Made by a program: the position numbers and the translations under genes. This document shows, piece after piece, positions 1 to 64,000 of a stretch of 64,000 bases of DNA (positions are counted from its first letter, which is position 1; each line of letters opens with the position of its first letter). The stretch is from Streptomyces xanthophaeus (lineage in GTDB: Bacteria > Actinomycetota > Actinomycetes > Streptomycetales > Streptomycetaceae): positions 16,916-80,915 of the forward strand of contig NZ_JOFT01000042.1 of the NCBI RefSeq assembly GCF_000725805.1, given 5' to 3'. The notes under the pieces are model-generated. The model was not told where the DNA came from, did no database searches, and saw only the letters and a list, made by a program, of their open reading frames with translations.

Positions 1-713
1 TTTTCCACTTCGACTTCGGGACCCAGATCCGCAGTGGTCGTGAGATCACCGACGTCATCGGAGACGCCTTCCCGGTCACGCTCCGCCTGGCGATGATGGC
101 CTTCGCCATCGAGATCGTCCTCGGTCTCGGCCTCGGCATCGTGGCGGGCCTCAAGGCCGGCAAGCTCGCCGACAACCTGGTCCTGATCCTCACGCTGCTG
201 ATCATCTCGATGCCGGTCTTCGTGCTCGGCTTCATCGTGAAGTCGGTGTTCGCCTTCCAGCTCGGCTGGATCGACCCCAACGTGAGCAACGACGAGCTGT
301 GGAGCGAGCTGCTCGCCCCGGCCATCGTCCTCGGATCGCTCTCGCTCGCCTACGTGGCCCGCCTGACCCGCACCTCGATGGCCGAGAACCTGCGCGCCGA
401 CTACATGCGCACCGCGATCGCCAAGGGTCTGCCCAAGCGCCGCGTCATCGGTGTGCACCTCATGCGCAACTCGATGATCCCCGTCGTGACCTTCCTGGGT
501 ACCGACATCGGCGCCCTCATGGGCGGCGCCGTCGTCACCGAGGGCATCTTCAACGTCAAGGGCGTCGGTGGTCTGATCTACGACTCGATCGTCCGGCGCG
601 AAGGCCTGACCGTCGTCGGTGTCGTCACCGTCCTGGTCGTGGTCTACCTGATAGCCAGCCTGCTCGTCGACCTCCTCTACGCGGTCATGGACCCGAGGAT
701 CCGGTATGCCTGA
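1..713 (+). CDS. dppB: Peptide ABC transporter permease, DppB type (5' end outside window)
   Basis: The frame is open from base 3 with no start codon that fits the family, so the gene begins left of the window; 236 residues are visible. It is one of two membrane permeases of a di/oligopeptide importer. Hydrophobic helices flank the cytoplasmic EAA loop (ADYMRTAIAKG, about 395-430) that contacts the ATPases, followed by the family run GTDIGALMGG. It overlaps dppC by 8 bases, so the two are translationally coupled. The receptor gene should lie further left. In S. coelicolor two such operons lie side by side, one being the sporulation importer bldK. Whether this one is bldK cannot be decided from the visible part. 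Confidence 0.93.
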   Translation, partial: FHFDFGTQIRSGREITDVIGDAFPVTLRLAMMAFAIEIVLGLGLGIVAGLKAGKLADNLVLILTLLIISMPVFVLGFIVKSVFAFQLGWIDPNVSNDELWSELLAPAIVLGSLSLAYVARLTRTSMAENLRADYMRTAIAKGLPKRRVIGVHLMRNSMIPVVTFLGTDIGALMGGAVVTEGIFNVKGVGGLIYDSIVRREGLTVVGVVTVLVVVYLIASLLVDLLYAVMDPRIRYA

Positions 714-1653
714 CCTGACCAAGATCGAAGCCGTGACGCCCGCCACCCCGGCCGCTCCGGAAGCGCCGGTCGAGCCGGCGAAGGCCGAGAAGGCCCGCAG
801 CCTCTGGGGCGACGCCTGGGCCGACCTGCGCCGCAACCCGTACTTCATCGTCTCGTCGGTGCTGATCCTCATCCTGCTGACGATCTCCGCCTTCCCGGGA
901 CTGTTCACCAGCGCCGACCCGACCAAGGGCGACCTGGTGAAGCACTTCCTCACCAAGCCGGAGCTGGGCAGCATCGGTTCGCCCGACTGGCTCGGCTACG
1001 ACGGCCAGGGCCGCAGCGTCTACGCGCGACTGATCTACGGCACCCGTGCCTCGATCATCGTCGCCGTCTGCGTGACCGCGATCGTCACGGTCGTCGGCTC
1101 CATCACCGGCATGATCGCCGGTTACTTCGGCGGACTCACGGACGCGATCATGTCCCGGGTCACCGACATCTTCTTCGGCATCCCCTTCCTGCTCGGTGCG
1201 ATGGTCGTCCTCCAGGCCTTCACCAAGCGGACCGTGTGGACCGTCGTCTTCGCCCTGGCCTTCCTCGGCTGGACGCAGATCAACCGCGTCATGCGCGGTG
1301 CGGTCATCACCGTGAAGCAGGCCGACTACGTGCACGCGGCGAAGGCCCTGGGCGCGGGCACCCCCCGCATCCTGATCAAGCACATCCTGCCGAACGCCAT
1401 GGCACCGGTGATCGTGGTCGCCACCATCGCGCTGGGCGGCTACGTCGCCGCCGAGGCGACCCTGTCCTACCTGGGCCTCGGCCTCGCGTCCCCCACCATC
1501 TCGTGGGGTGTGGACATTTCCGCGGGCGCTGCGCAGATCCGAGTGGCGGAGCACATCCTGTTCTACCCCTCGATCATGCTCAGCATCACCGTCCTCGCCT
1601 TCATCATGCTCGGCGAAGCGGTCCGCAACGCCCTCGACCCGAAGCTGCGCTGA
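706..1653 (+). CDS. dppC: Peptide ABC transporter permease, DppC type
   Basis: A 315-residue second permease of the same importer. The N-terminus is cytoplasmic and Pro/Ala-rich (about 45 residues), followed by a first helix (YFIVSSVLILILL) and five more. The EAA loop reads ADYVHAAKALGAG and the C-terminus ends LDPKLR, as usual for DppC. The ATG lies inside the end of dppB (8-base overlap) and dppD starts 12 bases after the stop, so dppB-C-D-F form one operon. The paralogue at 7428 shows the same architecture with a longer N-terminal tail. Confidence 0.93.
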   Translation: MPDLTKIEAVTPATPAAPEAPVEPAKAEKARSLWGDAWADLRRNPYFIVSSVLILILLTISAFPGLFTSADPTKGDLVKHFLTKPELGSIGSPDWLGYDGQGRSVYARLIYGTRASIIVAVCVTAIVTVVGSITGMIAGYFGGLTDAIMSRVTDIFFGIPFLLGAMVVLQAFTKRTVWTVVFALAFLGWTQINRVMRGAVITVKQADYVHAAKALGAGTPRILIKHILPNAMAPVIVVATIALGGYVAAEATLSYLGLGLASPTISWGVDISAGAAQIRVAEHILFYPSIMLSITVLAFIMLGEAVRNALDPKLR

Positions 1654-1664
1654 GGAGGGCGTAA

Positions 1665-2637
1665 GTGATCACCATGGACAACACCAGTACGGTTCCCGCC
1701 CCGCGTGACGGGGACAAGCAGGGCCCGCTCCTCGAAGTGCGCGACCTCCACGTGGAGTTCCACACCCGCGACGGCGTGGCCAAGGCAGTCAACGGCGTCA
1801 ACTACAGCGTGAGCGCGGGCGAGACCCTCGCCGTGCTCGGCGAGTCGGGCTCCGGCAAGTCGGTCACCGCCCAGGCCATCATGGGCATCCTCGACATGCC
1901 GCCCGGCAAGATCCCGCAGGGCGAGATCCTCTTCCGCGGCCAGGACATGCTGAAGATGAGCTTCGAGGAGCGGCGCCAGCTCCGCGGCCGGAAGATCGCC
2001 ATGATCTTCCAGGACGCGCTGTCCTCCCTCAACCCGGTGCTCAGCGTCGGCTACCAGCTGGGCGAGATGTTCCGCGTCCACCAGGGTGCGTCGAAGAAGG
2101 AAGCCCGGCTCAAGGCCATCGAGCTGATGGACAAGGTCAAGATCCCGGCCGCCGCGCAGCGCGTGGACGACTACCCGCACCACTTCTCGGGCGGTATGCG
2201 TCAGCGCATCATGATCGCCATGGCGATCGCGCTGGAGCCGGACCTGATCATCGCCGACGAGCCGACCACGGCTCTCGACGTGACCGTCCAGGCCCAGGTG
2301 ATGGACCTGCTGGCCGAGCTCCAGCGCGAGCTGAACATGGGTCTGATCCTGATCACCCACGACCTCGGCGTCGTCGGCGCACCCGTACACCCGCGGTCTG
2401 CTGGACTCGATCCCGCGTCTGGACCAGAAGGGCCAGGAGCTCTTCGCCATCAAGGGCCTGCCGCCGAACCTCCTGCGGCTCCCCAGCGGCTGTTCCTTCA
2501 ACCCGCGCTGCACCGCCGCGCAGGACATCTGCCGCTCCGAGGTCCCCGTACTTCAGGCGGTCAGCGAGCAGGACGGCAGCGAGCTGCCGGGCCGCCGCAG
2601 CGCGTGCCACTTCTGGAAGGAGCAGATCCATGGCTGA
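1665..2637 (+). pseudogene. dppD: Peptide ABC transporter ATPase DppD, disrupted by an internal deletion
   Basis: From GTG 1665 the frame encodes 237 residues of an intact N-terminal ATPase: Walker A GESGSGKS, signature FSGGMRQR, Walker B LIIADEPTT, then THDLGVV with the H-loop His. At about 2376 it jumps. The stretch of roughly 27 codons that normally follows (the region with the VMYAGRIVE-like motif) is absent. The C-terminal region resumes in another frame (HPYTRGLLD from 2380) and runs to a TGA at 2635-2637, including a Cys-rich tail (GCSFNPRC). Read straight on, the protein would continue with a frameshifted tail to 2708. The same lesion occurs in the paralogue at 8448. A real mutation would cost this importer one of its two ATPases; a mis-assembly is as likely. 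Confidence 0.85.
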
Positions 2638-3682
2638 GCTCACCAAGAACGCCCCCGAGCGCGAGCCGATCCTCCAGGTCCGCAACCTGGTCAAGCACTT
2701 CCCGCTGACCCAGGGCATCCTGTTCAAGAAGCAGGTCGGCGCGGTCAAGGCCGTCGACGGCATCAGCTTCGACCTGTACCGGGGCGAGACCCTCGGCATC
2801 GTCGGCGAGTCCGGCTGCGGCAAGTCCACCGTCGCCAAGCTGCTGATGAACCTGGAGCGGGCGACCGCCGGCGAGGTCTTCTACAAGGGCCAGGACATCA
2901 CCAAGCTGTCCGGCCGCGCCCTGAAGGCTGTCCGCCGCAACATCCAGATGGTCTTCCAGGACCCGTACACCTCGCTGAACCCGCGCATGACGGTCGGCGA
3001 CATCATCGGCGAGACGTACGACATCCACCCCGAGGTGGCTCCCAAGGGCGACCGGCGCCGCAAGGTCCAGGAACTCCTGGACGTCGTGGGCCTCAACCCG
3101 GAGTACATCAACCGCTACCCGCACCAGTTCTCCGGCGGCCAGCGCCAGCGCATCGGCATCGCCCGCGGCCTCGCGCTCAACCCGGAGATCATCATCTGCG
3201 ACGAGCCGGTCTCCGCGCTCGACGTGTCGGTGCAGGCCCAGGTCATCAACCTGATGGAGAAGCTCCAGGACGAGTTCGACCTGTCCTACGTCTTCATCGC
3301 GCACGACCTGTCGATCGTCCGGCACATCTCGGACCGGGTCGGCGTCATGTACCTCGGCAAGATGGCCGAGATCGGCACCGACGCGCAGATCTACGAACAC
3401 CCGACGCACCCCTACACCCAGGCGCTGCTGTCGGCCGTTCCGGTCCCGGACCCGGAGGCCCGCGAGGGCCGCGACCGGATCATCCTCACCGGTGACGTCC
3501 CGTCCCCGGCCAACCCGCCGTCGGGCTGCCGCTTCCGCACCCGCTGCTGGAAGGTCCAGGACAAGTGCTCCACCGAGGAGCCGCTGCTGGCGATCCCGGA
3601 GCGCTTCAAGGGCCAGGACACCTTCGCCGCTCACGAGTCGGCGTGCCACTTCGCGGAGGAGCGGGCCGTCCTGCCCGTCTGA
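2630..3682 (+). CDS. dppF: Peptide ABC transporter ATPase, DppF type
   Basis: A 350-residue ATPase that powers peptide import with DppD. Walker [10 protein letters not shown] is at residues 59-67, the signature FSGGQRQR starts near 167, Walker B IIICDEP near 187-193, and the H-loop is in IAHDLS near 223-228. The C-terminal oligopeptide-transporter domain has [11 protein letters not shown] and cysteines at about 300, 306 and 313, the tail type that carries metal in some family members. The ATG overlaps the last codons of dppD. A strong hairpin 22 bases after the stop closes the operon. Over a stretch of about 83 bases (near 3280-3360) it is identical to the second dppF at 9345. Confidence 0.95.
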   Translation: MAELTKNAPEREPILQVRNLVKHFPLTQGILFKKQVGAVKAVDGISFDLYRGETLGIVGESGCGKSTVAKLLMNLERATAGEVFYKGQDITKLSGRALKAVRRNIQMVFQDPYTSLNPRMTVGDIIGETYDIHPEVAPKGDRRRKVQELLDVVGLNPEYINRYPHQFSGGQRQRIGIARGLALNPEIIICDEPVSALDVSVQAQVINLMEKLQDEFDLSYVFIAHDLSIVRHISDRVGVMYLGKMAEIGTDAQIYEHPTHPYTQALLSAVPVPDPEAREGRDRIILTGDVPSPANPPSGCRFRTRCWKVQDKCSTEEPLLAIPERFKGQDTFAAHESACHFAEERAVLPV

Positions 3683-3703
3683 TCTCCCGCGCAGCAAGGC
3701 GTC

Positions 3704-3745
3704 CAGGGCGCCCGGTACCGGATCCTTCCGGTAGCGGGCGCCCTG
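3704..3745 (+). terminator. Hairpin terminator after the first dpp operon
   Basis: Outer arms CAGGGCGCCCG and CGGGCGCCCTG are perfect complements, with a further inner pairing (CCGGA/TCCGG) around a short loop. There is no T-run, which is normal for actinobacterial terminators. Confidence 0.75.
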
Positions 3746-3807
3746 CCGCGTTCCGGTACGGGGAAAGCGGGTTGCACCCGCCCGCCGCCCGGGCCGACAG
3801 TGGGCCG

Positions 3808-4746
3808 ATGACCGCCATGCTGACCGTCCGGCCCGCGGGGCCCGGGGACGCGTCCGACATCTGCGCCCTGCTCAACGCCGTCGACATGATCGAGATCGGC
3901 CGGCCGGAGACGGACCTCGGCACCGTCGAGGCCGATCTCCACCACCCCGACGTCGATCTGGCCACCGACTCCTGGCTGGCCTTCGAGGGCAGCAGACTCG
4001 TGGCCTACGCCCTGGTCTGGTCCGATGCCGGACCCGGCCGCGTCGACGGCGACCACTACGTACTGCCCGGCCGTCCGCAGGCCGCCCTGCTCCTGCTGGA
4101 ACGGATGGAGGAGCGGGCCCGCGAGATGGCCGCCGGGCAGGGCCCCGCCGTCCTGCGGATCCAGCTCAACGTGGCACCCACCCTCGACCTCGCCCTGCTC
4201 CGCGGGCGCGGCTACCGCACCGTGCGCAGCTATCAGGTCATGACCCGCGCGCTCGCCCCGGACCGCGACCTGCCGCCCACCCCTCCCGCCGGGCTGACCC
4301 TGCGCCACTGCGCGTCCGAGGAGGCCGACCGGCGCCGGGCGCACGCACTCGTGGAGGAGACCTTCGCCGCACACTTCGGTCACGCGGACCGTCCGTACGA
4401 GGCCTGGCTGGACCACTTGGACGCCCGCGCCCTGGACTGGTCCCTGGTCTGGATCGCGAGCCTGCCCGGGCACGGCGACGCCGCGGTGCTGCTCACCCGC
4501 GACGACCGGACCAGCATGGGCTGGCTCAGCCACATCGGCGTACGGCAGGAGCTGCGCGGCCGCGGCATCGGCGGCTTCCTGCTGCGGCACGCCTTCGCCG
4601 CCTACGCGGCCCGCGGCCGGGACACCGTGGGCCTCGGCGTGGACACCGACAACGAAACCGGCGCACTCGCGCTCTACGAGGCGCACGGCATGGGCCTGCA
4701 CTATGCGGTCGACACCTGGGAGCTGGCTTTGCACTCGCAGGGGTGA
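3808..4746 (+). CDS. GNAT acetyltransferase with two GNAT-like halves
   Basis: A 312-residue cytoplasmic acetyltransferase. The first half (LTVRPAGPGDASD onward) looks like a degenerate GNAT domain. The second carries the acetyl-CoA pyrophosphate-binding signature (ELRGRGIGGFLL) and a typical end (NETGALALYEAHGM). Tandem GNAT proteins include mycothiol synthase MshD, but the substrate here cannot be told. ATG 3808 is chosen because it follows the terminator and begins a canonical beta-strand; ATG 3817 is also possible. The gene stands alone between the two peptide-import operons. Confidence 0.85.
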   Translation: MTAMLTVRPAGPGDASDICALLNAVDMIEIGRPETDLGTVEADLHHPDVDLATDSWLAFEGSRLVAYALVWSDAGPGRVDGDHYVLPGRPQAALLLLERMEERAREMAAGQGPAVLRIQLNVAPTLDLALLRGRGYRTVRSYQVMTRALAPDRDLPPTPPAGLTLRHCASEEADRRRAHALVEETFAAHFGHADRPYEAWLDHLDARALDWSLVWIASLPGHGDAAVLLTRDDRTSMGWLSHIGVRQELRGRGIGGFLLRHAFAAYAARGRDTVGLGVDTDNETGALALYEAHGMGLHYAVDTWELALHSQG

Positions 4747-4852
4747 CAGCCGAGGGACGCGAGGGTGCAATCGGTCCAACGAGGAGTGTGCGGTGCCCGA
4801 CATGGGGTGACATTGGGCCCACGTGAGTCTTGGGATCCATAGGAGGCACTCC

Positions 4853-6481
4853 ATGCGCGGAGCCACCCACGCCAAGTGGGCCGCAGGTATGGTGGCCGTC
4901 GCCCTCGCGGTGACGGCCTGCGGCGGCGGAAGCGACAGCGGCGGAGGCGGCGGTGCGGGCATCGTGTCCTCCTCCTGGGGTGACCCGCAGAACCCGCTGG
5001 AGCCGGCCAACACCAACGAGGTGCAGGGCGGCAAGGTCCTCGACATGCTCTTCCGGGGTCTGAAGCGGTACGACCCGAAGACCGGCGCGGCCACGAACAT
5101 GCTCGCCGAGAAGATCGAGACCACCGACAGCCAGAACTTCACGATCACGCTGAAGGACGGCTGGAAGTTCAGCAACGACGAGCCCGTCACCGCCCAGTCC
5201 TTCGTGGACGCCTGGAACTACGCGGCGGACGTGCGCAACAAGCAGAACAACGCGCCGTTCTTCTCCGACATCGTCGGCTACGACGACCTGCACCCGGCCT
5301 CCGGCGATCCCAAGACCAAGACGATGTCCGGTCTGGTGGTCAAGGACCCCAAGACCTTCACCGTCGCCCTGAAGGAGAAGTTCTCCACCTGGCCCGAGAC
5401 CCTCGGCTACCAGGCCTTCTCCCCGCTGCCCCAGGCCTTCTTCACCGACCACGCCGGCTGGCTGAACAAGCCCGTCGGCAACGGCCCGTACACGGTGGAC
5501 TCCTACACCAAGGGCACCGGCATGAAGCTGCGCAAGTGGGAGGGGTACCCGGGCGCGGACAAGGCGCAGAACAGCGGTGTGGACCTCAAGGTCTACACCG
5601 ACAACAACACCGCCTACACCGACCTGATCTCCGGGAACCTCGACCTCGTCGACGACGTCCCGGCGCAGCAGCTCAAGAACGTCAAGAACGACCTCGGCGA
5701 CCGGTACATCAACCAGCCGGCGCTGATCATCCAGACCCTCACCTTCCCCCTCTACGACCCCCAGTGGGGCAAGGCGGGCATGGAGAAGGTCCGGCAGGGC
5801 ATCTCGCGGGCCGTGAACCGCGACGAGATCACCAAGCAGATCTTCCACGAGACCCGCACGCCCGCGAAGGACTGGACCTCACCGGCCCTCGGCGCGACGG
5901 GCGGCTTCTCCGAGACGGCCTGCGGCGAGGCCTGCGTCTTCGACCCCGCGGCCGCCAAGCAGCTCATCCAGGAGGGCGGCGGCCTGCCCGGCGGCAAGAT
6001 GACCATCACCTCGAACGTCGACACCGGTTCGCACCGCGAATGGATGGACGCCGTCTGCAACAGCATCAACAACGCCCTCGGTGAGGGACCTGTCTGCACG
6101 GTCAACCCGGTCGGCACCTTCGCGGACTTCCGCAACCAGCAGAGCTCCTACAAGCTGACCGGCCCCTTCCGCTCCGGCTGGCAGGCCGACTACCCGCTGA
6201 TCCAGAACTTCCTGGAGCCGCTCTACTACACGGGGGCCTCCTCCAACTACGGGAAGTTCAGCAACAAGGACTTCGACAAGCTCATCGACGACGCCAACCA
6301 GGAGAGCGACGCGGCCAAGGCGACCGGGATCTTCCAGGACGCCGAGAAGATCCTCGCCGAGCAGATGCCGTCCATCCCGCTCTGGTACCAGAACGGCAGC
6401 GCCGGCTACTCCGAGCGGATCTCGGACGTCACCCTCAACCAGTTCAGCGTGCCGGTCTACGACCAGATCAAGGTCAGCTGA
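4853..6481 (+). CDS. Peptide ABC transporter substrate-binding lipoprotein (family 5)
   Basis: A 542-residue extracellular receptor of the second peptide importer. The N-terminal signal peptide ends in a lipobox (VTACGG), so the mature Cys is lipid-anchored to the membrane. The rest matches the DppA/OppA fold, including the hallmark region GNGPYTVDSYTKGTG. ATG 4853 is chosen because AGGAGG lies six bases upstream (4841-4846); an upstream in-frame GTG at 4823 would spoil the signal peptide. It leads the operon receptor-dppB-dppC-dppD-dppF (4853-10406). Its counterpart for the first operon is outside the window. Confidence 0.94.
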   Translation: MRGATHAKWAAGMVAVALAVTACGGGSDSGGGGGAGIVSSSWGDPQNPLEPANTNEVQGGKVLDMLFRGLKRYDPKTGAATNMLAEKIETTDSQNFTITLKDGWKFSNDEPVTAQSFVDAWNYAADVRNKQNNAPFFSDIVGYDDLHPASGDPKTKTMSGLVVKDPKTFTVALKEKFSTWPETLGYQAFSPLPQAFFTDHAGWLNKPVGNGPYTVDSYTKGTGMKLRKWEGYPGADKAQNSGVDLKVYTDNNTAYTDLISGNLDLVDDVPAQQLKNVKNDLGDRYINQPALIIQTLTFPLYDPQWGKAGMEKVRQGISRAVNRDEITKQIFHETRTPAKDWTSPALGATGGFSETACGEACVFDPAAAKQLIQEGGGLPGGKMTITSNVDTGSHREWMDAVCNSINNALGEGPVCTVNPVGTFADFRNQQSSYKLTGPFRSGWQADYPLIQNFLEPLYYTGASSNYGKFSNKDFDKLIDDANQESDAAKATGIFQDAEKILAEQMPSIPLWYQNGSAGYSERISDVTLNQFSVPVYDQIKVS

Positions 6482-6511
6482 CCGACCAACGGATCGATCC
6501 TGGAGCAGTCC

Positions 6512-7435
6512 ATGGGACGTTATGTGATCCGGCGGCTGCTCCAGATGATCCCGGTGTTCATCGGCAGCACGTTCCTGATCTTCTTCATGGTGTACGCGCT
6601 CGGTGACCCGGTCGCGGCCCTCTTCGGAGACAAGGCACCGGACCCCGCCACCGCCGCGCGCATCCGCAAGGACCTCTACCTCGACCAGCCCCTGTGGAAG
6701 CAGTACCTCCACTACATGGGGCAGATCTTCCAGGGCGACTTCGGGACCGCCTTCAACGGGCAGAGCGTCACCTCCCTGATGGCCTCCGCCTTCCCCGTCA
6801 CCCTGCGCCTGACCATCGTCGCGATCGTCATCGAGGTCGTCGTCGGCATCACGCTCGGCGTGGTCAGCGGCCTGCGCCGCGGCAAGTCCATCGACACCTC
6901 CGTCCTGGTGATGACGCTGGTGGTCATCTCGGTTCCCACCTTCGTGACGGGCTACCTGCTCCAGTACCTCTTCGGCGTCAAATGGGGCTGGGTGCGGCCC
7001 ACCGTCTCCCCGGAGGCCCCCTTCAGCGAGCTGATCCTGCCCGGCATCGTCCTCGCCCTGGTCTCCCTCGCGTACGTCACCCGCCTCTCCCGCACCTCGA
7101 TCGCCGAGAACGTCAAGGCCGACTACGTGCGCACCGCCGTCGCCAAGGGCCTGCCGCGCCGCCGGGTCATCACCCGGCACCTGCTGCGCAACTCCCTCAT
7201 CCCGGTGGTCACCTTCATCGGCACCGACATCGGCGCCCTGATGGGAGGGGCCATCGTCACCGAACGGATCTTCAACATCCACGGCGTCGGCTACCAGCTC
7301 TACCAGGGCATCCTGCGCAACAACGCCCCCACGGTGGTCGGATTCGTGACCATCCTCGTGATCGTCTTCCTGCTGGCGAACCTGCTCGTGGACCTGCTCT
7401 ACGCGGTCCTGGACCCGAGGATCCGTTATGCCTGA
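6512..7435 (+). CDS. dppB: Peptide ABC transporter permease, DppB type (second operon)
   Basis: A complete 307-residue permease of six membrane helices, beginning GRYVIRRLLQMIPV, the canonical DppB N-terminus. The EAA loop reads ADYVRTAVAKGLPRRR, followed by GTDIGALMGGA, nearly identical to the truncated copy at the left edge of the window. It follows the receptor gene by 30 bases, with GGAG ahead of the ATG, and overlaps dppC by 8 bases exactly as in the first operon. Confidence 0.95.
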   Translation: MGRYVIRRLLQMIPVFIGSTFLIFFMVYALGDPVAALFGDKAPDPATAARIRKDLYLDQPLWKQYLHYMGQIFQGDFGTAFNGQSVTSLMASAFPVTLRLTIVAIVIEVVVGITLGVVSGLRRGKSIDTSVLVMTLVVISVPTFVTGYLLQYLFGVKWGWVRPTVSPEAPFSELILPGIVLALVSLAYVTRLSRTSIAENVKADYVRTAVAKGLPRRRVITRHLLRNSLIPVVTFIGTDIGALMGGAIVTERIFNIHGVGYQLYQGILRNNAPTVVGFVTILVIVFLLANLLVDLLYAVLDPRIRYA

Positions 7436-8435
7436 GCCCCAGAGCCCCGAAGGCCCCGGCGGCTACGACCCCGTGGGCCCGCGCCCCAAAGAGGCGATCT
7501 CCCCCACCGGCCAGGGGGGCGTCATGGATCTGGCGCTGCAGGAGGCCGAGAGCCTGGAGAAGGCCCCCGGACCGGGCGCACCCCGCGAGAAGGCCCGCTC
7601 CCTGTGGTCCGACGCCTGGCACCAGCTGCGGCGCAACCCCGTCTTCATCGTCTCCTCGCTGCTGATCCTCTTCCTCATCGTCATCTCCATCTGGCCACAG
7701 CTCATCGCCAGCGGGGACCCGCTCCAGTGCGACCTGTCCAAATCCCAGCAGGGCGCCGCCCCCGGCCACCCCTTCGGCTACGACACGCAGGGCTGCGACG
7801 TGTACACCCGTACCGTCTACGGGGCCCGCGCCTCCATCACCGTCGGCATCTGCGCCACCCTCGGCGCGGCCCTGCTCGGCTCGGCGCTCGGCGGGCTCGC
7901 CGGGTTCTTCGGCGGCTGGGGGGACTCGCTGCTGTCCCGGGTCGCCGACATCTTCTTCGGCATCCCGGTCGTCCTCGGCGGCCTGGTCTTCCTGTCCGTG
8001 GTCACCAGCACCACCGTCTGGCCCGTGGTCGGCTTCATCATCCTGCTCGGCTGGCCGCAGATCGCCCGCATCGCCCGCGGCTCCGTGATCACCGCCAAAC
8101 AGAACGACTACGTCCAGGCGGCCCGGGCGCTGGGCGCGGGCAACTCGCGGATGCTGCTGCGGCACGTCGCGCCCAATGCCGTCGCGCCCGTCATCGTCGT
8201 CGCCACCATCGCGCTGGGCACCTACATCGCCCTGGAGGCCACGCTCTCCTTCCTCGGCGTCGGCCTGCGCCCGCCCACGGTCTCCTGGGGCATCGACATC
8301 TCCAACGCCGCCTCCCAGATCCGCAACGCCCCGCACATGCTGCTCTACCCGGCGGGAGCGCTCAGCCTGACCGTGCTCGCCTTCATCATGCTCGGCGACG
8401 CGGTGCGCGACGCCCTCGACCCCAAGCTGCGCTGA
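7428..8435 (+). CDS. dppC: Peptide ABC transporter permease, DppC type (second operon)
   Basis: A 335-residue permease with a long Pro/Gly-rich cytoplasmic N-terminus of about 60 residues, then helices beginning near VFIVSSLLILFLIV. The EAA loop is NDYVQAARALGAG and the end LDPKLR matches the first copy. The extra N-terminal length relative to the 706 copy is its main difference. It is the partner of the DppB at 6512. The next gene starts 12 bases after the stop, the same spacing as in the first operon. Confidence 0.94.
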   Translation: MPEPQSPEGPGGYDPVGPRPKEAISPTGQGGVMDLALQEAESLEKAPGPGAPREKARSLWSDAWHQLRRNPVFIVSSLLILFLIVISIWPQLIASGDPLQCDLSKSQQGAAPGHPFGYDTQGCDVYTRTVYGARASITVGICATLGAALLGSALGGLAGFFGGWGDSLLSRVADIFFGIPVVLGGLVFLSVVTSTTVWPVVGFIILLGWPQIARIARGSVITAKQNDYVQAARALGAGNSRMLLRHVAPNAVAPVIVVATIALGTYIALEATLSFLGVGLRPPTVSWGIDISNAASQIRNAPHMLLYPAGALSLTVLAFIMLGDAVRDALDPKLR

Positions 8436-8447
8436 GGAGCCCCGCAC

Positions 8448-9352
8448 ATGCTGCTCGAAGTCCGCGACCTGCACGTGGAATTCAAGACGCGCGACGGAGT
8501 CGCGAAGGCGGTCAACGGCGTCAACTACTCGGTGGACGAGGGCGAGACCCTCGCCGTGCTCGGCGAGTCCGGCTCGGGCAAGTCGGTGACCGCCCAGGCG
8601 GTGATGGGCATCCTGGAGGCGCCGCCGGGCCGGATCGCGGGCGGCGAGATCCTCTTCCAGGGCAAGGACCTCCTGAAGATGAAGGAGGAGGAACGGCGCA
8701 AGGTCCGCGGCGCCGGGATGGCCATGATCTTCCAGGACGCGCTGTCCTCACTGAACCCCGTCCTGAGCGTGGGCGCGCAGCTCGGCGAGATGTACGAGGT
8801 CCACCGCGGGATGTCCCGCAAGGACGCCAGGGCCAAGGCCGTCGAGCTGATGGACCGGGTGAAGATCCCCGCGGCGAAGGAGCGGGTGGGCGACTACCCG
8901 CACCAGTTCTCCGGCGGCATGCGCCAGCGCATCATGATCGCGATGGCGATGGCCCTCGAACCCTCGCTGATCATCGCGGACGAGCCCACCACGGCCCTGG
9001 ACGTGACCGTCCAGGCCCAGGTGATGGACCTGCTGGCCGAGCTCCAGCGCGAGCTGAACATGGGTCTGATCCTGATCACCCACGACCTCGGCGTCGTCCG
9101 CCCGCGCACCCGTACACCCGCGGTCTGCTGGACTCGATCCCGCGTCTGGACCAGAAGGGCCAGGAGCTGTACGCGATCAAGGGCCTGCCGCCCAACCTGC
9201 TGGCCATCCCGCCCGGCTGCGCCTTCAACCCGCGCTGCCCGATGGCCCAGCCCGTGTGCCGCACCGACGTCCCGCCGCTCTACGAGGTGACGGAGTCCCC
9301 GGCGCCGCGCACCAGCGCCTGCCACTTCTGGAAGGAGTGCCTCCATGCCTGA
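8448..9352 (+). pseudogene. dppD: Peptide ABC transporter ATPase DppD, disrupted at the same site as the first copy
   Basis: From ATG 8448, 217 residues carry an intact ATPase core (GESGSGKS, FSGGMRQR, LIIADEPTT, THDLGVV). The frame then breaks after 9098. The C-terminal part resumes two bases out of phase (HPYTRGLLD from 9107) and runs to TGA 9350-9352. About 26-27 codons are missing between the parts, as in the copy at 1665. The 99 bases before the break and about 65 after it are identical in the two copies, but the junction bases differ (one odd base here versus there). If the sequence is right, both importers would have to rely on DppF alone or on another DppD. Confidence 0.85.
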
Positions 9353-10406
9353 GTCCCTTCTGGAAGTGAAGGACCTCGTCAAGCACTACCCGCTCACCCA
9401 GGGCATCGTCTTCCGCAAACAGGTCGGCGCCGTGAAGGCCGTCGACGGGGTCTCCTTCGACCTGCGCCCCGGCGAGACCCTCGGCATCGTCGGCGAGTCC
9501 GGCTGCGGCAAGTCCACCGTGGCCAAGATGCTGGTCAACCTGGAACGGCCCACCGCGGGGGCGATCTCCTACAAGGGCGAGGACATCACCAAACTGTCCG
9601 GGAAGGCCCTCAAGGCCGTCCGGCGCAACATTCAGATGGTCTTCCAGGACCCGTACACCTCGCTGAACCCGCGTATGACGGTCGGCGACATCATCGGCGA
9701 GCCCTACGAGATCCACCCCGAGGTCGCCCCCAAGGGGGACCGCCGCCGCAAGGTCCAGGAACTCCTGGACGTGGTGGGCCTGAACCCCGAGTACATCAAC
9801 CGCTACCCGCACCAGTTCTCCGGCGGCCAGCGCCAGCGCATCGGCATCGCCCGGGGCCTGGCCCTGCGGCCCGAGATCATCGTCGCCGACGAGCCGGTCT
9901 CCGCGCTGGACGTCTCCGTCCAGGCCCAGGTGATCAACCTCCTGGAGCGCCTGCAGAGCGACTTCGACCTGTCCTACGTCTTCATCGCGCACGACCTGTC
10001 GATCGTCCGGCACATCTCGGACCGGGTCGGCGTCATGTACCTCGGCCGGATCGTGGAGATCGGCACCGACGCGCAGATCTACGAACACCCCACGCACCCC
10101 TACACCCAGGCCCTGCTCTCCGCCGTGCCCGTCCCCGACCCCGAGGCCCGCGCCCACCGCGAGCGGATCATCCTCTCCGGCGACGTGCCCTCCCCGGCCA
10201 ACCCGCCCTCCGGCTGCCCCTTCCGCACCCGCTGCTGGAAGGCCGAGGCGCGCTGCGCCGCGGAGGTGCCGCTGCTCGCGGTCCCGGCGGTCTTCCCCAC
10301 GGGTCCCGCCGCGCACCCTTCGGCGTGTCACTTCGCGGCGGAGAAGCAGGTCGTGCCGCACCCGGCGCCGCCGGCGGAACCTCCGGGTCCGCTGTCCGAG
10401 GAGTAG
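9345..10406 (+). CDS. dppF: Peptide ABC transporter ATPase, DppF type (second operon)
   Basis: A 353-residue ATPase, full length and with all motifs: Walker [10 protein letters not shown], signature FSGGQRQR, Walker B IIVADEP, H-loop IAHDLS, and the C-terminal oligopeptide domain with Cys residues in [12 protein letters not shown] 9345 overlaps the end of the broken dppD. The protein closely resembles the first DppF, differing mostly in the last 25 residues, which are Pro-rich here. It is the last gene of the operon. Confidence 0.95.
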
Positions 10407-10446
10407 AGCGGCCGACCGCTCATTTCCAGCCACCCGCGTCGGGGTG

Positions 10447-10470
10447 GGCCGGTGACCCCGGTCACTGGCC
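10447..10470 (+). terminator. Hairpin after second dpp operon
   Basis: GGCCGGTGACC pairs with GGTCACTGGCC (11 bp with one G-T pair) around a 2-base loop, 41 bases past the dppF stop. There is no T-run. Confidence 0.5.
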
Positions 10471-10563
10471 CAACTCCGTTAACACGGGGGCAACTTGTGC
10501 GTTTCTGCCCCGAGATATGAGCCGTGCAGTCTGGGTGGCGTGCGGCCGTGCGGGTGCCGACAG

Positions 10564-10596
10564 CCGGCCGGAGAGGCGCCACGCCTGTCCGGCCGG
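10564..10596 (+). terminator. Second, interrupted hairpin upstream of the small membrane protein gene
   Basis: Outer arms CCGGCCGGA and TCCGGCCGG, inner arms AGGCG and CGCCT, loop CCA. It could end readthrough from the dpp operon or be a structured site near the promoter of the next gene. Confidence 0.45.
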
Positions 10597-10760
10597 TCAC
10601 CCCTGTGCCCCTCCTGATGCGCGCCGTGCGCCCCTCGTGCTGCCGGATTTCGATCGATGCGCTGGCACGGATAGTTATGATCCGTAGCACGCGGTGGGTA
10701 TGAATCCTGCCGAGCACGAATATGCGTACCGATGTCCGCTCGACGTGGAGGTGAAACGCC

Positions 10761-10955
10761 GTGGCACTCTCGATCTCCGCCGTGGTGCTGCTGGCGATCA
10801 TCGTCTTCCTGCTGGTCCGCAAGTCGGGCCTGAAAGCAGGACACGCGGTGGTCTGCGTACTTCTCGGCTTCTACCTGGCGAGCTCCACGGTGGCGCCGAC
10901 CCTCAGTCAGCTCACGAACAACGTGGCCAGCATGATCAGTGGCCTCAAGTTCTGA
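10761..10955 (+). CDS. Small membrane protein, 64 residues
   Basis: GTG start with GGAGG about ten bases upstream. Two hydrophobic segments (about residues 2-20 and 27-46) are separated by a basic loop (RKSGLKAG), so it should span the membrane twice. It resembles short conserved Streptomyces membrane proteins of unknown role. It ends 23 bases before mshB, but mshB appears to have its own promoter. No function can be assigned. Confidence 0.75.
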   Translation: MALSISAVVLLAIIVFLLVRKSGLKAGHAVVCVLLGFYLASSTVAPTLSQLTNNVASMISGLKF

Positions 10956-10966
10956 GGTCCAGCTCG

Positions 10967-10972
10967 TAGGCT
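10967..10972 (+). promoter_or_regulatory. -10 hexamer of a probable leaderless mshB promoter
   Basis: TAGGCT lies six bases before the mshB ATG, and there is no ribosome-binding site in between. Transcription would start at or next to the A of ATG. The -35 region is weak. Confidence 0.4.
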
Positions 10973-10978
10973 TGGCCC

Positions 10979-11875
10979 ATGAACGGTCTTCCCGCCCGTC
11001 GCCTGCTGCTCGTGCACGCGCACCCGGACGACGAGTCGATCAACAACGGCGTCACCATGGCCAAGTACGCGGCCGAGGGTGCCCACGTCACCCTGGTGAC
11101 CTGCACCCTCGGCGAGGAGGGCGAGGTCATCCCGCCCGGGCTCGCCCACCTGGCGGCCGATCGCGACGACGCCCTGGGCGCCCACCGCGTCGGTGAACTC
11201 GCCGCGGCCATGGCCGAACTGGGCGTCGCCGACCACCGGTTCCTGGGCGGCCCCGGCCGCTTCAGGGACTCCGGGATGATGGGCGCCCCGCAGAACACCC
11301 GCCCGCAGGCCTTCTGGTCCGCAGACGTGGACGAGGCCGCCGCGTACCTCGTCGAGGTGATCCGCGAGATCCGCCCGCAGGTGCTCGTCACCTACGACCC
11401 GGACGGCGGCTACGGGCACCCCGACCACATCCAGGCCCACCGGGTCGCCATGCGCGGCGCGGAGCTGGCGTCGGAGAGCGCGTACCGGCGCGACCTCGGC
11501 GCGCCGCACACCGTCGAGAAGATCTACTGGAACCGCGTCCCGCTCTCGGTGGTCGAGGAAGGGTTCGCGACCCTGCGGGCCGCCGGGGGCAAGGCGCCCT
11601 TCCCGGGGCTCGCGACACCGGCCGACGTGCCGGGGGTCGTCCCCGACGAGCGGATCACCGCCGAGATCGGCGACGAGGAGCCCTACGCGGCCGCCAAGGC
11701 GGCCGCCATGCGCGCCCACGCCACCCAGATCGCCGTGGACGGCCCCTTCTTCGCCCTCTCCAACGACCTGGCGCAGCCGCTCTTCACGCGGGAGTACTAC
11801 GAACTGGCCGCCGGCCGGCCGGGCGCCCCCGCGGGCCGCCGCGAGCACGACCTGTTCGCGGGGGTGCAGGCGTGA
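10979..11875 (+). CDS. mshB: Mycothiol biosynthesis deacetylase MshB
   Basis: A 298-residue zinc-dependent deacetylase. It removes acetyl from GlcNAc-inositol, the second committed step to mycothiol, the main low-molecular-weight thiol of actinobacteria. The zinc motif HAHPDDE is at residues 13-19 and the second metal site is GYGHPDH. The long insert with [12 protein letters not shown] separates it from LmbE proteins of other function. The next gene overlaps its stop by 4 bases. Confidence 0.95.
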
Positions 11876-12255
11876 GCGGGACGATGAACCCCGGGCGGAT
11901 CGCCGGCTTCCTGGGCCTGTTGCTCGCGGGCGTGCTCACCGGTGCGGCCGGCTGGCTCGTGGTGAACCTGTGGTTCCCGGCCGGGCTGCTCCTCGGACTC
12001 CTCGCCCTCTTCGGGCTGTTCCTCGGCGGCCGGATCGCCCTCGGCACCGGCCTCGGCGTGGGCGGGGCCGCAGCGGGCTGGTTCCTCTCGTACGTGGCGC
12101 TCAGCGTTCCGCGGCCGGAGGGAGACTTCCTGCTCAGTTCGTCCGGTATCGGCATGTACGCGTATCTTTTGGGTGGAACGGTGCTCGCTGTGATCTGTGC
12201 CACGATGCGCGGACCGCAGGATCGTTCGATTCAGGCCGTGCGGCCTGCCAAGTGA
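11872..12255 (+). CDS. DUF6113-type membrane protein
   Basis: A 127-residue protein with about four hydrophobic helices. The GTG start overlaps the mshB stop (GTGA), so it is co-translated with mshB. Its linkage to mshB is typical of Streptomyces; the function is unknown. No enzymatic motif is visible. Confidence 0.8.
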
Positions 12256-12450
12256 CGTGGTGTCGGACCCCGTAGGGGGACGGGCTCAGGGGGGTCCGGG
12301 CGCCGCTTGAGAGGGGTTTGACCGGGCTCATGGGGAACCTCTGATTCCCGGTGGTCAGTTGCGCCCGGGCGACGGCCAGTATGGTGGACGGGCCGCCGAG
12401 CTGCCCGCGCACGGTATGACGGGCGGCGGAGCCAACCGGGAGAACCTGCC

Positions 12451-14502
12451 TTGAGTCGTGAAACTGACAGTTCGTCCTCCGGGCCCCAAGGGCGCGGTGG
12501 AGCCGCCTACCCCTCGGGTACCCCGCCGTATGGAACCGGCCAGTATCCGTCCACGACTGTGCCGCCTGGGCCTGCCGCGGCGACCGCCCCGGAGGAGAAC
12601 TCTGTGACTTCGAAGCCGTCCACGCCCGATTCCGACGGGCCCAAGACCGAGACCACCCTGACGACCCGGATTCGGATCAACATCCCGGGTTCGCGTCCGA
12701 TCCCGCCCGTGGTCGTGCGCAAGGCCATGGGGGCCAGCGCCGGAGCCGACGCCGCGGCCCCGCAGGAGCAGCCGGCCCCGCAGCCGGCGGAGCCGCCGCT
12801 CCCGGCGCGGCCGAAGCCCCGGCCGACCCGCATCGAAGCCGAGCAGGAGCCGGTGGACGGACCGCCGCGCGGGCCGGGCCAGGGTCCCGCGCCCGCCCCG
12901 GCCGCGGCCGAGGGGGACGCGCCCAGCAACTGGTTCGCCCCCCGCAAGGCCCCCGCGCCCGCCGCCTCGGCCACCCCGCCGCCGGCGCCCGCGCCGGTGC
13001 AGCAGCCCGTGCAGCAGCCCGCGCCCGCCCCGGCGCCCGGGCCCGTACCCGGCGCGGGCTACGCCCCGCCCCGTACGACCCCGCCGCCGGTACCCGGTGC
13101 GGGCTACGCCCCGCCCCGCACCACCCCGCCCCCGCCGGTACCCGGCCCGGGCACGCCCTACGGCCAGGACCCGATGGGACCGGGCCCCGGCCGCCCGCAG
13201 CCCCCGGCCCCCGCGGGCCCGTACCCCGGCGGCCCCGGCGTGGGCTCGGCCCAGGGCTACCCCGCGTACGGGAACGGCCAGGAGGACACGGGCCCGGTCA
13301 CCGAGGCCTTCCCCGTCTACGGCAGCCAGAACGACGCCCCCGCCGGCCCCACCGGCGGCCCCGGCTACGGGACCGGCCCCGGCGACGGCCCCCGCCCCGG
13401 CGAGGCCCCCCGCTGGCCCGGCCCCGAGCTGGACACCCCGCAGCCCGGCCACCTCCAGGCCCCGGCGCCTGCGCCCGTACCGACGCTGCCCGCCCCGGCC
13501 CCGGCCCCGGCAGCCGCCCGCCCGGCCGCCCCGAAGCCGGCCGCCACCGCCAAGCCCGCCAAGAAGGGCCGCTCCAAGCTGGTCCTGCTCGGCGGCGGAG
13601 TCATCGCCCTCCTGGGCGTGGCCTACGGCGCGGGGCTGCTTCTGAACCACTCCGACGTACCCAAGGGCACCACCGTCCTCGGCGTCGACATCAGCGGCAG
13701 CCGCGACGAGGCCGTGACCAAGCTCCAGCAGGCCTTCGGCTCCCGCGCAGGCGCCCCGCTCCAGCTCAGCGTCGACGGCAAGCCCGTCGAGCTGAAGCCC
13801 GAGAAGGCCGGCCTGACCCTGGACAGCCAGACCACCGTCCGCAACGCGGCGGGCAGCGACTACAACCCCGTCACCGTGATCGGCTCGCTCCTCGGCCAGG
13901 AGCGCACCGCCGACGCCGTCATGCCGGTCGACGAGGAGAAGCTCCAGGTCGCGCTCCAGGAGCTCGCCTCCACCGCGGGCACGGCCACCGAGGGCACGAT
14001 CAAGTTCGACACCGGCAAGGCCGTGGCCGTCCCCGGTACCCCGGGCAACACCCTCGACGTGGACGCCTCCGTGGACCAGGTCACCAAGGCCTTCCGCGAC
14101 ATGGTCGCCACCGGCAAGGCCGCCCCGGTCGAACTGCCCGTCACCACCAAGGCGCCGGTCATCGACCAGGCCGAACTCGACCGGGCGATGAAGAGCTTCG
14201 CCGAGCCGGCCATGTCGGCCAACGCCGTCGTCAAGGCGGGCGGCAAGTCCATCGCCTTCGGCGGCAAGTCCCTGCCGCGCATCCTCAGCATGCAGGCCGT
14301 GGACGGCCACCTCGTCGAGAAGTTCGACCTGGACGCCCTCAAGGAGACCTACGGGAACACCTTCGACGGGGTCCTGATCACCCGCGGCACCGGCGCCAAG
14401 ACCGCGGTCACCCCGCAGGACGTCGCGGGCGCCCTCGGCACGGCCCTGCGCGGCAAGACCACGGCCGAACGCACCGTGGTCATCGACACCAACGCCGGCT
14501 AG
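12451..14502 (+). CDS. Membrane-anchored peptidoglycan-binding (VanW/PG_binding_4-type) protein with long Pro-rich N-terminus
   Basis: From TTG 12451 it is 683 residues. About 370 residues of Pro/Ala/Gly-rich, probably disordered cytoplasmic sequence come first, with near-repeats GAGYAPPRTTPPP. A single helix (VLLGGGVIALLGVAYGAGLL) follows, then an extracellular part whose repeats (VPKGTTVLGVDISG onward) resemble the putative peptidoglycan-binding domain 4. A second start, GTG 12604, has a better ribosome-binding site (GGAGG seven bases upstream) and would give 632 residues beginning MTSKPSTPDSDG. I cannot decide between them. The likely role is at the cell wall. Confidence 0.85.
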   Translation: MSRETDSSSSGPQGRGGAAYPSGTPPYGTGQYPSTTVPPGPAAATAPEENSVTSKPSTPDSDGPKTETTLTTRIRINIPGSRPIPPVVVRKAMGASAGADAAAPQEQPAPQPAEPPLPARPKPRPTRIEAEQEPVDGPPRGPGQGPAPAPAAAEGDAPSNWFAPRKAPAPAASATPPPAPAPVQQPVQQPAPAPAPGPVPGAGYAPPRTTPPPVPGAGYAPPRTTPPPPVPGPGTPYGQDPMGPGPGRPQPPAPAGPYPGGPGVGSAQGYPAYGNGQEDTGPVTEAFPVYGSQNDAPAGPTGGPGYGTGPGDGPRPGEAPRWPGPELDTPQPGHLQAPAPAPVPTLPAPAPAPAAARPAAPKPAATAKPAKKGRSKLVLLGGGVIALLGVAYGAGLLLNHSDVPKGTTVLGVDISGSRDEAVTKLQQAFGSRAGAPLQLSVDGKPVELKPEKAGLTLDSQTTVRNAAGSDYNPVTVIGSLLGQERTADAVMPVDEEKLQVALQELASTAGTATEGTIKFDTGKAVAVPGTPGNTLDVDASVDQVTKAFRDMVATGKAAPVELPVTTKAPVIDQAELDRAMKSFAEPAMSANAVVKAGGKSIAFGGKSLPRILSMQAVDGHLVEKFDLDALKETYGNTFDGVLITRGTGAKTAVTPQDVAGALGTALRGKTTAERTVVIDTNAG

Positions 14503-14523
14503 CCGACCCTGCGGTCCCGCCCG

Positions 14524-14560
14524 CCGAGCCCCCGCCCCGGACCCCGGGCCGGGGGCTCGG
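14524..14560. terminator. Bidirectional hairpin between convergent genes
   Basis: CCGAGCCCCC pairs with GGGGGCTCGG over a GC-rich centre. It lies between the end of the peptidoglycan-binding protein gene and the convergent SirB1-like gene. Confidence 0.7.
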
Positions 14561-14613
14561 CCGTGCGCGGCCGGCAGGCGCCCCGTCCCGGCCCCTCGCG
14601 CCCGTGGCGGCGG

Positions 14614-15408
14614 TCAGTTCAGCAGGGCGCGGGCGGAGACGGCCTCGGCCCGGATGCGGGACGCCGCGTCCGTGTCCACCGCGGCGACCACCTCCGCGTA
14701 CGCCTCCAGCTCCGCGGCCCCCTCACGGAACGAGCCCCGCTCGACCAGCAGCCGGGCCCGTTCGTAGCGCAGCGACGCCGGATGCGAGGGCAGCAGCAGC
14801 GAGAGCTCCAGGGCCCACAGCGCCACCGCGGACTCCTCCGGGCGCGCGGAGGCCCAGGCCCGGATGTTGTTCAGGATCCGCAGCACGATGTCCAGCGTCC
14901 TGGCGGGCGTCCGCGGCCCCGTCGCCAGTTCCGCGGGCCCGGCGCCCAGTGAGGCGCCGCCCGCGAAGGGGTCCACCACGATCCCGTCCTGCGGATCCCC
15001 GAAGCCCACCACGAAGTGGCCCGGCAGACCCAGCCCGTAGACGGGCGCCCCGGCCCGCCGGGCGACCTCCAGCCAGACCACCGACAACAGGATCGGCAGC
15101 CCCCGCCGGCGCCGCAGCACCTCGTGCAGCAGCGAGGACGACAGCCGGTCGTAGTCCGCGGGAGTGCCGTGGAACGCGAGGCGCCCGCCGAGCAGTTCCG
15201 TGACCGCCGAGGCCCACTGGCGTGCGTCGCGCAGCCCGTAAGGGAGCATCCCGGCCAGCCGGTCCAGCTCGATCTGGGCCCAGTCCATGGCCCGTTCGTC
15301 CAGCTCCGGGTCGGCCTCCGCCGCCAGCAGCAGGCACAGGACCGCGAGGTCGGGCCGCTCCGACCGGGCCTCGGCCGCGAACTGCGCCCGGCGCTCCGCG
15401 GAACTCAC
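14614..15408 (-). CDS. SirB1-like transglutaminase-fold protein
   Basis: A 264-residue protein of the SirB1/COG2912 type. The core carries RRRGLPILLSVVW and GLPGHFVVGFG with the His of the transglutaminase-like fold, followed by a C-terminal helical (TPR-like) part. No catalytic Cys can be placed with confidence, so it may not be an active enzyme. GTG 15408 is chosen because it overlaps the stop of the upstream GNAT gene by 4 bases; the open frame extends further upstream but without homology. The pair is a two-gene operon. Confidence 0.85.
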   Translation of the reverse strand: MSSAERRAQFAAEARSERPDLAVLCLLLAAEADPELDERAMDWAQIELDRLAGMLPYGLRDARQWASAVTELLGGRLAFHGTPADYDRLSSSLLHEVLRRRRGLPILLSVVWLEVARRAGAPVYGLGLPGHFVVGFGDPQDGIVVDPFAGGASLGAGPAELATGPRTPARTLDIVLRILNNIRAWASARPEESAVALWALELSLLLPSHPASLRYERARLLVERGSFREGAAELEAYAEVVAAVDTDAASRIRAEAVSARALLN

Positions 15409-16391
15409 GGCGCCGCCCGGTAGTGGTGGTAGGTGTGGTGCGCCGAGAAGCCCAGCCCGTCGTAGAGCGCCCGCGCCCCGGCGTTGTCCGTCTCCACCTG
15501 GAGCCAGGCCGCCGACGCGCCCTCCTCCAGTGCCCGCGCGGCCAGCGCCGCCATCACGGCCGTCGCCAGGCCCTCGCGCCGGTGCGCGGGATCGACGGTC
15601 ACGGCCGCGAACCCGGCCCACCGCCCGTCCACCACGCACCGCCCGATCGCCCGGCCCCCGGGCAGCGCCGCGAACCACACCGACGGCCCCGCCACCAGCA
15701 TCCGCCGGGCCAGGTCCGGGTCGGTGACCTTCCCGTAGCGCCCCAGCCACTCCTCGTCCGGGGTGCGGGTCAGCCGTACGGCCGCCGCCTCGGGAGCGTC
15801 CACGTCGCCCACCGGCGCGAGCGCGCCGATCCGTACCTCGGCCGACACCTCGGACGTCCAGCCCCGCCGTTCCAGCTCCGCGCACAGCAGCTCCTGGGTG
15901 CCGGCGGCGCCCGTCGCGGCCTGCACGTACGCGGGGAGTCCGCGGTGCGCGTACCAGGACGTCACCCGCGCGAGTGCATCGTCCAGGGATATCCCGGGGT
16001 CGCCGAGCGGCAGGACCGAGTTGGCGCGCCGCGTGAAGCCCTCGGAGGCCCGCAGGGTCCAGCCGCCCAGCGGCTCGCTCTCCAACGGCTGCCAGGACCG
16101 CGCGGCCACCGTCGTGAGCTCCTCGAAGGAGGCTGCGGGGCCCCGTCTGCGGGCCGGAGCGGGCGGTACGACCTTGCCCGCCACCAGCGACGATTCCGCG
16201 ATGCGGACGGACTCACCGGTCTTTCGTGTGATCAGCAGCACACCCGCGTCCCAGGATGTGAGAACTCCTACCGTGTCCGTGAACTCGGGGGATCCGCTCG
16301 GATGTGCCTCCACCCGTCGTACAGACACTCGTTTTCCCACGTCAGCCGGGGTGATACGGACCTCCAGCAGTCCACCCGCAGTGATTTCCAC
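15405..16391 (-). CDS. GNAT family N-acetyltransferase
   Basis: A 328-residue protein. The N-terminal 75 residues form a small beta-rich domain (ITPADVGKRVSVRR). The C-terminal 150 residues are a GNAT domain with the acetyl-CoA signature HRREGLATAVM and the closing NAGARALYDGLGF. The substrate is unknown. It is divergent from ferredoxin fdxA across about 117 bases that must hold both promoters, and co-transcribed with the SirB1-like gene. Confidence 0.88.
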   Translation of the reverse strand: MEITAGGLLEVRITPADVGKRVSVRRVEAHPSGSPEFTDTVGVLTSWDAGVLLITRKTGESVRIAESSLVAGKVVPPAPARRRGPAASFEELTTVAARSWQPLESEPLGGWTLRASEGFTRRANSVLPLGDPGISLDDALARVTSWYAHRGLPAYVQAATGAAGTQELLCAELERRGWTSEVSAEVRIGALAPVGDVDAPEAAAVRLTRTPDEEWLGRYGKVTDPDLARRMLVAGPSVWFAALPGGRAIGRCVVDGRWAGFAAVTVDPAHRREGLATAVMAALAARALEEGASAAWLQVETDNAGARALYDGLGFSAHHTYHHYRAAP

Positions 16392-16508
16392 AGCTCTGTC
16401 CGCCCCTCCTGTTCGGATCGTGCCCGGGAACGGAGATACTAGGTGCGGGCATCGACGACGCCGCGCTCCCGCGCGATATGGAAAGCCCTACCGAGGAGGA
16501 ACGAGAGC

Positions 16509-16841
16509 GTGACCTACGTCATCGCGGAGCCTTGTGTCGACGTCAAGGACAAGGCATGCATCGAAGAGTGCCCCGTCGACTGCATCTACGAGGGCCAGCG
16601 GTCCTTGTACATCCACCCGGACGAGTGCGTCGACTGTGGTGCGTGTGAGCCGGTCTGCCCGGTCGAGGCCATCTTCTACGAGGACGACACCCCGGAGGAG
16701 TGGAAGGACTACTACAAGGCGAACGTCGAGTTCTTCGACGAGCTCGGTTCGCCCGGTGGTGCCTCCAAGCTGGGCCTGATCGAGCGCGACCACCCCTTCG
16801 TCGCGGCGCTGCCCGCCGGCATCAACGGCGACGAGCACTGA
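16509..16841 (+). CDS. fdxA: 7Fe ferredoxin FdxA
   Basis: A 110-residue electron carrier. Cysteine clusters ACIEECPVDCIYEG and CVDCGACEPVCPVEAIF are as in the [3Fe-4S][4Fe-4S] ferredoxins of mycobacteria and Streptomyces; the first cluster shows the longer spacing typical of a 3Fe site. GTG 16509 has GAGGAGG at 16493-16499. The open frame extends upstream to 16443 but without family sequence. A hairpin with a T-run separates it from dapC. Confidence 0.95.
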   Translation: MTYVIAEPCVDVKDKACIEECPVDCIYEGQRSLYIHPDECVDCGACEPVCPVEAIFYEDDTPEEWKDYYKANVEFFDELGSPGGASKLGLIERDHPFVAALPAGINGDEH

Positions 16842-16862
16842 CCGTTCCACGGCAGAAGCGCC

Positions 16863-16902
16863 CCTCGGTCCCGTACGGCCTGCCCGCCGCACGGGACCGA
16901 GG
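16863..16902 (+). terminator. Intrinsic terminator with T-run between fdxA and dapC
   Basis: CCTCGGTCCCGT pairs perfectly with ACGGGACCGAGG across a 16-base loop, followed by CGTTTT. It lies 21 bases past the fdxA stop and 45 bases before the dapC start, so it would cut dapC off from fdxA transcripts or act as an attenuator. Confidence 0.8.
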
Positions 16903-16947
16903 CGTTTTCCGTCCATGCACCCGCACCCAGAGAGAGCAGAGAGTCCC

Positions 16948-18042
16948 GTGGCCGCAGTTTCCGACCGTCTTCCCGTCTTTCCCTGGGACAAGCTGGAGCC
17001 GTACAAGGCCACGGCGGCGGCCCACGCGGACGGCATCGTCGACCTGTCGGTCGGCACCCCCGTGGACCCGGTTCCCGAGCTGATCCAGCGCGCCCTGATC
17101 GGCGCCGCGGACTCCCCGGGCTACCCGACCGTCTGGGGCACGCCCGCCCTGCGCGACGCGATCACGGGCTGGGTCCGCGGCCGCCTCGGCGCGAGCGCCG
17201 CAGGGCACCGCAACGTCCTGCCCGTGGTCGGCTCCAAGGAACTGGTGGCCTGGCTGCCGACCCAGCTGGGTCTCGGCGCCGGTGACAAGGTCGCCTACCC
17301 GCGGCTGGCCTACCCGACCTACGAGGTCGGCGCGCGGCTGTGCGGGGCCGAGCCGGTGGTCTACGACGACCCCACGGAGCTCGACCCGGCCGGGGTGAAG
17401 CTCCTGTGGCTCAACTCCCCGTCCAACCCCACCGGGAAGGTCCTCTCCAAGGAGGAGCTCATCCGGATCGTGGCCTGGGCGCGCGAGCACGGGATCCTGA
17501 TCTTCAGCGACGAGTGCTACCTGGAGCTGGGCTGGGAGGCCGAGCCCGTCTCCGTCCTGCACGACGAGGTGTGCGGGGGCTCGTACGAGGGCCTCGTCGC
17601 CGTCCACTCCCTCTCCAAGCGGTCCAACCTGGCGGGCTACCGGGCCGCCTTCGTCGCCGGTGACGCGGACGTCCTCGGCGAGCTGCTCCAGATCCGCAAG
17701 CACGGCGGCATGATGACCGCGGCCCCGGTCCAGGCGGCCACGGTCGCGGCCCTCGGCGACGACCGTCACGTCGAGGAGCAGCGGGCCCGGTATGCCGCCC
17801 GCCGGGCGGCGCTGCGCACGGCCCTGGAGGCGCACGGCTTCCGCGTCGAGCACAGCGAGGCGAGCCTCTACCTGTGGGTGACCCGCGACGAGCCCTGCTG
17901 GGACACCGTCGCGCACCTGGCGGAGCTGGGCATCCTGGTCGCGCCGGGCGATTTCTACGGCGAGGCGGGCGCGCGCTTCGTCCGCGTCGCCTTCACGGCC
18001 ACCGACGAGCGGGTTGAGGCGGCGGTCAAGCGCCTCGGCTGA
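16948..18042 (+). CDS. dapC: Succinyldiaminopimelate aminotransferase
   Basis: A 364-residue PLP-dependent class I/II aminotransferase that makes N-succinyl-diaminopimelate in lysine and cell-wall biosynthesis. The PLP Lys lies in HSLSKRSNLAGYR, the Asp in NSPSNPTG...FSDECYLELGW, and GTPVDPVP is typical of the family. GTG 16948 is chosen because homologues begin near SDRLPVFPWDKL; an in-frame ATG at 16915 would sit right behind the terminator. The next pathway gene, dapE, follows at 19841. Confidence 0.9.
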   Translation: MAAVSDRLPVFPWDKLEPYKATAAAHADGIVDLSVGTPVDPVPELIQRALIGAADSPGYPTVWGTPALRDAITGWVRGRLGASAAGHRNVLPVVGSKELVAWLPTQLGLGAGDKVAYPRLAYPTYEVGARLCGAEPVVYDDPTELDPAGVKLLWLNSPSNPTGKVLSKEELIRIVAWAREHGILIFSDECYLELGWEAEPVSVLHDEVCGGSYEGLVAVHSLSKRSNLAGYRAAFVAGDADVLGELLQIRKHGGMMTAAPVQAATVAALGDDRHVEEQRARYAARRAALRTALEAHGFRVEHSEASLYLWVTRDEPCWDTVAHLAELGILVAPGDFYGEAGARFVRVAFTATDERVEAAVKRLG

Positions 18043-18085
18043 GGCCTGCGAGGGCGTCCAGGGCGTTGCTTGCCCCCGAACGGCC

Positions 18086-18121
18086 CGAAGGGGCCGGGAG
18101 TTCGCGCTCCCGGCCCCTTCG
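18086..18121. terminator. Bidirectional hairpin after dapC
   Basis: CGAAGGGGCCGGGAG pairs with CTCCCGGCCCCTTCG, a perfect 15-bp stem with a 6-base loop, between convergent dapC and the small secreted protein gene. Confidence 0.85.
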
Positions 18122-18137
18122 GTGTGTTCCTGGACGG

Positions 18138-18539
18138 TCAGCCGGCCAGGCCGCCGGGAAGACCGCCCGGGAGACCGCCGGCCAGCGGCAGGCCGCCCGT
18201 GGGCAGGCCGCCGGTCGGCAGGCCTCCCGTGGCGGCCGGGAGGTCCTGCGTCGGCAGGCCGCCGAGGAGGCCCCCCGTGGTGCCCGCCAGACCGCCGGCG
18301 GCGGGGGCGACGGACGGAACGGCTTCGGTGGCGGTGCCCGCGGCGTCCGTGGCCACGTCGGTCGCGGCGGTGGCGTCGGCGCTGTCCGGGGCGGTCAGCG
18401 GGGCGGTGAGCTGGCCCAGCTGCGGCACGGACTCCAGGCCGGTGGCGCTGGCCACGCCGGCCGCACCGACCACGGGCGCTGTCCCGGCTGCGAGGAGCAG
18501 CGCGGCACGGGCGATCCGACGGGTCAGGGGGAGGGACAT
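18138..18539 (-). CDS. Small secreted Gly/Leu/Pro-rich repeat protein
   Basis: 133 residues. The signal peptide (basic LTRRIAR, hydrophobic core, cleavage near ASA|TG) is followed by an Ala/Thr-rich middle. The C-terminal third is built from GGLP/GGLPTGGLP repeats. ATG 18539 has AGGAG upstream. Such proteins are common in Streptomyces and are often given misleading automatic names; no enzymatic motif exists. It is probably an extracellular or wall-associated structural protein. Confidence 0.8.
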   Translation of the reverse strand: MSLPLTRRIARAALLLAAGTAPVVGAAGVASATGLESVPQLGQLTAPLTAPDSADATAATDVATDAAGTATEAVPSVAPAAGGLAGTTGGLLGGLPTQDLPAATGGLPTGGLPTGGLPLAGGLPGGLPGGLAG

Positions 18540-18806
18540 GATGCTCCTAAGCGGTAGCGGCTGAGTACGCCGTGTACAACCGCTCGTGGGGCGGGTGGAG
18601 TTGCGGAGCCGTCAGGTAAAGGATCGGTAACGCATCGTTTAATCGGCTTCCGCGACAAACGCACCGGATGCGCGCCCACCAGGGGTTCCTTGCCCGTGGG
18701 GCCCGTTCTGACCGGCCGCTCGGTCACCCCCGCAGGAGTGACCCCTCGTACATGCGGCCGGGCACCTCCGGGCGGCGTTTCGCCCGCCGCTGCGCTCCCG
18801 GGGGCG
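18540..18806. other. 267-base gap, no gene seen
   Basis: The promoter region of the small secreted protein should lie here (reverse strand). There is a slightly AT-richer patch near 18610-18650. No riboswitch or repeat was recognised. Confidence 0.4.
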
Positions 18807-19754
18807 TCAGCGGGCGACGAAGATCCGTACCTCGTCGGGGACGGCGTCGTGCGGGTCCGCCTCACCGGACTTGCCGCTGTCGCCCTTGTGCTGCCACTGG
18901 CCCCGGGCCTGCCCGCCGACCCAGCCCGCGTCGCCGTACGAGACCCGGGCGATGCCCAGCTCGTGCGAGCGCGCCACCGCCCAGTGCGCCATCGCCCGGC
19001 CGCGGCGGGCCTCTTCGGGGCCGCCGTCCCGCTTGAGCCGGAGGTTGACCTCGGGCTCCGGGACCGCGCCCGCCTCCGTCCGGCCCTCCGGCGCACTGCC
19101 CGCGGCGCCGAGCGTCTGCTTGCCGAAGGCCCGTACCAGCTCCGCCTCGATCTTCTGCGGGTCACCGCGCAGCGGGGCCGGACCCGAGCAGAACAGCACG
19201 CCGCCCTCGCCGAAGGCGGCCGTCAGGACCGTCGCGTCCGGCTCGTGCTTCGCGTACGCCTGCGGATAGCCGCTGCGCTGCACCTTCTGCGCGGCCACGG
19301 TCAGGGGCAGCCGCGAGTACCCCGGGACGTCGACGAGGTGGTCGTAGAAGATCGCGGCCGAGTACACCGGGTCCGTGATCTGCTCCGGGGTGCCCCAGCC
19401 CTGCGAGGGCCGCTGCTGGAACAGGCCCAGCGAGTCGCGGTCGCCGTGGTCGAGGTTGCGCAGCGCCGACTCCTGCATCGCGGTCGCCAGCGCGATCGTC
19501 ACCGCCCGGTCCGGCAGCCCCTTGGAGATGCCGACGGCCGCTATCGTCGCCGCGTTCGCGGCCTGCTCGGGCGTCATCTCGTACTTCTGCCCGCCGTCGC
19601 CGCCCACGGAGGCGGAGCAGTACGGGGCGCCCGCACCTCCGTTGGAGTCCCGTTGGACGGCGAAGTAGCCGATCACCGCGATCAGCACGAGGAAACCGAC
19701 GGCCACGCGGAGCGGCCTGCGGCGACGGGGGCGAATGCGACGGGTCTCGGACAC
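18807..19754 (-). CDS. Membrane-anchored lytic-transglycosylase-like protein
   Basis: About 315 residues. A very basic N-terminus (RRIRPRRRRP) precedes one helix (VAVGFLVLIAVIGYFAV), so the rest is outside. The motifs ATAMQESAL and DSLGLFQQRPSQGWG match the catalytic Glu and GLFQ signatures of lysozyme-fold transglycosylases. I infer cleavage or remodelling of peptidoglycan. GTG 19754 is preferred; an in-frame GTG at 19790 would add 12 residues. Divergent from dapE. Automatic pipelines often call this family a heavy metal transporter, which the sequence does not support. Confidence 0.75.
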   Translation of the reverse strand: MSETRRIRPRRRRPLRVAVGFLVLIAVIGYFAVQRDSNGGAGAPYCSASVGGDGGQKYEMTPEQAANAATIAAVGISKGLPDRAVTIALATAMQESALRNLDHGDRDSLGLFQQRPSQGWGTPEQITDPVYSAAIFYDHLVDVPGYSRLPLTVAAQKVQRSGYPQAYAKHEPDATVLTAAFGEGGVLFCSGPAPLRGDPQKIEAELVRAFGKQTLGAAGSAPEGRTEAGAVPEPEVNLRLKRDGGPEEARRGRAMAHWAVARSHELGIARVSYGDAGWVGGQARGQWQHKGDSGKSGEADPHDAVPDEVRIFVAR

Positions 19755-19827
19755 GCGGCCCACCGTACTTGAGGCATATGACGCGTCCACCGGCCGGACG
19801 ACGGGGGTGTGTCCGGTCCCGGCGGGT

Positions 19828-19833
19828 TAGGGT
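19828..19833 (+). promoter_or_regulatory. -10 hexamer of a probable leaderless dapE promoter
   Basis: TAGGGT is separated from the dapE ATG by seven bases with no ribosome-binding site, so the mRNA should begin at the start codon. Confidence 0.45.
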
Positions 19834-19840
19834 CGGTTCC

Positions 19841-20920
19841 ATGCCCGAATCCGAGCTGGACCTCACCCTGGACGCCGCCGAGCTGACCGCCCGGCTCGTC
19901 GACATTCCTTCCGTGAGCGGCGACGAGAAGGTACTCGCCGACCTCGTGGAACACGCGCTGCGCGCCCTGCCGCACCTGACCGTGGACCGCTTCGGCAACA
20001 ACGTCGTCGCCCGTACGCAGCTGGGCCGGGCCGAGCGCGTCGTCCTCGCCGGCCACCTCGACACCGTCCCGATCGCGGACAACGTGCCGTCCCGCCTCGA
20101 CGAGAACGACGTCCTGTGGGGCTGCGGCACCACCGACATGAAGTCGGGCGTCGCCGTGCAGCTGCGCATCGCCGCGACCGTGCCCGAACCCAACCGCGAC
20201 CTCACCTTCGTTTTCTACGACCAGGAAGAGGTCGCCGCCGACCTCAACGGCCTCGGCAAGGTCGCCGAGGCACACCCCGACTGGCTGACCGGGGACTTCG
20301 CCGTCCTGCTGGAGCCCTCGAACGCCGAGGTCGAGGGCGGCTGCCAGGGCACCCTGCGGGTCCTGCTGCGCACCGCGGGCGAGCGCGCCCACTCCGCGCG
20401 CAGCTGGATGGGGTCCAACGCCATCCACACCGCCGGACCGATCCTGGCCAAGCTGGCGGCGTACGAGCCCCGCAAGCCGGTCATCGACGGCCTGGAGTAC
20501 CACGAGGGCCTCAACGCCGTCCGGATCGAGGGCGGCGTCGCCAACAACGTGATCCCCGACGCCTGCACGGTGACGGTCAACTTCCGCTACGCCCCGGACC
20601 GCAGCGAGGACGAGGCGCTGGCGCACGTACGGGAGGTCTTCGCGGACTGCGACATCGCCGAGTTCGTCGTCGACGACTCCTCCGGCGGCGCCCTCCCCGG
20701 CCTCGGCCACCCGGCGGCCGCGGCGTTCATGGAGGCGGTCGGCGGCCGCGCCATGCCGAAGTTCGGCTGGACGGACGTCTCGCGCTTCAGCGCGCTGGGC
20801 GTCCCGGCGGTCAACTACGGCCCGGGCAACGCCCTGCTGGCCCACAAGGTCGACGAGCGGGTCGAGACGAAGGCGATCCTGCACTGCGAGGAACGACTCC
20901 GCGCCTGGCTGACCTCCTGA
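19841..20920 (+). CDS. dapE: Succinyl-diaminopimelate desuccinylase
   Basis: A 359-residue M20-family metallohydrolase that removes succinate to give LL-diaminopimelate for lysine and peptidoglycan. Metal-binding motifs are GHLDTVPIA, GCGTTDMKSG, and DQEEVAADL with the catalytic Glu. The start MPESELDLTLDAAELT matches the actinobacterial family. ATG 19841 is preferred over an in-frame ATG further upstream because the hexamer TAGGGT sits exactly at the leaderless distance. It is close to dapC, as in mycobacteria. Confidence 0.94.
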   Translation: MPESELDLTLDAAELTARLVDIPSVSGDEKVLADLVEHALRALPHLTVDRFGNNVVARTQLGRAERVVLAGHLDTVPIADNVPSRLDENDVLWGCGTTDMKSGVAVQLRIAATVPEPNRDLTFVFYDQEEVAADLNGLGKVAEAHPDWLTGDFAVLLEPSNAEVEGGCQGTLRVLLRTAGERAHSARSWMGSNAIHTAGPILAKLAAYEPRKPVIDGLEYHEGLNAVRIEGGVANNVIPDACTVTVNFRYAPDRSEDEALAHVREVFADCDIAEFVVDDSSGGALPGLGHPAAAAFMEAVGGRAMPKFGWTDVSRFSALGVPAVNYGPGNALLAHKVDERVETKAILHCEERLRAWLTS

Positions 20921-20984
20921 ATTCCGCCTCCCGTCACCTTTGTGCGCCTACCCTGATCCAACGATCAGCAGGAGGGAGCACATC

Positions 20985-21752
20985 ATGGGCAACCGCGGTA
21001 ATCCTGACGGGGAAGCTCGTCGTCGGCCCGAGGAGCAGCAGCTCGGGCCGGTGCTGAGGAGGCGGAGCCAGGTGCAGGCCGGGAGTACGACGGACCAGCG
21101 GCTGCTGGATTCCGCCGGGCCCTCCGAGTGGGTGCACACCGATCCCTGGCGGGTCCTGCGCATCCAGTCGGAGTTCATCGAGGGCTTCGGCACGCTCGCC
21201 GAGCTGCCGCCCGCGATCAGCGTGTTCGGCTCGGCCCGCACCCCGGCGGGGACGCCCGAGTACGAGGCGGGCGTACGGATCGGCAGCGCGCTGGTCGACG
21301 CGGGCTTCGCGGTGATCACCGGCGGTGGTCCGGGCGCCATGGAGGCGGCCAACAAGGGCGCGCGCGAGGCGGGCGGCATCTCCGTCGGCCTCGGCATCGA
21401 GCTGCCCTTCGAACAGGGCCTCAACGAGCACGTCGACCTGGGCCTGAACTTCCGGTACTTCTTCGTCCGCAAGACGATGTTCGTGAAGTACAGCCAGGGC
21501 TTCGTCGTCCTGCCGGGCGGACTCGGCACGCTGGACGAGATGTTCGAGGCGCTGACCCTCGTCCAGACGCAGAAGATCACCCGCTTCCCGATCGTGCTGT
21601 TCGGCACGGCGTACTGGAGCGGCCTGATCGACTGGCTGAAGAACACGGTGATCGCGCAGGGCAAGGCCTCGGAGAAGGACCTCTACCTGTTCCACGTCAC
21701 GGACGACGTGGACGAGGCGATCGCCCTGGTGACGAAGGAAGTCGGGAAGTAG
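20985..21752 (+). CDS. LOG family (TIGR00730) nucleoside 5'-monophosphate phosphoribohydrolase
   Basis: A 255-residue Rossmann-fold protein with PGGLGTLDEMFE and GGGPGAMEAANKG, the two signatures of LOG enzymes that release cytokinin-type bases from nucleotides. In bacteria the physiological substrate is usually unclear. ATG 20985 is preceded by GGAGGG. The 50 N-terminal residues are charged and poorly conserved. It is convergent with the FolP-like gene, with a strong hairpin between them. The order dapE-LOG-folP2 is as I remember it in M. tuberculosis. Confidence 0.92.
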   Translation: MGNRGNPDGEARRRPEEQQLGPVLRRRSQVQAGSTTDQRLLDSAGPSEWVHTDPWRVLRIQSEFIEGFGTLAELPPAISVFGSARTPAGTPEYEAGVRIGSALVDAGFAVITGGGPGAMEAANKGAREAGGISVGLGIELPFEQGLNEHVDLGLNFRYFFVRKTMFVKYSQGFVVLPGGLGTLDEMFEALTLVQTQKITRFPIVLFGTAYWSGLIDWLKNTVIAQGKASEKDLYLFHVTDDVDEAIALVTKEVGK

Positions 21753-21758
21753 GGCGAC

Positions 21759-21786
21759 GGGGCCCGGGCCGGGAGGCCCGGGCCCC
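21759..21786. terminator. Bidirectional hairpin between LOG and folP2
   Basis: GGGGCCCGGGCC pairs with GGCCCGGGCCCC, a 12-bp stem with a 4-base loop, immediately after the LOG stop. Confidence 0.7.
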
Positions 21787-21824
21787 CGGAGCTCCGGCGG
21801 CTCGGGCCGGGCCGCCCCGACGGC

Positions 21825-22685
21825 TCAGGCCAGGCCGCGGCGGGCGACCGCCGGCGGGCGGAGCCCCTGGATCGAGCGGACCATGTCCAGGACCTGCTTC
21901 GTCTCCGCGACCTCGTGGACCCGGTAGACCTGCGCGCCGAGCCAGGCCGAGACGGCCGTCGTGGCCAGGGTGCCCAGCAGCCGTTCCTTGACCGGCTTGT
22001 CGAGGCTCTCGCCGACGAAGTCCTTGTTGGACAGGGAGACCAGGACCGGCCAGCCCGTCGCCGTCATCTCGTCCAGCCGGCGCGTGGCCTCCAGCGAGTG
22101 GCGGGTGTTCTTCCCGAAGTCGTGCCCCGGATCGATCATGATCGCGTCGCGGCGGACGCCGAGGGCCTCGGCGCGTTCGGCGAGGCCGACGGTGACCCGC
22201 AGGATGTCCGCCATCACGTCCTCGTACGCTGTCCGGTGCGGCCGGGTACGCGGTTCCACGCCGCCCGCATGGGTGCAGACCAGCCCGGCGCCGTAGCGCG
22301 CGGCGACCTCCGCCAGCTTGGGGTCCACCCCGCCCCAGGCGTCGTTCAGCACGTCGGCCCCGGCCTCGCAGACCGCCTCGCCGACCTCGTGCCGCCAGGT
22401 GTCCACGCTGATCACCACGTCCGGGTGGCGGCGCCGGACCTCGGCGACGAAGCCGACCGTGCGCCGCGCCTCCTCGGCCGCGTCCACGTGCTCGCCCGGA
22501 CCCGCCTTCACCCCGCCGATGTCGATGATCGCGGCGCCCTCGGCGACCGCCTGCTCGACGCGGTCCAGGGCCGGCTCGTCGAGGAAGGTCGCGCCCTGGT
22601 CGTAGAAGGAGTCCGGCGTCCGGTTCACGATGGCCATGATCACCGGCTCGTGGGTGTCGAACTCGCGCCTGCCCAGTCGCAGCAT
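21825..22685 (-). CDS. folP2: FolP2-type dihydropteroate synthase homologue
   Basis: 286 residues with the TIM-barrel DHPS fold. Motifs differ from true DHPS: AIVNRTPDSFYDQG in place of the classic NVTPDSFSDGG, DPGHDFGK, and SNKDFVGES where folate enzymes carry SRK. The same pattern marks mycobacterial FolP2, reported to lack DHPS activity, so it probably acts on another substrate. Neighbours downstream in the opposite direction are DivIVA-like and tag genes, the same neighbourhood as Rv1207. ATG 22685 lies close behind AGGA. Confidence 0.88.
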   Translation of the reverse strand: MLRLGRREFDTHEPVIMAIVNRTPDSFYDQGATFLDEPALDRVEQAVAEGAAIIDIGGVKAGPGEHVDAAEEARRTVGFVAEVRRRHPDVVISVDTWRHEVGEAVCEAGADVLNDAWGGVDPKLAEVAARYGAGLVCTHAGGVEPRTRPHRTAYEDVMADILRVTVGLAERAEALGVRRDAIMIDPGHDFGKNTRHSLEATRRLDEMTATGWPVLVSLSNKDFVGESLDKPVKERLLGTLATTAVSAWLGAQVYRVHEVAETKQVLDMVRSIQGLRPPAVARRGLA

Positions 22686-22767
22686 CCTGCTCTTTCCTCC
22701 TTCGGCGGCCCTTGCGCCTCGCCTGCGACCTTAACCTGGTGGCCGGAGTCTCTCAGGGGAGTTGATC

Positions 22768-23148
22768 GTGTTCTTCTTCTTGATGATCGCGCTGGTCGTG
22801 GTCGTGGCGGCGGTCACCCTTGCCGTGATCGGCGGGGGTTCGGAGGCCGTGCTGCCGGAAGCGGAGCCGGACCGGGTGGCCGACGGGCTGCCGGAGAGCC
22901 GTCCCGTCGTACGGGCCGACATCGACGCGCTGCGGCTGCCCGTCGCGCCCCGCGGCTACCGGATGGCCGAGGTGGACGACGTCCTGGAGCGGCTGGCGGC
23001 GGAGCTGGCCGAGCGGGACGCCCGGATCGCCCAGCTGACGGCGGTGGCGGCCGGCCCGGCGCCCGTGGACGCGGGCCCCGCGGACGCGGTCCCGCAGGAC
23101 GGGGACGGCCACATCGACCTCACCAAGCACGGGGACGGGGACCGGTGA
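22768..23148 (+). CDS. DivIVA-domain membrane protein
   Basis: 126 residues. One N-terminal helix (FFFLMIALVVVVAAVTLAVI), then a short DivIVA-like segment (GYRMAEVDDVLERLAAELAERDARI) able to form a coiled coil. It corresponds to Rv1209 by position. GTG 22768 is taken as the start because AGGGGAG lies six bases before it; TTG 22762 is an alternative. It overlaps the tag start by 4 bases. A role in envelope or polar organisation is likely but unproven. Confidence 0.8.
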   Translation: MFFFLMIALVVVVAAVTLAVIGGGSEAVLPEAEPDRVADGLPESRPVVRADIDALRLPVAPRGYRMAEVDDVLERLAAELAERDARIAQLTAVAAGPAPVDAGPADAVPQDGDGHIDLTKHGDGDR

Positions 23149-23723
23149 GCGCCGCGGCCGCGGGCGCGGACGGGCTGCTGCGCTGCCCGTGGGCGCTGGC
23201 CACGGAGGACTACATCGCCTACCACGACACGGAGTGGGGCCGTCCGGTCCACGGTGACGACGCGCTGTACGAGCGGCTGTGCCTGGAGGCCTTCCAGTCC
23301 GGGCTGTCGTGGCTGACGATCCTGCGGCGGCGGGAGGGCTTCCGCAAGGCGTTCTCCTCATTCGAGATCGCGGCGGTCGCGGAGTTCGGACCGGCGGACG
23401 CGGAACGCCTCCTCGCCGACGAGGGGATCATCCGCAACCGGGCCAAGATCGAGGCGACCTTGGCCAATGCCAAGGTCCTGGCCGGGTGGGAGCCGGGCGA
23501 GCTCGACACCCTGATCTGGTCGCACGTCCCGGAGGAGCCCGGCCCGGCCCCCGTGACGACCGAACTGGTCCCGGCGGTCACCCCGGAGTCCACGGCACTC
23601 GCCAAGGCCCTGAAGAAGGCGGGCATCCGCTTCGTCGGACCCACCACCGCCTACGCCCTGATGCAGGCCTGCGGGCTGGTCAACGACCACCTGGCCGCCT
23701 GTGTCTCCCGCGACCCCGCCTGA
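23145..23723 (+). CDS. tag: DNA-3-methyladenine glycosylase I
   Basis: A 192-residue base-excision repair enzyme that removes 3-methyladenine. LRCPWALA, YHDTEWGRP and the C-terminal NDHLAACV supply the Cys/His ligands of the structural zinc. SGLSWLTILRRREGFRKAF is the family's best conserved region. GTG 23145 overlaps the upstream stop (GTGA), so the DivIVA-like gene and tag are co-translated. Confidence 0.93.
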   Translation: MSAAAAGADGLLRCPWALATEDYIAYHDTEWGRPVHGDDALYERLCLEAFQSGLSWLTILRRREGFRKAFSSFEIAAVAEFGPADAERLLADEGIIRNRAKIEATLANAKVLAGWEPGELDTLIWSHVPEEPGPAPVTTELVPAVTPESTALAKALKKAGIRFVGPTTAYALMQACGLVNDHLAACVSRDPA

Positions 23724-23756
23724 TCCGGCGCGGCGGGCGGCTGGTATCGAGTCCCC

Positions 23757-24293
23757 ATGGACACCGAACACGCCCGTCCCGACGACCTGGCCGCGCTGCG
23801 GACCCTCTTCGGCGCGGGCACGCCGCCGCTCGGCTGGGACGCCGTGCGCGCCTTCGAGGCGGAGCACGCGATCGTGCTCCCCGAGCCCTACCGGACGCTC
23901 GTCGCGGAGGTCTGCGACGGCTTCCCGGCCGGGCCGCCGCACTACGGCCTGGAGCCGGTGGCGGCCCTGCCCGTGGACTGGGGGCACGGCCGCCCCGCGC
24001 GGGTGCTCGCCGAGCCCTTCCCCCTGACGGAGGCCTGGACCTGGGAGGACGACGAGGACGGGCCCGCCGGGGAGGGCGCAGGGGAGTTCGAGGCGCGGCT
24101 CGCCCCGGTCTTCGACCACGGCTCGGTCGTGCTGGGCACCGACGGCTGCGGGATGAACTGGCACCTCGTCGTGACCGGAGCCGAGCGGGGCCGCGTATGG
24201 CTCGTCACCGGCGAGGGGGCCCTGCCCTTCGGCGGCTTCGCCGCATGGGCCGGGCACTGGGCCGCCGGACGGGACTGGTTCGACACCGAATGA
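23757..24293 (+). CDS. SMI1/KNR4 (SUKH) family protein
   Basis: 178 residues. The segment EAEHAIVLPEPYRTLVAEVCDGF followed by GPPHYGLEPV is the SUKH fold signature (conserved Trp/Gly positions in GMNWHLVV and VWLVTGEG). SUKH proteins often neutralise secreted toxins, but no toxin gene is next to this one, so it may be an orphan immunity protein or have a housekeeping role. A TATCGA hexamer six bases before the ATG suggests a leaderless mRNA. Confidence 0.82.
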   Translation: MDTEHARPDDLAALRTLFGAGTPPLGWDAVRAFEAEHAIVLPEPYRTLVAEVCDGFPAGPPHYGLEPVAALPVDWGHGRPARVLAEPFPLTEAWTWEDDEDGPAGEGAGEFEARLAPVFDHGSVVLGTDGCGMNWHLVVTGAERGRVWLVTGEGALPFGGFAAWAGHWAAGRDWFDTE

Positions 24294-24302
24294 AGCGCCC
24301 GG

Positions 24303-24331
24303 CGCGGCCGGGCGCACACCGCCCGGCCGCG
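24303..24331. terminator. Bidirectional hairpin
   Basis: CGCGGCCGGGCG pairs perfectly with CGCCCGGCCGCG around a 5-base loop, between the convergent SUKH and enoyl-CoA hydratase genes. Confidence 0.75.
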
Positions 24332-24345
24332 TCCTGAGGGCCCGC

Positions 24346-25149
24346 TCAGCGCCCGAGGTACTTGGGCGGCTGCTTCGCGAGGAAGGCCTCGACGGCGATG
24401 CCGTGGTCGGCGGAGGCCCCTGCGCGGGTCTGGAGGGCGTCCTCGCGCTCCAGCGCCTCGGGGAGGGAGTGGGAGGCCCCGTACGCCAGGGACTCCTTCA
24501 GCGCCGCGTAGGCGACCGTGGGGCCCGAGGCCAGCGCGCGGGCCACCGACTCGGCCTCCGCGTGCAGGGAGTCCGAGGGGACCAGCCGGTTGGCGATGCC
24601 GAGTTCGTACGCCTCCTGGGCCTTCACCGAGCGCGGGAAGAGCAGCAGGTCACTGGCGCGCGAGCCGCCGATCAGCCGGGGCAGGGTCCAGGAGACCCCG
24701 GAGTCGGCGGTCAGGGCGACGCCCGCGAACGAGGTGTTGAAGGAGGCGGTGTCGGCGACGACCCGGAAGTCCGCCGCCAGGGCGAAGCCGAAGCCCGCTC
24801 CGGCCGCGACGCCGTTCACGCCGGCCACCACCGGCTTGGGCATCTCGGTGAGCGCCCGCACGATCGGGTTGTAGTGCTCCGACACGGTGGTCATCGTCAG
24901 CGAGGAGCCGCCCTCGCGGTCGGCCGCCAGGTTCCCGATGTGCTCCTTGAGGTCCTGGCCGACGCAGAAGGCCCGGTTGCCCGCCGCGGTCAGCAGGACG
25001 GCCCGCACCGCGGTGTCCCCGGCCGCCGCCAGGACCGCGTCGCGCAGGGCGACCTTGGCCTCCGTGTTCATGGCGTTCATCGCGTCCGGACGGTTGATCG
25101 TGATGGTCGCGAGTCCGTCGGTCACTTCGTAGAGCACGCTGTCGGCCAT
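24346..25149 (-). CDS. Enoyl-CoA hydratase/isomerase family protein
   Basis: A 267-residue crotonase-fold enzyme, probably of fatty-acid or aromatic acid breakdown. The oxyanion-hole segment FCVGQDLKEH and the PKPVVAGVNGVAAGAGFG block are typical. At the second position homologues of PaaG/PaaB isomerases have Asp; here the loop reads TADSGVSWTLPRLIG. ATG 25149 is followed by DSVLYEVTDGLATITINRPDAMNAMN, the normal N-terminus; the frame extends upstream without homology. It is monocistronic. Confidence 0.9.
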   Translation of the reverse strand: MADSVLYEVTDGLATITINRPDAMNAMNTEAKVALRDAVLAAAGDTAVRAVLLTAAGNRAFCVGQDLKEHIGNLAADREGGSSLTMTTVSEHYNPIVRALTEMPKPVVAGVNGVAAGAGFGFALAADFRVVADTASFNTSFAGVALTADSGVSWTLPRLIGGSRASDLLLFPRSVKAQEAYELGIANRLVPSDSLHAEAESVARALASGPTVAYAALKESLAYGASHSLPEALEREDALQTRAGASADHGIAVEAFLAKQPPKYLGR

Positions 25150-25482
25150 GGCAGGGGGTCCCCCTTCGTCGCGGGCTTGGCTACCGGCCGGTATCGGCAG
25201 GTGCAAGGGCCAGCATGGCGGACCGGACGTGAACGGCACATGTGATGTGCGTCAAAGAAAGCGCATGCGGTTCGGCCGGGGCAGCGGCGAAGTATCGCAG
25301 GCGGGTCCCCGAAATGAGTGGTTTTGGTCGAGCGCGTTGCACAAGCGTTCCCGGGCGATGTTGGTCATCGGGTCCTGACATGCGGGATAATGGCTGGGAA
25401 GCAATGTGTTCGATGCCGGGTACTAGGCGCCTGAATGGGGCCGTCGGCTGACGATGAGCTGGTTTCAGGAAGGGGAACGAGC
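25150..25482. other. 333-base gap with divergent promoters
   Basis: The gap lies between the divergent enoyl-CoA hydratase and DUF3117 genes. It holds a probable promoter for the DUF3117 gene at 25361-25391 and an otherwise featureless leader of about 90 bases. No small ORF with a convincing start was found. Confidence 0.5.
25361..25391 (+). promoter_or_regulatory. Probable promoter of the DUF3117 gene
   Basis: GATAAT (25386-25391) is a good -10 in a very GC-rich setting. TTGGTC (25361-25366) is a possible -35, though the 19-base spacing is long. It would give a leader of about 85 bases. Confidence 0.4.
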
Positions 25483-25650
25483 ATGGCGGCCATGAAGCCG
25501 CGGACGGGCGACGGCCCGCTCGAGGTCACCAAGGAGGGGCGGGGCATCGTCATGCGCGTACCGCTCGAGGGCGGCGGTCGGCTCGTCGTCGAGCTGACCC
25601 CGGACGAGGCGGACGCCCTGGGTGACGCCCTGAAGAAGGTCGTCGGCTAA
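25483..25650 (+). CDS. DUF3117 small protein
   Basis: 55 residues beginning MAAMKPRTGDGPLEVTKEG, a highly conserved actinobacterial protein (Rv1211 in M. tuberculosis, there described as calmodulin-like). It has alternating charged strands and a helix rich in Asp/Glu (DEADALGDALKKV). ATG 25483 has AAGGGGAA upstream. Function unknown. Confidence 0.88.
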   Translation: MAAMKPRTGDGPLEVTKEGRGIVMRVPLEGGGRLVVELTPDEADALGDALKKVVG

Positions 25651-25903
25651 CCCGCTGACCGCACTTCTCCACCTGATTTCTGCGCTGCCCCGACCGCGAT
25701 GAGCGGTCGGGGCAGCGTTGTGCTGCCCGCTGGGGCGCTGGGGCGTCGGACCTTCCGGCCGTCGGGCCGCGGGTCGCTGGGTCGTCGGGCTGCCGGGTCG
25801 TCGTTCCGTCGGGTCGTCGTCCTGCCGGGCTGCCGGGCCGCTGGTCGTCGGAGCCGTCGGAGCCGTCGGACCGCTGGGTCGCCGGGGCGGTCGTCCGCCG
25901 GTC

Positions 25904-26055
25904 CTCTGCCGCGGGCGGGCGTTCGGGTGCTCCGGTGGCCGGCCGTCGTCCCGGTGCTGCGCCGCTCCGGTGGCGCCACCCGCGGGTGCTCTGCCGCGGG
26001 CGGGCGTTCGGGTGCTCCGGTGGCCGGCCGTCGTCCCGGTGCTGCGCCGCTCCGG
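25904..26055. repeat. 67-base direct repeat, two copies 85 bases apart
   Basis: Copies at 25904-25970 and 25989-26055 begin CTCTGCCGCGGGCGGGCG and match over their whole length by eye. They are flanked by shorter CGTCGGAGC repeats to the left. Confidence 0.8.
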
Positions 26056-26190
26056 CGCCGGCGCCGCGCCGGCCTTTGGCGGCCGCAGCCGCGGTCGTCG
26101 GCTCCGCTGCCGGTGGCCGTCGGCCCGGCGGCACCGCTCGGCGCGCCCGGGTCTCCGGTGCCTTCGGGTGCGACCCCGTCTGCTGCCGGC

Positions 26191-26259
26191 TTCCCGCTCT
26201 CGCTCCCGCTGCTGGTTTCCTGCTCCCGCTTCCCGCTCTCGCTTCCGCTGCCGGTTTCC
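26191..26259. repeat. Pyrimidine-rich tandem repeat
   Basis: Two 30-base units (26191-26220 and 26230-26259, two mismatches) begin TTCCCGCTCTCGCT and lie within a longer C/T-rich stretch on the plus strand up to about 26290. Confidence 0.7.
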
Positions 26260-26358
26260 GCTTCCGCTCCGTTCCTCGTTTCCTCTTTCCGCGCCCCTGC
26301 CCCGCCTTCCTCGCCTGACACGTCCCCTCGCGACGTGTCCTTCCTCCGGAGCCGTGCC

Positions 26359-26976
26359 ATGACCTTTTCCCCGCCCGCGCCCCCCGCCTTCGCGGACTGC
26401 GGCCCCCGTCTGAAGGCGGCCCGGGTCCTCTCCGACGGCCTGGCCCCCGGGAACCTCGTGGTGGGCCTGCTCCTGCTGATCGGCTGGCACAGCACCGGGT
26501 CCTGGGCGGGCCTCGGCTGGGGGCTGCTCGCCGCGTTCTTCTGCGGCGTGATCCCGATCGGGATCATCATGTTCGGCGTACGGCGGGGCGCCCTGACCGA
26601 CCAGCACATCCGGGTGCGCCGTCAGCGGGTCCTGCCGATGGCGCTGAGCCTCGTCTCCGTCGTCGCCGGGATCGCCCTCGTCCACGTCCTCGGAGCCCCG
26701 GCGGACGTCAGCGCGCTGGTCGTGGCGATGCTCGTCGGACTCGCCTCGTCCCTGCTGGTCACCCTCGGCTGGCAGATATCGGTCCACATGTCGGTGGCCG
26801 GCGGCACCGTGATGATCCTTCTGATCGCCTTCGGCGCGCCGATGCTCCTCGCCGTCCCGGTGGCCGTGGCCGTCGGCTGGTCCCGCCTGGCGCTCCGGGC
26901 GCACACCCCGGCCCAGCTCCTCGCGGGCTCGGCGCTCGGCAGCACGGCGGCGCTCACCTTCGTGCTGCTGCGCTGA
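26359..26976 (+). CDS. PAP2-like membrane protein, probably degenerate phosphatase
   Basis: A 205-residue integral membrane protein of about six helices. The C-terminal block SRLALRAHTPAQLLAGSALGS resembles motif 3 of PAP2 lipid phosphatases, but the upstream KxxxxxxRP and PSGH motifs are not evident, so activity is doubtful. ATG 26359 is chosen at the switch from low-complexity to conserved sequence; an in-frame GTG 26334 is possible. It is convergent with the O-methyltransferase gene. Confidence 0.72.
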   Translation: MTFSPPAPPAFADCGPRLKAARVLSDGLAPGNLVVGLLLLIGWHSTGSWAGLGWGLLAAFFCGVIPIGIIMFGVRRGALTDQHIRVRRQRVLPMALSLVSVVAGIALVHVLGAPADVSALVVAMLVGLASSLLVTLGWQISVHMSVAGGTVMILLIAFGAPMLLAVPVAVAVGWSRLALRAHTPAQLLAGSALGSTAALTFVLLR

Positions 26977-27018
26977 CGCGGGGCGATGCGGCGGTGCGGC
27001 GGTGGGGCGGTACGGGCC

Positions 27019-27681
27019 TCAGCGCCGCACGGCGCACAGCAGGCCGTCGCCCACCGGGAGCAGGGCGGCCTCCAGCGCCGGGCTCTCCCGGACGCTGCGC
27101 AGCAGTTCGCGGACCCGGAGCACCTCGACCGGCTGGGCCGCGGAGTCGACCGTACGGCCGTCGGAGAAGACTCCCTCGAAGCAGACCAGCCCGCCCGGGC
27201 GCAGCAGCCGCAACGATTCGGCGAGGTAGTCGAGGGACTCGGACGGGTCGCCGTCGCAGAAGACGAGGTCGTACCCGCCGTCGGCGAGCCGGGGCAGGAC
27301 GTCGAGGGCGCGGCCGGGGATGAAGCGGGCGCGGTTGCCCGCGAAGCCCGCCGCGCGGAAGGCCTGGCGGGCGAAGGCCTGCCGGTCGGCCTCGGGATCC
27401 ACCGTGGTCAGGACCCCGTCGGGGCGCATCCCGTGCAGCAGGTGGATGCCGGAGACGCCGGTTCCGGTACCGATCTCGGCGACCGCCTTGGCGTCCGCGG
27501 TGGCGGCAAGCAGGCGCAGCGCGGCCCCGGTGCCGGGGGAGACGGAGCGCAGGCCCGCTTCCCTGGACCGGTCGCGGGCCCATCGCAGAGCGTCGTCTTC
27601 GGCGACAAACGCGTCGGCGAACGCCCAGCTCGTCTGCCGGTTGCCGGTAATGACCCTCTCCTGTCCCCATAGTTGGCGCAA
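27019..27681 (-). CDS. Class I SAM-dependent O-methyltransferase (family 3)
   Basis: About 220 residues. SAM-binding AEIGTGTGVSGIHLL and the acidic VDPEAD follow a helix with RQTSWAFADAFVAEDD; metal-binding type catechol methyltransferases share this layout. The start is uncertain: TTG 27681 gives LRQLWGQERVITG, the length typical for the family, but the frame stays open to 27804. It is divergent from sigE, the arrangement of Rv1220c and Rv1221 in M. tuberculosis. Confidence 0.85.
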   Translation of the reverse strand: MRQLWGQERVITGNRQTSWAFADAFVAEDDALRWARDRSREAGLRSVSPGTGAALRLLAATADAKAVAEIGTGTGVSGIHLLHGMRPDGVLTTVDPEADRQAFARQAFRAAGFAGNRARFIPGRALDVLPRLADGGYDLVFCDGDPSESLDYLAESLRLLRPGGLVCFEGVFSDGRTVDSAAQPVEVLRVRELLRSVRESPALEAALLPVGDGLLCAVRR

Positions 27682-27705
27682 CGGTGACTGTATCCGTTGA
27701 CGTCG

Positions 27706-27731
27706 GGAACCCGCAGATGGGACCGGGCGTT
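27706..27731 (+). promoter_or_regulatory. Predicted ECF-sigma promoter upstream of sigE
   Basis: GGAACC (27706-27711) and CGTT (27728-27731) are spaced by 16 bases, fitting the -35/-10 pattern of ECF sigma factors of the SigE/SigH kind. It lies about 130 bases before the sigE start, so it suggests autoregulation. Confidence 0.5.
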
Positions 27732-27860
27732 GTGAGGGGTAGACGCGGGATAAGAAGGGACGGTGCCGGGCAGAACGGCGGCCCGGAGCCGGTCCGGGGC
27801 CCAAGTCCCGTGCAAAGTTAATGCAAAAACGCTTATCCGGAGCTGACGGAGGGGGTGGCT

Positions 27861-28640
27861 ATGGTAGGGACTCCACTGGACACCACCAGAGCCGACAGGG
27901 GAGGTGCGGCTGCGCCTGTGGATCGCAGGGGCGCATTGAGGCGCCTCTTCCGGTCGGCGGGTGAGCCGAAATCCGTGACCGACATTGCTGACCGCTTCCA
28001 CACCGCAGACACCGCAACCACCGCGACCTTTGCCGCCGATGCGGGCTCCCAGGCGTGGACCCCTCCTTCATGGGAGGAGATCGTCAGCACGCACAGCGCG
28101 CGGGTCTACCGCCTTGCCTACCGTCTGACGGGCAACCAGCACGATGCCGAGGACCTGACCCAGGAGGTCTTCGTCCGCGTCTTCCGCTCGCTGTCCACCT
28201 ACACGCCCGGCACCTTCGAGGGCTGGCTCCACCGGATCACCACGAACCTGTTCCTGGACATGGTCCGCCGCAAGCAGCGCATCCGTTTCGACGCGCTCGG
28301 CGACGACGCCGCCGAGCGGCTGCCGAGCCGCGAGCCGTCTCCGCAGCAGGTGCTGCACGACACCCACTTCGACGCGGACGTCCAGCAGGCGCTGGACACC
28401 CTCGCGCCCGAGTTCCGTGCCGCCGTGGTGCTGTGTGACATCGAAGGCCTGTCGTACGAGGAGATCGCCGCCACGCTCGGCGTGAAGCTCGGCACCGTGC
28501 GCAGCCGCATCCACCGGGGCCGTTCGCACCTGCGCAAGGCGCTCAAGCACCGCTCTCCCGAGGCCCGCGCCGAGCAGCGCGCGCTGGCGGGCGTGGCCGT
28601 GGGCGCCCCGGGAGCCGGGGGAGAGGGCGGAGCCGAGTGA
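27861..28640 (+). CDS. sigE: ECF sigma factor, SigE type
   Basis: A 259-residue sigma factor that directs RNA polymerase to envelope-stress genes. Region 2 ([24 protein letters not shown]) and region 4 ([25 protein letters not shown]) are both intact. An unusual 65-residue N-terminal extension, rich in Arg, Ala and Thr, precedes region 2, as in SigE of mycobacteria. ATG 27861 has GGAGGG seven bases upstream; GTG 27855 is the alternative. It overlaps the anti-sigma gene by 4 bases. Order sigE-rseA-htrA-tatB as in M. tuberculosis Rv1221-Rv1224. Confidence 0.93.
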
Positions 28641-29284
28641 GCGGAGTCAGTCCATCCCCCGCCGAACAGCATCTGGGTGACCGGCTGGCCGCCCTGGTGG
28701 ACGGGGAGCTGAAGCACGACGCCCGCGAGCGGGTCCTGGCCCACCTGGCCACCTGTGCCAAGTGCAAGGCCGAGGCCGACGCGCAGCGCCGTCTGAAGAC
28801 CATGTTCGTGGAGAGCGCGCCGCCGCCGCTGTCCGCCGGACTGCTGGCACGGCTCCAGGGCCTGCCGGGTACCGGACCCGAGGGACCGTCCGGGCCCCTG
28901 GGGCCGTCCGGCCCGGCCGGGACCGCCGGCCCCGATCCCCTCGCCTCCTTCGCGTACGCCCTGCCGACGGCCGCCAGGCCGCAGCAGGAGGAGGGCTTCC
29001 GCATCCATGAGGTGGGGCGCCCGCGCCGCCGCTTCGCCTTCGTCGCGGCCGGGGCCGTCTCGCTGGCCGCGCTCGCCCTCGGCGGCTCGCTGCCGCTGGA
29101 GACGGTCGACCCGAACGCCCGCGGCGATGCCCCCGCCCCCGCCTCCCGGCCCGGCCCCGCGGTGTCGGTGTCCGACGCCGTCGTCCGCGACCGGCTGCCG
29201 ACCCCCGGCGCCGTCCCCACGCTCCTGCCGCCGCTCCACCCCTCCCCGCAGGCGTCGGCCCGACCGGTCTCGCTCCTGCGCTGA
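28637..29284 (+). CDS. rseA: Anti-sigma factor with zinc-binding (zf-HC2) domain, RseA type
   Basis: 215 residues. [13 protein letters not shown] is the H-x3-C-x2-C zinc motif of anti-sigma factors that bind and silence ECF sigmas in the cytoplasm. A Gly/Pro linker follows, then one hydrophobic segment ([18 protein letters not shown]) that may anchor the protein, and a Pro-rich tail. GTG 28637 overlaps the sigE stop. The target is inferred to be the upstream SigE. Confidence 0.9.
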
Positions 29285-29338
29285 CGCGGGACCTGGTTGA
29301 ATCTGCGGCACATGCGCATGAGTACGCGGGGAGCGCCC

Positions 29339-30769
29339 ATGGCCGACAGGCAGCAGACCGATCCGGCTCCGTCCTGGTGGAGCCGGCCCGAGGGGTCGGC
29401 GGAACCCCGCCACGACGGGGTGCCCGCCCCGCGCCCCGAAGCCGACCGCGACCGGGCCGGGGGCCCGGACCCGGCCGCTGCCGACGGCCCGGGGCAGGAC
29501 CCCGCGTCCGGCCCTGCCGAGGAGCTCCCGCAGCGCCAGGACCCCGACCCGTATCCGGACCCCGACCCGGACCAGGACCCGTACCCCGGCCCGGACGGGT
29601 CCGCTGCCCGGGTGCCCCGCTACGACCCCTGGGGCGACCAGCCGTTGCAGGCCGTGGACCAGGGCAAGGGGGCGCGTCCGGTCCGCCTGTGGCACCTGCT
29701 GGCCTTCGGCACGGCCGTGGCCCTGCTCGCCGGCGGCATAGGCGGCTACGTCGGCGTCCTCGCCGAGCGGCAGAGCAGCACCCGCCTGGAGCTGCCGCAG
29801 TCCGCCGCCGCGGACCGGGGCCGGGCACCCGAGAGCGTGGCCGGGATCGCGGCCACCGCACTGCCGGGAGTGGTCACCCTGCACGTACGGGGCACCGCGG
29901 GCAGCGGCACCGGCACCGGCTTCGTGCTCGACCCGCAGGGCCACATCCTGACCAACAACCACGTCGTCGGCGACGCCAAGGAGATAGCGGTCACCTTCAG
30001 CACCGGCGAGAGCGTCACCGCCGAGCTGGTGGGCCGCGACTCCGGCTACGACCTGGCCGTGGTCAAGGTCAGCGGGGTGCGCGGACTCCAGCCGCTGAGC
30101 CTGGGGAACTCCGAGAACGTGAAGGTCGGCGACCCGGTGGTGGCCATCGGCGCCCCCTTCGACCTGTCCAACACCGTCACCTCGGGCATCATCAGCGCCA
30201 CCGGCCGCCCCGTCACCGCGGGCGGCGACAAGGGCGACGGCAGCGACATCAGCTACGTGGACGCCCTCCAGACGGACGCCCCCATCAACCCGGGCAACTC
30301 CGGCGGCCCGCTGCTCGACGCCTCGGCCCGGGTGGTCGGCATCAACAGCGCGATCCGCGGAGCCGACAAGACCGACCCCACCCGCCAGGGCGGCAGCATC
30401 GGGCTGGGCTTCGCCATCCCCATCAACCAGGGCAAGCGCGTCGCCGAGGAACTCATCGCCACCGGCCGCGCCACCCACCCCGTCATCGGCGTCACCCTCG
30501 ACATGGACTGGACCGGCGCCGGGGCCCGGGTCGGCGACAAGGGCGACGACGGCAAGCCCACCGTGGTCGCGGACGGGCCGGGCGCCCGCGCCGGGATCAG
30601 GCCCGGCGACGTGATCACCAAGGTGGACGGCCAGCGGGTGCGCGGCGGCGACGAGCTGATCATCAAGATCAGGGCCCACCGCCCGGGGGACCGGCTGGCC
30701 CTCACGGTGCTCCGCGAGGGCCGCGAGCGCACGCTGGAGGTGGTCCTCGGGTCGGCGAACGGCTCATGA
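29339..30769 (+). CDS. htrA: HtrA/DegP-like membrane serine protease
   Basis: 476 residues. A disordered acidic/Pro-rich cytoplasmic part (about 115 residues) precedes one helix (about 117-142), then a trypsin-fold domain outside the membrane with triad His208 (NNHVV), Asp238 (YDLAVV) and Ser321 (NPGNSGGPLL), and a C-terminal PDZ domain (PGARAGIRPGDVI). It degrades misfolded envelope proteins. ATG 29339 has GGGGAG seven bases upstream; three earlier in-frame starts exist. As the third gene of the sigE locus it may also act in the stress-signalling circuit. Confidence 0.93.
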   Translation: MADRQQTDPAPSWWSRPEGSAEPRHDGVPAPRPEADRDRAGGPDPAAADGPGQDPASGPAEELPQRQDPDPYPDPDPDQDPYPGPDGSAARVPRYDPWGDQPLQAVDQGKGARPVRLWHLLAFGTAVALLAGGIGGYVGVLAERQSSTRLELPQSAAADRGRAPESVAGIAATALPGVVTLHVRGTAGSGTGTGFVLDPQGHILTNNHVVGDAKEIAVTFSTGESVTAELVGRDSGYDLAVVKVSGVRGLQPLSLGNSENVKVGDPVVAIGAPFDLSNTVTSGIISATGRPVTAGGDKGDGSDISYVDALQTDAPINPGNSGGPLLDASARVVGINSAIRGADKTDPTRQGGSIGLGFAIPINQGKRVAEELIATGRATHPVIGVTLDMDWTGAGARVGDKGDDGKPTVVADGPGARAGIRPGDVITKVDGQRVRGGDELIIKIRAHRPGDRLALTVLREGRERTLEVVLGSANGS

Positions 30770-30886
30770 GCGCGCCATGACGTGCGGGTGAAACCGCGGC
30801 GGAAGCGGCACGCAGGTATGGGCCCGCGGACCGGGCCGGGTACCGTGTGTCGGGGCCCGAAGTGAAGAGAGCCGAGGAGCGGCAAG

Positions 30887-31327
30887 GTGTTCAACGACAT
30901 AGGCGCACTCGAACTGGTCACGATCGTGGTGCTCGCCATTCTCGTCTTCGGTCCGGACAAGCTGCCCAAGGTCATCCAGGACGTCACGGGCGTGATCCGG
31001 AAGATCCGCGCGTTCTCCGACAGCGCCAAGCAGGACATCCGCTCGGAACTGGGCCCGGAATTCAAGGACTTCGAGTTCGAGGACCTGAACCCGAAGACCT
31101 TCATCCGCAAGCAGCTGGGCGAGAACGAGGACCTCAAGGAGATCCGCAGCAGCTTCGATCTCCGCAAGGAGCTGAACGACGTCACCGACGCCGTGAACAG
31201 CAAGGAGACCGACCCCGCCCCGGCCTCCGCCGCCCCCGGCGCGTCCCCCGCCGCACCCGACCTCGTGAAGAAGCCCGCGGCCCCCGCGGCGGACCGCGGC
31301 GCACGCTTCGACGCCGACGCCACCTGA
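30887..31327 (+). CDS. tatB: Sec-independent translocase protein TatB
   Basis: A 146-residue subunit of the twin-arginine translocase that docks folded precursor proteins. Short N-terminal helix (LELVTIVVLAILVFGPDKLPK, with the FGP hinge), amphipathic helix, then a Pro/Ala-rich tail. GTG 30887 has AGGAG upstream. It is separated from htrA by 117 bases, so it may have its own promoter. tatA and tatC are not in the window. Confidence 0.92.
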   Translation: MFNDIGALELVTIVVLAILVFGPDKLPKVIQDVTGVIRKIRAFSDSAKQDIRSELGPEFKDFEFEDLNPKTFIRKQLGENEDLKEIRSSFDLRKELNDVTDAVNSKETDPAPASAAPGASPAAPDLVKKPAAPAADRGARFDADAT

Positions 31328-31403
31328 GCCGCACCCCCCAGCCTGCCCGGCGATCCGCAGACGGATGGCTATCCTCCATGAGTCCGGATCCAGGACGACC
31401 GAG

Positions 31404-31439
31404 GGCGGGGGTCCCCCCAGCGAAGTGTGGGGGAGGGCC
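31404..31439. repeat. Streptomyces-type interspersed hairpin repeat
   Basis: CCCCC and GGGGG arms around CAGCGAAGTGT, in the form GTCCCCCCAGCGAAG..GGGGGAG. Such hairpins occur many times between genes in Streptomyces chromosomes. Its presence upstream supports placing the next gene's start downstream of it. Confidence 0.6.
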
Positions 31440-31472
31440 GCTTCGGACCCCACGGAACGAGAGGCCGCGCAG

Positions 31473-32210
31473 ATGGAGACGACGAGCAGTAGCCGGGTAG
31501 GGACGCAGTCCGCCGAAGCACCCGCTCCCGCCGCCGCACCCGCGCAGGAACCGCAGACCGCCGCGCAGGCGGGTGCGCAGCCCGCACCAGGAGAAGCCAC
31601 CGCGCCCGTCCCTGGGGCCCGCCGGACCGCCGAGGGGTACCTGCGGGCCGACTTCCCCTGGTACGGGCTGGACGGGGCCTTCACCGGCCCCCGCTGGCTC
31701 ATGCAGGTGGGCGTGGCGGCCGACGGCACCGTGGAGCACGGCTCCACCGGCCACGGGGACGAGCCCTCGGCCCGCGGCGAGATCGCCACCGGCGAGAAGG
31801 AGCGCTTCGCCGTGGTCGTCACCGTGGCGAGCAACCCGCTGCGCCGCAGCGGCGACGGCACCGGCGTCCTGGAGGCCACCTCGGTCTCCTCGGCGGCCTG
31901 GCTGGCCGGCTCCGGGCTGCTGGCCTACAGCTGGCCCGGGCAGATGGACCACTCCCTGCGCAGCGACTGGCTCGACCAGCAGACCGAGGCCGCCTGGGAG
32001 CTCGCGGACGACCTCGCCGGCGAGGACTGGTCGACGCTGTCCCTGCCCGTCGACGGGGAGCCCACGCCCTTCCACTACCGCGAGTCGGAGTTCGGCTGGG
32101 TGCTCGCCGGATCGACCGGCAGCGGGGTCCACCTGGGGGCGTACGGGCGCGGCATGAGCGCCTACGGCCTCGGCTTCTCGGTCATCTCGGACCTGGCGAC
32201 GTACGAATAG
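31473..32210 (+). CDS. Conserved hypothetical protein with Pro/Ala-rich N-terminus
   Basis: From ATG 31473, 245 residues. The first 55 are Ala/Pro/Gln-rich; the rest is a compact acidic domain with many Trp and Gly (DFPWYGLDGAFTGPRWLMQ, FGWVLAGSTGSGVHLGAYGRG). No signal peptide, helix or catalytic motif was recognised. The frame is open to 31365 but that stretch includes the hairpin repeat and is unlikely to be coding. It is convergent with mrp. Confidence 0.7.
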   Translation: METTSSSRVGTQSAEAPAPAAAPAQEPQTAAQAGAQPAPGEATAPVPGARRTAEGYLRADFPWYGLDGAFTGPRWLMQVGVAADGTVEHGSTGHGDEPSARGEIATGEKERFAVVVTVASNPLRRSGDGTGVLEATSVSSAAWLAGSGLLAYSWPGQMDHSLRSDWLDQQTEAAWELADDLAGEDWSTLSLPVDGEPTPFHYRESEFGWVLAGSTGSGVHLGAYGRGMSAYGLGFSVISDLATYE

Positions 32211-32234
32211 CCGCTCCCCGGCGGCGGCCGGGAC

Positions 32235-32273
32235 ACGCGAAGGGCGCCGCTCGGTGAGCGGCGCCCTTCGCGT
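32235..32273. terminator. Bidirectional terminator, 18-bp perfect stem
   Basis: ACGCGAAGGGCGCCGCTC pairs perfectly with GAGCGGCGCCCTTCGCGT around a 3-base loop, between convergent genes, 9 bases after the mrp stop. Confidence 0.9.
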
Positions 32274-32282
32274 GACTGCGGA

Positions 32283-33449
32283 TCAGAACTTGTTGCGCGG
32301 GGTGATGCCCAGCGACATGCCCGACAGACCGCGCGCGCGGCCGCCCAGCTTGCCCGCGATCGCCCGCAGGGCCGCGCCCGCCGGGGAGTCCGGGTCGGAC
32401 AGGACCACGGGCTTGCCGTCGTCGCCGCCCTCGCGCAGCCGGACGTCGATCGGGATCGAACCCAGCACCGGCACGCTCGCACCGACCGTCTTGGTCAGCC
32501 CGTCGGCGACCTTCTGGCCGCCGCCCGAGCCGAAGACGTCCACCATCTCGTCGCAGTGCGGGCACGGCAGGCCCGACATGTTCTCGACGACGCCGACGAT
32601 CTTCTGGTGGGTCTGGACGGCGATCGAGCCGGCCCGCTCCGCGACCTCGGCCGCGGCCTGCTGCGGGGTGGTCACGACGAGGATCTCGGCATTCGGCACC
32701 AGCTGCGCCACCGAGATCGCGATGTCACCGGTGCCCGGCGGCAGGTCCAGCAGCAGCACGTCCAGGTCGCCCCAGAACACGTCGGCCAGGAACTGCTGGA
32801 GCGCACGGTGCAGCATGGGCCCGCGCCACACCACCGGCGCGTTGCCCGGGGTGAACATGCCGATGGAGATGACCTTCACGCCGTGCGAGGACGGCGGCAT
32901 GATCATGTTCTCGACCTGGGTGGGGCGGCCCTCGACGCCCAGCATGCGCGGCACGCTGTGGCCGTAGATGTCGGCGTCCACCACGCCGACCTTCAGACCG
33001 TCCGCCGCCATCGCGGCGGCCAGGTTGACGGTGACGGAGGACTTGCCGACGCCGCCCTTGCCGGAGGCGACGGCGTAGACGCGGGTCAGCGAGCCCGGCT
33101 TGGCGAAGGGCACCTCGCGCTCGGCGGTGCCGCCGCGCAGGGTGGCCGCCAGGTCCTTGCGCTGCTCGTCGCTCATCACGTCCAGGGTGACGGCGACCGA
33201 GGTGACGCCCGCGACGCGCTCCACGGCCTCGGTGACGTTCTTGGTGATGGTCTCGCGCATGGGGCAGCCCGACACGGTGAGGTAGACCGTGACGGCGACC
33301 GCGCCGCCGTCACCGATCTCCACCGATTTGACCATGCCGAGTTCGGTGATCGGCCGGTGGATCTCGGGGTCGTTCACCGTCGCCAGCGCGTCGAGGATCG
33401 CGTCCTGCTCGGGCACGGCGGCGGCGTCGGAGGATGTGTCGGTAGCCAT
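32283..33449 (-). CDS. mrp: Mrp/ApbC-type P-loop iron-sulfur carrier
   Basis: A 388-residue cytoplasmic ATPase for iron-sulfur cluster delivery. The N-terminal 90 residues form a DUF59/MIP18 domain (NDPEIHRPITELGMV, SGCPMRETI). Then comes the deviant Walker A GKGGVGKSSVTVNLA and the Mrp block with the cluster-binding CxxC in LPCPHCDEM. It corresponds to Rv1229c. ATG 33449; no obvious partner in the same direction. Confidence 0.93.
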   Translation of the reverse strand: MATDTSSDAAAVPEQDAILDALATVNDPEIHRPITELGMVKSVEIGDGGAVAVTVYLTVSGCPMRETITKNVTEAVERVAGVTSVAVTLDVMSDEQRKDLAATLRGGTAEREVPFAKPGSLTRVYAVASGKGGVGKSSVTVNLAAAMAADGLKVGVVDADIYGHSVPRMLGVEGRPTQVENMIMPPSSHGVKVISIGMFTPGNAPVVWRGPMLHRALQQFLADVFWGDLDVLLLDLPPGTGDIAISVAQLVPNAEILVVTTPQQAAAEVAERAGSIAVQTHQKIVGVVENMSGLPCPHCDEMVDVFGSGGGQKVADGLTKTVGASVPVLGSIPIDVRLREGGDDGKPVVLSDPDSPAGAALRAIAGKLGGRARGLSGMSLGITPRNKF

Positions 33450-33491
33450 GCCCCGATGGTACGGCTCGGTAGCATGCTGCGGGGCAGACTG

Positions 33492-34187
33492 CTAACGGTC
33501 GCCTTCGTCACTCTCGGCCGGGAATAGACGGCGCTCGTCCATCTCCTTGATCAGATCCTGGAACTCGGACCTGATCCAGTCGCGCGTGGCCACCTCGCCC
33601 AGGCCCATCCGCAGGGCCGCGATCTCCCGCGTCAGGTACTCGGTGTCCGCGATGGAGCGCTCGTTCTGCTTGCGGTCCTGCTCCAGGTTGACCCGGTCCC
33701 GGTCGTCCTGCCGGTTCTGCGCGAGCAGGATCAGCGGGGCCGCGTACGAGGCCTGGAGCGACAGCATCAGCGTCAGGAAGATGAAGGGGTACTGGTCGAA
33801 CCGGAGGTCGTCCGGCGCGAAGATGTTCCACAGCACCCAGACGATGATGACCAGGGTCATCCAGACGATGAACCGGCCCGTGCCGAGGAACCGCGCCACC
33901 CGCTCCGACAGCCGCCCGAAGGCCTCCGGGTCGTACTCGGGCAGCAGCGAGCGGCGCGGGGCGCGCGGCAGGTCCAGCCGGACCCGTGAACGCGTCAGCG
34001 CACTCGCCCCGGTGCTCGGGCCGGACTTCCCGGCGCGTTCGGCGGACCGGTCCGCCGCATCCGCGGCCAGCCCCTGCTCCCGCGCCTGCATCCGGGCCTG
34101 CTCGCGCCGCTCCCGGATCTGCTCCCGGCGCCGTTCGCGCGCCTGCTCGCCGCGCCCCCGGTCGAAGCGCCCTCGCTCAGTGGCCAC
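33492..34187 (-). CDS. DUF1003 membrane protein
   Basis: 231 residues. The N-terminal 70 residues are strongly charged and repeat-like (RRREQIRERREQARMQAREQ), probably coiled coil. Two helices follow (IVWMTLVIIVWVLWNIF and FIFLTLMLSLQASYAAPLILL) and the DUF1003 signature with AQNRQDDRDR. GTG 34187 lies inside the end of the upstream CBS gene (11-base overlap), so they form an operon. Function unknown; the linkage to Mg-type CBS proteins is conserved. Confidence 0.87.
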   Translation of the reverse strand: MATERGRFDRGRGEQARERRREQIRERREQARMQAREQGLAADAADRSAERAGKSGPSTGASALTRSRVRLDLPRAPRRSLLPEYDPEAFGRLSERVARFLGTGRFIVWMTLVIIVWVLWNIFAPDDLRFDQYPFIFLTLMLSLQASYAAPLILLAQNRQDDRDRVNLEQDRKQNERSIADTEYLTREIAALRMGLGEVATRDWIRSEFQDLIKEMDERRLFPAESDEGDR

Positions 34188-35448
34188 GCACGGCCTCCTC
34201 GGAATGGAATTCCGTCTCCCGCCAGTCGTCCGGCAGCAGGTGGTCCAGTACGTCGTCCACCGTGACCGCGCCCAGCAGCGAGCCGCTCTCGTCGACCACC
34301 GGCACCGCCACCATGTTGTAGGCGGCCAGGTGCGTGGTCACCGCGGGCAGCGAGGCGTCCGGCCGCAGCGGCGGCAGGTCCGTGTCCACGATCGAGCTGA
34401 CCAGGGTGAACGGCGGGTCCCGCAGCAGCCGCTGGAAGTGCACCGTGCCCAGGTACTTGCCCGTCGGCGTCTCGTCCGGCGGGCGGCACACGTACACCTG
34501 CGCCGCCAGCGCGGGCGACAGGTCCGCCTGCCGTACGCGGGCCAGCGCGTCGGCGACCGTCGCGTCCGGCCGCAGCACGATCGGCTCGGTGGTCATCAGG
34601 CCGCCCGCGGTGTTCTCCTCGTAGGACAGCAGGCGCCGCACGTCGGCCGCGTCGTCCGGCTGCATCAGCGTCAGCAGCCGTTCCTTGTCGTCCTCCGGCA
34701 GCTCCGAGAGCAGGTCGGCCGCGTCGTCGGGGTCCATCGCCTCCAGGACGTCGGCGGCGCGCTCCTCCTTCAGCTTGCCGAGGATCTCCACCTGCTCGTC
34801 CTCGGGCAGCTCCTCCATGACGTCCGCGAGCCGGTCGTCGTCGAGGGCACTGGCCACCTCGGCGCGCCGCTTGGGCGTCAGGTGGTGCAGGACGTTCGCC
34901 ACGTCGGCCGGGCGCATCTGCTCGAAGGTGGCCACCAGGTTCTCGGCGCCCTGCCCGTGCTCCTCCAGCGAGAAACCGGTCACCGCCGACCACTCGACGG
35001 TCAGGGTCTCGCCGCGCCGGCGCAGCGCGCCCGACTTGCCCTTGCGCACGAAGATCCGGTCGATCTCCCAGTCCCGGCGGGCCGGCAGCTGCTGGATGGC
35101 CACGTCCAGGACGGTGACCTCCTCGCCGTCCGCGACGAGCTTCACCCGCCGGTCCAGCAGTTCACCGAGGACCAGCCGTTCGGTGGGGCGCTGCTCGAAG
35201 CGGCGCATGTTGACGACGCCGGTCGTGATGACCTGCCCCGACTCCACTCCCGTGACCCGGGTCATCGGCAGGAAGATCCGGCGGCGGCTGACCACCTCGA
35301 CCACCAGGCCCAGCAGCCGCGGCGGGCGCCCGCCCACGCGCAGCATGGCCACGAGGTCGCGGACCCGGCCGACCTGGTCGCCGTTGGGGTCGAAGACGGG
35401 CACACCCGACAGATGCGAGACGAAGATCCGCGGGGCGCCTGCAGCCAT
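34177..35448 (-). CDS. MgtE N-domain/CBS protein without a channel
   Basis: 423 residues. A PRC-barrel-like N-terminus (HLSGVPVFDPNGDQVGRVRDL), then the MgtE N superhelix (DVANVLHHLTPKRRAEVASAL with repeated EELPEDEQ-like turns), then two CBS repeats (MTTEPIVLRPDATVADALARV; DASLPAVTTHLAAYNMVAVPVVDE). No membrane helices are present, so it is a soluble cousin of the Mg2+ channel MgtE, perhaps a Mg2+/nucleotide sensor. It corresponds to Rv1232c. Confidence 0.88.
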   Translation of the reverse strand: MAAGAPRIFVSHLSGVPVFDPNGDQVGRVRDLVAMLRVGGRPPRLLGLVVEVVSRRRIFLPMTRVTGVESGQVITTGVVNMRRFEQRPTERLVLGELLDRRVKLVADGEEVTVLDVAIQQLPARRDWEIDRIFVRKGKSGALRRRGETLTVEWSAVTGFSLEEHGQGAENLVATFEQMRPADVANVLHHLTPKRRAEVASALDDDRLADVMEELPEDEQVEILGKLKEERAADVLEAMDPDDAADLLSELPEDDKERLLTLMQPDDAADVRRLLSYEENTAGGLMTTEPIVLRPDATVADALARVRQADLSPALAAQVYVCRPPDETPTGKYLGTVHFQRLLRDPPFTLVSSIVDTDLPPLRPDASLPAVTTHLAAYNMVAVPVVDESGSLLGAVTVDDVLDHLLPDDWRETEFHSEEAVRGH

Positions 35449-35636
35449 CCGAGCGCCTCCTAGAGCGTCAATCGACAGTCCTGCCGCCCCTCAGGCTAGC
35501 CCGTGCCGGACGAAGGCGTCCTGGTGGGGCGGTCCGGGCGGGGCAGGAACGGACGTGCGGGGCGCGGTCGCCGGCGGCGGCATACGGGCGGGTACGCTGC
35601 CTGCTGCCGTAGCCCGCCGACGAGAGGCTTCCGCCC

Positions 35637-36440
35637 GTGACCGCCACCTTCCCCGCCACGCGCCTGCGCCGGGTCGCCCTCATCGGGGCGTTGTGCGCGG
35701 GCCTGGCCGCCGCCGGCACCGCCTGCGGGGGCGAGGAGGATCCCGACAAGGGGACGAACGGGGTCGGCAAGCTCACCGCCGAGAAGATCGAGGAGAAGGC
35801 GAGGGCCGCCGCCACGGAAGCGGAATCGGTGCACCTCTCCGGCACCCTGGTCAGCGGCGGCAAGACCTTCACCCTGGACATGCGGCTGAAGTCGGACGGC
35901 GGCTCCGGCGAGGTGAAGTCGCAGGAGGACACCTTCCAGCTGCTGCGGGTGGGGGAGCAGCTGTACCTGAAGGCCAGCGCCGCCTTCTGGGGGCAGTCCG
36001 ACTCGGCCGGGAAACTGGGCGACAAGTACGTGAAGGTGCCCGAGGCCGACCCCTCGTACAAGCAGTTCCGCGGCTTCACCGACATGGACGTCCTGCTGGA
36101 CGGGCTGCTCGGCCTCGACGGCAAGCTCGCCAAGGGCGCCTACGGCAAGGTCGGGCACACCCGCGCCGTCCCGGTCACGGCGGACGCGGGCAAGGGCGGC
36201 AAGCTCTCGGTGTCCCTGGAGGGGACCCCGTACCCGCTGCTGATGGAGCGGGCCGGCGGCGCCGGCCGGGTGGAACTCGCGGAGTGGGGGCAGGCCTTCC
36301 CGCTGGAGCCGCCCGCGCAGGACCAGACCGTGGACTACGGCTCCCAGCTGCCGACGACGAAGGGCCAGGGGACCGGCGGCTCCCCGTCCGGCTCCCCGTC
36401 CAAGGGGCCGGGCCAGGGCTCGAACCCGACCACCCCCTAG
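35637..36440 (+). CDS. Secreted lipoprotein, LprG/LppX-like
   Basis: 267 residues. The signal peptide ends in lipobox AGTACGG. The mature protein has alternating strands (SVHLSGTLVSGGKTFTLDMRLKSDGG) as in the beta-barrel half of LppX/LprG carriers, and a Gly/Ser/Pro-rich tail. A role in lipid handling or a general envelope function is an inference from fold resemblance only. GTG 35637 follows a stretch of divergent promoter DNA; its 3' neighbour is convergent and very close (12 bases). Confidence 0.78.
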   Translation: MTATFPATRLRRVALIGALCAGLAAAGTACGGEEDPDKGTNGVGKLTAEKIEEKARAAATEAESVHLSGTLVSGGKTFTLDMRLKSDGGSGEVKSQEDTFQLLRVGEQLYLKASAAFWGQSDSAGKLGDKYVKVPEADPSYKQFRGFTDMDVLLDGLLGLDGKLAKGAYGKVGHTRAVPVTADAGKGGKLSVSLEGTPYPLLMERAGGAGRVELAEWGQAFPLEPPAQDQTVDYGSQLPTTKGQGTGGSPSGSPSKGPGQGSNPTTP

Positions 36441-36452
36441 GGCTGTGACCGG

Positions 36453-36965
36453 CTAGCGGGCGGCCTTCTTCCGCTTCAGCAGCAGCTTCGGCAGGCCCGC
36501 AGGGACCGGCTCGCGGGTCGTCGCGGACGACTCCAGCGGCGCCGCGGCCAGCGATCCGGCCGGCAGCTCCGGGCGCACGGCCTCCGGCTCCAGCCGCAGC
36601 AGCCGGCACTCCCGGGCCCAGCGCTCGGTCATCCGCTCCGAGTCGGGCGCGTTCAGCCGCTTGCCCTTCAGCTCGGCGACCGCGGCCTCCCACGGCTCGC
36701 TGCCGGGCGCCAGCTCCCGTACGGTCGCCGTCCAGGCGACCAGCCGGCCGCCCTTGTCCTTGCTGCGTACGGTCACCTCCGCGGCCGAGCCGTCGGCCAG
36801 CCCCGGGAACGGCTGCTCGCCGGGCCCGTCGCCCAGGACGTGGGCCGCGCCGTCCACCCAGGCGTGCCACAGGGCGCGGTCGGCCCCGGCGCCGCGGACC
36901 CAGATCAGGCCGGACTTCTTGGTGGCCTCCTCGACGAGGGCCAGGTCGAGCGTGCTGAGAGTCAT
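36453..36965 (-). CDS. Conserved hypothetical protein, 170 residues
   Basis: A soluble protein that begins MTLSTLDLALVEEATKKSGL, with VRGAGADRALWHAWVDGAAHV and DKGGRLVAWTATVRE, then a basic, Pro-rich C-terminus ending LLLKRKKAAR. The first 110 residues weakly resemble split-barrel flavin-reductase-like or pyridoxamine oxidase-like folds, but no cofactor motif can be named. Frequently found next to corA in Streptomyces. Function unknown. Confidence 0.72.
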   Translation of the reverse strand: MTLSTLDLALVEEATKKSGLIWVRGAGADRALWHAWVDGAAHVLGDGPGEQPFPGLADGSAAEVTVRSKDKGGRLVAWTATVRELAPGSEPWEAAVAELKGKRLNAPDSERMTERWARECRLLRLEPEAVRPELPAGSLAAAPLESSATTREPVPAGLPKLLLKRKKAAR

Positions 36966-37036
36966 GCCGACCAGAGTAGGGGGTGCACCCCGGGCCCCCT
37001 GGGGGTGTCCGGCCCCCGGAACGGGCTCCTCGGGGG

Positions 37037-38158
37037 TCAGAGCCAGCCGTGGCGGCGCAGCGCCCGGTGGATGGTGAAACAGGTCCCGGCGATCATGGCC
37101 ATGACCATCGGATAGCCGTACTTCCACTGGAGCTCGGGCATGTGCTCGAAGTTCATCCCGTAGACCCCGCAGATCATCGTGGGCACGGCGATGATCGCCG
37201 CCCAGGAGGTGATCTTGCGCATGTCCTCGTTCTGGGCGACCGTCGCCTGGGCGAGGTTCGCCTGGAGGATCGAGTTCAGCAGCTCGTCGAAGCCGACGAC
37301 CTGCTCGTGCACCCGCGCCAGGTGGTCGGCGACGTCGCGGAAGTACTTCTGGATGTCCGGGTCCACCAGCCGCATCGGCCGCTCGCTCAGCAGCTCCATC
37401 GGCCGCAGCAGCGGGGACACCGCCCGCTTGAACTCCAGCACCTCGCGCTTGAGCTGGTAGATGCGGCCCGTCTCCCCGCCGCGCGTGGAGCCCTTGGCGG
37501 GAGCGGCGAAGACCTGGCTCTCCACCTCGTCGATGTCGTCCTGCACGGCCGCCGCCACCGCGATGTACCCGTCGACCACGTGGTCGGCGATGGAGTGCAG
37601 GACGGACGAGGGCCCCTTGGCGAGCAGCTCGGGATCGGCCTGGAGGCGGTGGCGCAGCCCCTTGAGGGAGCCCTGGCCGCCGTGCCGGACGGTGATGACG
37701 AAGTCGGGGCCGGTGAAGCACATCACCTCGCCGGTCTCCACCACCTCGCTGGTGGCGGTCAGTTGGGCGTGGTCGACGTAGTGGATCGTCTTGAAGACGG
37801 TGAAGAGGGTGTCGTCGTAGCGCTCCAGCTTCGGCCGCTGGTGCGCGTGCACGGCGTCCTCCACCGCCAGCGGGTGCAGGCCGAAGGTGGCGGCGATCCC
37901 CGCGAACTCGGCCTCGGTCGGCTCGTGCAGGCCGATCCAGGCGAACCCGCCGTCCTCGCGGACCCGGCGGATCGCCTCACGCGGCGTCAGGCACGCCGCC
38001 CCCAGGTCCGGGGCGTCGCGCCGGCCGCCCCGGTACACGGCGCAGTCGACCACCGCACTGCTCGCGGACGGGTCGCGGGTGGTGTCGTAGCCGGGCTGGG
38101 CCGGGGTGGACTTGCGCAGCGACGGGACGGCCGCACGCAGGTAGGGCAGCATCGACAT
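37037..38158 (-). CDS. corA: CorA family magnesium/cobalt transporter
   Basis: A 373-residue pentameric Mg2+ channel. The cytoplasmic domain is followed by two C-terminal helices with the signature YGMNF at the pore and a short basic tail. ATG 38158 has AAGGAG upstream; the frame extends to 38266 without homology. It has a long structured leader (see the gap entry). It is the counterpart of Rv1239c in the syntenic block. Confidence 0.92.
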   Translation of the reverse strand: MSMLPYLRAAVPSLRKSTPAQPGYDTTRDPSASSAVVDCAVYRGGRRDAPDLGAACLTPREAIRRVREDGGFAWIGLHEPTEAEFAGIAATFGLHPLAVEDAVHAHQRPKLERYDDTLFTVFKTIHYVDHAQLTATSEVVETGEVMCFTGPDFVITVRHGGQGSLKGLRHRLQADPELLAKGPSSVLHSIADHVVDGYIAVAAAVQDDIDEVESQVFAAPAKGSTRGGETGRIYQLKREVLEFKRAVSPLLRPMELLSERPMRLVDPDIQKYFRDVADHLARVHEQVVGFDELLNSILQANLAQATVAQNEDMRKITSWAAIIAVPTMICGVYGMNFEHMPELQWKYGYPMVMAMIAGTCFTIHRALRRHGWL

Positions 38159-38535
38159 GGCAGGCTCCTTCGCGCGCACGGCTGCGGACCGTACGGGTGG
38201 GAGACCCTCCTCCTGCGGCGGGCGGGCAGGCCCGGGCAGGCGGAAGGAAGCAGGACGGGAGGACAAAGTTCTGCCGTCGCTCTTCTACTGATCAGGAGAT
38301 CACAGGGGGCGGGAGGCGCCCGTCACAGAAGTGGAAGAGCGATTGGTACTGCACGATCGACTTCGGTCCACCGCAGCCCCACCTCCTCCGGCCGGTCCCC
38401 CGTGAGGGACGTCCTGTATCCGGGGCACCGAAACACTGCTTCTGCGTGCGGCCCCGAACAGCTGTCAACACTATCAGCCGACGGATGGTCAAGACCCGCC
38501 CTTTACCCGGCTGATACGAGTTCTATGCTCGCTCC
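38159..38535. other. 377-base gap, structured leader region for corA and leaderless promoter for SUFU gene
   Basis: On the minus strand it contains a hairpin between CGCTCTTCC and GAAGAGCG (38283-38343) enclosing the palindrome TGATC..GATCA and a GGGCG/CGCCC stem. It also has TTGACA in the far part that could start a long corA leader. No match to the M-box Mg2+ riboswitch core was recognised. Confidence 0.45.
38502..38529 (+). promoter_or_regulatory. Promoter of the SUFU-domain gene, probably leaderless
   Basis: TTTACC (38502-38507) and TATGCT (38524-38529) with 16 bases between. The ATG lies six bases after the -10, and no ribosome-binding site is present. Confidence 0.5.
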
Positions 38536-39120
38536 ATGGCAGAAATTCTCGCCCTTGTGGAGGCCCGGCTGCGCACCGCGTTCGGGGAACCCGACGCCCG
38601 CGCCGCCGTCACCTTCCTGGGCACCGACCGCATCGAGGTACTGCGTTTCGCCGAGGACGACCTCGTGCGCTACGCGACCCTCGGGATGTCCGCGCACCCG
38701 ATGACCGACCCGACCGCCGTGGTCGCCGACCCCGTGCGCGGACCCCGCGCCGAGCTGGTGCTGACCGTACGGGCGGGCCTGGCGCCCACCGACCGGCTGC
38801 TGAGGCCGCTCGCGGTGCTGGCGGCCTCCCCTCAGGTCGAGGGGCTGATCGTGGCCCCCGGGGCCTCGCTGGACGTGGGCGAACCGCTCTGGGAAGGGGC
38901 GCCGTTCAGCTCGGTCCTGGTGGCGGAACCGGGCGGGCTGGTGGCGGACCTGGAGCTGGACGAGCCCATGGACCCCGTGCACTTCCTGCCCCTGCTGCCC
39001 ATGACGGCGAACGAGGCCGCCTGGAAGCGGGTGCACGGCGCGGCCGCCCTCCAGGAACGCTGGCTCGCGCGCGGCACGGATCTGCGGGACCCTCTGCGTA
39101 CGGCAGTCGCACTGGACTGA
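38536..39120 (+). CDS. Suppressor of fused (SUFU) domain protein
   Basis: 194 residues. VTFLGTDRIEVLRF, VRYATLGMSAHPM and DPVHFLPLLPMTANEAAWKR are the conserved blocks of bacterial SUFU-like proteins. They are common in actinobacteria; their role is unknown and may relate to toxin immunity, as with SUKH proteins. ATG 38536 is fixed by the promoter, since the mRNA would begin there. Confidence 0.86.
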   Translation: MAEILALVEARLRTAFGEPDARAAVTFLGTDRIEVLRFAEDDLVRYATLGMSAHPMTDPTAVVADPVRGPRAELVLTVRAGLAPTDRLLRPLAVLAASPQVEGLIVAPGASLDVGEPLWEGAPFSSVLVAEPGGLVADLELDEPMDPVHFLPLLPMTANEAAWKRVHGAAALQERWLARGTDLRDPLRTAVALD

Positions 39121-39192
39121 GCCGGGCGCTCCGCCCCCGGACGGGTGATCGTGTCTTGACGGGGCGCCGGGCGGGGAGGAGCGTGGCTTCTT

Positions 39193-39837
39193 ATGAGGGG
39201 CGAACCAAGTTGCCCGAAGTGCGGTGGCCGGGTCAGGGCGCCCGGTCTCTTCTCCGACTCCTGGCAGTGCGCGGACCACGGCACTGTCCACCCCCTGCAA
39301 CCCGTCATCCCGCCGAGCGTCGAGGCCCTGAGCGTGGTCGTCCACCGGGCCCAGGTGCCCGTGTGGATGCCGTGGCCGCTGCCGGTGGGCTGGCTGTTCA
39401 CCGGGGTCGCGTCCGCCGGTGACGACCGCAGCGGCGGCCGGGCGACGGCCGTGGCCTGCTCGGGACCCGGTCCGCTGGGCGGGATCGGCGAGCTGCTGCT
39501 GGTCGCGGAGGAACTGGGCGTCGGCCTCGGTGCGCGCTACGCGGGGATCGACGGCCCCGACCCGGGCTCGGCCATCAACGTCTCGGCGCCGCCCCACGCC
39601 AAGGTGGTCGCGGCGGGCCGCCCGACCGCGCTGTGGCACGTCAACGGGACCCCCGACGACCGGGCCGTGTTCGCGGGCGAGGCGCGCGGCCTGTGGCTGT
39701 GGGCGATCGTCTGGCCCGAGCAGTCCGGCCTGCTGATGTACGACGAACTCGTCCTCACCGACCTGCGCGACGCGGGGGCCGAGGTCGAACTGCTGCCCTG
39801 CGGCGCCCTCAGCCCGCGCATCCTGGGGCCCTCCTAG
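39193..39837 (+). CDS. DUF6758-type zinc-ribbon protein
   Basis: 214 residues. The first 30 residues hold a Cys4-like zinc ribbon (CPKCGG and CADHG with HPLQP), followed by an alpha/beta domain (VPVWMPWPLPVGWLFTGV, DELVLTDLRDAGAEVELLPCG). No catalytic motif recognised. ATG 39193 has GGGGAGGA about 12 bases upstream, a loose fit. It is found mainly in Streptomyces; function unknown. Confidence 0.78.
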   Translation: MRGEPSCPKCGGRVRAPGLFSDSWQCADHGTVHPLQPVIPPSVEALSVVVHRAQVPVWMPWPLPVGWLFTGVASAGDDRSGGRATAVACSGPGPLGGIGELLLVAEELGVGLGARYAGIDGPDPGSAINVSAPPHAKVVAAGRPTALWHVNGTPDDRAVFAGEARGLWLWAIVWPEQSGLLMYDELVLTDLRDAGAEVELLPCGALSPRILGPS

Positions 39838-39944
39838 ACCGTGCCGGCGGGGCGCCCCGCCGGTCGTCCGGCGTGTGACCGGCGGGGACGTCCGGCCCGT
39901 TATCCTGGGGTGTCACCCGTCCGTACGAACCCTGGAGCTCCGCT

Positions 39945-40808
39945 GTGCGCATCGACCTGCACGCGCACTCCACGGCCTCCGACGGTACGGACACCCCCGC
40001 CGAGCTGGTGCGCAATGCCGCCGCCGCCGGGCTGGACGTGGTCGCGCTGACCGACCACGACACGGTGGCCGGATACGCCGAGGCCGTCGCCGCCCTGCCC
40101 GCCGGGCTGACGCTGGTGACCGGCGCCGAGCTGTCCTGCCGCCTCGACGGGACCGGGCTGCACATGCTCGCGTACCTCTTCGACCCGCAGGAGCCCGACC
40201 TCTTCCGCGAGCGGGAACTCGTCCGCGACGACCGCACCCCCCGCGCCCAGGCCATGATCGGCAAGCTCCAGGAGCTCGGCGTCGACGTCACCTGGGAGCA
40301 GGTGGCCCGGATCGCGGGCGAGGGCTCCGTCGGCCGGCCGCACATCGCGACCGCGCTCGTCGAACTCGGCGTCGTGCGCACCGTCTCGGACGCCTTCACC
40401 CCGGCCTGGCTCGCCGACGGTGGCCGCGCGTACGCCGAGAAGCACGAGCTCGACCCCTTCGACGCCATCCGCCTGGTCAAGGCGGCGGGCGGCGTCACGG
40501 TCTTCGCGCACCCGGCCGCCGTCAAGCGCGGGACCTGCGTGCCCGAGTCCGCGATAGCCGCACTGGCGGCCGCAGGCCTCGACGGCATCGAGGTGGACCA
40601 CATGGACCACGACGACGCCACCCGCGCCCGGCTGCGCGGACTGGCGGCCGACCTCGGCCTGCTGACCACCGGGTCCAGCGACTACCACGGCAGCCGCAAG
40701 ACCTGCCGTCTCGGGGAGTACACGACCGACCCCGAGATCTACGGCGAGATCACGCGCCGTGCGACCGGCGCCTTCCCCGTTCCCGGCGCGGGCGGAATCG
40801 AGCGCTAG
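39945..40808 (+). CDS. PHP-domain metal-dependent phosphoesterase (YciV/TrpH type)
   Basis: 287 residues. IDLHAHSTASDGTDTP and LTDHDTVAGYAEAV are the first PHP motifs, followed by HPAAVKR and GSSDYHG with further metal-binding His/Asp. Characterised relatives hydrolyse 3',5'-bisphosphonucleotides or short 5'-phosphorylated RNA. GTG 39945 with GGAG upstream. It is followed by marC after 83 bases. Confidence 0.9.
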   Translation: MRIDLHAHSTASDGTDTPAELVRNAAAAGLDVVALTDHDTVAGYAEAVAALPAGLTLVTGAELSCRLDGTGLHMLAYLFDPQEPDLFRERELVRDDRTPRAQAMIGKLQELGVDVTWEQVARIAGEGSVGRPHIATALVELGVVRTVSDAFTPAWLADGGRAYAEKHELDPFDAIRLVKAAGGVTVFAHPAAVKRGTCVPESAIAALAAAGLDGIEVDHMDHDDATRARLRGLAADLGLLTTGSSDYHGSRKTCRLGEYTTDPEIYGEITRRATGAFPVPGAGGIER

Positions 40809-40891
40809 GCCGGTTCCTTCCCCCGGATCCGGGCCCGCCCCACCCCTTTGCTTCCTCTTCGCAACACCCCTCTCTCCTGCAAGGCATCACT

Positions 40892-41497
40892 GTGTTTGAT
40901 TTCGCCGTCTTCGGATCCCTTTTTCTCACGCTTTTTGTGATTATGGACCCTCCGGGGATCACGCCGATCTTCCTCGCCCTCACCTCGGGCCGCCCCGCCA
41001 AGGTCCAGCGCCGCATGGCCTGGCAGGCCGTCTGCGTGGCCTTCGGCGTCATCGCCGTCTTCGGCCTCTGCGGCCAGCAGATCCTGGACTACCTGCACGT
41101 CTCCGTCCCGGCGCTGATGATCGCCGGTGGCCTGCTGCTCCTGCTCATCGCGCTCGACCTGCTCACGGGCAAGACCGACGAGCCGAAGCAGACCAAGGAC
41201 GTCAACGTCGCCCTCGTCCCGCTGGGCATGCCCCTGCTCGCCGGGCCCGGCGCCATCGTGTCCGTGATCCTGGCCGTGCAGAAGGCGGACGGGGTCAGCG
41301 GACAGGTGTCCGTCTGGGCCGCGATCCTCGCCATGCACCTGGTGCTGTGGATCACCATGCGCTACTCGCTGGTGATCATCCGGGTCATCAAGGACGGCGG
41401 GGTGGTCCTCGTGACGCGCCTCGCGGGCATGATGCTCTCCGCGATCGCCGTCCAGCAGATCATCAACGGCGTGCTCCAGGTCGTCCAGGGCGCCTGA
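40892..41497 (+). CDS. MarC family (UPF0056) membrane protein
   Basis: 201 residues with six helices. The N-terminal SLFLTLFVIMDPPGITPIFLALT and VPLGMPLLAGPGAIVSVI are MarC signatures. Despite the name, a role in drug resistance is not established. GTG 40892 begins VFDFAVFGSLF; the open frame extends far upstream but overlaps the PHP gene in another phase and is not coding there. Confidence 0.88.
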   Translation: MFDFAVFGSLFLTLFVIMDPPGITPIFLALTSGRPAKVQRRMAWQAVCVAFGVIAVFGLCGQQILDYLHVSVPALMIAGGLLLLLIALDLLTGKTDEPKQTKDVNVALVPLGMPLLAGPGAIVSVILAVQKADGVSGQVSVWAAILAMHLVLWITMRYSLVIIRVIKDGGVVLVTRLAGMMLSAIAVQQIINGVLQVVQGA

Positions 41498-41513
41498 CCC
41501 CCGCACGCGCGAA

Positions 41514-41550
41514 CGCCCCCGTACCGGACATGGGTCCTGGTGCGGGGGCG
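41514..41550. terminator. Bidirectional hairpin after marC
   Basis: CGCCCCCGTACC pairs with GGTGCGGGGGCG (one G-T pair) between marC and the convergent 50-residue gene. Confidence 0.65.
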
Positions 41551-41576
41551 CAGACGTTCAGTGGGGTGTCCCGGCG

Positions 41577-41729
41577 TCAGCAGGACGCCGTCTCGGCCGG
41601 TCGGATCAGAATGCGCTGGCCGACGTACGCGGCCTGCTGCACGATCCGGTTGACGGAGGCCGCGTCCACGACGGTGCTGTCCACGGCGGTTCCGTCGACG
41701 TCGTCCAGGCGCAGAATCTCGAAGCGCAC
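41577..41729 (-). CDS. Conserved 50-residue protein
   Basis: From GTG 41729 the peptide begins MRFEILRLDDVDG and ends RPAETASC. GGGAG lies upstream. Near-identical short proteins occur across Streptomyces, which supports its being real. It is soluble and mildly acidic; no motif or function recognised. Confidence 0.72.
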   Translation of the reverse strand: MRFEILRLDDVDGTAVDSTVVDAASVNRIVQQAAYVGQRILIRPAETASC

Positions 41730-41825
41730 GGGCTTCTCCCTTCGTCGGTGTTTCTCCTTGCACAGGGTTAACGAAGTGTAAGAGGCAAACATTCCCTACG
41801 CTAAGGAAATTTTTTCACTGGCTAA

Positions 41826-42683
41826 CTACTGGCCGTCGACGGAGTTCCAGAACGCAGCCAGCGCACCCGCTGTGACCTGCGGGTTCTCGGCGTTGGGGGA
41901 GTGTTCGGCCCCCGGGACCACCACCCGCTCGGCCTCCAGGCGGCGGGCCATGTCGTCCATCAGCGGAACGGGCCACGCGTAGTCGACCGTTCCGGACAGC
42001 ACCAGCTTCGGCAGCGCGACCGCGGCCAGGGCGTCCACCCGGTCCGGCTCCGAGATCAGGGCGCGGCCCGTGACGATCAGCTGCTCGGGCACGGTCGCCA
42101 GCCACCGCTCGCGCAGGAAGTGCGCCACCTCGGGGGAGTCCGGGACCACGTCCGGTGCGTCCTGCGCGCGCATCGCCGCCCACACCGCGGGCATGTCCTC
42201 CCGGAGCGCCTCCAGGGCGGCCACCAGCAGCTTCGTACGGGCCCGCTGGCCCTCGTCGATCGCGGCGGGCCCGCTGCTCATCAGCGTCAGCGAGGCGAAC
42301 GGCGAAGGGTCGCGCAGCACCGCGGCGCGGGAGACGAGCCCGCCGAGGGAGTGCCCGACCAGGTGGACGGGCCCCCCGCCGAGCGCGGCGGCCTGCGCGA
42401 GCAGGTCCCGGGCCAGCTCCTCCAGGGCGTACGGGGCCTCCTCGCGCGGGCCGGGGCTCTCGTACTGGCCGCGCCCGTCGACGGCGGTCACCCGGTACCC
42501 GGCGGCGGCCAGCGGTTCGAGGAGGGCGATGAAGTCCTCCTTGCTGCCCGTGAAGCCGGGAACCAGCAGGGCGCTGCCGCGTACGGGCGCACCCGCCTCG
42601 TGCACGGCGAACTCCCCGCGGGCGGTGCCGAGGCGGCGGGCGCGGGCGACGGGCGGCAGCGTGAGGAAGGGCGGCTTGCTCAT
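41826..42683 (-). CDS. Alpha/beta hydrolase
   Basis: 285 residues, alpha/beta-hydrolase fold. Nucleophile elbow GHSLGG, oxyanion region VPGFTGSKED, DGRGQYESPG, and the late Asp and His in SGTVDYAWPVP and GAEHSPNAENP. The substrate cannot be told; small esters or lactones are typical. ATG 42683; preceded downstream by the helicase terminator on the same strand. Confidence 0.88.
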   Translation of the reverse strand: MSKPPFLTLPPVARARRLGTARGEFAVHEAGAPVRGSALLVPGFTGSKEDFIALLEPLAAAGYRVTAVDGRGQYESPGPREEAPYALEELARDLLAQAAALGGGPVHLVGHSLGGLVSRAAVLRDPSPFASLTLMSSGPAAIDEGQRARTKLLVAALEALREDMPAVWAAMRAQDAPDVVPDSPEVAHFLRERWLATVPEQLIVTGRALISEPDRVDALAAVALPKLVLSGTVDYAWPVPLMDDMARRLEAERVVVPGAEHSPNAENPQVTAGALAAFWNSVDGQ

Positions 42684-42728
42684 GGCCAGAGGTTACCGGC
42701 CCGTAGGGAGCGGCTGCGCGAGGATACG

Positions 42729-42770
42729 CCGATGGCCCGGCCCCCCTCGGAAGGGGGACCGGGCCATCGG
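42729..42770 (-). terminator. Terminator of the DEAD-box helicase gene
   Basis: CCGATGGCCCGG-CCCCC pairs with GGGGG-A-CCGGGCCATCGG (one bulged base), just past the helicase stop on the minus strand. Confidence 0.8.
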
Positions 42771-42778
42771 GTGCGTGC

Positions 42779-44800
42779 TTACGCCTCGGGCGCGGCAGCG
42801 GCCTTGCGGGTGCGGGTGCGCTTCGGCTTGGCCGGAGCGTCCTCCGCGGCCGCGGCGGCCACCGGAGCGGCCTCGGCGGCCTTGCGGGGCCGGGTGGTGC
42901 GGCGGGCCTTGACGGGCTCCACCGGCGGGGCCATCTGGAAGTCCGGCTCCGGAGCGGTCTCCACGACCTTGCGGACGCGGGGCCGTCGCGGTGCGACCGG
43001 GGCCTCCTCGGCGACCGGGGCCACGACGGCCTCGGCGACGACGGCAGCGGCCTTGCGCGGGGCGCGGGTGCGCTTCGGCTTGACGGGCGCCTCCTCGGCG
43101 ACCGGAGCCTCGGCGACCGGGGTCACCACGGCCTCGGCGACGACGGCAGCGGCCTTGCGCGGGGCGCGGGTGCGCTTCGGCTTGACCGGCGCCTCCTCGA
43201 CGACCGGAGCCACGGCGACCGGGGCCTCGGCCACGACGGCCGGAGCGGCCTCGACCGTCTCCACGGCCTCCACGGCCTGGGCCGGTACCGCAGCCACACG
43301 GGTGCGGCGGCGGCGAGGCCTGCGCGGCTCGTCGGCGGCCGGGGCCTCGGGGGCCTCGGCCACCGGGGTCACGGCAGCGGCGGCCGCCTCGGCGCCCAGC
43401 TCCGAACCGCCACGGGTGCGGCGGCGCTGGCGCGGCGTACGGGTACGGGCGGGACGCTCCTCCGCAGCCGCCGGAGCGGCAGCGGCCGGACCGCGGCCGC
43501 CACGGCCACCGCGGCCGCCGGTCTCGCCCAGGTCCTCGACGTCCTCCGCCTTCAGGCCCGCCCGCGTGCGCTCGGAGCGCGGCAGGGTGCCCTTGGTGCC
43601 GGCCGGGATGTTCATCTCTTCGTACAGGTGCGCGGACGTGGAGTACGTCTCGACCGGGTCGTGGAAGTCCAGCCCCAGCGCCTTGTTGATCAGCTGCCAG
43701 CGCGGGATGTCGTCCCAGTCGACCAGGGTGACGGCGATGCCCTTCTTGCCCGCGCGGCCGGTGCGGCCCACACGGTGCAGGAAGGTCTTCTCGTCCTCCG
43801 GCGTCTGGTAGTTGATGACGTGGGTGACGCCCTCGACGTCGATGCCGCGCGCGGCGACGTCGGTGCACACCAGCACGTCGACCTTGCCGTTGCGGAACGC
43901 GCGCAGCGCCTGCTCGCGCGCACCCTGGCCCAGGTCGCCGTGGACGGCGCCCGAGGCGAAGCCGCGCTTCTCCAGCTGCTCGGCGATGTCGGCCGCCGTG
44001 CGCTTGGTACGGCAGAAGATCATGGCCAGCCCGCGGCCCTCGGCCTGCAGGATGCGGGAGACGAGCTCCGGCTTGTCCATGTTGTGCGCGCGGAAGACGT
44101 GCTGCGCGGTGTTGGCGACGGTGGCGCCCTCGCCGTCCTCCGAGGAGGCGCGGATGTGCGTGGGCTGCGTCATGTACCGGCGGGCCAGGCCGATGACCGC
44201 GCCCGGCATGGTCGCCGAGAACAACATGGTCTGGCGCTTCGGCGGCAGGTAGCTCATGATCCGCTCGACGTCGGGCAGGAAGCCCAGGTCGAGCATCTCG
44301 TCGGCCTCGTCCAGGACCAGCGCCCGGATGTGCGAGAGGTCGAGCTTCTTCTGTCCGGCCAGGTCGAGCAGGCGGCCCGGGGTGCCGACGATGATGTCGA
44401 CGCCCTTCTTGAGCGCCTCGACCTGGGGCTCGTACGCGCGGCCGCCGTATATGGCGAGGACGCGTACGTTGCGGACCTTGCCCGCGGTCAGCAGGTCGTT
44501 GGTGACCTGGGTGCACAGCTCGCGGGTCGGAACCACGACGAGGGCCTGCGGGGCGTCGGTCAGCTGACCGGGCTCGGCCCGGCCCGCCTCGACGTCCGCG
44601 GGGACGGTGACCCGCTCCAGCAGGGGAAGACCGAAACCGAGCGTCTTGCCGGTGCCGGTCTTGGCCTGGCCGATGACGTCCGTGCCGGAGAGGGCGACGG
44701 GGAGGGTCATCTCCTGGATGGGGAAGGGGGACACGATGCCGACGGCTTCAAGGGCTTCGGCGGTCTCGGGAAGGATCCCGAGGTCTCGGAACGTAGTCAG
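42779..44800 (-). CDS. rhlE: DEAD-box RNA helicase with repeat-rich basic tail; probable CTG start
   Basis: 673 residues if started at CTG 44800. Q-motif (F..26 residues..PIQ), Walker A AKTGTGKT, DEAD box VLDEADEMLD, SAT motif, and motif VI HRVGRTGRAGKKG are all present. The only standard start downstream, GTG 44734, would cut off the conserved F of the Q-motif. CTG 44800 has AAGAGG seven bases upstream and begins LTTFRDLGILPETAEAL, the normal family N-terminus. The last 270 residues alternate Ala/Val/Pro-rich acidic stretches with basic patches such as KPKRTRAPRKAA, probably RNA-binding. The neighbourhood matches Rv3211. Confidence 0.88.
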   Translation of the reverse strand: MTTFRDLGILPETAEALEAVGIVSPFPIQEMTLPVALSGTDVIGQAKTGTGKTLGFGLPLLERVTVPADVEAGRAEPGQLTDAPQALVVVPTRELCTQVTNDLLTAGKVRNVRVLAIYGGRAYEPQVEALKKGVDIIVGTPGRLLDLAGQKKLDLSHIRALVLDEADEMLDLGFLPDVERIMSYLPPKRQTMLFSATMPGAVIGLARRYMTQPTHIRASSEDGEGATVANTAQHVFRAHNMDKPELVSRILQAEGRGLAMIFCRTKRTAADIAEQLEKRGFASGAVHGDLGQGAREQALRAFRNGKVDVLVCTDVAARGIDVEGVTHVINYQTPEDEKTFLHRVGRTGRAGKKGIAVTLVDWDDIPRWQLINKALGLDFHDPVETYSTSAHLYEEMNIPAGTKGTLPRSERTRAGLKAEDVEDLGETGGRGGRGGRGPAAAAPAAAEERPARTRTPRQRRRTRGGSELGAEAAAAAVTPVAEAPEAPAADEPRRPRRRRTRVAAVPAQAVEAVETVEAAPAVVAEAPVAVAPVVEEAPVKPKRTRAPRKAAAVVAEAVVTPVAEAPVAEEAPVKPKRTRAPRKAAAVVAEAVVAPVAEEAPVAPRRPRVRKVVETAPEPDFQMAPPVEPVKARRTTRPRKAAEAAPVAAAAAEDAPAKPKRTRTRKAAAAPEA
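43026..43186 (-). repeat. 102-base repeat in the helicase tail
   Basis: Two copies of a 59-base segment (43026-43084 and 43128-43186) lie at a period of 102 bases, i.e. 34 codons, coding for KPKRTRAPRKAAAVVAEAVV. Confidence 0.8.
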
Positions 44801-45204
44801 GGTGCTGCCTCTTCTGTGAGACGCGGCGCGAGGCGGCGAGGGGGGTCGTACCGTGCCGGGCTTGAAGTACTGCGCCCACCCAGCATTCGGGCGGGTCGTA
44901 CAAAGCTGCGCGGGACCACTAAGCCTTCGCTCAAGCGCTTGTGCCGCTGAGGGGGCCCCTCATGGGTGGCGATGCACATGAGCGCACGCACCACGCCGAG
45001 GGCGGGTCGGTTGGAGCCGATCGGGCCACCGACCGGGCATCCTCATTGGGATGGCCCGCCGAGTTTCCGGCAGGCGCATTACCACTGTACCCCGGAATCG
45101 CGCAGCCGTGTCGGGCGAATTCACCGGGCAGGCGTGTTTACGTGGGCTGGCAGTGAGCAGGTGTGGTGACTTGCGCCGCCTTTCGGCGGGCTATTGTGCG
45201 GAGC
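44801..45204. other. 404-base gap with divergent promoters
   Basis: Between the helicase (minus) and MiaE-like (plus) genes. The palindrome GAGGGG(G)CCCCTC lies near 44949-44962. A GCC/GGC hairpin falls inside the promoter spacer of the MiaE-like gene (45175-45190). No gene was recognised; a long leader that controls the helicase is possible. Confidence 0.5.
45192..45197 (+). promoter_or_regulatory. -10 hexamer of a probable leaderless MiaE-like gene promoter
   Basis: TATTGT ends seven bases before the ATG and no ribosome-binding site is seen. TTGCGC (45171-45176) is a possible -35 at short spacing. Confidence 0.45.
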
Positions 45205-45963
45205 ATGTCGACCGTAGAAAACGCCTCGCCCGCCGACGACAGCGCACCCGCGGAATCCGCCGGCATCGCCGCCCAGGACTGGGCGACCGCCTCCGCCTCG
45301 CCCCAGTACCGGGCCGCCGTCGTGGACCTGCTCGGCGCGCTCGCCTACGGGGAGCTCGCGGCCTTCGAGCGCCTCGCGGAGGACGCGAAGCTCGCGCCCA
45401 CCCTCGACGACAAGGCCGAGCTCGCCGCGATGGCGTCCGCCGAGTTCCACCACTTCGAGCGGCTGCGCGACCGGCTCGCCGCCATCGAGGTGGAGCCCAC
45501 CGCCGCCATGGAGCCCTTCGCGAAGGGCGTCGACGACTTCCACCGCCAGACCGCCCCGTCGGACTGGCTGGAGGGCCTGGTCAAGGCGTACGTCGGCGAC
45601 TCCATCGCCAGTGACTTCTACCGCGAGGTCGCGACCCACCTGGACACCGACACCCGCGCCCTCGTCGTCGGCGTGCTCGACGACACCGGTCACGGCAACT
45701 TCGCCGTCGAGAAGGTGCGCGCCGCCATCGAGGCCGACCCGCGCTGCGGCGGCCGGCTCGCGCTGTGGGCCCGCCGTCTGATGGGCGAGGCACTCTCGCA
45801 GGCCCAGCGCGTGGTCGCCGAGCGCGACGCGCTCTCCACCATGCTGGTCGGCGGGGTCGACGGGATGGCGGCCGGCTTCGACCTGGCGGCCGTCGGCGAG
45901 ATGTTCACCCGGATCACCAAGGCGCACACCAAGCGGATGGCGGCCCTCGGCCTGGCCGCCTGA
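45205..45963 (+). CDS. Ferritin-like diiron protein, MiaE_2 type
   Basis: 252 residues of mostly helix. Glu/His pairs typical of ferritin-like folds: YGELAAFERL, EFHHFERL, DSIASDFYREVA and DDTGHGNFAVEKV. Annotated families call it tRNA-(ms2io6A) hydroxylase-like, but no tRNA-modification role is shown. ATG 45205 is fixed by the leaderless promoter. It neighbours rhlE and DUF3107, as Rv3210c does in M. tuberculosis. Confidence 0.85.
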   Translation: MSTVENASPADDSAPAESAGIAAQDWATASASPQYRAAVVDLLGALAYGELAAFERLAEDAKLAPTLDDKAELAAMASAEFHHFERLRDRLAAIEVEPTAAMEPFAKGVDDFHRQTAPSDWLEGLVKAYVGDSIASDFYREVATHLDTDTRALVVGVLDDTGHGNFAVEKVRAAIEADPRCGGRLALWARRLMGEALSQAQRVVAERDALSTMLVGGVDGMAAGFDLAAVGEMFTRITKAHTKRMAALGLAA

Positions 45964-45977
45964 CGGTTGCGGACGTG

Positions 45978-46017
45978 ACGAAGGCCCCGGAGCGCAGATG
46001 CGCTCCGGGGCCTTCGT
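45978..46017. terminator. Bidirectional terminator, 19-bp perfect stem
   Basis: ACGAAGGCCCCGGAGCGCA pairs perfectly with its complement around a 2-base loop, between convergent genes. Confidence 0.9.
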
Positions 46018-46027
46018 GCGTCAGGGG

Positions 46028-46330
46028 TCAGCCCCGGGAGGGGAGCGAAAACGGAGGCCTGCGCGAGGGCCTGCGGGGCCCGGAGCCGGGCCGCAGCAAC
46101 AGGGACAGGACCACTGCCGACACCAGCAGGCCGCCGACGAAGGTCGCGGTCAGGGTGTTGTGCCCGGGGCCGAGCGCGAAGTGCGTCAGATACGCCCCGA
46201 ACAGCGCCCCGAGTACCCCGCTGACCAGCACCACTCTCGCGGACGGCAGCCGGCGCGCGAACACGCGCACAGCCGTCGCGGACAGGGCGAGGCCCAGCAG
46301 AGCAGAGCCGAGCGCTTCGATCAGCAGCAT
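46028..46330 (-). CDS. Small membrane protein, 100 residues
   Basis: ATG 46330 begins MLLIEALGSALLGLALSATAV. Three hydrophobic helices with Gly-rich turns (VLVSGVLGALFGAYLTHF), then a basic, Pro/Arg-rich cytoplasmic tail. It resembles small conserved Streptomyces membrane proteins without a known role. It is convergent with the MiaE-like gene. Confidence 0.7.
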   Translation of the reverse strand: MLLIEALGSALLGLALSATAVRVFARRLPSARVVLVSGVLGALFGAYLTHFALGPGHNTLTATFVGGLLVSAVVLSLLLRPGSGPRRPSRRPPFSLPSRG

Positions 46331-46394
46331 GAGGTCCCTCCCACACGTCGGGGCAAACCAAGTCACTGCGGTCCTACCCGAAGCGGAAGAACGG

Positions 46395-46430
46395 GAAACG
46401 GCCCGGTGGAATCAACCACCGGGCCGTTTC
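46395..46430 (-). terminator. Terminator of the DUF3107 gene
   Basis: GAAACGGCCCGGTGG pairs perfectly with CCACCGGGCCGTTTC, loop of 6 bases, 33 bases past the stop on the minus strand. Confidence 0.85.
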
Positions 46431-46462
46431 GCACAGTTCTCGGCACGTCAGGTGCCAGTGCG

Positions 46463-46690
46463 TCAGAGCGCGCCGAAGCCGACCTTGCGGGCGGTCGGCT
46501 CGCCGAGGTCCACGTAGGACAGGCGGTCGGACGGCACCAGGACCTTGCGGCCCTTGACGTCGGTGAGGCTGAGCAGCGGCGCCGTACCGGACAGCGCGGC
46601 GGCCACGATGCCCTCCAGCTCCTCGGCGCTCAGGTCGCTCTCCAGCACGATCTCCCGGGGTGCGTGCTGCACGCCGATCTTGACCTCCAC
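46463..46690 (-). CDS. DUF3107 protein
   Basis: 75 residues beginning MEVKIGVQHAPREIVLESDLS, a compact acidic protein (TB9.4/Rv3208A type) always found next to this TetR gene in actinobacteria. GTG 46690; its function is unknown. It ends GFGAL and is followed by a strong terminator. Confidence 0.9.
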   Translation of the reverse strand: MEVKIGVQHAPREIVLESDLSAEELEGIVAAALSGTAPLLSLTDVKGRKVLVPSDRLSYVDLGEPTARKVGFGAL

Positions 46691-46847
46691 GGCTTTGTCC
46701 CTCCGACGGTCCGTTTCGCGCGATCAGCCGCGCCGTACGCGGTCCACATTAGCCCGGTGAGGGGACGCGGACCGCGCAGAGCGGACACGCTGGCAGCGAA
46801 CACCGGCCACCGGCCGGTACCGCGCGGCCGGCTCGGGACGTCCGGTC

Positions 46848-47486
46848 TCAGGCGTCGGTGCCGTGCAGCGGGAAACCGGCGATGCCGCGCCACGCCAGCG
46901 AGGTCAGCAGGCCCACCGCGGTGTCACGGGCGACCGGGCTCTCGCTGGAGAGCCAGTAGCGGGCCACGACCTGCGAGACCCCGCCCAGGCCCACGGCCAG
47001 CAGCATCGACTCGTCCTTGGACAGGCCGGTGTCCTCGGCGATGACGTCGGAAATGGCCTCGGCGCACTGGAGCGAGACCCGGTCGACGCGCTCGCGCACC
47101 GCGGGCTCGTTCGTCAGGTCGGACTCGAAGACCAGCCGGAAGGCGCCGCCCTCGTCCTCGACGTACGCGAAGTACGCGTCCATCGTCGCGGCCACGCGCA
47201 GCTTGTTGTCCGTCGTCGACGCGAGCGCCGTGCGCACGGCCAGCAGCAGCGACTCGCAGTGCTGGTCCAGCAGCGCCAGGTACAGGTCGAGCTTGCCCGG
47301 GAAGTGCTGGTAGAGCACCGGCTTGCTGACCCCGGCGCGCTCGGCGATGTCGTCCATCGCGGCAGCGTGGTACCCCTGCGCGACGAAGACCTCCTGAGCC
47401 GCGCCCAGGAGCTGGTTCCGTCGGGCTCGGCGCGGCAGTCGCGTGCCCCGCGGACGCGCTGCTTCGGTCTGCTCGATGGCTGTCAC
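46848..47486 (-). CDS. TetR family transcriptional regulator
   Basis: 212 residues. The N-terminal helix-turn-helix reads NQLLGAAQEVFVAQGYHAAAMDDIAERAGVSKPVLYQHFPGK, a textbook TetR domain; the C-terminal ligand domain is helical. GTG 47486 has GGGAGG upstream. By position it corresponds to Rv3208. Whether it controls DUF3107 or its own gene is unknown; no clear palindrome was found. Confidence 0.92.
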   Translation of the reverse strand: MTAIEQTEAARPRGTRLPRRARRNQLLGAAQEVFVAQGYHAAAMDDIAERAGVSKPVLYQHFPGKLDLYLALLDQHCESLLLAVRTALASTTDNKLRVAATMDAYFAYVEDEGGAFRLVFESDLTNEPAVRERVDRVSLQCAEAISDVIAEDTGLSKDESMLLAVGLGGVSQVVARYWLSSESPVARDTAVGLLTSLAWRGIAGFPLHGTDA

Positions 47487-47644
47487 GCCGCCTCCCACTT
47501 TCTCTAAGAACACAGTGCGCTCTGCGCCGCGCCGCCATCGTACTTTTCGGTAACCGAATCTGGAGGGTTCAAGCCGAGTTTTCTCGCGGTACGGACGTGC
47601 CACGGACCCCTGGAGGCGCTGGTCAGCGGTCGGTCAGTGGCCGG

Positions 47645-47860
47645 TCAGCGGTAGTCGTCCTCGTCCATCGGCACCACCCGGGCCTGTTCCGCGGCGTCGC
47701 CGTCGGCGGCCTCGCCCCGTTCCGGGCCGCTGACCGGGTCGTCCTCGTCCGGCTGCAGATCGGCGAGCTGCTCCGCCACGTCCGCCTCGGGCGCCTCGGG
47801 GTCGAGGGCCTCGGGCAAGCCCTCGCGGAAGGTGTCCGGCTCCGCAGGGTCGACAGTCAT
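47645..47860 (-). CDS. Small very acidic protein, 71 residues
   Basis: ATG 47860 with MTVDPAEPDTFREGLPEALDPEAPEADVAEQ, ending PMDEDDYR; over a quarter Asp/Glu and almost no hydrophobic residues, so probably disordered. Found in the same place in related actinomycetes. No function can be given. Confidence 0.65.
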   Translation of the reverse strand: MTVDPAEPDTFREGLPEALDPEAPEADVAEQLADLQPDEDDPVSGPERGEAADGDAAEQARVVPMDEDDYR

Positions 47861-47977
47861 GGCGCTCCCCTCGCTTTCTCTTCTCACTACGAGCCTAGGA
47901 GCCTCGCGGATGCCCCGCGAGGCGGATCGGCATGCGTCTGTGACCGCGAACACAGGAAGTGGAGCGTGATCGTCTCG

Positions 47978-47983
47978 TAACAT
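47978..47983 (+). promoter_or_regulatory. -10 hexamer of a probable leaderless promoter
   Basis: TAACAT ends seven bases before the ATG of the hydrolase gene, with no ribosome-binding site between them. Confidence 0.45.
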
Positions 47984-47990
47984 TGCCCGC

Positions 47991-48986
47991 ATGTCTTCGA
48001 CCGAGCTGCCGGGTGTGCGGTCCACCGCCGAGCCGTCCTCCCTGGTGGGAGCCGTCCGGGTGGCCGAGGGAGAGCAGTGGCGCACCGTCGCGCTGCCCGG
48101 CCTGGAGCTCGCCGTACGGCAGCGGCCCCCGGTGCGTACGGGGCTGCCGCCCGCCCTGTTCGTGCACGGACTCGGCGGTTCCTCGCAGAACTGGTCGGCG
48201 CTGATGGCGCAGCTGGCCGACACCGTCGACGGCGAGGCCGTGGACCTGCCCGGCTTCGGCTGGTCCCCGCCGCCCGCCGACCGGGACTACTCGGTCACCG
48301 CGCTCGCCCGCGCGGTCATCCGCCACCTCGACGCGGCCGGCCGCGGCCCCGTCCACCTCTTCGGCAACTCCCTCGGCGGGGCCGTCTCCACCCGGGTCGC
48401 GGCCGTCCGGCCCGACCTGGTGCGCACCCTGACCCTGGTCTCGCCCGCCCTGCCCGAGCTGCGCGTGCAGAAGTCGGCCGTACCGACCGCGCTGCTCGCC
48501 GTCCCCGGCATGGCCGCCCTCTTCGGCCGCCTCACCCGCGACCTGACCGCCGAGCAGCGCACCCGCGGGGTGATGGGCCTCTGTTACGGGGACCCCTCCC
48601 GGGTGACGCCCGACGGATTCCGGTACGCGGTGGAGGAGATGGAGCGGCGGATGGCCCTGCCGTACTTCTGGGACGCGATGACCCGTACCTCGCGGGGCAT
48701 CGTCGACGCCTACACCCTCGGTGGCCAGCACGGACTGTGGCGCCAGGCACAGCGCGTGCTCGCCCCCGCCCTCCTGGTCTACGGTGGCCGGGACCAGCTG
48801 GTCTCGTACCGGATGGCGCACCGGGCCGCCGCGGCCTTCCGGGGTTCGCGGCTGCTGTGTCTGCCCGAGGCCGGGCACGTGGCGATGATGGAGTACCCCG
48901 AGGTGGTGGCCGCCGCCTTCCGGGAGCTGATGCGGGACACCGCCGCGGCGGACACCGACCGAGATACCGAAGACGGCAGAGGCTGA
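47991..48986 (+). CDS. Alpha/beta hydrolase
   Basis: 331 residues. VHGLGGSSQNWSALM (oxyanion region), GNSLGGAV (nucleophile elbow with Ser), Asp in VYGGRDQLVS and His in PEAGHVAMMEYP form the catalytic set. Substrate unknown; neighbours are regulators and a metalloprotease. ATG 47991 fixed by the leaderless promoter; the DUF3152 gene follows after 5 bases, so the two form an operon. Confidence 0.9.
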   Translation: MSSTELPGVRSTAEPSSLVGAVRVAEGEQWRTVALPGLELAVRQRPPVRTGLPPALFVHGLGGSSQNWSALMAQLADTVDGEAVDLPGFGWSPPPADRDYSVTALARAVIRHLDAAGRGPVHLFGNSLGGAVSTRVAAVRPDLVRTLTLVSPALPELRVQKSAVPTALLAVPGMAALFGRLTRDLTAEQRTRGVMGLCYGDPSRVTPDGFRYAVEEMERRMALPYFWDAMTRTSRGIVDAYTLGGQHGLWRQAQRVLAPALLVYGGRDQLVSYRMAHRAAAAFRGSRLLCLPEAGHVAMMEYPEVVAAAFRELMRDTAAADTDRDTEDGRG

Positions 48987-48991
48987 GGACC

Positions 48992-50470
48992 GTGGGACGA
49001 CATAGTCGCAAGGCCCCTTCCGCTTCCCCCGCCCCTGCCCCGGCCGCGCCGACGGAGCCCGCCCCGGCCGCGTACGAGGAGCCGCTGGGCTGGTACGAGA
49101 TGCCGGCGGACCCCTACGAGGAGCCGGGCAGCCTCTTCGGTGCGCCGGGCGGCCCGTACGCGCAGCAGTACGGGCAGCCGTACGAACAGCCTCACACCGA
49201 ACCCACCGTCACCCACCAGGGCTACGCGCCCCGGGCGGCCCACCCCTGGCCCGAGGAGCGGCCCGGCGGGCACCCCGAGCAGCACGAGCCCGGCGGTTCC
49301 TGGGGAGCGGGGCCCGGCGCCGTCTACGGGGACTGGCACGGCGTCCCGCGCGCAGCCGCCCCGTACGCGGCGGTGGCCGCCCCGGCCCCGCCGCCCCCGG
49401 CGGCGCCCCTGTCCTCCTTCGAGCCCTTCCCGTCCTTCGCGGAGGACGGCCCGCTCACCTCCACCGGCTCGCACCGCCGGGTGCCCGGTCCGCGCAGGCC
49501 CGCCGACGGGGCGCGGGCCGAGTCCGCCGCCCGTTCCGCCGCCGCGGCTCCCGCCGCGCCGCCCGCCGAGCCCGCCGACTCTGCCGCCCCGCCGCCCGCC
49601 GAGGAGCAGTCCGGCTCCGGCCGGGCCGGGAAGGTCCGCACCTACACCGGGATGGCCGCCGCGGCCGTGACCACCGTGCTCGCCGTGGTCGTCGCCGTCC
49701 AGGTCGCCTCCGAGAGCGACATCGGCAAACCCGGTGCGCTCGCCGCCCCCGACGACGGCCGGGCCCGCGCCGAGGCCGGCGCCGCCTCCCGCTCCGACGG
49801 CCGCCCGACGCCGGACGCGCCCGCGGACGCCGCGGCGAGCCCGTCCGCGGCCCCGCCCGCGCCGGAGCTGACGTACGAGCAGAAGATGGCGCAGCAGCTG
49901 CCCATCGACGCCAAGCTCGCCGGCCCCGGAACCTTCGACACCGTCCCCGGCGTCGCCCAGGCCCCCGGCAAGGGGAAGACCGTCCGCTACCGGGTCGACG
50001 TCGAGCAGGGTCTCGGCCTGGACGCGCAGCTGTTCGCCGAGGCGGTGCACCGCACCCTGAACGACCCGCGGAGCTGGGGACACGGCGGCAGCCGGACCTT
50101 CGAGCGGGTGCCGGGCGGCTCGGCCGACTTCGTCATCACCCTCGCCAGCCCGGGGACCACCGGGATCTGGTGCGCCAAGTCGGGCCTGGACACCACCGTG
50201 GACAACGTCTCCTGCGACTCCGCCTCCACCGACCGCGTGATGATCAACGCCTTCCGGTGGGCGCAGGGCTCGGCGACGTACGGGCCGGACCAGATGCTCG
50301 CGTACCGGCAGATGCTCATCAACCACGAGGTCGGGCACCGGCTCGGACACGGTCACGTGAGCTGCCGCACCCCCGGGTCGCTCGCGCCGATCATGCAGCA
50401 GCAGACGAAGTCCCTCGACATCGACGGAATCCAGTGCAAGCCCAACCCGTGGGTGCATCCCGGAAGTTGA
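48992..50470 (+). CDS. DUF3152 zinc metalloprotease-like membrane protein
   Basis: 492 residues. A Pro/Ala-rich cytoplasmic N-terminus (about 215 residues), then one helix (MAAAAVTTVLAVVVAVQVA) and an extracellular domain. The active-site motif is H445-E-x-x-H449-x-x-G452-x-x-H455 (NHEVGHRLGHGH), the metzincin pattern, so a wall-associated peptidase is likely. GTG 48992 chosen at the conserved RHSRKAP start. It corresponds to Rv3207c; in M. tuberculosis its neighbour is moeZ, but here 10.4 kb of other genes intervene. Confidence 0.88.
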   Translation: MGRHSRKAPSASPAPAPAAPTEPAPAAYEEPLGWYEMPADPYEEPGSLFGAPGGPYAQQYGQPYEQPHTEPTVTHQGYAPRAAHPWPEERPGGHPEQHEPGGSWGAGPGAVYGDWHGVPRAAAPYAAVAAPAPPPPAAPLSSFEPFPSFAEDGPLTSTGSHRRVPGPRRPADGARAESAARSAAAAPAAPPAEPADSAAPPPAEEQSGSGRAGKVRTYTGMAAAAVTTVLAVVVAVQVASESDIGKPGALAAPDDGRARAEAGAASRSDGRPTPDAPADAAASPSAAPPAPELTYEQKMAQQLPIDAKLAGPGTFDTVPGVAQAPGKGKTVRYRVDVEQGLGLDAQLFAEAVHRTLNDPRSWGHGGSRTFERVPGGSADFVITLASPGTTGIWCAKSGLDTTVDNVSCDSASTDRVMINAFRWAQGSATYGPDQMLAYRQMLINHEVGHRLGHGHVSCRTPGSLAPIMQQQTKSLDIDGIQCKPNPWVHPGS

Positions 50471-50490
50471 GCGGTGGTCCAGAACCCGCG

Positions 50491-50520
50491 TTGACAAGCT
50501 GTCCGATCATCGGCCATCGT
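50491..50520 (+). promoter_or_regulatory. Promoter of the 31-residue small ORF, probably leaderless
   Basis: Perfect -35 TTGACA at 50491-50496, 18-base spacer, CATCGT (50515-50520) as a weak -10, then seven bases to the ATG at 50528. Confidence 0.5.
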
Positions 50521-50527
50521 TCTCCGC

Positions 50528-50623
50528 ATGTCGCAGCACCACACCATGATCGCGAGCGCCGCCATAGAGCTGGCGCTGCTTGGTGTGACCGCGCACAGCG
50601 TGGCCGACATCTTCTGTCGCTGA
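50528..50623 (+). CDS. Putative 31-residue leaderless small ORF
   Basis: ATG to TGA, 31 residues beginning MSQHHTMIASA and ending ADIFCR. The middle is helical (AAIELALLGVTAHSV). A good promoter places the mRNA 5' end at the ATG, and no ribosome-binding site is present. It lies between the metalloprotease gene and the oligopeptide import operon. It may be a leader peptide or small secreted signal, or a chance reading frame. I do not recognise a family. Confidence 0.5.
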   Translation: MSQHHTMIASAAIELALLGVTAHSVADIFCR

Positions 50624-50797
50624 CGCCGGCCCGTCCGCGTCGCGACCCTTCCTGAGTTCCGCCGCGCCCGGGTGTACGCATGCCCCCAGGCGCGGCTCTT
50701 TCTGCTTTCACCCGGTGTCCTTCCGGCGCCGTCCGCTGCCCTGGCGTGGCTTTCTCTCCCCATCCTTCTTCACCTTCACGCCGAGAGGTCTCTTTCC

Positions 50798-52549
50798 ATG
50801 TCGTCCTTCGGACCGGCCAGTCATCACATATCGCGCCGCGTGGCAGCGGTCGCCGTCAGCCTCTTCCTGGCCGGGGGTGCAGTGGCCTGCGGGCCCGAGG
50901 ACGCCGCGGACAAGGCGGGCGCCGACGCCAAGCCGGGCGCCGCAGGGGGCGCGCCGCAGAAGGGCGGCACCCTCACCGTCCTCAACTCCGAGCCGCAGAG
51001 CGACTTCGACCCGGCCCGGCTCTACACCTCGGGCGGCGGCAACGTCCCCTCGCTGGTCTTCCGCACGCTCACCACCCGCAACCGGGAGGACGGCGCACCG
51101 GGCACCAAGGTCGTCCCCGACCTCGCCACCGACACCGGCAAGCCCAACGCCGACGCCACCGAGTGGACGTACACGCTCAAGGACGGGCTGAAGTACGAGG
51201 ACGGCTCCCCGATCACCACCGCCGACATCAAGTACGGCATCGAGCGGTCCTTCGCGGCCGAACTGTCGGGCGGCGCCCCCTACCTGCGGGACTGGCTGGT
51301 CGGTGGGGAGAGCTACGAGGGCCCGTACAAGGACGGCGGCAAGGGCCTCGACTCGATCGTCGTGCCCGACGCGAAGACCATCGTCTTCAAGCTGCGCAAG
51401 CCCGAGGGCGAATTCCCCTTCGTCGCCACCCAGACGCAGTTCGCGCCCGTCCCCAAGGCCAAGGACACCGGCGCCAAGTACGAGGAGCACCCGGTCTCCT
51501 CGGGCCCGTACAAGGTCGTCAAGAACGACAACGACGGCGAGCACCTCACCCTGGAGCGCAACGAGCACTGGGACCCCAAGACCGACGAGGAGCGCAAGGC
51601 CTACCCGGACAAGATCGACGTCCGCTCCGGGCTGGACTCCGCGGTCATCAACCAGCGCCTGACCACCAGCTCCGGCCCCGACGCGGCCGCCATCACCACC
51701 GACACCAACCTCGGCCCGGCCGAGCTCGCCCAGATCGGCGACGACAAGCAGCTGGCTGCCCGCGTCGGCACCGGACACTTCGGCTACGTCAACTACCTGG
51801 CCTTCAACCCGAAGGTGGCCCCCTTCGACAACCCGAAGGTCCGCCAGGCCGTCTCCTACGCCATCAACCGCACCAGCGTGATCAACGCGGCCGGCGGCTC
51901 CGCCCTGGCCGAGCCCGCCACCACCTTCCTGCCCGAGACCGAGGCCTTCGGCCACGCGCCCTACGACCACTTCCCCGCGGGCAAGGCCGGCGACCCGGCC
52001 AAGGCGAAGGAACTGCTGAAGGAGGCGGGCTTCCCCGACGGCATCACCATCACGCTCACCCACTCCACCGCGCAGAACCGGCAGACCAGCCCCGAGGTCG
52101 CCACCGCCGTGCAGCAGGCCCTCGCCGCCGCGGGGATCACCGTCAAGCTGGAGGGCCTGGAGAACAACGCCTTCAACGAGCGCCGCTGGGACGTCAAGAA
52201 CACCCCCGGCTTCTTCCTCTCCCGCTGGGGCGCCGACTGGCCGTCCGGCGGTCCCTTCCTCGCGCCGATCTTCGACGGCCGGCAGATCGTGACCAACGGC
52301 TCCAACTACAACCACGCGCAGCTCGACGACCCGGCCGTGAACGCCGAGATCGACGAGATCGCCAAGCTGACCGACCTCAGCGCGGCGGGCAAGCGCTGGG
52401 GCGCCCTCGACAAGAAGATCGGTGAGCAGGCCCTCACGGTGCCGCTCTTCCACCCGGTCTACAAGCGCCTCGTCGGCAAGGACGTCAAGAACGTCGTCAT
52501 CAGCGACTGGACCGGCGTCCTCGACATCTCGCAGGTCTCCGTCAAGTGA
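50798..52549 (+). CDS. Oligopeptide ABC transporter substrate-binding lipoprotein (third importer)
   Basis: 583-residue family 5 receptor. Lipobox GGAVACGP; the mature part starts with a Gly/Ala/Lys linker. KGGTLTVLNSEPQSDFDPARLY and SSGPYKVVKNDNDG are typical. ATG 50798 has GAGAGG about nine bases upstream. It heads a four-gene operon with a permease order (C before B) and a fused ATPase unlike the two dpp operons at the left of the window, so it is not a duplicate of them. Confidence 0.93.
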   Translation: MSSFGPASHHISRRVAAVAVSLFLAGGAVACGPEDAADKAGADAKPGAAGGAPQKGGTLTVLNSEPQSDFDPARLYTSGGGNVPSLVFRTLTTRNREDGAPGTKVVPDLATDTGKPNADATEWTYTLKDGLKYEDGSPITTADIKYGIERSFAAELSGGAPYLRDWLVGGESYEGPYKDGGKGLDSIVVPDAKTIVFKLRKPEGEFPFVATQTQFAPVPKAKDTGAKYEEHPVSSGPYKVVKNDNDGEHLTLERNEHWDPKTDEERKAYPDKIDVRSGLDSAVINQRLTTSSGPDAAAITTDTNLGPAELAQIGDDKQLAARVGTGHFGYVNYLAFNPKVAPFDNPKVRQAVSYAINRTSVINAAGGSALAEPATTFLPETEAFGHAPYDHFPAGKAGDPAKAKELLKEAGFPDGITITLTHSTAQNRQTSPEVATAVQQALAAAGITVKLEGLENNAFNERRWDVKNTPGFFLSRWGADWPSGGPFLAPIFDGRQIVTNGSNYNHAQLDDPAVNAEIDEIAKLTDLSAAGKRWGALDKKIGEQALTVPLFHPVYKRLVGKDVKNVVISDWTGVLDISQVSVK

Positions 52550-53538
52550 GCCTGCTCCTCGACCCGGCCGAGAAGCCGGCGTCCGCGCCCGGGGCCGTCC
52601 CCCCGGGCGCGGGGGCCCTGCGCCAGGCCGCCCGGCGGCTGCGCCGCCGCCCGGCGGCCCTGGCGGCCGCCGGCGTCCTCGCGCTGCTCGTCCTCCTCGC
52701 CCTGGCCGCCCCGCTGATCTCCCAGCTCACCGGCCAGGACCCGAACGCGTACCACGACGACCTCGTCGACTCCGCCCGCGGCGGCGTACCGACCGGCTCC
52801 TTCGGCGGGATCTCCGCCGACCACTGGCTCGGCGTCGAACCGGGCACCGGACGCGACCTGTTCACCCGGCTCCTGCACGGCGCGCAGGTGTCCCTGCTGG
52901 TCGCCCTCGGCGCCACCGCCGTGCAGATCAGCGTCGGGGTGGCCGCCGGACTCGCCGCCGCGCTCGGCAACCGGTTCGTGGGCCAGCTCATCGGCCGGGT
53001 CACCGACCTGATGATCGCCCTGCCCATGCTGGTCCTCGGCATCGCCCTGACCGCCGTCGTGCCCCCCGGCTTCCCGCGTCCGCTGCTGCTGATCCTCATC
53101 ATCGGCCTGCTCGACTGGGGCGCCACCGCGCGGATGGTGCGCGCCCAGACCCTCGCCCTGCGCGACCTGGACTTCGTCGACTCCGCCCGGCTCTCCGGCA
53201 ACAGCACCTGGCGCATCGCCCGCCGCGAACTGCTGCCCTCGCTGGCCGCCCCCGTCATCACCCTCGCCGCGATCAAGGTCCCGACCAACATCGTGGCCGA
53301 GGCCTCGCTGTCCTTCCTCGGGGTCGGCGTCAAACCGCCCACCCCCTCCTGGGGGCAGATGCTCTCCAGCGCGCAGACCTGGTTCCGCGCCGACCCCCTC
53401 TACGTGCTGCTCCCCGCCGGGCTGCTGTTCGTCACCGTGCTCGCCTTCACCGTCCTCGGCGACGCCGTGCGCACGGCCCTCGACCCGCGCGAGGACTCGC
53501 GCCTGCGGGTCGGCACCAGAAAGGAGCGCTCGGCGTGA
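52546..53538 (+). CDS. Oligopeptide ABC transporter permease, DppC type (third importer)
   Basis: 330 residues. Long N-terminus, six helices, EAA loop LDFVDSARLSGNSTW. VTDLMIALPMLVLGIAL and AEASLSFLGVGVKPPTPSWG are conserved blocks. GTG 52546 overlaps the receptor stop by 4 bases. It ends with a basic tail and overlaps the next permease gene by 4 bases. Confidence 0.92.
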   Translation: MSLLLDPAEKPASAPGAVPPGAGALRQAARRLRRRPAALAAAGVLALLVLLALAAPLISQLTGQDPNAYHDDLVDSARGGVPTGSFGGISADHWLGVEPGTGRDLFTRLLHGAQVSLLVALGATAVQISVGVAAGLAAALGNRFVGQLIGRVTDLMIALPMLVLGIALTAVVPPGFPRPLLLILIIGLLDWGATARMVRAQTLALRDLDFVDSARLSGNSTWRIARRELLPSLAAPVITLAAIKVPTNIVAEASLSFLGVGVKPPTPSWGQMLSSAQTWFRADPLYVLLPAGLLFVTVLAFTVLGDAVRTALDPREDSRLRVGTRKERSA

Positions 53539-54527
53539 CCCTCTTCGTGCTCAGGCGGACCGGCGGCGCGCTGCTCGTGCTGCTCGCCCTGTCCGCCGTC
53601 GTCTACGCCCTCTTCTACCTGGCCCCGGGCGACCCCGCCCGGCTCGCCTGCGGGGAGCGCTGCAACCCGGCGCAGATCGCCCAGGTCCGCGAGCAGCTCG
53701 GCCTGAACGACTCCGTGGCCGTGCAGTACCTGCACTTCCTCCAGGGCATCCTGCTCGGCCGGGACTACTCCGGCGGCGCCGGGCTCGTCGTGCGCTGCGA
53801 CGCCCCGTGCCTGGGGTTCTCGTACCAGAACGACCAGCAGGTCACCGCGCTCGTCCTGGAGCGGCTGCCCGCCACCCTCTCGCTGGCGGTCGGCGCGCTG
53901 GTCATCTGGCTGCTGGTCGGCGTAGGCACCGGGCTGCTCTCGGCGCTGCGCCGCGGCGGGTTCACCGAACGGGCCCTGACCGTCCTCACGCTGGCCGGCA
54001 CCGGCACCCCCGTGTTCATCCTGGGCCTGCTGCTGCTCATGGCCGTCTGCGCCCACCTGCAGTGGCTGCCCTTCCCGACCTACGTGCCGCTGGGCGAGGA
54101 CCCCGAGCAGTGGGCCTGGAACCTGCTGCTGCCCTGGGTGACGCTCGGCCTCTTCGAGAGCGCCAAGTACGCCCGTCTCACCAGGAGTTCTACCCTGGAG
54201 ACGCTCGCCGAGGACCACATCAGGACCTTCCGCGCCTACGGGGTCCCGGAGCGGTCCGTCGTCACCCGGCACGCGGTGCGCGGAGCCGTGGCACCCGTGA
54301 TCGCGCTCAGCGCCGTGGACTTCGGCACCATGCTCGGCGGCGCCGTGCTGACGGAATCCCTCTTCGGGATCCCCGGCCTCGGCAAGACCCTGATCGACGG
54401 GGTGCGGGTCGTGGACCTGCCCGTCGTGGTGGGGGTCGTCCTGACCATCGGCACCGCCGTGGTCGTCGCGGGCGCCGTCGCCGACCTGTTGTACGCCGCA
54501 GCGGACCGGAGGGTGGCCCTCGTATGA
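53535..54527 (+). CDS. Oligopeptide ABC transporter permease, DppB type (third importer)
   Basis: 330 residues. Starts VTLFVLRRTGGALLVLLALSAVVYALF. An extra extracellular loop carries three Cys (RLACGERCN, RCDAPCLGFSY), unusual for the family. The EAA loop is EDHIRTFRAYGVPERSV. GTG 53535 overlaps the upstream stop; ATG of the ATPase gene overlaps its own stop, so all four genes are tightly coupled. Confidence 0.92.
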   Translation: MTLFVLRRTGGALLVLLALSAVVYALFYLAPGDPARLACGERCNPAQIAQVREQLGLNDSVAVQYLHFLQGILLGRDYSGGAGLVVRCDAPCLGFSYQNDQQVTALVLERLPATLSLAVGALVIWLLVGVGTGLLSALRRGGFTERALTVLTLAGTGTPVFILGLLLLMAVCAHLQWLPFPTYVPLGEDPEQWAWNLLLPWVTLGLFESAKYARLTRSSTLETLAEDHIRTFRAYGVPERSVVTRHAVRGAVAPVIALSAVDFGTMLGGAVLTESLFGIPGLGKTLIDGVRVVDLPVVVGVVLTIGTAVVVAGAVADLLYAAADRRVALV

Positions 54528-56158
54528 CGCAGGCGTTGGTGGAAGTGCGCGACCTCGTCGTCGACTTCCCGGTCGGAGGAGCGGGCGAGCGGCTACGGGC
54601 CGTGGACGGGGTCTCCTTCACCCTGGAGGGCGGCCGCGCCCTCGGCATCGTGGGCGAGTCCGGCAGCGGGAAGTCCACCGTCGCCGCCGCCCTGCTGGGC
54701 CTGCACCACGGGACCGGCGCCCGCCTGGACGGCACCGTCCGGGTCGGCGGCACCGACCCGGCCTCGGCCTCCCCGCAGGAACTGCGCCGGCTCCGGGGCG
54801 GGACGGCCGCCATGGTCTTCCAGGACCCGCTCAGCTCCCTCGACCCCTACTACGCCGTCGGCGACCAGATCGCCGAGGTCCACCGGATCCACGCGGACGT
54901 CTCCCGGCGGGCCGCCCGCGCCCGGGCCGTCGAGGTCCTCGACCGGGTGGGCATCCCCGACGCGGCACGCCGCGCGCGGGCCCGGCCGCACGAGTTCAGC
55001 GGCGGCATGCGCCAGCGCGTCCTCATCGCCATGGCCCTCGCCTGCGACCCGCAGCTGCTCATCGCCGACGAGCCCACCACCGCCCTCGACGTCACCGTCC
55101 AGGCCCAGGTCCTGGACCTGCTGCACGGACTGCGCGAGGAGCGCGGCCTCGGCCTGCTCCTGGTCACGCACGACGTGGGGGTGGCCGCCGAGAGCGTGGA
55201 CGAACTGCTGGTCATGCGGCACGGAGCCGCCGTGGAACGAGGGCCCGTGGGCCGGATCCTGACCGCCCCGGAGCACCCGTACACCAGGGCCCTGCTGGCG
55301 GCCGTACCGCGACTGGACGCCCCGGCCCCGCGACGCCGGCCGGACCCGGCAGAGGGCTCGCGCGCCGGCGTCCCCGTCGTCGAATCCTTCGCGGTGCGGC
55401 GCGAGTTCGGGCGCGGCAGGCGCCGGGTCACCGCCGTCGACGGGGTGTCCCTCGCCGTGCACCCGGGCGAGACCCTCGGGATCGTCGGCGAGAGCGGCTC
55501 CGGCAAGAGCACCCTCGGCCGGATGCTCGTCGGCCTGCTCGCGCCGAGCTCCGGCCAGGTCAGGCACGGGGGCCGGCAGACGGAGGGGGTGGCCCCGGAC
55601 GTGCAGATGGTGTTCCAGGACCCCGTCTCCTCCCTCAACCCGCGCCGCTCCGTGGGCGAGTCCGTCGCCGACCCGCTGCGCGCGGCCGGGGAACGGGACG
55701 AGGGCGCGATCCGGGCCCGGGTCGAGGAACTCCTCGTGCGCGTAGGGCTGGAGGCCGCGCACTACGACCGCTACCCGCACGAGTTCAGCGGCGGCCAGCG
55801 CCAGCGCGTGGGCATCGCCCGCGCCCTGGCCCCCCGGCCCCGGCTGATCGTCTGCGACGAGCCGGTGTCCGCCCTGGACGTGACCACGCAGGCGCAGGTC
55901 ACCGCGCTGCTGGCGGAGCTCCAGCAGGAGCTGGGCATCGCCCTCGTCTTCATCGCCCACGACCTGGCGGTGGTCCGCCAGGTCAGCGACCGGGTCGCCG
56001 TGATGCGCGGCGGCGAGGTGGTGGAGGAGGGCCCGGTGGACGAGGTCTACGACCGGCCGGCCCACCCCTACACGCGGCAGCTGCTGGCCGCCGTACCCGT
56101 GCTGGACCCGCTGCTGGCCGCCGCCCGCCGCACCACCCGGCAGGAGGTCTTCGCCTGA
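54524..56158 (+). CDS. Fused double ATPase (DppD-DppF) of the third oligopeptide importer
   Basis: 544 residues carrying two complete ABC cassettes. First: GESGSGKST, FSGGMRQR, LLIADEPTT. Second: [24 protein letters not shown]. The linker with HPYTRALLAAVPRLD between them matches the end of DppD, but it lacks the full Cys-rich tail seen in separate subunits. Both cassettes are intact, in contrast to the two broken dppD genes at the left. ATG 54524 overlaps the permease stop. Confidence 0.93.
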   Translation: MTQALVEVRDLVVDFPVGGAGERLRAVDGVSFTLEGGRALGIVGESGSGKSTVAAALLGLHHGTGARLDGTVRVGGTDPASASPQELRRLRGGTAAMVFQDPLSSLDPYYAVGDQIAEVHRIHADVSRRAARARAVEVLDRVGIPDAARRARARPHEFSGGMRQRVLIAMALACDPQLLIADEPTTALDVTVQAQVLDLLHGLREERGLGLLLVTHDVGVAAESVDELLVMRHGAAVERGPVGRILTAPEHPYTRALLAAVPRLDAPAPRRRPDPAEGSRAGVPVVESFAVRREFGRGRRRVTAVDGVSLAVHPGETLGIVGESGSGKSTLGRMLVGLLAPSSGQVRHGGRQTEGVAPDVQMVFQDPVSSLNPRRSVGESVADPLRAAGERDEGAIRARVEELLVRVGLEAAHYDRYPHEFSGGQRQRVGIARALAPRPRLIVCDEPVSALDVTTQAQVTALLAELQQELGIALVFIAHDLAVVRQVSDRVAVMRGGEVVEEGPVDEVYDRPAHPYTRQLLAAVPVLDPLLAAARRTTRQEVFA

Positions 56159-56255
56159 CCTCCTGCGGGCCGGTCCGGCCGCGCCCCTTTCCCCGTTACT
56201 AGCGTGCTCGAACGCGAACCGTACGGGAAAGTTACGACTCTTCACCCCTTCCGGT

Positions 56256-56283
56256 GGCGCGACGGACAACCGTCCGTCGCGCC
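56256..56283 (+). terminator. Hairpin after the third importer operon
   Basis: GGCGCGACGGAC pairs perfectly with GTCCGTCGCGCC around a 4-base loop. It lies about 100 bases past the ATPase stop and 75 bases before the glycosyltransferase start. Confidence 0.6.
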
Positions 56284-56357
56284 TTCGGCATATCCGCTTG
56301 AGTTCTTCCGCGGCGGGTCGCCGGACCGACGGTGGCCGCCTGAACGGGAGATCGGGG

Positions 56358-57968
56358 GTGCCACTCGTGCGGATCGGACTGCTCACGGAAGGTGGTTATC
56401 CGTATGCGACGGGCGAGGCGAGGCTGTGGTGCGACCGGCTCGTGCGCGGGCTCCCGCAGCACGAGTTCGAGCTCTACGCCCTGAGCCGCAGCGCCGAGCA
56501 GGAGCGCACCCGGGTCCCGCTGCCCGAGCACGTCACCCGGGTCCGCACGGCGCCCCTGTGGGCCCCGGCCGACGACGGGCGGACGTACGCCCGGCGCGAA
56601 CGGCGCCGCTTCGCCGGCTGCTTCAAGGAACTGGTCCGGGGCATCTGTGCGGGAGAGCCCGAGCCCTTCGCGGCCGGGCTCTACGGACTCGCCGCACTCG
56701 CCTGGGACCAGGGCGGCCTGTACGCGGCGCTGCGCTCCGAGTCCGCGGTGCGGACGGTGGAGTCGGCCTGCCGGGCACCGGGCGCGAGCCGCACCGTCCA
56801 GGCGGTACGGGTGCCCGACCTGCTGGAGTTCGTCGACGAACTGGAGCGCATGCTCCGGCCGTTGTCCCTCGACTGGTACGAGGAACACGGCGGCCTCGGC
56901 GCGGTCGACGTCTGCCACGCGGCGGCGGGCGGGGTGGCGGCCATCCCCGGACTGCTGGCCAAACGCTTCTTCGGGGTGCCCCTGCTCGTCACCGAGTACG
57001 GGGTCCAGCTGAGGGCCCACTACCTCGGCCGGCCCGACGACGACCGCGGCCCCGACGCCCGCCCCGCCCTGCGCGCCCTGCTGGCCGCCTTCCACGGCAG
57101 GCTGGCCGGGGAGATCTACGCCCAGGCCGACCTCCTGACCCCCGGGAACGCGCACTCCCGGCGCTGGCAGGAGCGGTGCGGGGCCCCGCGGGAGCGGCTG
57201 CGGACGGTCTACCCGGGGATGGAGGCGGACCGATTCGCCACCATCGGCGAGGCCGAGGACGGCGGGGACCCCGACACCCTGGTCTGGGTCGGCCGGGTGG
57301 AGCCCGCCAAGGACCTGATCGGCCTGCTGCACGCCTTCGCCGAGGTCCGCAGGGCCGAACCGCGCACCCGGCTGCGGATCTTCGCGGGCAGCGCCGAGGC
57401 GGGATACCTCGCCGACTGCCGTTCGCTGGCCGCACAGCTCTTCCCCGACGAGGCCGCCGACGCCGTCACCGCCGGGGAGAACCCGGTCACCTTCGAGGAG
57501 ATCGGCGGGCCCGAGGCCCCCACCTCGGCCGAGGCCCATGCCGCCGGGCAGGTCGTCGTGCTGTCCTCGGTGATCGAGGGCTTCCCGCTCACCCTGGCCG
57601 AGGCCATGTTCTGCGGCCGGGCCACCGTCTCCACCGACGTCGGGGCGGTCCGCGAGGTCATCGGCGGCACCGGGCTGGTCGTCCCGCCGCGCAATCCGCG
57701 GGCACTCGCCGACGCCTGCCTCTCGCTGCTGCGCGACCCCGAACGGGCCCGGCGGCTCGGCGCGGCGGGCCGGGCGCGCGCCCTGGAGCTGTTCACCGTC
57801 GAACAGAACGTGGCCGCCTTCCAGGACATCTACCTCGGCCTGCTGGCCCGCGGATCCGCCCGGCCGGACGGGGAGATCCCCTTCGCCCGGCCCCCGGAGG
57901 CCCGGGTCCCGGGCCACTGGACCACCCCCACCTGGGCTCCGGTCCCATCCACGGAGGCATCGGCATGA
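56358..57968 (+). CDS. PelF-like glycosyltransferase (DUF3492 + GT4)
   Basis: 536 residues. The N-terminus VRIGLLTEGGYPYATGE closely matches the start of PelF, the cytoplasmic glycosyltransferase of Pel-type exopolysaccharide, and its DUF3492 domain fills residues to about 265. The GT4 half has the nucleotide-sugar site with the E-x7-E motif (SSVIEGFPLTLAEAM) and ends GLLARGSARPDG. PelF uses UDP-HexNAc. GTG 56358 has GGGAG seven bases upstream. It starts a four-gene cluster (membrane protein, epimerase, spherulin-4 protein). Confidence 0.85.
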   Translation: MPLVRIGLLTEGGYPYATGEARLWCDRLVRGLPQHEFELYALSRSAEQERTRVPLPEHVTRVRTAPLWAPADDGRTYARRERRRFAGCFKELVRGICAGEPEPFAAGLYGLAALAWDQGGLYAALRSESAVRTVESACRAPGASRTVQAVRVPDLLEFVDELERMLRPLSLDWYEEHGGLGAVDVCHAAAGGVAAIPGLLAKRFFGVPLLVTEYGVQLRAHYLGRPDDDRGPDARPALRALLAAFHGRLAGEIYAQADLLTPGNAHSRRWQERCGAPRERLRTVYPGMEADRFATIGEAEDGGDPDTLVWVGRVEPAKDLIGLLHAFAEVRRAEPRTRLRIFAGSAEAGYLADCRSLAAQLFPDEAADAVTAGENPVTFEEIGGPEAPTSAEAHAAGQVVVLSSVIEGFPLTLAEAMFCGRATVSTDVGAVREVIGGTGLVVPPRNPRALADACLSLLRDPERARRLGAAGRARALELFTVEQNVAAFQDIYLGLLARGSARPDGEIPFARPPEARVPGHWTTPTWAPVPSTEASA

Positions 57969-58963
57969 CCGTCGAAGAAGCCACGCCCACGGCTGCCCCG
58001 CTCGCCACGCCCGTGCCCGCCCCGGCCCCCGCGCCCGCGTCCGCTCCGGCCCCCGCGCCCGCTCCGGTCCCGGCCCCCGTGCCGGCCGCGGCTCCGGCCG
58101 GGATCCGCCGACGGGCCGCCGGGGACCCGGTCAAGGCCCTGCTCCACCGGCACCGGGACCTGTGCGAACGGGCCGTGGACCCGCTGGAGATCGCCGCCGG
58201 GCTGGAGGCCCACGGCATCACCGACCGCACCGCCGCACGGTTCCGGCACCGGGACGTCTTCTCGCTCGCCGAGGAGCTGTACGCCCGGACCGCCCGCACC
58301 GAGACCCCGGGCGCCGCCACGGGCCTGCTGCCCCGCGAGGTGACCGGCGGCCCCCGCGCGCTGAGGGGCCTGGGCTGCGCCCTGCTGCCCGGGGCCCTCG
58401 CCCTCGGCGCCGCCGCCGGGATGCCGTTCGCGGCCACCGCCGCCGCGCTCGCCGCCGTGGCCGCCCTGGTGTGGCCCGGGCGGGCCGCCGGGGGCCGGTT
58501 CCCCTGGCTCGCGCACCTGCTCGCCGCGGCCGTCGCCGTCTGGGCCGCCCACCGGTACGGCACCGCCCTCGCCGTCGCCCTGGCACTGGCCGTCGCCCCC
58601 GGGCACGTGGCCGCTGCCGCCTACGCCTCCCGGGCTCGCCGCAGGCTCGCCGCCAGCCGGGCCCTGGAGGACTTCGCGGACGGGGCCCGGCCGCTGCTGG
58701 CCGGGGCCCTGCTGGGCTTCACCGCAGCCGCCGCGGGGGCGGCCGCGGTCGCCGGAGCACCGCTCGCGCAGGCCCTGCCGCTCGCCCTGCTGCTGTTCCT
58801 GACCCGGCTGCTGCTGCGGCACGGCGCCCACCGGGGGCCGCTCGTCGCAGCCCTGGCGCTCGCCCTCGTCCCGTTCCCGGCCGCGGCACCCGCCGCCGCG
58901 GCGGGGCTCCTCGTACAGGCGGCGCTCGCGCTGTCCCGGGCCTCCGCGCACGCCCGCCCCTGA
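57965..58963 (+). CDS. Multi-spanning membrane protein of the polysaccharide cluster
   Basis: 332 residues. A 45-residue Ala/Pro-rich N-terminus (APAPAPASAPAPAPAPVPAP), a short helical segment, then about eight hydrophobic helices rich in Ala and Leu. ATG 57965 overlaps the glycosyltransferase stop (ATGA). It is a plausible transport or scaffolding partner for the polymer, in the place where Pel operons carry PelG-like membrane proteins, but sequence identity to them is not evident. Confidence 0.75.
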   Translation: MTVEEATPTAAPLATPVPAPAPAPASAPAPAPAPVPAPVPAAAPAGIRRRAAGDPVKALLHRHRDLCERAVDPLEIAAGLEAHGITDRTAARFRHRDVFSLAEELYARTARTETPGAATGLLPREVTGGPRALRGLGCALLPGALALGAAAGMPFAATAAALAAVAALVWPGRAAGGRFPWLAHLLAAAVAVWAAHRYGTALAVALALAVAPGHVAAAAYASRARRRLAASRALEDFADGARPLLAGALLGFTAAAAGAAAVAGAPLAQALPLALLLFLTRLLLRHGAHRGPLVAALALALVPFPAAAPAAAAGLLVQAALALSRASAHARP

Positions 58964-59050
58964 CGTCCCCCGACCCCCGTCCCGCCACCACGCCCTCCGG
59001 AGCCGACGCCGGAGCGCCGTACCCGTACCCCGCCCCATCCACCCACCCGC

Positions 59051-59104
59051 AAGGAGAACAAGGACATGACCGGCCAGCCAACCGAACAAGGGGTCACGCG
59101 ATGA
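59051..59104 (+). promoter_or_regulatory. Strong Shine-Dalgarno with a 12-codon mini-ORF coupled to the epimerase
   Basis: AAGGAG at 59051-59056 serves ATG 59066, whose 12-codon frame ends in TGA overlapping the epimerase start (ATGA at 59101-59104). The epimerase itself has no strong ribosome-binding site. This looks like a translational coupling leader. Confidence 0.45.
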
Positions 59105-60111
59105 GGGTGCTGCTGATCGGAGCCAACGGATACCTCGGCCGCTACGTGGCGGACCGGCTGCTCGCCGACCCCGCCGTCCAGCTCACCGCGCTCGGCCGCG
59201 GGGACGACGCCGACGTCCGCTTCGACCTCGCCACCGGCAGCCCCGGCGCGCTCACCCGGTTCCTCGACGCCGTCCACCCCGGCGTCGTCATCAACTGCGC
59301 CGGAGCCACCCGCGGCGGAGCCCGGGAACTCACCCGGCACAACACCGTCGCCGTGGCCACCATCTGCGAATCCCTGCGCCGCAGCGGCTGCGGGGCCCGG
59401 CTCGTCCAGCTCGGCTGCGCCGCCGAGTACGGCCCCAGCCAGCCCGGATCGTCCACGGCCGAGGACGCCGTGCCGAGACCCGGCGGGCCGTACGGGGTCA
59501 GCAAGCTGGCCGCCACCGAACTGGTGCTGGGCTCCGGGCTCGACGCCGTGGTCCTGCGGATCTTCTCGCCCGTCGGCCCCGGCACCCCCGCCGGATCCCC
59601 GCTCGGGCGGCTCGCCGAGGCCATGCGCCGGGCGATGCAGTCCGGGGACGGCGAGCTCAAGCTCAGCGGGCTCGGGGTCCAGCGCGACTTCGTCGACGTC
59701 CGGGACGTGGCGCGGGCCGTGCACGCCGCCTCGCTCTCCGCGGCCCAGGGCGTGGTCAACATCGGCACCGGCCGTGCGGTCCGGCTGCGCGACGCCGCCG
59801 CCGTGCTGGCCCGGGTCGCCGGGTACGGGGGCGCCCTGCACGAGCTGGACCTGCCCCACGGCGGCTCCCCGCAGCCGCACCAGCACCCCGGCCGCCCGAC
59901 CGGACTGGCCACCATCGGATCCCCCCGGTCCGAGGCCACGTCCGAGCAGCTCGCCGCCGCGGCCCCGCAGCCGTACCCCTACCCCGACGGCTGCGGAGCC
60001 TGGCAGCAGGCCGACGTCCGCACCGCCCGGGACCGGCTCGGCTGGCGGCCCCGGATCAACCTGGAGGAGTCCCTCGCGGACATCTGGATGGAGGCGGCGT
60101 GCCGCATCTGA
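59101..60111 (+). CDS. NAD-dependent sugar epimerase/dehydratase (extended SDR)
   Basis: 336 residues. Rossmann motif VLLIGANGYLGRY (GxxGxxG). Catalytic Tyr/Lys in YGVSK. At the position of the active-site Ser/Thr (normally SxAxxYG) the sequence has CAAEYG, so Cys replaces it, an unusual change that may alter activity. Nucleotide sugars such as UDP-GlcNAc are likely substrates, which would suit a PelX-like role in supplying UDP-GalNAc. ATG 59101 is coupled to the mini-ORF upstream. Confidence 0.85.
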   Translation: MRVLLIGANGYLGRYVADRLLADPAVQLTALGRGDDADVRFDLATGSPGALTRFLDAVHPGVVINCAGATRGGARELTRHNTVAVATICESLRRSGCGARLVQLGCAAEYGPSQPGSSTAEDAVPRPGGPYGVSKLAATELVLGSGLDAVVLRIFSPVGPGTPAGSPLGRLAEAMRRAMQSGDGELKLSGLGVQRDFVDVRDVARAVHAASLSAAQGVVNIGTGRAVRLRDAAAVLARVAGYGGALHELDLPHGGSPQPHQHPGRPTGLATIGSPRSEATSEQLAAAAPQPYPYPDGCGAWQQADVRTARDRLGWRPRINLEESLADIWMEAACRI

Positions 60112-60863
60112 CCACCCCGCCGGGGGCCACGGCGGCGGCGACCGACGCCGGCCGCCTCGGCCTCGGGGCCCCCGGCTACGCGCACCCGCTGCTCGCCCCG
60201 GTCGAGTGGGCGGAGCTGACCCGTCCGGGCACCCCGCTGCACTGGGCCGTGCTCAACGTCACCGACGGCCCGGGCGGCCGTCCCGACCCGCACTGCTCGG
60301 AGGCGGCGGTCCGGCTCCGGGCCGCCGGGGCCGGCACGGGGCGCCGGCTGCTCGGTCATCTCGCGATGCGAGACGGCGAGCGGTCCTTCGGAGAGCTGAT
60401 CTCCGATGCCCACCGTTTCCGCGACTGGTACGGCGTGGGCGGCTTCTACCTCGCCGACGCCCCGGCCGGGAAGGCGGAGCTGGAGCAGGTGCGCCGCGTC
60501 GTCGACACCCTGCGGGGGCTAGGGGACGGCCTGCGGATCGTGCTCGGGCACGGCACCCATCCCTATGAGGGCTATGCGGAAACCGCTGATCAACTGGTCA
60601 CGTTCGCCGGTTCCTGGGCGGACTACCGCTGGTCACAGGTGGCGGAGTGGACCGCCGATCACCCGGCGGAGCTGTTCTGCCACTTCGTCCACGGAGTGCC
60701 CCGCACCCACCTGGAGGAGGCCGTCCGGATCGCCCGCTGGCAAGGCGCGGGCACCGTCTGGTTCACGGACCGGCGCGGAAGCGGGGACCGGGACCCGTGG
60801 GCCTCGATGCCCGGGTACTGGGACGAAATCGTCTCGCGGATCGGGACGGGTGTCTTGGAATGA
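60099..60863 (+). CDS. Spherulin-4/GH114-like TIM-barrel protein
   Basis: 254 residues with GGFYLADAPAGKAELEQV and GHGTHPYEGYAETAD blocks of the spherulation-specific family 4. Related domains (GH114, PelA hydrolase) cut alpha-1,4-galactosaminides. There is no signal peptide, so either it acts inside or secretion is unconventional. GTG 60099 overlaps the epimerase stop by 13 bases. It ends the cluster, with the CRISPR-like hairpin 40 bases on. Confidence 0.82.
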   Translation: MPHLTTPPGATAAATDAGRLGLGAPGYAHPLLAPVEWAELTRPGTPLHWAVLNVTDGPGGRPDPHCSEAAVRLRAAGAGTGRRLLGHLAMRDGERSFGELISDAHRFRDWYGVGGFYLADAPAGKAELEQVRRVVDTLRGLGDGLRIVLGHGTHPYEGYAETADQLVTFAGSWADYRWSQVAEWTADHPAELFCHFVHGVPRTHLEEAVRIARWQGAGTVWFTDRRGSGDRDPWASMPGYWDEIVSRIGTGVLE

Positions 60864-60904
60864 AGGAGGCCGTGGCAGTGTTACGGGACAGAACAACCCT
60901 TTGA

Positions 60905-60933
60905 ATGCTCCCCGCTTCCGCGGGGATGACCCG
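60905..60933 (+). repeat. Single type I-E CRISPR-repeat-like hairpin
   Basis: ATGCTCCCCGC-TTCC-GCGGGGATGACCC: a 7-bp stem (TCCCCGC/GCGGGGA) with a 4-base loop, the same stem and loop size as the E. coli I-E repeat, in the usual Streptomyces form. No second repeat, spacer or cas gene was found, so it is not an array. It lies 12 bases before the moeZ start, possibly in its leader. Confidence 0.75.
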
Positions 60934-60944
60934 CTGGAGTCCCC

Positions 60945-62123
60945 GTGTCGCTGCCACCCTTGGTTGAGCCAGCCGCAGAGCTCACCGTTGACGAGGTCCG
61001 CCGGTACTCGCGGCACCTGATCATCCCCGATGTCGGGATGGACGGCCAGAAGCGCCTGAAGAACGCCAAGGTGCTGGCCGTGGGCGCCGGCGGCCTCGGC
61101 TCGCCCGCCCTCATGTACCTGGCCGCGGCAGGCGTCGGCACGCTGGGCATCGTCGAGTTCGACGAGGTCGACGAGTCGAACCTGCAGCGCCAGATCATCC
61201 ACAGCCAGGCGGACATCGGCCGTTCCAAGGCCGAGTCGGCCCGCGACAGCGTGCTGGGCATCAACCCGTACGTGAACGTGGTCCTCCACGAAGAGCGGCT
61301 CGAAGCCGAGAACGTGATGGAGATCTTCAGCCAGTACGACCTCATCGTCGACGGCACGGACAACTTCGCCACGCGCTACCTGGTCAACGACGCCTGCGTC
61401 CTGCTGAACAAGCCGTACGTATGGGGCTCGATCTACCGTTTCGACGGCCAGGCCTCGGTCTTCTGGTCCGAGCACGGCCCGTGCTACCGCTGCCTGTACC
61501 CGGAGCCCCCGCCGCCGGGCATGGTCCCGAGCTGCGCCGAGGGCGGCGTCCTCGGCGTGCTCTGCGCGTCGATCGGGTCCATCCAGGTCACCGAGGCCAT
61601 CAAGGTCCTCACGGGCGTCGGCGACCCGCTGGTCGGCCGCCTGATGATCTACGACGCCCTGGAGATGCAGTACCGCCAGGTCAAGGTCCGCAAGGACCCC
61701 GACTGCGCGGTCTGCGGTCCGAACGCGACCGTCACCGAGCTCATCGACTACGAGGCCTTCTGCGGCGTCGTGTCGGAGGAGGCCCAGGAGGCCGCGCTCG
61801 GCTCCACGATCACTCCCAAGCAGCTCAAGGAGTGGATCGACAACGACGAGCCCATCGAGATCATCGACGTCCGCGAGATCAACGAGTACGAGATCGTCTC
61901 GATCCCCGGCGCGAAGCTGATCCCCAAGGGTGAGTTCCTGATGGGCACCGCCCTCCAGGACCTGCCGCAGGACAAGCGGATCGTCTTGCACTGCAAGACG
62001 GGTGTCCGCAGTGCGGAGGTCCTCGCGGTCCTGAAGTCCGCGGGCTTCTCCGACGCCGTGCACGTCGGCGGCGGCGTGATCGGCTGGGTCCACCAGATCG
62101 AACCGGACAAGCCGGTCTACTAG
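60945..62123 (+). CDS. moeZ: MoeZ, adenylyltransferase/sulfurtransferase
   Basis: 392 residues. The N-terminal ThiF/MoeB domain (GAGGLGSPALMYLAAAGVGTL; zinc Cys pairs CYRC and CAVC) activates the C-terminus of sulfur-carrier proteins. The C-terminal rhodanese domain has the active Cys350 in HCKTGVRS. It serves molybdopterin, thiocarboxylate-based sulfur transfer and cysteine biosynthesis. GTG 60945 has GGAG upstream. It corresponds to Rv3206c, whose neighbour should be the DUF3152 gene now 10.4 kb away. Confidence 0.94.
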   Translation: MSLPPLVEPAAELTVDEVRRYSRHLIIPDVGMDGQKRLKNAKVLAVGAGGLGSPALMYLAAAGVGTLGIVEFDEVDESNLQRQIIHSQADIGRSKAESARDSVLGINPYVNVVLHEERLEAENVMEIFSQYDLIVDGTDNFATRYLVNDACVLLNKPYVWGSIYRFDGQASVFWSEHGPCYRCLYPEPPPPGMVPSCAEGGVLGVLCASIGSIQVTEAIKVLTGVGDPLVGRLMIYDALEMQYRQVKVRKDPDCAVCGPNATVTELIDYEAFCGVVSEEAQEAALGSTITPKQLKEWIDNDEPIEIIDVREINEYEIVSIPGAKLIPKGEFLMGTALQDLPQDKRIVLHCKTGVRSAEVLAVLKSAGFSDAVHVGGGVIGWVHQIEPDKPVY

Positions 62124-62148
62124 GACGTCGCGAACGTCCCGAACGTCC

Positions 62149-62186
62149 CGCAGGGGCCGTACCGCTCGCGCGGTGCGGCCCCTGCG
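62149..62186. terminator. Bidirectional hairpin after moeZ
   Basis: CGCAGGGGCCGTACCGC pairs with GCGGTGCGGCCCCTGCG (one G-T pair), 17 bp, loop of 4, between convergent moeZ and the peptidase gene. Confidence 0.85.
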
Positions 62187-62217
62187 GCGCGTCCGGACCC
62201 GGGCCGGACCGGTCAGG

Positions 62218-63804
62218 TCAGGTGCTCAGCGGTGCGACGGGTGTCCCGGTGGGGTCCGGGGCCGCCGTGCAGACCGAGTTCGCGGCGGGGACCTTCCCGT
62301 CCAGCAGGTAGGAGTTCACCGCCTTCTGCACGCACGGGTCGCCGCTGTTGTACGCGCCGTGCCCCTCGCCCTCGTACGTGAGCTCCACGCCGACGCCGGG
62401 GCCGAGGCGCTCCGCCATCTTGCGGGCGCCCTCGTACGGGGTCGCCGGGTCGCCGGTGTTGCCGATCACCACGATCGGGGCCGCTCCCGGGGCGGACACG
62501 TCCGGGGTGGTCCAGGCGCCCGGGACGGGCCAGTCGGTGCAGCCCATCATCGCCCAGCCGAGGAAGTCCCCGAAGACGGGCGAGGCCGCACGGAACTTGG
62601 GCAGCTGCGCCTTGGTCTGCTCCAGGGTGTAACGCTCCTTGGAGTCCGCGCAGTTGATGGCCGTGTTGGCGGCGCCGATGTTGCTGTAGTGCCCCTGCTG
62701 GTCACGGCCGTTGAGCGCGTCCGACAGGGCGAGCAGCAGCTGGCCCTGCCCGCCGTCCGCCTCGTCGAGGCCCTGTTCGAGCAGCGGCCACAGCTCCTTG
62801 GAGTACAGGGCCTGGGCGATGCCGTTGGTCGCGGCGCTCTGGGTGAGCTGCCGGTCCCCGATGCCGGCGATCGGCTGTGCCTCCAGGTCCTTCTGGAGCT
62901 TCATCACGTTCGCCTCGATCTCCTTGGCGGTGCTGCCCTGGAGCCGGCAGGCGTCGCCCCGGTCCACGCAGTCCTGCGCGAAGTTGCCGAGGGCGAGCTG
63001 GAACCCCTTGGCCTGGCCGAGCGCGCCCTCCTCGGAGGTCGCGGTCGGGTCCACCACGGCGTCGAAGACGGCCCGGCCGACGTTCTTGGGGAAGAGATGG
63101 GCGTAGACCCCGCCGAGTTCGGTGCCGTAGGAGATGCCGAAGTAGTGCAGCTTGTCGTCGCCCAGGGCCTGGCGGATGCGGTCCATGTCGCGGGCGGCGT
63201 TCTCGGTGCCGACGTGGGGCAGGATCTTGGCGGAGTTCTTCTCGCAGGCCTTCTGGTACGCGCGGATGTTGTCGACGAAGGCCTTCTCCTCCTGCGGGGT
63301 CTCGGGGGAGGAGTCCTGCGCGTAGTAGGCGTCCAGCTGCTTGTCGTCCTGGCAGCGGACGGGGGCGCTGCGGCCCACCCCGCGGGGGTCGAAGCTCACC
63401 AGGTCGTAGCGGGCGCGCAGGGCCTCGTACTCCTTGGCGGCGCCGGGCAGGGTGGAGATGCCCGAACCGCCGGGGCCGCCGAAGTTGAAGAGGAGGGAGC
63501 CGATGCGCTCGTCCTTCTTGCGGGCCTTCGCGCGGATCAGGGCGATCGGGACGGTCGGGCCCTCGGGTTCCGCGTAGTCGAGGGGGACGTCGAGGGTGGC
63601 GCACTGCCAGTCCTTGCCGGGGGCCGGACCGCCGCCCTCCGCGATGCTGGGTGCCTGGCAGTCGCCCCATTCGAGGGGCTCGGCCTCCTTGGCGCCGCCG
63701 GCCTTCGTTTTCTTCCCGTCGCCCTCGTCGGAACACGCGCTCGTGCTGAGCAGCGCGGCGGCGAGGGCGGCGGCGACGGTGACCCGCAGGGCGTTAGTCG
63801 GCAT
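62218..63804 (-). CDS. Secreted tripeptidyl-aminopeptidase-like lipoprotein (alpha/beta hydrolase)
   Basis: 528 residues. The signal peptide ends in a lipobox (STSACS). LFNFGGPGGSG and FDPRGVGRS are family marks, GISYGTELGG holds the catalytic Ser, and Asp and His lie in the last 100 residues (GNTGDPATPYEGA, GEGHGAYNSGDPC). It resembles the Streptomyces SlpD/SlpE and tripeptidyl aminopeptidase group. ATG 63804; the upstream frame to 63933 has no homology. Cys pairs (CQAP/CATL) suggest disulfides. Confidence 0.9.
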   Translation of the reverse strand: MPTNALRVTVAAALAAALLSTSACSDEGDGKKTKAGGAKEAEPLEWGDCQAPSIAEGGGPAPGKDWQCATLDVPLDYAEPEGPTVPIALIRAKARKKDERIGSLLFNFGGPGGSGISTLPGAAKEYEALRARYDLVSFDPRGVGRSAPVRCQDDKQLDAYYAQDSSPETPQEEKAFVDNIRAYQKACEKNSAKILPHVGTENAARDMDRIRQALGDDKLHYFGISYGTELGGVYAHLFPKNVGRAVFDAVVDPTATSEEGALGQAKGFQLALGNFAQDCVDRGDACRLQGSTAKEIEANVMKLQKDLEAQPIAGIGDRQLTQSAATNGIAQALYSKELWPLLEQGLDEADGGQGQLLLALSDALNGRDQQGHYSNIGAANTAINCADSKERYTLEQTKAQLPKFRAASPVFGDFLGWAMMGCTDWPVPGAWTTPDVSAPGAAPIVVIGNTGDPATPYEGARKMAERLGPGVGVELTYEGEGHGAYNSGDPCVQKAVNSYLLDGKVPAANSVCTAAPDPTGTPVAPLST

Positions 63805-63981
63805 GTCCCCATCCTGTGGGCACCCTGCTTGGCCCGCTTCCGCGCTGACCCGAACGGGGGCCCCAGTGCTGTGGCCGGAAAGGTTTGCCGGGTCGCGGTG
63901 CCCGGTGCGGTGCATCGCAAGGCGGAGGGCCACGGCTCGTACTGGACGTACTTGCGTGGTCCGACAACGCGGGGAGGTGCC

Positions 63982-64000
63982 GTGCCGGGCGCCGCGACCC
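63982..64000 (+). CDS. Possible start of a gene running out of the window
   Basis: GTG 63982 is preceded by GGGGAGG (63971-63977) and begins MPGAAT before the window ends. Only six codons are visible, so the call rests on the ribosome-binding site alone. Confidence 0.2.

Follow-up and report, generated by a model that had tools for sequence, protein, structure and literature searches.

The galactosaminogalactan cluster of Aspergillus, which we take to consist of Uge3, Gtb3, Agd3, Sph3 and Ega3, shares with the locus described here the combination of an epimerase, a GT4 glycosyltransferase (GT) and an Sph3-like spherulin-4 protein; the locus differs in having no counterpart of Agd3 or Ega3, and its spherulin-4 protein has lost the active-site residues of Sph3. 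The bacterial agd3-linked operons share with it a cytoplasmic GT and a multi-spanning membrane protein and, in some actinobacterial examples, a spherulin-4 protein (PMC7229062), whereas our locus lacks agd3 and GH114, has a shorter membrane protein, and carries a spherulin-4 protein that lacks the catalytic Glu. The Gram-positive Pel operon pelDEADAFG has a PelF-like GT in common with the locus, and some such operons have an accessory GalE-like epimerase and PelA-hydrolase-like genes nearby (PMC7112168); unlike in this operon, no PelD, PelG or deacetylase was recognised in or beside our locus. Finally, the fold of the MATE/MOP flippases (MATE, WzxE, MurJ), with its two six-helix lobes, is predicted for the membrane protein of fuller clusters, while the membrane protein of our locus keeps a relative of the second lobe, with most of the first lobe seemingly absent, and has an extra N-terminal domain not aligned to MATEs.

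The window analysed here is a 64,000-nucleotide stretch of Streptomyces xanthophaeus DNA. The original prediction of a gene set of the Pel/galactosaminogalactan kind in a Streptomyces host was borne out in both respects. Our preferred reading, to which we give about an even chance, is that the locus descends from a galactosaminogalactan/Pel-type exopolysaccharide cluster and has been reduced and put to a new use.

Gene order and neighbours of the locus

Four ORFs, named A to D, were confirmed on the + strand over positions 56358-60863 (Table 1). They had been described as joined by overlaps; A and B do overlap, by 4 nt, as do C and D, by 13 nt, but B and C are set apart by a gap of 137 nt. The leader ORF preceding C was also looked at in relatives of the locus. 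Transporter-like genes, named from reading their translations only, lie upstream of A.

Table 1. Features of the window locus, in positions of the window
Feature	Description	Position	Strand	Length
A	PelF-like GT4 glycosyltransferase (DUF3492 + Glycos_transf_1)	56358..57968	+	536 aa
B	Membrane protein, Ala/Pro-rich N-terminus, conserved cytosolic domain at about residues 55-110	57965..58963	+	332 aa
Leader ORF	Short leader, read from sequence; stop overlaps C start as ATGA	59066..59104	+	12 codons
C	Extended SDR, nucleotide-sugar epimerase-like	59101..60111	+	336 aa
D	Spherulin-4 (GH135-related)	60099..60863	+	254 aa
moeZ-like gene	ThiF + Rhodanese; constant downstream neighbour	60945..62123	+	

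The protein encoded by A matches PF11997 with 103.3 bits and narrowly passes the NCBIfam PelF model NF038011 (112.3 bits, cut-off 100), in agreement with its earlier naming as PelF-like. C matches PF01370 (127.4 bits), and D matches the spherulin-4 family PF12138 (63.6 bits against a cut-off of 30.2). D had been called spherulin-4/GH114-like; the first half of this name is retained, and the second is dropped, as D gave no GH114 match at E<=1. No GH114 gene was found at the window locus, the single PF03537 match of the genome lying on another contig (C1). The trio of GT, multi-spanning membrane protein and spherulin-4 protein of agd3/galactosaminogalactan-type loci is present, and no agd3-like gene adjoins the locus in the flanks that were read. 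A PelA-type deacetylase domain was found neither in A to D nor in the moeZ-like gene. At the sequence level, the PelG model PF16933 matched neither B nor any other protein of the genome, though the control matched in Thermotoga maritima, which extends to the whole genome the earlier remark that no PelG-like gene is visible. The PelD model PF16963 also gave no match in the genome, but here the control profile matched nowhere.

The name moeZ/moeB for the downstream gene was given by analogy with SCO5178, a moeB listed among NdgR-bound regions in PMC4340878. A literature search, mainly outside subscription papers, showed nothing on this moeZ-linked locus among the matches listed, and a search for SCO5179-SCO5182 returned no paper naming these genes, the only matches being for SCO5178.

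A fuller cluster in the same genome and the membrane protein B

DUF3492 occurs twice in the 8.6-Mb genome. The second copy lies on contig C1 (L003), in a cluster encoding an Agd3-like protein, a PelF-like GT, a 532-aa membrane protein, a spherulin-4 protein (115.1 bits) and GH114 (281.9 bits); the Agd3 match is weak, with 19.2 bits against a Pfam cut-off of 27.6. The GT, membrane protein and spherulin-4 protein of the two loci are homologous (47% for the two GTs over residues 103-496), and C1 differs from the window locus in having the Agd3-like protein, GH114 and the catalytic residues, and in having no C-like epimerase gene beside it. Since actinobacterial agd3 operons with a GT, a multi-spanning protein, GH114 and sometimes spherulin-4 are described in PMC7229062, this kind of fuller cluster is already known. 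Among 22 fuller clusters (L003, L058 and L082-L101), some of whose stretches may end too early for the counts to be complete, 21 have an agd3 homolog, 17 GH114, 20 spherulin-4 and 11 a C-like epimerase.

Membrane helices are predicted for B, profile searches gave it no family match, and it shares 98% identity with a protein from Streptomyces xanthophaeus. In a profile alignment, B aligns to the N-terminal domain of the C1 paralog and to its residues 354-531; B contains a stretch akin to the second half of the MATE-fold protein from fuller clusters. The model of the C1 paralog itself matches the MATE fold. The model of B resembled no known fold, with no MATE among the matches listed, so the lost lobe is deduced from profile alignments that hold little diversity (Neff about 2), by which B seems to be without most of the first transporter lobe. 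The multi-spanning membrane protein of the original prediction is upheld as far as the helices go, and in place of a recognisable PelG we found a shortened relative of a MATE-fold protein. The MATE-fold membrane protein of the C1 type is itself missed by the PelG model.

Active-site residues of the spherulin-4 protein, the SDR and the glycosyltransferase

D aligns with Sph3 of Aspergillus clavatus (5c5g; E 1.4e-5), whose chain positions 116, 117 and 172 correspond, with a constant offset of 50, to the residues that we presume to be numbered Asp166, Glu167 and Glu222. At these positions, D in the window has Ala, Asp and Ala. PMC12054363 gives Glu222 for Sph3 and prints the pair as Asp196/Glu222; we take Asp196 to be a misprint for Asp166, because the Asp-Glu spacing is 58-69 in the other families named there and would be 26 here. 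Asp166 and Glu222 were both kept in all 20 fuller-cluster spherulins, whereas in the same alignment 19 window-type copies of D kept Glu222 in none and Asp166 in 9.

A larger residue survey drew on 80 loci and took rows of at least 100 bits (77 for GT, 79 for C, 63 for D); a further set of named loci overlaps with it, so that the two sets of counts are not added. In the survey, the one D row with Glu222 was that of L130, a locus outside the window type. All 62 window-type rows lack this Glu, L122 having Asp at the position; it was likewise kept in 0/78 D rows of the named Streptomyces loci. Asp166 was kept in 45 of the 63 rows and even the spherulins of fuller clusters have another residue for Glu167, so some copies of D might retain residual activity. 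Labelling the window genes as enzymes of the PelF and GH135 kinds would give a misleading picture of D. From reading its sequence, D has no evident signal peptide.

The locus had been proposed to form and trim a polymer. This is not supported by D, which lacks the GH135 acid/base Glu in every window-type copy examined, nor by B, which is no recognisable PelG, nor by C, in which Cys stands for the catalytic Ser of SDRs. That the four genes make up a working, compact Pel-like system, in which galactosaminoglycan is made, exported by B and trimmed by D, appears quite unlikely to us. A PelF-like GT with intact motifs does stand in one conserved unit with a membrane protein, an SDR and a spherulin-4 protein, and galactosamine-containing wall material has been reported for Streptomyces in PMC7229062, but the missing Glu of D, the lack of a deacetylase at the locus, the shortness of B relative to its MATE-fold paralog, its failure to match PelG and the presence of a fuller cluster in the same genome argue against it. 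By sequence, the C1 cluster appears to be a better candidate than the window locus for galactosaminoglycan in the host, and our reading, if true, would point to clusters of this type for the reported wall material.

C keeps the GxxGxxG and YxxxK motifs, and Cys replaces the SDR catalytic Ser, whose position was assigned by alignment and by what we take to be the position in GalE. The Ser was kept in 11/11 C-like copies of fuller clusters and replaced by Cys in 20/20 window-type copies of the same alignment. In the larger set, all 60 genus rows have Cys, and rows of other genera have Cys in 8/19 and Ser in 11/19 (L130 included); L122 has Phe for the catalytic Tyr. An SDR may stay active with Cys in place of Ser.

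In the window, the donor-binding GRxxPxKD and EX7E motifs of A are intact. All four residues of these motifs (R, K, E and E) are also intact in 46/61 genus rows, in 7 of the 16 rows from other genera, L130 among them, and in 71/73 rows of the named Streptomyces loci, the other two being cut sequences; 7 of the 80 named loci, mostly on short contigs, gave no GT row. Rows of other genera have lost motif residues in 9 of 16 cases. Clean loss of at least two residues was observed in L053, L055 (a gap at the Lys column and changed residues at the other motif positions), L056, L114-L116, L123, L125 and L127-L129, and single changes in L135, L151 and L156; the gapped rows L057, L124, L150, L154, L157, L162 and L169 are fragments or frame breaks and do not count as clean losses. 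The PelF scores fall in line with these losses, from 163.8 bits in C1 and 161 in L130 through 112.3 in the window to 47.9-53.8 in four disarmed copies. As the window GT is intact, the window sequence does not establish a loss of polymer synthesis.

Values of dN/dS were obtained from 14 locus pairs by a simple method (NG86) on very GC-rich genes. For A they were 0.21-0.25 in five of six pairs with a live GT (0.41 in the sixth) and 0.36-0.71 in eight pairs with a dead GT, all below 1; A looks relaxed where the GT motifs are gone. For D, the six live-GT pairs gave 0.15-0.25 in five cases and 0.54 in the other, and the three dead-GT pairs in which D is present gave 0.38-0.66. The values for B were 0.29-0.73. 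C, the most conserved of the four proteins, had 0.03-0.28. C and D look constrained, and D looks conserved despite its lost residues.

The disarmed copies raise the alternative that the whole window-type set is a non-enzymatic, membrane-associated pseudoenzyme complex, in which C binds NAD or a nucleotide sugar and acts as a sensor or scaffold, and that no glycan is made even in the window organism. The motif losses in other genera and the clean ones in L053, L055 and L056, the dead-GT values that stay below 1, the D without Glu222 and the C with Cys would all fit. We nevertheless consider this unlikely, given the intact GT motif in the window and in most genus and named rows and the low dN/dS of A in nearly all live-GT pairs.

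Distribution, descent and proposed function

Orthologs of the window GT (at least 50% identity) were found in 55/61 genus genomes, the exceptions being G001, G008, G017, G046, G050 and G058, and a fuller-type GT is also listed in 28 of these 55 and not in the other 27. Of the first 19 orthologous genus loci examined, 18 have A to D and the moeZ-like gene as one group, L056 being the one where D was not found; a grouping so conserved indicates that the four-gene arrangement is not due to chance. At E<=1e-40, C was matched in 113/121 family genomes and 15/17 genera, at least one of these matches being the copy of a fuller cluster; at E<=1e-50, it was matched in 84/99 order genomes, namely 84/84 of the genus and 0/15 from two other families. 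The best 80 named loci are all titled Streptomyces. The moeZ-like gene was not seen beside L134, where the contig ends, or beside L130 in the stretch that was read.

Within the 80 surveyed loci, a set partly chosen by C, C is present in all 80, while 3 loci lack A, 3 lack B and 15 lack D. This, with the low dN/dS of C and the C1 cluster having no C-like epimerase beside it, would suit the view that C alone is under strong selection, as an epimerase for other pathways such as the C1 cluster, and that A, B and D are drifting remnants. Such a view seems decidedly improbable when A to D stay together across most of the genus and D has its low live-GT values; moreover, the 27 of 55 genomes that list no fuller-type GT indicate that C is not kept solely to serve fuller clusters.

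Trees of GT, C and D, built on chosen subsets, placed the window-type copies in one clade each time (support 1.0). L130 was sister to this clade with support of 0.998 (GT), 0.80 (C) and 0.80 (D); in a wider tree of C, the joint clade of L130 and the window type had only 0.604, which tells against our reading, and the window type alone had 0.761. The Cys copies form one clade in the tree of C (0.986), and the GT losses fall on several branches. L130/L254, from another genus of the family, have an intact cluster with an agd3 homolog, a GT with the four motif residues, a 626-aa membrane protein, a second SDR, a nucleotidyltransferase, an epimerase with Ser, a spherulin-4 protein with Asp and Glu, and GH114. 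With the window-type clade sister to the intact L130, a single Cys clade and scattered GT losses, the most likely origin of the window type is a complete cluster that lost its parts step by step.

For the reduced and re-purposed descendant that we favour, we propose an ancestral plan of an agd3-like gene, a PelF-like GT4, a MATE-fold flippase-like protein, an SDR, a nucleotidyltransferase, an epimerase, spherulin-4 and GH114. As the sequences show, the window lineage has no agd3-like gene, no GH114, no second SDR and no nucleotidyltransferase, and D has lost its catalytic acid/base residue; judged by profile alignment, B has most likely lost much of the first transporter lobe. The window GT most likely still transfers a sugar, with a UDP-HexNAc as the probable donor; C would provide or sense this nucleotide sugar, and D would bind the glycan rather than cut it. 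The product would then be shorter, membrane-linked or intracellular, and not a Pel-style exported and trimmed free polymer. In some sister lineages the GT is disarmed too, with C always kept. The window locus may still transfer a sugar, but it is improbable that it exports and trims a polymer.

More tentatively, we suggest as a possibility, though not as the probable case, that throughout the Streptomycetaceae-like family sampled a galactosaminogalactan/Pel-type polysaccharide synthase locus was disarmed piecewise and kept under selection beside the moeZ-like gene as a membrane-bound, largely pseudoenzymatic complex around a nearly invariant SDR, with a new role outside the matrix. If true, this would be a family-wide case of an exopolysaccharide machine turned stepwise into something else. 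The pieces disarmed would be the hydrolase, the exporter lobe, the epimerase serine and, in some lineages, the GT itself. Intact (L130/L254), partial (L122/L255 and L121) and window-type loci provide the stages for comparison.

Leader ORF and second codon of the epimerase-like gene

The short leader ORF that precedes gene C (SDR epimerase-like protein) is listed in the table below together with the other features located here. Of 159 loci compared upstream of C, 143 carry an ATG leader accompanied by a ribosome-binding-like motif, an arrangement that was rare outside the genus. Other loci likewise have a comparable short ORF 5' of C. Codon 2 of C was AGG or AGA in 157/159 loci, and the share of these two codons among the remaining Arg codons of the same genes was 171 of 4983 (3.4%). 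The leader ORF and codon-2 pattern may reflect translational coupling, or an AT-rich codon bias at gene starts.

Features located in the window and elsewhere in the genome
Feature	Position	Strand	Remarks
Short leader ORF	59066-59104	+	own ribosome-binding site; ORF end overlaps C start (ATGA)
Peptide-type ABC transporter-like genes	50672-56158	same as A-D	directly upstream; translation reading
Fuller cluster (L003)	contig C1:417000-436000		Agd3-like protein, PelF-like GT, MATE-fold membrane protein, spherulin-4, GH114
Third spherulin-4 protein	L008:5355-6560		translation reading

Relatives in other genera

The closest relative of the window type is the cluster of L130 and L254, which is intact, with all parts and catalytic residues present, and is hosted by another genus of the family. 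In L121, L122/L255 and L117, which come from other genera, C is still accompanied by the moeZ-like gene; depending on the locus, A (PelF-like GT4), A plus B (membrane protein), or A, B and D (spherulin-4) went undetected between or ahead of the two.

Neighbouring genes and further loci

By translation reading, the transporter-like set upstream of A comprises a binding protein, a permease and fused ATPases, and a pepA/lpd/sucB-like gene group lies near the fuller cluster. Read likewise, the third spherulin-4 protein has a signal-peptide-like start, and its apparent catalytic positions are occupied by Asp and Glu.
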